Positions 1 through 22,021 of a DNA stretch of 22,021 nucleotides are shown one piece after another. The translations under genes were made by a program, and so were the position numbers. This stretch comes from a virus, in IMG/VR virus record IMGVR_UViG_3300037485_000168, positions 1 through 22,021 of that record; one strand, written 5' to 3'. Position 1 is the first letter of the stretch, and each line of letters opens with the position of its first letter. Under the pieces are notes generated by a model. That model had not been told where the DNA came from, ran no database searches, and worked only from the letters and a program-made list of their open reading frames with translations.

Positions 1-102
1 ACAACTTATCAACTTCACATTATCATTCAAACAATGTCAACATTTATTAAAGATGAAGATTTGAAAGAAATTATAAACGCGTTTAACCTTTTTAAAAACT
101 AA
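1..102 (+). CDS. 3' end of an unknown protein (partial)
   Basis: Reading frame 1 is open from the first base to TAA at 100-102 and gives 33 residues ending in AFNLFKN. An internal ATG lies at 34, so the gene could be either the tail of a longer protein entering from the left or a 22-residue peptide. The next gene starts 3 bases after this stop, the same tight packing seen through the rest of the window, which favours a real C-terminus. Nothing in it is recognisable. Confidence 0.4.
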   Translation, partial: TTYQLHIIIQTMSTFIKDEDLKEIINAFNLFKN

Positions 103-105
103 ATT

Positions 106-243
106 ATGAAAAAGAAACTAAACAATCTAATTTATTATTTCACACCGATAACCGATGAACACAAGGACATTTTAAACACGTCAATTGTCTTCGTTTTGTT
201 TTGGGTGGCTATTTATACATTTTGCTATTTAACTAATCTTTAA
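106..243 (+). CDS. small single-pass membrane protein
   Basis: This 45-residue frame has a basic start (MKKKLNNL), a short polar part and one hydrophobic segment at about residues 26-45 (SIVFVLFWVAIYTFCYL) that should span the membrane once. The basic N-terminus and C-terminal membrane helix suggest a cytoplasmic N-terminus. It sits 3 bases after the previous stop and 11 bases before the next start. No family is recognised. Tiny membrane proteins like this are common in phage early regions, where some act on the host envelope or on superinfection, but no function can be assigned here. Confidence 0.5.
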   Translation: MKKKLNNLIYYFTPITDEHKDILNTSIVFVLFWVAIYTFCYLTNL

Positions 244-254
244 AACTATTTAAA

Positions 255-578
255 ATGAATCTCGAAGAATTAGAGTTTATCGACCAAAACAATGTTTGTC
301 TTTATTACGAAATTGACAAGATTGAATTTCATTTGAATTTTACCTGGGAATTCCTTCATTATAACCAAGAAGACGGCGAAGGCAAAATTGATGTTTACGC
401 CGACGATTGCCAACAATGGATCAACGGCGTTTGTCATCCATACTTTCCAACAAACCAAGAAATGCGCGAAGTAAAATCGGCAATTGAAGACATTGTTCTT
501 CAAGATATGAACGGCTATGGATTGGGCGAATGGTTGGAAAGTAACGAACTTGACGATGAATATTTTAATGAATACTAA
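255..578 (+). CDS. acidic hypothetical protein
   Basis: A 107-residue, strongly acidic protein with many Asp/Glu and aromatic residues and a C-terminus ending DDEYFNEY. It has no signal peptide, membrane helix or motif I can name. The ATG at 255 follows an A-rich stretch (TTTAAA), as is usual for Bacteroidota starts. The stop at 576-578 is 10 bases before the preferred start of the methyltransferase gene. A 142-residue frame on the opposite strand (270-698) is judged a shadow, because this frame has the window's GAA/CAA codon habit. Its small size, acidity and position in an early phage region would fit a host-modifying or DNA-mimic protein, but that is only a guess. Confidence 0.65.
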   Translation: MNLEELEFIDQNNVCLYYEIDKIEFHLNFTWEFLHYNQEDGEGKIDVYADDCQQWINGVCHPYFPTNQEMREVKSAIEDIVLQDMNGYGLGEWLESNELDDEYFNEY

Positions 579-588
579 AAACAAAGAA

Positions 589-1134
589 ATGAAAGTAACA
601 AAAAAACAATGGATTGACGCAACGGCCAATCTTAAAAAAAGGCGATCAGATTGGAATAATTTTGATGACAACATCAAATTGGACAAACCGATTCGCAATT
701 ATGGCGATCATTTACAAAAATGCGGTTACGGTAATTCAATTCTTGATGTTGGGTGCGGATCGCAAGCGCTTCGAAAATATATTCCAGAAGGATTTCATTA
801 TACTGGAATCGACGCGTTCCCGGTTGAAAATACCGATTCAATTTTAATGGCGATTGAAGAATCAACATTCGAACCAAAATCATTTGACACGATTTGCGCA
901 ATGGCCGTTTTGGATAATTGTTGGAATTTTGACGAAGCTTGTCAAAAAATGAAAGAAATCGCCAGGATCAACATTATCATTTTGACCGGAATCAACATTG
1001 AAGTTGATCAATATCACACTTTTAAATTGCAACTTGAAGATTTCAATCGAAATTTTTGCGACATGGAATTATCACATTGCGAAGAAATTTCACCAAAAGT
1101 TTATTTATTAAATTACAAGCATTATGGAAAATGA
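589..1134 (+). CDS. class I SAM-dependent methyltransferase
   Basis: A 181-residue protein with the Rossmann methyltransferase core. Motif I is ILDVGCG at residues 51-57, the acidic end of beta-2 is D75 in the YTGID stretch, and a motif IV-like SFDTICAMAVLDN lies at 98-110. It resembles the small methyltransf_11/25-type enzymes and lacks the DPPY/NPPY motif of DNA adenine methylases and the PC motif of cytosine-5 methylases, so a DNA modification role is not supported. The substrate is unknown. The frame is open upstream to 517, but those codons overlap the previous gene. ATG 589, or 568 with a short overlap, is a more likely start. Its 3' end overlaps the next small gene by 11 bases. Confidence 0.75.
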   Translation: MKVTKKQWIDATANLKKRRSDWNNFDDNIKLDKPIRNYGDHLQKCGYGNSILDVGCGSQALRKYIPEGFHYTGIDAFPVENTDSILMAIEESTFEPKSFDTICAMAVLDNCWNFDEACQKMKEIARINIIILTGINIEVDQYHTFKLQLEDFNRNFCDMELSHCEEISPKVYLLNYKHYGK

Positions 1135-1297
1135 ATTCACACAAACAACCTTTTCATTGAAACGAAAAATGAATTGGTGGCGCGAACAATCATGCGAAGG
1201 CGATAAAGGCGGAAGCTTCAATCTTGAATTATACCTTGACTATTTAAGCGAACAAGATTTCAACCAAAATAAAACCTTTGAAGATGAAAAGATATAA
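1124..1297 (+). CDS. small hypothetical protein
   Basis: A 57-residue polar protein (starts MENEFTQTTFSLKRK, with a central WWREQSCEGDKGG stretch). It begins inside the last codons of the methyltransferase gene (11-base overlap) and its end overlaps the next small gene by 14 bases, so it is fitted between genes in the same way as its neighbours. Codon use (GAA, CAA, AAA) agrees with the window. No domain is recognised. Confidence 0.5.
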   Translation: MENEFTQTTFSLKRKMNWWREQSCEGDKGGSFNLELYLDYLSEQDFNQNKTFEDEKI

Positions 1298-1430
1298 AGT
1301 GACTTACAACTATTTTGAAAGTGGAAAGAAAAGGATTGCAATTCGCATCCTTGAAGCTTACGACAAGGAACACGCGTTGCAATTGATGTCAATGTGGCCA
1401 AAACTAATCTTAAAAGTTGAAACGTTATGA
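1284..1430 (+). CDS. small basic hypothetical protein
   Basis: A 48-residue basic protein (MKRYKVTYNYFESGKKR...) whose pattern suggests a beta-hairpin followed by a helix (EAYDKEHALQLMSMWP). It overlaps the preceding gene by 14 bases and the HNH gene by the ATGA at 1427-1430, so it is probably translationally coupled to the endonuclease gene. The pattern resembles small phage proteins that carry an N-terminal beta-hairpin and an ALxxM helix, but no family or function can be named. Confidence 0.5.
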   Translation: MKRYKVTYNYFESGKKRIAIRILEAYDKEHALQLMSMWPKLILKVETL

Positions 1431-2056
1431 ACCAAGAAATGATTCAACGCCTTATTGAAATTTATCCTTTCAAATCAACGAAAGAAATTGCCGAGGAATT
1501 CGGAATGACATTGTCGCAAATTTACAACAAAGCTTATTCGATGAAATTGAAAAAAGCTGATGACTATTTGTCGACATCCAGTTCGGGAAGAATCCAACCA
1601 GGATCAAATTTTTTTCGAAAATCAAACGGAACATATACAAAAGGACACGTTCCAATGAACAAAGGACAAAAAATGTCCAAAGATGTTTTCGACAAGGTTA
1701 AACCGACAATGTTCAAGAAAGGCAGCCGACCGGCTAATTGGAAAGAACCTGGAACAATCGAAATTCGAAAAGATACGAATGATAATTATTACCAATATAT
1801 CAAAATATCGGATTCGAATTGGAAATTTTTGCATCGGCATATTTGGGAACAAACGAATGGCGAAATAATGAAAGGTCATATTATTGTCTTTCGTGACAAG
1901 AATCCGATGAATTGCAAAATTGAAAATCTTGAAATGATTACGCGAGTCGAAAACTTAAAACGAAATTGGCTGCACAATTATCCGGATGAAATAAAAACTT
2001 TAATCAAAACTAAAAATAAACTAATAAATAAAATCAAAAATTATGGCACGAAATAA
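1427..2056 (+). CDS. HNH endonuclease with N-terminal helix-turn-helix
   Basis: A 209-residue protein. Residues 1-45 form a helix-turn-helix-like segment (STKEIAEEFGMTLSQIYNKAYSM). A basic linker follows, with the KGHVPMNKGQ and FKKGSRPANW stretches typical of phage HNH proteins. The HNH_3-type core lies at about 120-180, with LHRHIWE at 135-141, GHIIVFRDKN at 150-159, N162 and IENLEMI at 165-171. This architecture is that of free-standing phage HNH nucleases, which act as homing endonucleases or DNA-processing enzymes. It starts at an ATGA overlap and its last 14 bases overlap the next gene. It does not interrupt any visible gene, so homing behaviour cannot be shown. The nuclease assignment is firm; the role is open. 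Confidence 0.88.
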   Translation: MNQEMIQRLIEIYPFKSTKEIAEEFGMTLSQIYNKAYSMKLKKADDYLSTSSSGRIQPGSNFFRKSNGTYTKGHVPMNKGQKMSKDVFDKVKPTMFKKGSRPANWKEPGTIEIRKDTNDNYYQYIKISDSNWKFLHRHIWEQTNGEIMKGHIIVFRDKNPMNCKIENLEMITRVENLKRNWLHNYPDEIKTLIKTKNKLINKIKNYGTK

Positions 2057-2288
2057 ATTAAGCGATTTGCGCGATCACATGTTCGCCGCACTGGAACGAT
2101 TGGACGACGAAGAATTGACCAATGAACAAATAAAGAACGAAATTGAAAAGGCGAAATCAATCGCAATGGTTGGCAGCGTGATAATTAATTCCGCAAAGAT
2201 TGAAATTGATTATTTGAAAGCAACCGGAATGATTGACACGACTTCGGACTTGTTTAAATCGGTTGTCGGAGTTAAACAATTAAACTAA
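2043..2288 (+). CDS. small conserved phage protein, helical
   Basis: An 81-residue protein, predicted helical throughout (DLRDHMFAALERLDDEEL..., then SIAMVGSVIINSAKIEIDYLKATGM). I recognise the general pattern from many phages and prophages: a DLRDHLFA-type start, an acidic middle, then a VIINSAKxExDxLxxTG helix. I do not know an assigned function. It overlaps the HNH gene by 14 bases and ends 5 bases before the DnaA-like gene, so it belongs to the same transcription unit. Confidence 0.7.
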   Translation: MARNKLSDLRDHMFAALERLDDEELTNEQIKNEIEKAKSIAMVGSVIINSAKIEIDYLKATGMIDTTSDLFKSVVGVKQLN

Positions 2289-2293
2289 AAATC

Positions 2294-2674
2294 ATGATTG
2301 AAAGAATTAAACAAATTATTGAAAATGAACAATTGAAAAAACTTTGTAAAGACCCGGAAAAAGTTTATCGCCGGTGGTTTTTTTATTGTTTTTTACGAAG
2401 GCAAAAATTTTATTTGCGTGAAATTGCGCAAATTTTTGACAAACATCACGCAACAATTATTCACGGAATCAAACAAGCGGAATTTTTTGAAAAGCAAAAA
2501 GACGAACTTTATTTTTTACATACAAAAGATTTATTCCAGGAATTCAATGACAAAACTTTGTTTTTTGAGAAACGAAATTTAATTGAAGACATCCAAAACG
2601 CGAAAAGTTTTCAAGATTTATGCAAAATAAAACGCCGAATCAATCAAAACATCTATGAGCGTGACGATGCGTGA
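2294..2674 (+). CDS. DnaA domain IV-like DNA-binding protein (no ATPase domain)
   Basis: A 126-residue basic protein. Residues 21-64 resemble the C-terminal DNA-binding domain of the replication initiator DnaA, with a helix at 22-35 and then LREIAQIFDKHHATIIHGIK at 41-60. This matches the helix-turn-helix and the DnaA signature (hxx-hATVhHuhxxh) that reads DnaA boxes. No Walker A or B motif or AAA+ domain is present, and the C-terminal 60 residues are charged helix. Its last codons lie inside the start of the GTGACG repeat cluster, and the primase-helicase gene follows. By analogy with initiators that read repeats next to their own gene, I infer that it binds this cluster as a replication initiator or autoregulator. 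The domain call is fairly sure; the target is inference. Confidence 0.72.
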   Translation: MIERIKQIIENEQLKKLCKDPEKVYRRWFFYCFLRRQKFYLREIAQIFDKHHATIIHGIKQAEFFEKQKDELYFLHTKDLFQEFNDKTLFFEKRNLIEDIQNAKSFQDLCKIKRRINQNIYERDDA

Positions 2675-2915
2675 CGATAGACAAACCATTTGTCACGGCT
2701 TGAAAGGCAATGCCAGTCAAGAAAGAAGGTTAAAGCGTGACGGTGACGATAGAAAATATATGAGAGATTGTATTAAAAATACAAAAGACGTTTTTCAGTT
2801 CAATTTTTTTGAAATTTATCGTCACATCGTCACGCTATGCCGGAAAGACAATACTACATTGATTTTTAGCCGTGACGATAAGCGTGACGATAAGCAAATC
2901 ATCGTCGCGTTTTGA
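2655..2915 (+). CDS. doubtful ORF across the repeat cluster
   Basis: An open frame of 86 codons that runs through the GTGACG repeats, so that they read as repeated RDD and similar units (MSVTMRDD..., FSRDDKRDDK). It uses CGT, which is uncommon elsewhere in the window, and shows no domain-like pattern. The frame is probably kept open by the repeats rather than by selection for a protein. It is listed because it overlaps the end of the DnaA-like gene in the usual way and fills an otherwise gene-free interval. I think it is more likely non-coding. Confidence 0.2.
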   Translation: MSVTMRDDRQTICHGLKGNASQERRLKRDGDDRKYMRDCIKNTKDVFQFNFFEIYRHIVTLCRKDNTTLIFSRDDKRDDKQIIVAF

Positions 2916-2939
2916 ACAACATCGTCACGTTTTGAACAA
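2660..2939 (+). repeat. cluster of GTGACGAT repeats in both orientations (iteron-like)
   Basis: About 11 copies of a GTGACG core, mostly within CGTGACGAT or its reverse ATCGTCACG, lie within 280 bases. Plus-orientation copies start at 2660, 2670, 2736, 2743, 2871 and 2883. Reverse copies start at 2691, 2818, 2826, 2901 (one base changed) and 2921. Several read TTATCGTCA on the reverse or forward strand, 7 of 9 matches to the classical DnaA box TTATCCACA. The cluster lies between the DnaA-like gene and the primase-helicase promoter, where a phage origin or operator array would be expected. The repeats are directly visible; the origin role is inferred. Confidence 0.8.
2900..2939 (+). repeat. 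tandem 20-base repeat, two units
   Basis: Bases 2900-2919 and 2920-2939 are the same 20-base unit with one difference (CATCGTCG versus CATCGTCA at the start, both ending CGTTTTGAACAA). It is the promoter-proximal edge of the repeat cluster and ends about 12 bases upstream of the -33-like element of the primase-helicase promoter. A repressor or initiator bound here could control that promoter. Confidence 0.85.
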
Positions 2940-2951
2940 ATATGAAATTTA

Positions 2952-2983
2952 TTGATATTTATATAAAAAATATATTACCTTTA
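2952..2983 (+). promoter_or_regulatory. Bacteroidota-type promoter for the primase-helicase operon
   Basis: A -7-like TACCTTTA at 2976-2983 follows TTG at 2952-2954 with a 21-base spacer, close to the Bacteroidota sigma-A pattern (TTTG, then about 19-21 bases, then TAnnTTTG). The surroundings are very AT-rich and non-coding. The predicted transcript would begin at about 2989-2991, exactly where the 5' arm of the leader pseudoknot begins. The same ATTAnCTTTAC string occurs in the promoter before the ERF gene. Confidence 0.5.
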
Positions 2984-2990
2984 CAAAATA

Positions 2991-3064
2991 GATGCAGCAA
3001 ACAAAATTTTTTAAGGCCATTAACCGAGTAGCGACTGCATCCGCGAAAGGTTTTTGGCTTTTTT
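2991..3064 (+). ncRNA. structured leader RNA: possible pseudoknot plus terminator-like hairpin
   Basis: Three pairings can be drawn. GATGCAG (2991-2997) is perfectly complementary to CTGCATC (3035-3041). AAGGCCATTAACC (3013-3025) pairs, with one bulge and two mismatches, with GGTTTTTGGCTT (3049-3060). GCG (3031-3033) pairs with CGC (3042-3044), closing an 8-base loop that contains the CTGCATC partner. The first and second pairings interleave as an H-type pseudoknot. The outer stem runs into six Ts (3059-3064), as in an intrinsic terminator. The primase-helicase start is 13 bases further on. This could be an attenuator, a cis-regulatory element or a short stand-alone RNA. It matches no RNA family I can name. 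Confidence 0.45.
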
Positions 3065-3076
3065 AATTAACTAAAC

Positions 3077-5479
3077 ATGAACATTCCAAAAGTTTCCGTC
3101 TTTAAGAGTTTATTTAATAGCAAAGAAACGCCTTACACGTTGACGATTCTTGATGTTTACGAACGAATCAAGAACGGATATTCCGATCTAAATAAAAAGA
3201 TTGAAAGACTTCGCGCAATGGATGAAGATTCCGAACAACATCGAGCGTTGAAAAATTCACTATTGGCCATTATGTTCAACGGAACATTCAACGAACGAAA
3301 CGATAATGGATTGGTTGAACATTCAGGACTTTGCGTTTTGGACTTCGATGATTATCCGGATGCTGCCACAATGGATGAAGAACGGCAAAGATTGATGAAT
3401 TGTCCGTTTGTTTATTTGGTATTCACTTCGCCAGGTGGCAAAGGATTGAAGGTTGTTATTAAGATACCAAAATCAACCAAGGACGAACACAAAAGAAGAT
3501 TTCAAGCGTTCGAAACGTTCATCCAAAGTGACTACTTTGACAAGACGTCTTGTAATGTTTCCAGGGTATGTTTTGAATCATTTGATCCGGCAGCTTACAT
3601 CAACGAATTTTGTCAAGAATTCACCGACATTGACCAAGAAAAAGGATTCGATTTTACGGAAAAAGCGCCGACTTGCATATTGACCGACGAAGACAAGATA
3701 ATTGAAAGGATCATGAAATTTGATTTCGGTTGTTCATTTATCGAAGGCAGCCGGAACGCTTACATTTTTAAGGTGGCTGCATGTTTTTGCGAATACAACA
3801 TTTCAAAAGATACCGCCGAATATTATTTGAAAGCCAATTTTATTTCGAAATCGTTTACTTTGTCCGAATTGACATTAACCATTAAAAGCGCGTACAAAAA
3901 AGCATCACCAGGAATCAAGTATTTTGAGAATGTCGATTTGGTGCAAAAGGTTAAATTAAAATTGAAACAAGGCGTAAATTTGCGCGACATTAAAAAGCAA
4001 TTGAACGTTGATGAAGATGTCATCGACGATATTAAAACAGACCTGGCGACATCCGAAGACATCTTTTGGATCATTGAACAAAAAAAGACCGGCGAAACCA
4101 TTACAATTGAACCGTTGAAATATGCTGAATTTTTGGTCAAGAATGGATTCAATAAGTATTATCCGGAAAACGCTGAAAAACCAACATTCGTTCGAGTCCA
4201 AGAAAATAAAGTTAGACTTTCATCGGCCGATCAAATAAAAGACTTTGTTCTTCAATTCTTGATGTCACGCGGTGAAATTAAAGTTTGGAACTATTGTTCA
4301 AAGTCAACTTATTTATTCAATGAAAATCATTTAAACATGATTGATTCAATCGGATTGAAAATGCTTCAAGATACAAAAGATATTTCATTGATTCCATTTC
4401 GAAATGGCGTTGCAAAGGTGACCAAGAATTCCGTCGTTCTTCAATCTTATATTGATGTCGAAGGTTACATTTGGGAAAATCAAATCTTGGAAAGGGACTT
4501 CATTCCAGTTGACGAATATAAGAATGACTTTCAAGATTTAATTTCAAAGGTATCGGCCGAAAATACGGAACGAATAACGGCGCTTGAATCAACGCTTGGT
4601 TATTTATTGCACACGTTCAAGGACAAGACAGATCAAAAAGCAATCATTTTTAATGACCAAGAAATTGACGACAATGCGAACGGCGGTTCGGGAAAGTCTT
4701 TGATGTTGACCGCCTTGTCTTATATTCGAAAGATAGTAAAAATTGACGGCAAAGCTTTCAATTCAAAAGGTGACTTCGTTTATCAAAGAGTAAATTTAGA
4801 CACACAAGTCCTGGCATTCGACGACGTTAAAAAGAACTTTGATTTTGAACAATTATTTTCTTTAATATCCGAAGGAATAACCGTCAACCGAAAAAACAAG
4901 GATGAAATTTTTATTCCATTTGAAAGGTCGCCGAAAATAATTATTACAACGAATTATGTCATCGCCGGCGCTGGATCAAGTCACGACCGAAGAAGGCATG
5001 AATTGGAATTCTTTCAATACTTCAACGCGAAGAAATCACCGCTTGAATTATACGGTCGTTTGTTGTTTGATTCTTGGTCGATTGACGATTGGATGAAGTT
5101 CGACAATTACATGATTCGGAATCTTCAAATGTTTTTAAAGAATGGATTGACTTCATCCATTTCAATTAATGCCGATTCAAAACGATTCATCCAGGCGACA
5201 AGCAAAGATTTCTTTGACTTCGTGAACGACGGACACATCGAATCCAATATTCGCCATTACAACAACGCTTCAATCCAACAATTCCAACAAGAAACAAACG
5301 GTTGGAAAGACCTTGAATCGCGAAGATATTTGAAATGGATTTCGGAATACGCGAAGTTTAAAAAATTAGATTTAAGAAAAGAACGCGATCACGCCGGGCG
5401 GTTCTTTGAATTGATTGATGATGAATCGGTCACAAATGAAGGCGATATTTGGGACGAAATTAATAAACAAGCAAAATGA
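3077..5479 (+). CDS. primase-helicase: BT4734-like primase domain plus SF3/VirE-type helicase
   Basis: An 800-residue replication protein. Residues 1-180 resemble the BT4734-like/VirE N-terminal domain of the archaeo-eukaryotic primase superfamily: LCVLDFDDY at 85-93 carries the metal-binding D89/D91, SPGGKG at 118-123 is motif II, and SRVCFESFDP at 162-171 is motif III-like. A helical middle (about 200-330) leads to a superfamily 3-like helicase, with Walker A GGSGKS at 536-541, Walker B LAFDD ending at D582/D583 and a sensor segment PKIIITTNY at 619-627. It should prime and unwind DNA at the phage origin. The gene is preceded by the repeat cluster and structured leader, and its stop overlaps the next start (ATGA at 5476). 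Confidence 0.88.
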   Translation: MNIPKVSVFKSLFNSKETPYTLTILDVYERIKNGYSDLNKKIERLRAMDEDSEQHRALKNSLLAIMFNGTFNERNDNGLVEHSGLCVLDFDDYPDAATMDEERQRLMNCPFVYLVFTSPGGKGLKVVIKIPKSTKDEHKRRFQAFETFIQSDYFDKTSCNVSRVCFESFDPAAYINEFCQEFTDIDQEKGFDFTEKAPTCILTDEDKIIERIMKFDFGCSFIEGSRNAYIFKVAACFCEYNISKDTAEYYLKANFISKSFTLSELTLTIKSAYKKASPGIKYFENVDLVQKVKLKLKQGVNLRDIKKQLNVDEDVIDDIKTDLATSEDIFWIIEQKKTGETITIEPLKYAEFLVKNGFNKYYPENAEKPTFVRVQENKVRLSSADQIKDFVLQFLMSRGEIKVWNYCSKSTYLFNENHLNMIDSIGLKMLQDTKDISLIPFRNGVAKVTKNSVVLQSYIDVEGYIWENQILERDFIPVDEYKNDFQDLISKVSAENTERITALESTLGYLLHTFKDKTDQKAIIFNDQEIDDNANGGSGKSLMLTALSYIRKIVKIDGKAFNSKGDFVYQRVNLDTQVLAFDDVKKNFDFEQLFSLISEGITVNRKNKDEIFIPFERSPKIIITTNYVIAGAGSSHDRRRHELEFFQYFNAKKSPLELYGRLLFDSWSIDDWMKFDNYMIRNLQMFLKNGLTSSISINADSKRFIQATSKDFFDFVNDGHIESNIRHYNNASIQQFQQETNGWKDLESRRYLKWISEYAKFKKLDLRKERDHAGRFFELIDDESVTNEGDIWDEINKQAK

Positions 5480-5946
5480 TAAAACTACAAATAACACCAG
5501 GACAAATCAAACGAGCGGAGAAATTATATCTTTTCAATATTTTGAAAAATTCAATCAAAGAAGGCGAAGGAAATTTGCTTGGCGCGATTGGCGAAATTGT
5601 GGCTTATGATTACTACAAGTCACACGAAAAAATTGTCATCCATTCAGGCGATTTCAATTTTGACTTATTAATTGACGGATCAAAAATTGAAGTCAAAACA
5701 ATGGAAGTCAATGCAACGCCAAAAGATTATCACGAATGCAATATTTCGTTATATAATGCCGAACAAGATTGCGATTATTATTTATTTTTAAATGTAGATT
5801 CAAGTCATTCAACCGCTTATATTAAAGGTTATGTTTCCAAACAACGATTCAAAAAGATTCGCCAATTAAGATTGAAAGGTGAAAAGAACGGCAGCTTCGA
5901 ATATAAATGTGACACTTTTGTTGTCTTAAATTCTCAATTATCATGA
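5476..5946 (+). CDS. PD-(D/E)XK-type nuclease
   Basis: A 156-residue protein with a restriction-endonuclease-like core. LLGAIGEIVAYDYY at 34-47 supplies the helix acid (E40). DFNFDLLIDG at 59-68 supplies D63, and KIEVKT at 70-75 supplies the E72-x-K74 pair. It starts at ATGA overlapping the primase-helicase stop and ends with another ATGA overlap into the VRR-NUC gene, so all three are likely co-translated. Holliday-junction resolution or processing of replication intermediates is the natural role in this position, but a restriction-like or host-DNA-degrading enzyme is possible. The fold assignment rests on motif spacing. Confidence 0.7.
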   Translation: MIKLQITPGQIKRAEKLYLFNILKNSIKEGEGNLLGAIGEIVAYDYYKSHEKIVIHSGDFNFDLLIDGSKIEVKTMEVNATPKDYHECNISLYNAEQDCDYYLFLNVDSSHSTAYIKGYVSKQRFKKIRQLRLKGEKNGSFEYKCDTFVVLNSQLS

Positions 5947-6401
5947 ACAAAGAATCAAAAACAAGATTGAAAGACATTGAATTCAAATATATGTCTTATC
6001 GCTATCCGTCCGCACCTGGTCACATCATTCCTTTGACCGCGTACACCGACAAGACGGCGAACGGATTGACGAAATGTATTTGTGACTTCCTTAATTTCGA
6101 CGGATTTCAAGCGGAACGAATCAACACAATGGGTGTCTTTCGAAGGTCACGACGAACCGACGGAACAATGACCGAAGGACAATGGACGAAAGGAACTGGA
6201 ACACCTGGAAGCGCCGATATTTCGGCAACCATTTACGGACGTTCGGTCAAGATTGAAGTCAAGATCGGAAAGGATCGCCAGTCCGAAGCTCAAAAGAATT
6301 ATCAAGCAATGATTGAACGATCCGGCGGAACGTATTTCATCGCAAAAGATTTCGATTCATTCCTGGAATGGTTTGACAAATTTTGTCTTGACAAGAAATG
6401 A
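5943..6401 (+). CDS. VRR-NUC domain nuclease
   Basis: A 152-residue protein whose second half matches the VRR-NUC branch of the PD-(D/E)XK fold. GTPGSADI at 86-93 carries D92, VKIEVKIGKDRQSEAQ at 102-117 carries E105, K107 and the family glutamine, and RSGGTYFIAKDFDSFLEWF at 126-144 is the usual closing motif. In phages such small VRR-NUC proteins are thought to act as structure-specific nucleases or junction resolvases beside primase-helicases, which fits the position here. It starts in an ATGA overlap with the previous nuclease gene, giving two different PD-(D/E)XK enzymes side by side. Confidence 0.85.
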   Translation: MNKESKTRLKDIEFKYMSYRYPSAPGHIIPLTAYTDKTANGLTKCICDFLNFDGFQAERINTMGVFRRSRRTDGTMTEGQWTKGTGTPGSADISATIYGRSVKIEVKIGKDRQSEAQKNYQAMIERSGGTYFIAKDFDSFLEWFDKFCLDKK

Positions 6402-6433
6402 CAAATTTATAATTCGCCAAAACTACAAAACAA

Positions 6434-6757
6434 ATGAAAGCAACAATTGATTTGCCGTTGAATGCTTATTGCGGTTGTTATTTATTATTTGATAATGATG
6501 TTTTAGTTTATGTTGGAATTTCTTATGATATTTTATTTAGAATGAATTCACATCGAAAAGATAAAATTTTTAACTCTATAAAATGTATTATTGAAAATGA
6601 CTATTTAGAAGCTATTAAAATTGAAAATTATTATATTAATAAATTTAAGCCAAAATATAATTTAGCTGATTCAAAATTAGAATATAGAATAAAAACAATG
6701 AAAGAAAAATTTGATATTAATAAAATTACATATCCAAGCGGTTGGAATAAACACTAA
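6434..6757 (+). CDS. GIY-YIG nuclease-like protein
   Basis: A 107-residue protein with a compact GIY-YIG domain. GCYLLF at 14-19 stands for the GIY strand, LVYVGIS at 24-30 for the YIG strand, and R36 is in the following helix. The helix IKIENYYINKFKPKYN ends in the family's catalytic Glu and closing Asn. UvrC/homing-type GIY-YIG enzymes nick DNA. The gene is much more AT-rich than its neighbours and favours TTA, AAA and ATT, whereas the flanking genes often use AAG, GAC and GCG. This suggests recent acquisition as a mobile, homing-type gene. A 32-base gap precedes it, and the next gene starts 4 bases after its stop. Confidence 0.78.
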   Translation: MKATIDLPLNAYCGCYLLFDNDVLVYVGISYDILFRMNSHRKDKIFNSIKCIIENDYLEAIKIENYYINKFKPKYNLADSKLEYRIKTMKEKFDINKITYPSGWNKH

Positions 6758-6761
6758 TAAA

Positions 6762-6980
6762 ATGAAAGCAATAATCGAATATAATTTACCGGACGATCAA
6801 TTCGAATTTGACAACGCCGTCAAATCAAATAAAATGTGGCACGCCTTGACCGAAATTAAAGATGAACTTCGAAGGATTTGGAAATACGAAGATCTCAAAG
6901 AAAATGAATTCGAAATGGTTGAAAGGATTCGAGAAAAGTTTTTTGAAATTTTACAAGAAAATGAAATAAATTTGAATTAA
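6762..6980 (+). CDS. small conserved phage protein
   Basis: A 72-residue acidic, helical protein. The preferred start is ATG 6762, just after the GIY-YIG stop. The longer frame from 6711 overlaps that gene heavily and its extra residues do not look conserved. The start (MKAIIEYNLPDDQFEFDNAV) matches the MKAxxEFNLPEDxxEF pattern I know from many phage and prophage replication regions, where the protein has no established function. It is the last gene before the promoter of the recombination unit. Confidence 0.7.
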   Translation: MKAIIEYNLPDDQFEFDNAVKSNKMWHALTEIKDELRRIWKYEDLKENEFEMVERIREKFFEILQENEINLN

Positions 6981-7011
6981 TTTGTATTAATGAAATAATT
7001 GATTAACTTTA
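6981..7011 (+). promoter_or_regulatory. Bacteroidota-type promoter for the recombination operon
   Basis: TTTG at 6981-6984, a 19-base spacer and TAACTTTA at 7004-7011 make a good match to the Bacteroidota TTTG/TAnnTTTG promoter. It lies in the 57-base gap before the ERF gene. The string ATTAACTTTAC is the same as at the primase-helicase promoter except for one base, and both leaders then contain AACTAAACA before the start codon. The two operons may therefore be expressed at the same stage. Confidence 0.6.
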
Positions 7012-7037
7012 CTGAAAATTAAACTAAACAAATAATT

Positions 7038-7583
7038 ATGGATGCAAAACAAACGGCGGTGAAAACACCGGCCAAACCAATCAAACCGATTGGCATTTAC
7101 GCGCGATTACATTGCGCAAAACAATCAATTGGAAAGGTCGCAAAGAACGCGACGAATCCACATTTTAAAAAGAATTATTCCGATATCAATGCTTTGCTTG
7201 AAACGGTTGAACCAGTTCTTTGGGAAAATGGCCTTGTATTATTACAACCAATCAAGGACGATGTTGTCATGACACAAATCGTGGACATCGAAACTGGTGA
7301 AATGGTTGAATCGTGGATGCGACTTCCAATGATAACCGATCCGCAAAAGATACTTTCGGCGATTACTTATTTTCGTCGTGGAACGCTTCAATCAATGTTG
7401 GCCTTACAATCTATTGACGACGACGGACAAACCGCAGCAGCAGCACCGAAAAACAAACCGGCAATCACAAATGAACGATTTGAAAAAGCTTTGGTAGCAA
7501 TATCAAAAAAAGAATTCACCGTTGAACAATTGAAGTCAACTTATTCTTTGACGGACTTACAACTTAATGCGATAATGCTATGA
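7038..7583 (+). CDS. erf: ERF-family single-strand annealing protein
   Basis: A 181-residue recombinase of the ERF family. The core runs from about residue 18 to 130 and includes NPHFKKNYSDINALLE at 40-55, the ENGLVLLQ strand, SAITYFRRGTLQSMLAL at 107-123 and the closing DDDG (127-130). ERF proteins anneal complementary single strands for phage recombination, genome circularisation and repair, in the same job as lambda Beta. The C-terminal 50 residues form a linker plus a small helical tail. The gene has its own promoter and overlaps the following exonuclease gene by ATGA, matching the usual annealase-exonuclease pairing. Confidence 0.9.
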   Translation: MDAKQTAVKTPAKPIKPIGIYARLHCAKQSIGKVAKNATNPHFKKNYSDINALLETVEPVLWENGLVLLQPIKDDVVMTQIVDIETGEMVESWMRLPMITDPQKILSAITYFRRGTLQSMLALQSIDDDGQTAAAAPKNKPAITNERFEKALVAISKKEFTVEQLKSTYSLTDLQLNAIML

Positions 7584-8200
7584 ACTGGCATCCGTCATCA
7601 TTGGGGAAGTTAATGACAACACCCAAAAATAAAAGCGAAAATTTAAGTCAAGGCGCGAAAACTTACATTCGCCAGGTGGCGAAACAAGATTTTTTCGGCT
7701 ACCGGGTTGAACTTGACAATAAGTATATTAACAAGGGAAAAGACCAGGAACAAGATTCAATCGATTTGCTTAATTCGGTTCGTTTCACTAACTACAAAAA
7801 GAACGATGTTCGGATTGAAAACGAATACATGACTGGCGAATGTGACATCCTTGCCGATGACCGAGTAATCGATATTAAAACGTCTTGGAATCTTGAAACG
7901 TGGCCGGCAACACCAGGCGAAGCGCACGACAACGATTATGAATGGCAAGGTCGCGCTTATTTAATGCTATATGAACGCGAGATCTTCGAACTTGTTTTTT
8001 GTATGGTGACAACGAAAGATGAATTCTTGAACCAGTGGGAACAAATCGACCTTCATCGAGTTGATCACATTGCACCGGAAAAAAGAATCACTTCGGTAAT
8101 TTATGAACGTGACCTGGAAAAAGAAGAATTGATTCGGGAAAAACTAATCTTTGCAAACGAATACTATTCGCAATATATAAACCAATTAAATTCTAAATAA
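7580..8200 (+). CDS. RecB/Cas4-like (YqaJ-type) phage exonuclease
   Basis: A 206-residue PD-(D/E)XK exonuclease. KGKDQEQDSIDLL at 52-64 supplies E57, MTGECDI at 84-90 supplies D89, VIDIKTS at 96-102 supplies D98 and K100, and the YEWQGRAYLMLYE segment at 120-132 has the Q-x3-Y motif of RecB/Cas4/lambda-exo relatives. Such enzymes resect double-stranded ends so that the partner annealase, here ERF directly upstream, can load. The ATGA overlap at 7580-7583 supports a two-component system. No iron-sulfur cysteine set is visible, so the Cas4 proper assignment is disfavoured. Confidence 0.85.
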   Translation: MNWHPSSLGKLMTTPKNKSENLSQGAKTYIRQVAKQDFFGYRVELDNKYINKGKDQEQDSIDLLNSVRFTNYKKNDVRIENEYMTGECDILADDRVIDIKTSWNLETWPATPGEAHDNDYEWQGRAYLMLYEREIFELVFCMVTTKDEFLNQWEQIDLHRVDHIAPEKRITSVIYERDLEKEELIREKLIFANEYYSQYINQLNSK

Positions 8201-8305
8201 ATGCTTACAATTATCTATGTGATTTTAATGATTCCGGCAATGGTTGTCGGTTGGCTTGCGCTCGGCTTTGGGCTATATGACTATTTTACAAATAAAAGAA
8301 AATGA
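8201..8305 (+). CDS. 34-residue membrane peptide
   Basis: A very short frame encoding an almost wholly hydrophobic helix (IIYVILMIPAMVVGWLALGF) with a basic tail (NKRK). The ATG follows directly on the exonuclease TAA, and its TGA overlaps the next ATG (ATGA at 8302-8305). The packing between two well-supported genes and the transmembrane pattern make it a likely real peptide. Topology by the positive-inside rule would leave the C-terminus in the cytoplasm. The function is unknown. Confidence 0.55.
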   Translation: MLTIIYVILMIPAMVVGWLALGFGLYDYFTNKRK

Positions 8306-8616
8306 ATTACACTATCGAAGGAAAGATTGTCACAATTGGTGACAAAGTACAAATCACCGATAAATTCGCAAAGCGCGAAATCGTTATCGAAACCGGTGAC
8401 AAATATCCTGAACAAATCATGCTTGAATTTACCCAGGACAAATGTGACTTGCTTGATTCGGCAAACATCGGCGACACCGCTTTAATTGCATTCAATATCC
8501 GCGGACGAGAATGGAACGGAAAATATTTCACGCGCCTTGAAGGTTGGAATATCAAGATTGATCAATCAACTAAAAACGAACCGCTTCATGAAATCAATGA
8601 CGATTTACCTTTCTAA
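8302..8616 (+). CDS. DUF3127 OB-fold protein, probable phage SSB
   Basis: A 104-residue protein matching the DUF3127 family of Bacteroidota. Recognisable stretches are KFAKREIVIET at 21-31, FTQDKCDLLD at 43-52 and FNIRGREWNGKYFTRLEGW at 64-82, the latter closely following the family's NLRGREW...YFNxLxAW pattern. The C-terminus is an acidic tail ending DDLPF, the same kind of tip with which bacterial single-stranded DNA-binding proteins recruit replication and repair enzymes. No classical SSB gene is in the window, and this gene follows the ERF-exonuclease pair. A role in coating single-stranded DNA during replication and recombination is therefore a good inference. Confidence 0.85.
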   Translation: MNYTIEGKIVTIGDKVQITDKFAKREIVIETGDKYPEQIMLEFTQDKCDLLDSANIGDTALIAFNIRGREWNGKYFTRLEGWNIKIDQSTKNEPLHEINDDLPF

Positions 8617-8797
8617 TAATGAAAACTTGGTTGACTTCATGTTGAAGATGACAAAGGACAAAATTTCAAAGCGATATAAAATGAAACATTTGGCCGAAGA
8701 CATTGGCGTTTCGTATGCAATGCTTCATCGGTTCTTGAATAAAAAACCGGTCGGACAAATCTTTTTTGTTAAATGGTTCGAATTTTTTATAATTTAG
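8588..8797 (+). CDS. small helix-turn-helix DNA-binding protein
   Basis: The frame is open from 8486, but the preferred start is ATG 8588, or 8597, both inside the end of the DUF3127 gene, giving 69 or 66 residues. A tri-helical HTH is visible at about residues 27-50: MKHLAEDIGVSYAMLHRFLNKK has the spacing of an XRE/Cro-like reader helix. The protein is small, basic and single-domain, like phage Cro-type regulators, and lies directly before a sigma-like gene. It could regulate either neighbouring module; its operator is not identified. Confidence 0.62.
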   Translation: MKSMTIYLSNNENLVDFMLKMTKDKISKRYKMKHLAEDIGVSYAMLHRFLNKKPVGQIFFVKWFEFFII

Positions 8798-8801
8798 CTG
8801 A

Positions 8802-9296
8802 ATGTTTTGGGAAAAGGACGCGTATGCAATTGCAAAGAAGTTGACTAATAATCACGAATTGCATCGCGACCTTGTTTCCCACGTTTTTATCTTGCTGCAC
8901 AAATATGAACTTGAAGCGAATGTATTGCCGAAAATGTTCGCGCGGTTCGCTTGGAATCAATGGAACTGGAAAGAATCCGCCTTCAATAAAGAAATGCGAT
9001 TTCCTTCAAATGAACTTGGCGAAATCATTCAAGACGAATCCGAAGATGTTCCGAACAAATATCAAAACTTAATTAATAAATTTTTAATGACAAGGCCGAA
9101 GGACGATCAAGATTTGTTCATCAAAGAAGTTACGAAGATGCACCTTTACGGAATGACTTATCGAGAGATTCGAGATAATACCGGAATTTGTCTTGACACT
9201 ATTCACAAAACAATTAAAAAATTCAAATATGATTTACACAATTATTGCGGTTGCGATTGCGAGAGCATTGACATCGTTCCAGTTACCGAACATTAA
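8802..9296 (+). CDS. sigma-70-like transcription factor
   Basis: A 164-residue protein with the two ends of a small sigma factor. Residues 1-65 resemble region 2 (AYAIAKKLTNNHELHRDLVSHVFILLHKY, then an aromatic helix FARFAWNQWNWK). Residues 113-145 look like a region 4 HTH (MHLYGMTYREIRDNTGICLDTIHKTIKKFKYDL). An acidic linker joins them. The likely role is to direct host RNA polymerase to phage promoters, since the gene lies at the boundary between DNA-metabolism and morphogenesis genes. An anti-sigma or degenerate sigma-like regulator is the alternative. The C-terminal 68 bases are shared with the next gene in another frame. Confidence 0.68.
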   Translation: MFWEKDAYAIAKKLTNNHELHRDLVSHVFILLHKYELEANVLPKMFARFAWNQWNWKESAFNKEMRFPSNELGEIIQDESEDVPNKYQNLINKFLMTRPKDDQDLFIKEVTKMHLYGMTYREIRDNTGICLDTIHKTIKKFKYDLHNYCGCDCESIDIVPVTEH

Positions 9297-9432
9297 ACCG
9301 TTCAATTGTTTATCTTGCCTTTCTTTTTGGACGGCGGTGACAATTTATTCTTTCGTTGATTATCGAATGATTCCAATGGCGTTCGTTTCTTATTTATTAT
9401 CCGATTTAATTTTGATTTATGAAAGTAAGTGA
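9229..9432 (+). CDS. small membrane protein with CxxC motif
   Basis: A 67-residue protein, taken from ATG 9229. The frame is open from 9193, but the earlier part is polar and lies wholly inside the sigma-like gene. Hydrophobic segments lie at about 2-13, 32-44 and 50-64, and a CLSCLSFWTA motif at 27-36 separates the first two. This resembles the CxxCxSFW motif of DUF1360-type and related phage membrane proteins, although I cannot confirm the family. It overlaps the preceding gene by 68 bases, unusually long here, and the next gene by 14. Function unknown. Confidence 0.62.
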   Translation: MIYTIIAVAIARALTSFQLPNIKPFNCLSCLSFWTAVTIYSFVDYRMIPMAFVSYLLSDLILIYESK

Positions 9433-9799
9433 AGGACTATTATACCAGGCGAATCAATTTTCAAAGACGCGTTCATTTAGCTTGAACATGGAATTGAAGA
9501 ATGAATTGGCCAAAATTTTTCATGATCTTGGTCATGGCGTATTGAATAAGAATTGCGCAACTTGCGTTCGCATTGCAATGGATCGGTTGAATCATGAATT
9601 GTTGCGCGGTGATTTGCCGGCGCTTATTCAAAAACCAAAGGATGTCAAATCACCTTTGCATTTCGTCGGAATCAAAATGGAAGCTTTCAATCCGGAAAAA
9701 ATGAAATACCAAGAATTAAGAAAATTCGTAAAAAACAAAGGAATCAAAACGGAAAAGAATCCGACCTTTGATGAATTGATAAAAGCTTTAAATGAATGA
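9419..9799 (+). CDS. conserved phage protein with Cys pair and SAP/HeH-like C-terminus
   Basis: A 126-residue protein. The N-terminal half is helical and contains LNKNCATCVRIAM at 42-54, a segment I recognise from Bacteroidota phage proteins of unknown role, with a CxxC pair. The C-terminal 30 residues (MKYQELRKFVKNKGI ... TFDELIKAL) have the helix-extension-helix pattern of SAP/HeH/Rho-N-like nucleic-acid-binding motifs. It overlaps the membrane gene upstream by 14 bases and the next small frame by ATGA. DNA or RNA binding is plausible but unproved. Confidence 0.68.
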   Translation: MKVSEGLLYQANQFSKTRSFSLNMELKNELAKIFHDLGHGVLNKNCATCVRIAMDRLNHELLRGDLPALIQKPKDVKSPLHFVGIKMEAFNPEKMKYQELRKFVKNKGIKTEKNPTFDELIKALNE

Positions 9800-9903
9800 A
9801 TTGGAATTGGAATCTTATCATTATTTATTTTTCCCTTTTTACTTTTTGCTTATTTTGTTGGTGGATGTTTTTTAAATTAATTTATTTTTTATGCGCGTTC
9901 TAA
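9796..9903 (+). CDS. 35-residue hydrophobic peptide
   Basis: An almost wholly hydrophobic, aromatic peptide (MNWNWNLIIIYFSLF, then FCLFCWWMFFKLIYF) that would form one membrane helix. Its ATG is in an ATGA overlap with the previous stop (9796-9799), and its end overlaps the glycosyltransferase start by 13 bases. It fills the only gap between those genes. The AT-rich base composition would encode a hydrophobic peptide by chance, so the evidence is mainly positional. A holin-like role cannot be excluded but nothing else supports it. Confidence 0.4.
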   Translation: MNWNWNLIIIYFSLFTFCLFCWWMFFKLIYFLCAF

Positions 9904-10772
9904 ATTTATCAACAATGGACTTCGCCAACATGGCGCACGAAAATGCGAATTCACTTCGCGCGGTTGGCGTTGATTGTGTTGATTGGAGTTTTCATCGTCA
10001 TGTCTTTAATTACGAATCGCAATCGGAACAAAAGAAAATGTCCGATGTATTAAAGGAATATAATAATTTCGATGTGATTCAAATCTTTCATTCGGACGCA
10101 AATATCTTTCAAGCGGTCGCCAGTCATCCGAACAAGATAATCTATCACACCGGCACAAGATACCGGAACAACAAACAACGATACGATTCTATATTCAAGG
10201 GACAAAGAATTTTCACCGATCAATGTGAATTCTTATTGCACAACAAAGATTTCACGTACATTGCGCCGCACTTCACTTATGTTCAACCGCCGAAGATTAA
10301 ACACAAAAGAAAATTGATTGTCGGTCACTTTCCTTCGAATCCAATCGTCAAAGGAACGGACAAGATTTATAAAATGATTCAACCTTTCAAAGAAAAATTT
10401 GACTTCGTGATTTCGGAATCAAGAATTTCGCATCAAGAAAATTTGAATCGAATTGCGAATTGTGACATTTACATCGAACTATTTTCGCCGCTCATGAATG
10501 GCAATCCTTACGGTTGTTTCGGAGTGACGGCATTCGAAGCGACGGCGCTTGGTTGCCTGGTTGTCACAAACAATGTTAATCAACAAGCTTACGAAGATGC
10601 TTACGGACAACACAATTTTGTTATCGCAAACGATGAAATAAAATTTCACAATATTTTTAATGTTCTTGAAATCGATAACTTTGAAATGATTCGCGAAAAT
10701 TTTCACAATGGATTTATTGATAAACACAACATCAATGCTGCCGGAACAAGATTAAAAAATTTACTCTTATGA
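9891..10772 (+). CDS. GT-B glycosyltransferase (GT4-like)
   Basis: A 293-residue protein organised like a GT-B sugar transferase. The N-terminal Rossmann-like half has MRVLNLS at 1-7, FDVIQIFHSD at 60-69 and KIIYHTGTRYR at 82-92. The C-terminal half has KRKLIVGHFPSNPIVKGTDKI at 139-159, then YGCFGVTAFEATALGCLVVTN at 207-227, with E216 in the position of the GT4 nucleotide-sugar-binding Glu. The N-terminal part is short for the family. It overlaps the following GT2 gene by ATGA, so the two enzymes probably act on one glycan. Targets could be virion proteins, phage DNA or host surface sugars; the sequence does not decide. Confidence 0.82.
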   Translation: MRVLNLSTMDFANMAHENANSLRAVGVDCVDWSFHRHVFNYESQSEQKKMSDVLKEYNNFDVIQIFHSDANIFQAVASHPNKIIYHTGTRYRNNKQRYDSIFKGQRIFTDQCEFLLHNKDFTYIAPHFTYVQPPKIKHKRKLIVGHFPSNPIVKGTDKIYKMIQPFKEKFDFVISESRISHQENLNRIANCDIYIELFSPLMNGNPYGCFGVTAFEATALGCLVVTNNVNQQAYEDAYGQHNFVIANDEIKFHNIFNVLEIDNFEMIRENFHNGFIDKHNINAAGTRLKNLLL

Positions 10773-11389
10773 ATTATCCTTTGGTTTCAATTATTATTCC
10801 GTATCGAAATAATCGCGGTTATTTAAGCCAGGCGATTGAATCAATCCATGCGCAAAATTATCCAGGTGCAATCGAAATCATTCAGTCGAATCATGATGCC
10901 GGCGTTTCATTCAATATCAATCGCGGAATCGAAATGGCGTCCGGTGAATTCGTCAAGTATCTTTGCGAAGACGATTGGTTGCCGGTCAATTCAATCAAAG
11001 ATTCCGTCGAAGGAATTCAAGGTCATGACTTCATTCATGGAAAAGCTTACGGATATTTCAATCAAAGGAAAGTCGTTCCTTACGAACCGCCAATCAAATA
11101 TCCAACGCTTCAACAAAATGCGACGAAGAACGTTATTCATGGCGGTTCACTAATGTATCGGAAATCAGTATTCGAAAGACTTGGATTGTTCGATGAATCA
11201 TTGGATTGCGCCGAAGAACTGGAAATGAATCTTCGATGTCTTCAAGCTGGAATGTCAATCGGTTACGTTGATAAATTTTTGTACTACTATCGAAGACACG
11301 AAGAACAAAAATCACTTGGAAAGGGAGTTGATCAAAGCGTTCGACTTATTAAGATTAATAATATATATAATCGTTTTCGAACAAGATAA
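10769..11389 (+). CDS. family 2 glycosyltransferase (GT-A)
   Basis: A 206-residue GT2 enzyme. VSIIIPYRNNRGYLSQAIES at 6-25 is the family's N-terminal nucleotide-binding motif, LCEDDWLP at 65-72 carries the DxD-like EDD (67-69), and GGSLMYRKSVFERLGLFDE at 125-143 followed by CAEELEMNLR at 147-156 is the acceptor-side region with the catalytic-type acidic residues. It has no membrane anchor and ends soon after the domain (about 200 residues), so it is a minimal cytoplasmic enzyme. It starts in an ATGA overlap with the GT-B gene and is followed by the terminase genes after 16 bases. Confidence 0.88.
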   Translation: MNYPLVSIIIPYRNNRGYLSQAIESIHAQNYPGAIEIIQSNHDAGVSFNINRGIEMASGEFVKYLCEDDWLPVNSIKDSVEGIQGHDFIHGKAYGYFNQRKVVPYEPPIKYPTLQQNATKNVIHGGSLMYRKSVFERLGLFDESLDCAEELEMNLRCLQAGMSIGYVDKFLYYYRRHEEQKSLGKGVDQSVRLIKINNIYNRFRTR

Positions 11390-11405
11390 CATAATATAAA
11401 AAGCT

Positions 11406-11804
11406 ATGGCATATAGTAAAGAATATATTAAGAATCTTGAACTTTGGGCAATCGAATACATTGAAGAATGTTCATCGCATAAAAAAGAAACGCTTTCAAA
11501 TAAAGGTGAAATCATTATGGTTATGGATAGACATATACCAACTATTGATTATTTTTTGAGGATATGGATTCCGATAATTCGAAAGGAAAAAGGAATTGTT
11601 CCTTCGACTTGGTATGAATGGTTGAATTGTGAGGACAAACTAAAATCGGAAACTATAAAAAAGATTGACGACCTTTTCAAAGGACTTGCATCCGACATCG
11701 TCGCCAATGAAGGCAAGGGAATATTCTATGCAAAGAACCGCCTTGGCATGCACGACCGCCAACAAATCGAAACGCGAACGGTTGACAAGTTCGACTTTGA
11801 ATGA
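11406..11804 (+). CDS. terS: terminase small subunit
   Basis: A 132-residue protein with the pattern of Bacteroidota phage small terminases: helical N-terminus, a WIPIIRKEKGIVPSTWYEWL helix-turn-helix-like segment in the middle, a KKIDDLFKGLASDIVANEGKG oligomerisation helix and the conserved C-terminal KNRLGMHDRQ at 109-118. It would bind the phage packaging site and load the large subunit. Its stop overlaps the large terminase start (ATGA at 11801-11804), the standard arrangement. The assignment rests on this context plus the motif pattern. Confidence 0.8.
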   Translation: MAYSKEYIKNLELWAIEYIEECSSHKKETLSNKGEIIMVMDRHIPTIDYFLRIWIPIIRKEKGIVPSTWYEWLNCEDKLKSETIKKIDDLFKGLASDIVANEGKGIFYAKNRLGMHDRQQIETRTVDKFDFE

Positions 11805-13003
11805 CTTTAATAAAAGGTTATAAACCGCACGACAACCAACGCGCAATCCATTCCGCCATTAATTCGGGAACGGAAAAGTATTTCGCTTTGAACATCGGAC
11901 GCCAGTTCGGTAAAACTTTGCTTGGCATCAACCAATTATTGTATTGGTCAATCAACGATCCTGGTTGCAAAATTGCTTGGATCACGCCAGTATATAAACA
12001 AGGGAAAAAAGTATTCGCCGAACTTGAAAAGGCGGTGGCGAAGTCTGGCTTGTTTGAATTCAATAAGTCCGATTTGAGAATAACCGGCTTCGGCTCGTCG
12101 ATTGAATTCTTTTCGGGTGAACGGCCGGACAACATTCGCGGAAATACTTTCGATTACATGGTCATCGATGAAATGGCGTTCACACGTCCGGAACTTTGGG
12201 ACGAAGTCTTATCGGCAACCGTTATGGTCAAGGGAAAAAAGATTATCTTCATTTCAACACCGAAGGGAAAGAATCATTTTCACCGATTGTGCATGCAACC
12301 GAACTACGATGAAAGGTATCGTTACATCCATTACACTTCGTACGACAATCCAATGATTGATTCAAGGGAATTGGACGAACGCAAACGTTCATTGCCTGAT
12401 CACATATTTCGTCAAGAATACATGGCCGAATTTCTTGACAACGCATCCGGCTTGTTTCGGAATGTCAAGGATTGCATCGGAACGGCGAACAAGACCAATC
12501 GCAATTATGCCGGCCTTGACATCGGACGCGCTGATGACTATACCGTTTTAACGATACTGAATGACAAAGGACAAATGATTCACGTTCAAAGGTGGCGTCA
12601 CGACGAATGGTCAAAGATAATCGATAAGGTTGCCGAAGTGATTCGCCAATATCAAGCGGTGACATTGGTCGAAGTCAACAATCAAGGTGACGTTTTCTTT
12701 GAAATGCTTCGGTCGTCTTGTCGCAACCTGGTCAATCCATTTACAACGACAAGCAAATCGAAGCCGGTTATTATCGAAGACCTGGCAATGTCATTCGAAC
12801 AAAAGTCAATATCGATAATTAATGAAACATGGCTTGTCGATGAATTGGAAAGTTTTACTTACATTTACAACGTGAACACCAGGAACGTCCAATATTCAGC
12901 ACCGAGCGGAATGCACGACGACGGAGTTATTTCATTGGCATTGGCCGTTCATTGCTTGAAGAACTTTAAACGAAAAGGAATATACCATGCAATCCGGACT
13001 TAA
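11801..13003 (+). CDS. terL: terminase large subunit
   Basis: A complete 400-residue packaging motor. ATPase: GRQFGKT at 33-39 (Walker A), YMVIDEMAF at 119-127 (Walker B, D123 with catalytic E124) and FISTPKG at 150-156 (coupling motif). RNase H-like nuclease: D240 in GLDIGRADDYTV, E291 in LVEVNNQGD and D373/D374 in MHDDGVISLA form the metal-binding set. It cuts concatemeric phage DNA and drives it into the prohead. The length is slightly short for the family (usually 400-550). It overlaps terS by ATGA; the next ORF begins 17 bases before its stop. Confidence 0.95.
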   Translation: MTLIKGYKPHDNQRAIHSAINSGTEKYFALNIGRQFGKTLLGINQLLYWSINDPGCKIAWITPVYKQGKKVFAELEKAVAKSGLFEFNKSDLRITGFGSSIEFFSGERPDNIRGNTFDYMVIDEMAFTRPELWDEVLSATVMVKGKKIIFISTPKGKNHFHRLCMQPNYDERYRYIHYTSYDNPMIDSRELDERKRSLPDHIFRQEYMAEFLDNASGLFRNVKDCIGTANKTNRNYAGLDIGRADDYTVLTILNDKGQMIHVQRWRHDEWSKIIDKVAEVIRQYQAVTLVEVNNQGDVFFEMLRSSCRNLVNPFTTTSKSKPVIIEDLAMSFEQKSISIINETWLVDELESFTYIYNVNTRNVQYSAPSGMHDDGVISLALAVHCLKNFKRKGIYHAIRT

Positions 13004-13175
13004 CTATAAAAGAATGGTTGTGCAACAATTCATCAAGGACAGGACCGGAAAGAATGTATTAATAATTTTTAATAAACCGAACGAAATGCAACGACATCTT
13101 TTTATGTTGGAACATGCTTATCAAATCGCAAAGGAACACTATGATAAAATTAAATTTACCAAGAACAATAAGTGA
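12987..13175 (+). CDS. small hypothetical protein after terL
   Basis: A 62-residue basic protein, predicted as a beta-strand pair followed by a long helix (EMQRHLFMLEHAYQIAKEHYDKI). The start may be ATG 12987, overlapping terL by 17 bases, or ATG 13014, 11 bases after its stop; both are in frame. It overlaps the next gene by 35 bases. Codon use agrees with the window. There is no recognisable domain. Where many phages have a portal gene after terL, here there is only this small protein. Confidence 0.6.
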   Translation: MQSGLNYKRMVVQQFIKDRTGKNVLIIFNKPNEMQRHLFMLEHAYQIAKEHYDKIKFTKNNK

Positions 13176-13848
13176 TTGCCGGCCGGATCAGTTGACGAAG
13201 TGGATCATGCTTGCCGATGCAATGAAGGAACGCAATGACGATGAATGGCTTGGAATGATTGAATTCCAATGTCAATTGCTTTCAATCTTTTCAGGGTTAT
13301 CAACCAACAAAATCAAACAAGGAAACATCGACGATGTGCAACAAGCTTCACGCGCTTTGCTTGATATGTTATCGGAATACAAACAAACTGAACCGAACGG
13401 CGTCGTCGAAATTGAAGGAAAGAAATATTATTTTTATAAAGACTTTCGATTCATCACGACCGGTCAAATCATTGACTTGAAATTGATTGAAGACATTGCA
13501 TCCGATCCATGCAAAGCGGTCGCGATTTGCTACATTGAACAAGATATGGATTATTGCCAGGAAGATTCGAAAGGACGCATCATCAATCCAAATGAAAATC
13601 GTTACAAGATATTCAAGGAACATTTCCCCGGCGACGAGTTCTTGAATTTCTTCGGTTTTTTTTTGCGCGAATACGAGATGCGGAGTCACGCTATATTGGC
13701 GATACAGACATTGAAGATGATGAAAACGAAACTGGAAATGGATCAAGACTTAAAGATTCGGAATGGTTCACTTGGACTTCTATCTTACATCGATTATCAA
13801 AAGAGATGGGACAAGACGTGGAAAAAATTGCAGCGCAACCTTACGTGA
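13141..13848 (+). CDS. tail-module protein, zero-frame product (possible tail assembly chaperone)
   Basis: A 235-residue frame from ATG 13141; the frame is open from 13114, but the 13141 start gives less overlap. Residues 1-175 look natural, with a helical start, a KYYFYKDFRFITTGQ strand region and an EHFPGDEFLNFFGFFL helix. At 13656-13664 there is a run of nine Ts. After it, the zero frame continues for 60 codons with off-pattern codons (CAG, CGG, ATA), while the -1 frame acquires typical codons and protein-like sequence as far as the next gene. The main product may therefore be the frameshifted form. The arrangement recalls siphophage tail assembly chaperones (lambda G/GT), which are made in two lengths by -1 frameshifting. 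The function is inferred only from this and the position. Confidence 0.6.
   Translation: MIKLNLPRTISDCRPDQLTKWIMLADAMKERNDDEWLGMIEFQCQLLSIFSGLSTNKIKQGNIDDVQQASRALLDMLSEYKQTEPNGVVEIEGKKYYFYKDFRFITTGQIIDLKLIEDIASDPCKAVAICYIEQDMDYCQEDSKGRIINPNENRYKIFKEHFPGDEFLNFFGFFLREYEMRSHAILAIQTLKMMKTKLEMDQDLKIRNGSLGLLSYIDYQKRWDKTWKKLQRNLT
13656..13701 (+). promoter_or_regulatory. candidate -1 ribosomal frameshift site (T9 run) and hairpin
   Basis: In the zero frame the codons read GGT TTT TTT TTG, containing the classical slippery heptamer T TTT TTG (13659-13665) and also T TTT TTT. A hairpin can be drawn just after it: CGCGAATA (13666-13673) with TATTGGCG (13694-13701), one mismatch, enclosing a smaller GCG/CGC stem. 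The spacer is almost absent, which is not ideal for a stimulator. A -1 slip enters the frame that ends in TAATG at 13908-13912. A homopolymer miscall (true T10) would equally explain it. Confidence 0.5.
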
Positions 13849-13910
13849 AAACTTTATTTTGGATGAATTACTTTAAGCTTGTTGACGAACAAAATCGCAT
13901 ATTACAATAA
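13665..13910 (+). CDS. -1 frame extension of the tail-module protein
   Basis: An 81-codon segment in frame -1 relative to the upstream gene, with no usable ATG until 13806, so it is reached only by slipping at the T9 run. It encodes an acidic linker (DTDIEDDENETGNG) and then a protein-like stretch: SEWFTWTSILHRLSKEMGQD, followed by VEKIAAQPYVKTLFWMNYF. Gln is only CAA and Glu mostly GAA, as in confirmed genes. The stop TAA (13908-13910) overlaps the ATG of the next gene as TAATG, the coupling used again at 14431. The predicted fusion is 256 residues. The W-rich helical C-terminus recalls the extensions of frameshifted tail chaperones. Confidence 0.65.
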   Translation, partial: ARIRDAESRYIGDTDIEDDENETGNGSRLKDSEWFTWTSILHRLSKEMGQDVEKIAAQPYVKTLFWMNYFKLVDEQNRILQ

Positions 13911-14431
13911 TGGCCGGTGAATTTGATTTCTTGGAAGGATTTGGAATTTCTACAAATGAAGTTCAAGAACCGAAAAACGTTTATCAAAAATTTTTGCTTG
14001 ATGTCGGAAACAAGGTAACGAAAGACTTATCCAATTTCATAAAGCAAAAGGCAAACAACACCGGCGGACTTGCTGCATCGGTTGTTTACTTTCCAACTGG
14101 TGCGCTTTCGTTCGAGATTCAAGCGGACGATTATTTCAAGTTCCAGGATCAAGGCGTCAATGCGGTTGGTTCAAGTAATCATGGAAGCGCATTTAGTTTT
14201 CGTTATCCTGGTGTTTCACCAAAAATGGCGAACGCAATTCAACAAGCTTACGGCGTAACGTCGTCGCATGCTTACGCGATTTCTTATCGAATCAAGGAAC
14301 ATGGAATCGCGCCGAAAAGAATTGTTGAAAACGTTTTGAACGAAAAGGTTCTTGACAAGATTGCAAGTGACTTGGCCGAAGTGACCGGCTTAATTTTTAG
14401 TATTAAATTTGAAAAATCAACACAAAAATAA
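13910..14431 (+). CDS. HK97 gp10-like / tail completion-type protein
   Basis: A 173-residue protein that resembles small neck or tail-completion proteins. It has a helix with KFLLDVGNKVTKDLSNFIKQ, a strand pair ending ALSFEIQADDYFKFQDQGVNA, then FSFRYPGVSPKMANAIQQAY. The YxxFxDQGV stretch in the middle is the part I recognise from gp10-like head-tail proteins. It starts and ends in TAATG overlaps, between the frameshifted gene and a large tail protein. A role at the head-tail joint or tail end is likely; the exact member cannot be fixed by eye. Confidence 0.6.
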   Translation: MAGEFDFLEGFGISTNEVQEPKNVYQKFLLDVGNKVTKDLSNFIKQKANNTGGLAASVVYFPTGALSFEIQADDYFKFQDQGVNAVGSSNHGSAFSFRYPGVSPKMANAIQQAYGVTSSHAYAISYRIKEHGIAPKRIVENVLNEKVLDKIASDLAEVTGLIFSIKFEKSTQK

Positions 14432-15633
14432 TGGCAGTAACTATACAACAAGAACCGCAAATATTTTCAACGGCCGGCAATCCAATCGTTTGGACATTCG
14501 AATCGGATCAAACCGCGCAACCGAACTTTTCATTCATCGTTGAACTTTACATTCAAGGCACTTTATATTCGACACATCAGGTGTTTCCGCAATTCGGAAT
14601 CTTATCCAGGTTCAACGCTTCCGAAGCAATCAAGTCAATCTTGTCGTCGCCATTGGTAATCAACGGAACATTGACAACGAATTACAATAGCGCAATTACG
14701 AATGGTTATATTATCGTTTACGAAAAGTACGGAACACCGCCGACGATTGGCGCATTCGCACAATCAACATTGTTAATGAATGCCTTCAACGGCGCTTTGC
14801 GACATCCGGAATTCATCAATTGGAATTATCAAGATTACAATGTCGATTCAAACAATCCGGCAACGCCTGGCGTTTTGTTCTTGACATCTTGGCCAAGAGC
14901 GCGAAAGTATTTTTGTGGATTGACCGAGAATATATTCCTTGGCTTTATTTCCGACGATACGGCGTTGAATGTTCGCTTTCGATTAAAGGATTCCGCCGGC
15001 GTGACAATTGCAACCGATTTGGTTTCGGTCACCTTTAATGATTTGACGGTTGTTGATGCCAGTCCGGCAACGATTATCGCGAATACAACAATCACGGCGC
15101 TTGACTTTGCCGCCGCAGCTTATTACGAAGTGATTGCGCGTGGTGTTGGAATTGGGATCAACAACGGATCATCGGAAACGTTCAAGATATACATAGACAA
15201 TGAATGTCACCGCTATCCGACAAGGCGCTTGCATTGGTTGAACAAGTTCGGAGTTTGGGACTCATTCACGTTCACGCTTGTTTCAACCGAATCAACGAAG
15301 GTTTCCGGTTCAACATACGAACGCGAGTCCGGCGTTTGGAGTGGAACGAATTACATCTATCCATTATATCAAGGCGAAATCACAACTTATTCAAAACGCG
15401 CCGAAGACACAATGATTTTAAATTCCGATTGGATTTATGAAGATGTTCAACAATGGTTGGTTCGTGAACTATACGAATCGCCGAATGTTTATCTTGAAGC
15501 TTCGACCGGATCGTTCGAACCGGTGAACATAACCAATCAAGGATATGACTTGAAACAATCACGAAAGGACGGATTGATTCGGGAAACGATTGAAATTAAA
15601 AAGACTTATTCTTACAATTCACAACTTAATTAA
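14431..15633 (+). CDS. tail structural protein, beta-rich
   Basis: A 400-residue, Ser/Thr/Asn-rich protein with beta-type periodicity, no signal peptide and no membrane helix. The start (IFSTAGNPIVWTFESDQ, then FSFIVELYIQGTLYS) and the end (QSRKDGLIRETIEIKKTYSY) follow a pattern I know from uncharacterised Bacteroidota siphophage tail or baseplate proteins encoded just before the large ~770-residue tail protein. A domain at about 280-390 (RLHWLNKFGVWDSFTFTL) looks like one that packs against a neighbouring subunit. The next gene starts on the base after its stop, so co-translation with the following structural gene is probable. Confidence 0.6.
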   Translation: MAVTIQQEPQIFSTAGNPIVWTFESDQTAQPNFSFIVELYIQGTLYSTHQVFPQFGILSRFNASEAIKSILSSPLVINGTLTTNYNSAITNGYIIVYEKYGTPPTIGAFAQSTLLMNAFNGALRHPEFINWNYQDYNVDSNNPATPGVLFLTSWPRARKYFCGLTENIFLGFISDDTALNVRFRLKDSAGVTIATDLVSVTFNDLTVVDASPATIIANTTITALDFAAAAYYEVIARGVGIGINNGSSETFKIYIDNECHRYPTRRLHWLNKFGVWDSFTFTLVSTESTKVSGSTYERESGVWSGTNYIYPLYQGEITTYSKRAEDTMILNSDWIYEDVQQWLVRELYESPNVYLEASTGSFEPVNITNQGYDLKQSRKDGLIRETIEIKKTYSYNSQLN

Positions 15634-17952
15634 ATGGCTGGCGAATTATATATAAATTCAACTTTGGTTGACATCAACCAATCGATTCCATTTCCATTGA
15701 CGTTCAACATTTCGGACATCAAAGATTTGTCATCGCGCAAAGGAAACAAATCGAAAACAATTACTTTGCCAGGAACAAGAATCAATCATGAATTGATGAC
15801 CAATGTATTTTTGTTGACGGCATCGGAAAAGATTTCAACGACGACATCCGGAATTGTTAACTTCGATCCTTCAATTAAAGCGCCTTGTCAATATTACGAA
15901 AATGGATTGCTTCAATTCAACGGCATCGCGCAACTAATGGAATGCAAGTTGAACAACGGAACTTGGTCATTTGAAATAACAATGGTCAGCGATACGATTG
16001 ACTACATTGCCGCATTGAAAAAAGTTAAGCTTAACGAACTTGACTTTTCGGCTTACGACCACAACTTGACATTGGTTGATCAACAAGAAACTTGGAACGG
16101 CTTCAATCAAATCAACGGCGTTTCAACAAGCATCAAGACCGGATCGGATTGGGACGGAAACGGATATTATTATGGATTGATTGATTATGGTTATAATCGA
16201 CCAACACCGGACACCTTTGCCGTTGATAACATTCCGCTTCAAGTTTTCGTTTATGGAATACTAAAAAAGATTTTTGAATTTGCCGGAATCACCTGGTCAT
16301 CCAATTTTTTGGAAAGTCAAAGATTCAAAAGATTATTGCTTGCGTATTATGGCGGCGCTTTGCCAACAATAACGGCCGGCGATTCATTGAACGATTCGGC
16401 AACGACAACGGAAAACAACAACGCCGGCGGATTCATCATGAATGGAACGGCAACGGCAGCGAACGCGCCGGTTGTTAATTTTCCCAATGCGACAATGGTT
16501 GACATTTACGACGGAACAATTGTTGCCGATCCGTCGTCACAAATTTTGTCAACAACGCCATTGAAATTTCGAGCGTCGTCAAGCGGAATGTTCCAGGTGC
16601 AATATTCAGGAACACACGATGTTGATTTTATCTTTCCGTCAACTGGACAAATGTTTGTCGAATACAATGTTTCATTGATTATCAAGAAAAATAATATTGT
16701 AATATCAACTGATCCAATCTATACCGGAACATTGAACGGCGTAATTATGCCGTTAGCGCCAACAACTTTTTCTTTCAATTTCAATCGTTCCGTCAATATG
16801 TTGATCAACGATGAATTGTCGTTTGAATTAATGTTGTCAAGAACAAATTTATCGTTAATTATTGCGAATTATGCAAATCATTCGGTGACACAAACGGTGA
16901 CATCAACCGGCGCATCGCTTGACATCATCAAAAGTCAACAAGCATTGACACCAGGTTCGGCCGTATCGGTTGCGTCATTCCTTCCGGACATGACTTGTGA
17001 TGTTTTCTTGAAGGGAATAATTACGGCCTTCAATTTATATTTAAAACCGGATGCAAACAACGCGACCATTCTTGAAATCGAACCGCTTTCGGATTTTTAT
17101 AATTCTTCAATATTGGCGATTGATTGGAGTTACTTGCTTGACAAGTCCAAAGAAATCAAGGTGACACCGACAATCAACTTTGCGTCGAAAGATTACAATT
17201 TCAATTTTGAAAGTGAGGACGATTATTGGAATTCTAAATATAAGAATGAATTTTTGGAACAATACGGATCATTTGTTTTTTCAAGTCAATCGCAATATGC
17301 AACCGACACAACGGACATGAAGCTTCCATTCGGTCAACATCCATTGGCGTTGATTGATTCCACAAATTTAATTGTTCCGCGATTTTATCAAATAAATTTT
17401 GATGAATTTGGAAATGGTCAAATCGTTTTGAAAAAAGGAAAGTCTTTCATCGTTCAACTTGGTGAAATGAGAACCGGCAATTGGATTCATCGGAACGAAT
17501 CCGGAATTGATTTCCCACAAATTATTTATCCATACGTCGGACACCTGGACGACATCGACAATCCAACGTTTGATTTTAATTTCGGTGTTCCGGAAGTGGT
17601 ATATTATGCGGCGACAAATTACACGAATGAAAATCTTTACCAGTATCACGAAACATTCATCAAAGAAATTGTTTCAAGATTTGGAAAGTTGTTGACTTGT
17701 TATGTCATGCTTGACGCCGATCAAATTAATCGTCTTGATTTCCGCAACCTTATCAACATTGACGGCGTCGTTTATCGATTACAAAAAATTAACGATTACG
17801 ATTCCGGGAAAGGTCAATCAACATTGGTCGAACTGATTCGCATAATAGAAGGAGAAGGACAAGCGGCTATCGTTCCGGCAAGTTACCGAATAACTGAAAA
17901 TAATTTAATAAGACGAGAAGAATCTAACACAAACCAAAGAATAATCGAATAA
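15634..17952 (+). CDS. large tail/baseplate protein
   Basis: A 772-residue virion protein. The N-terminus (SIPFPLTFNISDIKDLSSRK, then KSKTITLPGTRIN) and the C-terminus (RLDFRNLINIDGVVYRLQKI, then QSTLVELIRIIEG) match a pattern recurrent in Bacteroidota siphophage tail proteins, in which an N-terminal domain with a TITLPGT turn precedes beta-rich domains and an IDGVxYRLxKI hub-like end. The middle (about 240-450) is rich in Thr, Asn and Ala. It is probably part of the baseplate or tail tip. No peptidase or lysozyme motif is visible. Confidence 0.68.
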   Translation: MAGELYINSTLVDINQSIPFPLTFNISDIKDLSSRKGNKSKTITLPGTRINHELMTNVFLLTASEKISTTTSGIVNFDPSIKAPCQYYENGLLQFNGIAQLMECKLNNGTWSFEITMVSDTIDYIAALKKVKLNELDFSAYDHNLTLVDQQETWNGFNQINGVSTSIKTGSDWDGNGYYYGLIDYGYNRPTPDTFAVDNIPLQVFVYGILKKIFEFAGITWSSNFLESQRFKRLLLAYYGGALPTITAGDSLNDSATTTENNNAGGFIMNGTATAANAPVVNFPNATMVDIYDGTIVADPSSQILSTTPLKFRASSSGMFQVQYSGTHDVDFIFPSTGQMFVEYNVSLIIKKNNIVISTDPIYTGTLNGVIMPLAPTTFSFNFNRSVNMLINDELSFELMLSRTNLSLIIANYANHSVTQTVTSTGASLDIIKSQQALTPGSAVSVASFLPDMTCDVFLKGIITAFNLYLKPDANNATILEIEPLSDFYNSSILAIDWSYLLDKSKEIKVTPTINFASKDYNFNFESEDDYWNSKYKNEFLEQYGSFVFSSQSQYATDTTDMKLPFGQHPLALIDSTNLIVPRFYQINFDEFGNGQIVLKKGKSFIVQLGEMRTGNWIHRNESGIDFPQIIYPYVGHLDDIDNPTFDFNFGVPEVVYYAATNYTNENLYQYHETFIKEIVSRFGKLLTCYVMLDADQINRLDFRNLINIDGVVYRLQKINDYDSGKGQSTLVELIRIIEGEGQAAIVPASYRITENNLIRREESNTNQRIIE

Positions 17953-17954
17953 TT

Positions 17955-18557
17955 ATGGCAGATAAAAAAATTTCCCAATTACCGCAAAAAAGTACGCCGA
18001 TGGGCGCAAGTGATTTATTAGAAGTTTCGGAAGCAACATTAATACCTGGCCTTTTTATTTCTAAAAAAATGCGACGCGATAAATTAGTCGAAACCGTTAT
18101 TGGAAACATTCCTTTGGGTTCGTTTTATGATAACACGGCACAAACGACAACCGCGAACACACCGACCGCAATGCTTATAAGTCAAGCGGTATATTTGAAC
18201 AATGTTGCACTTTCCGGAACAACCGGAATGCAAGTCAATGACGCCGGATATTACAACGTTCAATTTTCCGCACAAATTTACCGAACATCCGGCGGAACAA
18301 GTCAACACGTTGATATTTGGTTACGAGTAAATGGAACGGACGTAGCTAATAGCAATACAAGAATAAATGTAAACAATAATTCCGTTTATGATGTTGCCGC
18401 GTGGAATTGGTTTGTTTTATTGGCCGCATCCGATACGGTTGAAATAATGTGGGCGACAACCGCCGCAACAATTGAACTACGTTCCGAAGTGGCGAATTTA
18501 ACGATTCCGCATCCGGAAACGCCGTCAGTAATAGCAACAATAAACCGAATCGGATAA
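17955..18557 (+). CDS. virion surface protein with jelly-roll C-terminus (receptor-binding candidate)
   Basis: A 200-residue protein. The N-terminus KKISQLPQKSTPMGASDLLE is the adaptor-like KISQLP...GxDLLEV motif common at the start of phage tail fibres. Residues 80-195 form a C1q/TNF-like beta-sandwich pattern: GMQVNDAGYYNVQFSAQI, then HVDIWLRVNGTDVANS, VAAWNWFVLLAASDTVEIMW and a closing strand. Such domains form trimers and often bind receptors. It lies 2 bases after the large tail protein and 2 bases before the tape measure gene. A decoration protein is an alternative. Confidence 0.7.
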   Translation: MADKKISQLPQKSTPMGASDLLEVSEATLIPGLFISKKMRRDKLVETVIGNIPLGSFYDNTAQTTTANTPTAMLISQAVYLNNVALSGTTGMQVNDAGYYNVQFSAQIYRTSGGTSQHVDIWLRVNGTDVANSNTRINVNNNSVYDVAAWNWFVLLAASDTVEIMWATTAATIELRSEVANLTIPHPETPSVIATINRIG

Positions 18558-18559
18558 AC

Positions 18560-21502
18560 ATGGCAACAAAAGAAGCAGTTTTTTCACTACGCGTTGACAC
18601 CGGCAATTCGGTTCAAGACATTCAAAACGCGGATCAAGCGGTCAAAACTTTAAACAAGGATATTAAAGAAACGCAAACAACGGCCGCGGCCGGAACTGGC
18701 GTCAATAAAATGGCGACGGATCTTCAAGCATTGAACGCAAAGATTGAAGCCGGTGGCTTGTCGATGCGCGAAATGACCAAGGTCATGAAAGATTATCAAA
18801 CAATTGCGATTCAAGCCGGCGCAACTTCGCCAATTGGAAAGGAAGCAATGGCGAACGCTGCAAGATTGAAGGATCAAATCGGTGACATTCGCGCAAGAAC
18901 AACATTGCTTGCATCCGACACGGTTAAACTTGACACCGCAATGTCCGGATTGCAAACCGGCGTCGCCGTATTCCAAGGGATTCAAGGCGCGGCAGCATTA
19001 GCCGGAATAGAAAATGAAGACTTGCAAAAAACAATGGTCAAGCTTCAAGCAACACAAGGAATTATGAATGCCGTCAACACCGTGGCGAAGACTTTGAACA
19101 AGGATGCGATTCTTGGAATTCAAGTTCGAATCGGGTTGGAAAAAATAAGAAATTTTATTTTAAACGGAACAACGGCAGCAACCAAAGCGCAAGCCGCCGG
19201 AGAGGTTGCACTGGGAACGGCAACAGTTGGCGCAACGGCAGCAACGCAAGGCGCAACAATGGGAATGAAATTGCTTCGAATAGCAATGATTTCAACCGGA
19301 GTCGGCGCGTTGATTGTTGGGTTGGGGTTGTTAATTGCCAATTTTGACAAAGTTTCAGGCGCAATTACAAGCGCTTACGACCGCTTCAATAAACTTGGCC
19401 CGGTTGTCAAGACGGTGATCATGATAATGTTTCCGCTAGTTGGTTTGTTTGTTGGCATTGGGAAAGCGCTTGAAGCTTTTGGAGTTGTGGACGATAAAAC
19501 GACCAGGACAATGAAAGCGAATGCCGATGCGCGAACCAAAGCAATTGTAAAAGAACAAGACAAAATCATTGCCGCATCAACAAAAAAGCAAAAGGCGAAC
19601 GATGATTTTTATGACCACGAAATAAATTTGTTGAAGGCATCCGGAAAAGCAACGTACGACATGAATTTGTTGAAAGCACAATCACATTTGTCCGAAGGTC
19701 GTGTCGCCTTGGCAGCTTCGCAAGCAAAAATCAAAGGTTATGAAAACGAAATCAATATGTTAATTGCAACGGGCGACGCAAATAGCGACAAAGTAAAAGC
19801 ATTGAAAAAATCGTTGATTGATTCGAAAAATATCGCGATTGCGCAATCAAACGACAATGTCGCGACGGCGAAAGCATTGGAAGTCATGCAAGCCGAACAT
19901 AAAAAGGAACTTTCGGACAAGGAAACGGCACACAATAAAGATATGGCCGAAAAGTCAAAAGCGGCAGCAGAAAAAGAAAAAGCAAGAAAAGACGCGTTGA
20001 ACAAATCTAATCTTGAAAAATTAAAAACGCAACTTCAAAGAGAATTAACCGCGCTTGAAGAATCCGAAGATTTGAAGATTTCGCAAATGACGGAAGGTCA
20101 AACAAAACAAATCGCAACGCTCGAAGATACTTACGGAGATTGGCGAAATGAATTGATAAGAAAAGCAAGCGAAAACGAATTGAAGGCGCTTGATGAAAAG
20201 TTCGCGAAAGGAAAGATGACCGAACAAGAATATCGCAAAGAACTTGAAACCATTATGACAAACGGCGTCAAAAATTTGACAGATGAGGAATTGAAATTGA
20301 TGACCGAAAAAGAAGCGCAACTTGCCGAAGGAATTCGACGCGCAAAATTGACGGCGGAACAAAGAGAACTTGAAGATGTGACGAATTCATTCAAAGACCG
20401 AATCGCGGTTGCCGAAGCGCAAGGCGAAGAAGGGAAAGAAAAGGCCTTGCAATTGGTGGTTGATGAAGAAGTTGAAAAAGCAAAGATAAGAAAAAAATAT
20501 GCGGACTTGGCGCTTGAAGAAGCGGCGAGAGTTGAAGCGGTTCGACGCGAACGAACGAGGTTTTTGAATTCAATTATTGCAACCGATCAAGCAATAGCGC
20601 TTCAAGAATTAAACAACCAACAAGCCGACGCGCAAAAAGAATTATTGAAGCGCTTAAATTCCGACAATGTTGATGAAAAAATCACGCAAGAAGAATTTGA
20701 CGCGGCAATGATTGCGCTTGAAAAGAAGAAAGCGGAAGCAATCAAGAAAATAAATGTTGACGCAACGGCAGCGACAAAAGCAGCCGAAATAAAAGCGCGC
20801 GAAGAAGAATTGGCCGGAATTACCAAAGGACTTGAAACGGCACAAAAAGCGCTAAACGATGTCAAAATCGTCAATGACTTGTTGAACGAAATTGGCGCGG
20901 CGAGAATCAATAAAATCAACAAAGAACGTGACGAAGATTTGGCGAGTCTTGACGCAAATCAAGCAGCGGAATTAAGCGCCGTCGGATTGACCGCTGATCA
21001 AAAGACGGCCATTGAAGAAAAGTTCGCAAAACAAAAATTCGCGGTTCAACTGGATGCGTTCAACAAAGAAGACAAAATCAATCGCGCTAAATTTAACCGC
21101 GACAAAGCGATCAAGCTTGCGCAAGTTGGAATGGACACCGCAACGGCAATCGTGAAAGGAATCGCACAATTCGGGCCGCCACCTTCACCGGGTGGTATTG
21201 CTGCAATCGCATCGGCCGGAATTATCGGAGTGACGCAAGCGCTTGCAATCGCGAATCAAAAATACCAGGGCGGAACTGCGCCGACAATGCCGAGCGTTTC
21301 CGGTGGTGGTGGTGGTGAATCAATGGCCGGATCAAGTGGTTCTTCATTTACGGCAACGACGCCAACAACATCGACGTCAACAAATGGACTTTTGCAAGAT
21401 GCACAAACGGCATCGACACCGGTTCAAGTTTTCGTTTTGGAAAATGACATTTCATCTACTCAAAACAAGGTGGCCGTTCAAGAACAAAAGTCAAGTTTTT
21501 GA
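18560..21502 (+). CDS. tail tape measure protein
   Basis: A 980-residue protein with the tape measure plan: an Ala/Thr/Lys-rich helical N-terminus, hydrophobic segments at about 240-262 (MISTGVGALIVGLGLLIANF) and 284-303 (VIMIMFPLVGLFVGIG), long Lys/Glu/Ala-rich coiled coil from about 320 to 860 and a hydrophobic Gly/Ala/Pro stretch near 868-900 before a Gly/Ser-rich linker. The C-terminus VFVLENDISSTQNKVAVQEQ is the conserved end I associate with Bacteroidota phage tape measures. It sets tail length and may assist DNA entry. At roughly 0.15 nm per residue the tail would be about 145 nm. Its last 47 bases overlap an antisense gene. Confidence 0.92.
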   Translation: MATKEAVFSLRVDTGNSVQDIQNADQAVKTLNKDIKETQTTAAAGTGVNKMATDLQALNAKIEAGGLSMREMTKVMKDYQTIAIQAGATSPIGKEAMANAARLKDQIGDIRARTTLLASDTVKLDTAMSGLQTGVAVFQGIQGAAALAGIENEDLQKTMVKLQATQGIMNAVNTVAKTLNKDAILGIQVRIGLEKIRNFILNGTTAATKAQAAGEVALGTATVGATAATQGATMGMKLLRIAMISTGVGALIVGLGLLIANFDKVSGAITSAYDRFNKLGPVVKTVIMIMFPLVGLFVGIGKALEAFGVVDDKTTRTMKANADARTKAIVKEQDKIIAASTKKQKANDDFYDHEINLLKASGKATYDMNLLKAQSHLSEGRVALAASQAKIKGYENEINMLIATGDANSDKVKALKKSLIDSKNIAIAQSNDNVATAKALEVMQAEHKKELSDKETAHNKDMAEKSKAAAEKEKARKDALNKSNLEKLKTQLQRELTALEESEDLKISQMTEGQTKQIATLEDTYGDWRNELIRKASENELKALDEKFAKGKMTEQEYRKELETIMTNGVKNLTDEELKLMTEKEAQLAEGIRRAKLTAEQRELEDVTNSFKDRIAVAEAQGEEGKEKALQLVVDEEVEKAKIRKKYADLALEEAARVEAVRRERTRFLNSIIATDQAIALQELNNQQADAQKELLKRLNSDNVDEKITQEEFDAAMIALEKKKAEAIKKINVDATAATKAAEIKAREEELAGITKGLETAQKALNDVKIVNDLLNEIGAARINKINKERDEDLASLDANQAAELSAVGLTADQKTAIEEKFAKQKFAVQLDAFNKEDKINRAKFNRDKAIKLAQVGMDTATAIVKGIAQFGPPPSPGGIAAIASAGIIGVTQALAIANQKYQGGTAPTMPSVSGGGGGESMAGSSGSSFTATTPTTSTSTNGLLQDAQTASTPVQVFVLENDISSTQNKVAVQEQKSSF

Positions 21503-22021
21503 TCCATTGACCGCCGGCGGAATTTATGAATTCATCCGATGAAGAAAAGCATCCGTAATCGCGAAGGAACAATTCGGCCTTCGCAATATCACCGGTTGAA
21601 AGCTTCAAGTTTGTTCCAGGTCGAATCTTTTTCGGTTGGTTGACATTCAAATAAATTGACTTGATAAAATGGTTGTCACTTTGCCAATTGACTTTGTCGA
21701 AAGTTTTGATTAATTTTTTCGAATCCATTAAGACCGGCGAATGTGTTTCGAAGTTATAAATTGAATGACCGAAATGTTTCAAGAATTCAATCGAATTTTT
21801 GCAAGCGATTTGATAGTGACCAGGATGTTTTGGATTGATAATTAATTCACCGTTATAAATTGCAATATCGGCGCGAAGTTTTGGAGTGACAAAGAAGTCA
21901 TCGTTCATGTAAATGAATTGACCGCCATGTTCACGCGCAAAGGTCAACATTTTATTTGTGACATCGACACCGCGAATGTTGGAAAAAACTTTGCAAGGAA
22001 TGTTTTGAGCGCCGGCGATTT
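21456..22021 (-). CDS. Stealth-like (capsule-type) sugar transferase, 5' end beyond window
   Basis: The minus frame is open from the window edge to TAG at 21458-21456, giving 187 visible residues; the first in-window Met is only internal. GGQFIYMNDDFFVTP at visible residues 32-46 matches the central FxYxNDDxFL motif of the Stealth/capsular polysaccharide phosphotransferase group and similar phage proteins. IYNFETHSPVLMD at 87-99 and WQSDNHFIKSIYLN resemble the following conserved regions. These enzymes transfer sugar-phosphates to surface glycans. It is the only minus-strand gene here and converges on the tape measure gene, overlapping its end by 47 bases. No linked terminator is visible. Confidence 0.7.
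   Translation of the reverse strand, partial: IAGAQNIPCKVFSNIRGVDVTNKMLTFAREHGGQFIYMNDDFFVTPKLRADIAIYNGELIINPKHPGHYQIACKNSIEFLKHFGHSIYNFETHSPVLMDSKKLIKTFDKVNWQSDNHFIKSIYLNVNQPKKIRPGTNLKLSTGDIAKAELFLRDYGCFSSSDEFINSAGGQWIKNLTFVLERPPCFE

Follow-up and report, generated by a model that had tools for sequence, protein, structure and literature searches.

One gene in the viral DNA analysed here (22,021 bases from IMG/VR, all of which is called the window below) almost certainly gives two proteins, judging from its sequence and from those of its relatives. With moderate confidence, we think that the second protein is produced by a -1 ribosomal frameshift at U_UUU_UUU and that the products form a probable tail assembly chaperone pair. 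That is, most ribosomes would keep the zero frame and make a protein of 235 aa, and a minority would slip back by one base at U_UUU_UUU, inside a run of nine U's, as a pair of Phe tRNAs shifts its pairing to the -1 frame. The slipped product would have 256 aa, consisting of 174 residues shared with the short product and 82 further residues, which would form a different helical C-terminus and end at the next gene. The positions of these features are listed in Table 1.

Table 1. Features of the two-product gene and its neighbours in the window
Feature	Position	Strand	Basis or remark
Terminase large subunit	11801..13003	+	Matches to PF03237 and phrog_2
Small gene in the interval between the terminase and the two-product gene	12987..13175	+	L214 has a 56-aa gene of similar appearance in this place
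Zero-frame gene, short (G-like) product, 235 aa	13141..13848	+	N-part homologous to the PHROG_32199 family, profile-profile
T9 slippery run	13656..13664	+	Codons GGT TTT TTT TTG at 13654-13665
Heptamer T_TTT_TTT (X_XXY_YYZ)	13656..13662	+	In register family-wide; one relative has A_AAT_TTT instead
Overlapping heptamer T_TTT_TTG	13659..13665	+	Window's clade; in other members only if TTG follows
-1-frame extension (T-like), 82 codons and TAA if the shift is at T_TTT_TTT	13662..13910	+	Relatives; helical model
Dual-frame stretch, about 60 codons	13666..13848	+	Both frames read
Next gene, overlapping the -1-frame stop (TAATG)	13910..14431	+	Place of the relatives' neck/tail-completion type gene
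Presumed tape measure, 980 aa	18560..21502	+	Four genes after 13910; length and composition only

The gene and its surroundings in the window

The start of the gene is best placed, by alignment of relatives, at the ATG at 13141, which gives the product sizes stated above. An upstream ATG at 13114 is a possible alternative and is not conserved. A preliminary description of this DNA had reported a hidden -1 frame past the T9 run, and its coordinates proved right, from the codons of the run and the end of the zero frame to the -1 frame itself, which is open from 13596 to 13910 and whose TAA (13908-13910) overlaps the ATG of the next gene. It was also correct in that the -1 frame has no usable ATG before 13806: the first ATG stands there, and neither GTG nor TTG occurs ahead of it. 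The bases after 13848, which it had taken as unused, are in fact read, since 13849-13910 belongs to the -1 frame only and the preceding stretch from 13666 to both frames. The slippery sequence it named, T TTT TTG, is present, but the heptamer that is kept family-wide lies one codon upstream of it. T9 is the sole A/T run of at least 8 in the 22-kb window, and the first-order Markov expectation is about 8.5 runs of at least nine.

The extension begins with an acidic linker, which is followed by a helical WFxWT...HRLSKE...QPYVKTLFWMNYFK domain. AlphaFold models of the products of the gene were poor, and a fold search with the extension found nothing. In the N-part, residues 87-112 (window 13399-13476) show the pattern GxVxIxGKxYxFxxDFxxxTTGQII, which resembles choline-binding/CROP-type repeats with E values of about 1e-4 to 0.03. 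The weak Pfam and PDB matches cover this one short motif only, so homology to such repeats was not accepted, and the likeness is probably motif convergence.

In the relatives examined, the gene follows the terminase and opens a tail-side cluster. The order of genes in long relatives is TerS, TerL, a small gene, the two-product gene, a gene of neck/tail-completion type, large tail proteins and a long gene presumed to be the tape measure, beyond which lie a protease, a putative capsid protein and the portal; the names capsid, neck and tape measure in these genomes are presumptive. The next gene of the window is, by its position, presumably of the neck/tail-completion type. Six members of the distant clade (L261, L317, L263, L300, L311 and L214) carry an extra gene of ~155 aa between the two-product gene and the neck-type gene, and the window's clade is without it. 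The small gene that precedes the two-product gene (56-62 aa) looks alike in distant clades (in L214 at 2809-2979), with the shared pattern ..IxFNxPxxxxxHxxMLxxAxxIAxxxY... No family match was found for it in either place, and it may encode a conserved accessory protein of packaging or of the tail. By eye, glycosyltransferase-like genes stand on both sides of the late region (9891-11389 and 21456-21950). The ends of a 32-kb relative contig, G001 (L178/L179), repeat each other, with the same genes near 120-1124 and 30723-31856, which suggests that the genome is terminally redundant or circularly permuted; the window corresponds to about two thirds of a G001-like genome.

Conservation of the run and of both frames

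When viral contigs were scanned with the N-part, 22 relatives with 58-92% identity were obtained. All 22 have exactly T9, a zero frame open for ~60 further codons and an open -1 frame, and the neighbouring genes are kept too. Thus, the run and both frames are conserved in relatives; the preliminary description had made its proposal depend on the conservation of the extension frame. Profile scans gave 69 distinct sequences of the same clade via the extension and 59 via the zero frame, with T9 in all of them. Among 57 distinct members, the run was preceded by the codon GGT, GCT, AGT or AAT, that is, codons of four amino acids that always have T at the wobble position. It was followed by TTT TTT in 57/57 members and then by TTG, TTA or TTC. 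A tree of 99 members placed 0 changes at the free positions of the run, compared with 6-18 changes at the wobble positions of other conserved Phe codons and 2-10 at the first bases of other Leu codons. The conservation of T9 in the window's clade is far beyond chance. The Leu codon after the run also always opens with T (CTN in 0/98 members of the clade), whereas CTN makes up 47% of the Leu codons elsewhere in the gene.

The zero frame continues for 63-64 codons past the run in 95/99 members of this clade. Soon after the run there is clear constraint: one Tyr codon read in the -1 frame is TAT in 99/99 members, and TAC would alter an Ile of the zero frame. The stop of the zero frame is likewise preserved through the use of GTR for Val in the -1 frame (93/96). 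Within the overlap, all three codon positions share in the divergence, unlike in the flanking single-frame regions. For the far zero-frame tail, position-wise divergence and codon recoding are only mildly informative on selection, and constraint on the middle of this tail appears weak or unproven. Past the slip site, the short product usually has a tail of about 60 codons to itself, so that one DNA stretch encodes two alternative C-termini. In one of the 22 close relatives (L018, 1803-2580), an indel lies about 35 codons past T9, and the zero frame then enters the -1-frame domain; this is possibly a natural constitutive fusion, or else an assembly error.

More distant relatives were reached through a 177-aa protein of the 32-kb relative, which matched the cultured Nonlabens phages P12024S and P12024L. 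In P12024S, gp38 stands directly after the terminase and has T9 at 23578-23586, and its -1 frame runs to 23830 and encloses the annotated gp39. P12024S gp38 defines PHROG_32199 ('unknown function'), gp39 is PHROG_38404, and at least 558 relatives of gp38 type were confirmed in one scan of viral contigs. The N-part of the window's clade is homologous to the PHROG_32199 family in a profile-profile comparison (hhalign A3 vs A6, prob 96.6%, E 4.8e-10), and no direct HMMER match of the window sequence to PHROG_32199 was obtained. The search of phage protein families suggested in the preliminary description linked the N-part to this family and to no named one. Between the two extensions the match was weak (hhalign A4 vs A7, P = 0.002, prob 14%), in the expected register; in the members of the distant clade that we examined, the extension reads FFLxFRxRL...KWGWYxSIYALAxGD...TKL...LxFLxFEKxK. 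P12024S thus shares with the window the homologous N-part, T9 at the equivalent place, the -1 extension and the position after the terminase. It differs in that its annotation gives two hypothetical proteins and no frameshift, and in that its zero-frame tail past the run has ~25 residues only. The A6 profile found no member in 289 bacterial genomes from the phylum to which the L177 genome belongs. A primase resembles those of Flavobacterium, Polaribacter and Maribacter phages. Most relatives are metagenomic, and we infer their hosts from the Nonlabens phages and from this likeness of the primase.

In an HMM census via the N-part (n=224 distinct sequences), 201 members had T9, 22 had T10 and 1 had T12, and no shorter run occurred. 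The register was xxT TTT TTT TTG in the window's clade and mostly xTT TTT TTT TAY in the other; outside the window's clade, the codon after the run is mostly TAY or TGG. The scan based on the extension (n=79 distinct) gave T9 in 70 members, T10 in 7, and 2 exceptions. The two sets partly overlap, so that the total of about 300 sequences is approximate; the second frame is retained in all of them. One exception, L442, has GGT TTT TTT TAC, that is, T8, and retains T_TTT_TTT. The other, L425/L472, lacks the T-run and has GTA AAT TTT ATA, in which the canonical A_AAT_TTT stands in the exact register; this non-T exception is one contig, and its gene is otherwise that of a normal member. The broken N-part of L425 was suspected to be a frameshift error, and its cause is a scaffold gap of N's. 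Two further candidates for members without T9, L338 and L358, were dropped when their pattern matches were found to fall outside the gene. A run of at least 8-9 A/T is therefore present in every N-part member, and the extension members include one with T8 and one without a run. Since both exceptions keep the heptamer in register, the family invariant, as read from the alignments, is the tandem-slippage heptamer X_XXY_YYZ in one register, and nine T's are kept by nearly every member. An in-register X_XXY_YYZ conserved together with two open frames, as expected of -1 programmed frameshift genes, is present here.

Slippage by the ribosome or by RNA polymerase

Three simple readings of the two frames can be weighed against these data. 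If the real run were T10, the gene would be one ordinary fused gene; homopolymers are error-prone on some platforms, and the fused protein would make a sensible single protein. However, runs that separate the frames occur in about 300 distinct sequences from independent metagenomes and from the cultured P12024S/L, and the zero-frame codons past the run are constrained as described above. The single gene with ten T's, which had been raised in the preliminary description, has no counterpart among them: a run length that fuses the frames in the DNA was found in 0 of roughly 300 distinct sequences, and L018 alone has its later indel. The recurrence of T9 in independent assemblies and in two cultured genomes excludes a sequencing error, and the probability that we leave to it is negligible. 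Nine-base runs are also generally slippery in replication, and phase variation, in which the run length changes in the DNA and switches the extension on and off genetically, might be imagined. But no relative has a frame-fusing length at the DNA level, and the members with T10 and T12 keep the -1 relation, meaning that their extra T's came by substitution or by a codon-sized change. We consider phase variation extremely improbable. Hardly more probable is that the extension is a separate gene, translated alone by re-initiation or from an internal start, as the annotation of P12024S implies by placing the start of gp39 at an ATG that overlaps the stop of gp38. In 57 relatives, none of the codons ATG, GTG and TTG occurs ahead of residue 43 of the -1 frame, and in five of them none occurs up to residue 60, although the extension is conserved from its first residues; gp39 as annotated would lose the conserved start FFLSFRxRL. 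The absence of a start codon before the conserved part excludes a separate gene. Some relatives have a -1-frame TAG immediately next to the run, and there -1 reading can begin only at the run.

The same two proteins would also be made if RNA polymerase slipped on T9 and put one extra U into some of the transcripts, and the messages with ten U's were read straight into the extension. A/T runs of nine are a documented substrate of transcriptional slippage (PMC5009743, PMC4256274), which is quoted at 15-55% for Shigella mxiE and others (PMC4256274). Such slippage consists mostly of single-nucleotide insertions, which become exponentially more frequent as A/T runs lengthen, and the RNA:DNA hybrid spans about 9 bases (PMC5574713). 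Like the genes known to use such slippage (Shigella mxiE/spa13 and tssM; PMC4256274, PMC5009743), the gene studied here has an A/T run of at least 9, two length variants and no RNA stimulator. Those genes are not phage tail genes, and a further difference is that here the exceptions without nine T's retain the in-register heptamer. At first the case for the polymerase was strong, considering at least nine T's in 224/224 N-part members across two registers and the tree. A single inserted base leads into exactly the -1 frame, as is required here, and the window has no other run of at least 9. No stimulator was identified downstream: 21 aligned relatives gave no consensus RNA structure, and in single-sequence folding 7/8 were no better than shuffles, with z-scores near 0 except for L143. 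The run also exceeds what a heptamer needs, as the T that opens the next Leu codon is kept though CTN would be silent in both frames, and this invariable T is better explained by a length requirement of nine.

This case was weakened by the two exceptions found through the extension, which have fewer than nine T's. In addition, the conserved amino acids (V/L/I before the run and Y/W/L/F after it) explain most of the ninth T family-wide, and the counterparts in lambda and P2 are described as ribosomal. The annotated -1 site of P2, GG[T_TTT_TTG], has six T's only (NC_001895), meaning that a short T-run suffices. Taken together, we regard the transcriptional reading as the less likely one, though still a serious rival. 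The invariant heptamer favours -1 ribosomal frameshifting, and tandem slippage of two tRNAs at U_UUU_UUU would account both for the invariant and for the two exceptions. Stimulatory RNA structure is dispensable in some known cases of -1 frameshifting. It seems likelier that the ribosome slips rather than RNA polymerase, and both may contribute in the members with T9.

A further reading, which we hold to be unlikely, is that a stretch of ~180 bp usually encodes two alternative functional chaperone C-termini mainly by polymerase slippage on a near-obligatory T9, and that the members that lost the run substituted a ribosomal heptamer. If this were true, the gene family would offer a natural series from transcriptional to ribosomal frameshifting.

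Probable role of the products and meaning for the phage family

The gene has, as a conserved sequence architecture, a short product and a frameshifted longer one. A frameshift gene with two products at the head of the tail genes looks like a chaperone gene, and from this architecture and position we think it quite probable that the products are a tail assembly chaperone of the G/GT type. By analogy with lambda G/GT and P2 E/E+E', the common part would bind the tape measure; the -1 extension would recruit tail-tube subunits, in a ratio set by the slip frequency. The lambda G/GT logic invoked in the preliminary description thus fits as a way of working, and the chaperone identity is presumed from architecture and position. 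No match to Pfam, NCBIfam or a named PHROG was found for the gene. Homology to lambda G/T or P2 E/E' was not detected by comparing profiles with single sequences, which is a weak test for families that diverge so strongly, and membership in the lambda or P2 families is not demonstrated.

As in lambda gpG/gpGT (NC_001416), there is one start, two products and a -1-frame C-terminal extension that ends at the next gene. The -1 shift of lambda is of low frequency, with a ratio of about 30:1 (PMC5009743). In contrast to lambda, in which G sits between the major tail gene and the tape measure, the gene stands after the terminase across the family, with the presumed tape measure several genes downstream; the preliminary description had noted this unusual place correctly. 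The annotated overlap of the G and T frames in lambda is about 19 bases, compared with about 60 codons here. The likeness to P2 gpE/gpE+E' (NC_001895) lies in a -1 shift on a T-run within a tail gene (GG[T TTT TTG] beside GGT TTT TTT TTG in the window) and in a short upstream product. P2 differs in having six T's instead of nine, a zero frame that stops about 6 codons past the site, and a place directly upstream of the tape measure. A long overlap with an alternative C-terminus is thus unlike both lambda and P2.

We found no earlier report of this frameshift in the open-licence literature. The phage family is large and apparently common, the gene is without an assigned function in Pfam, NCBIfam and PHROGs, and the frameshift is unannotated in the cultured members. 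Its recognition would allow both the gene and the extension to be named in annotations, and the tail cluster to be located in phages of this type that are otherwise unreadable. P12024S/L on Nonlabens offers a cultured system for telling ribosomal from transcriptional slippage.
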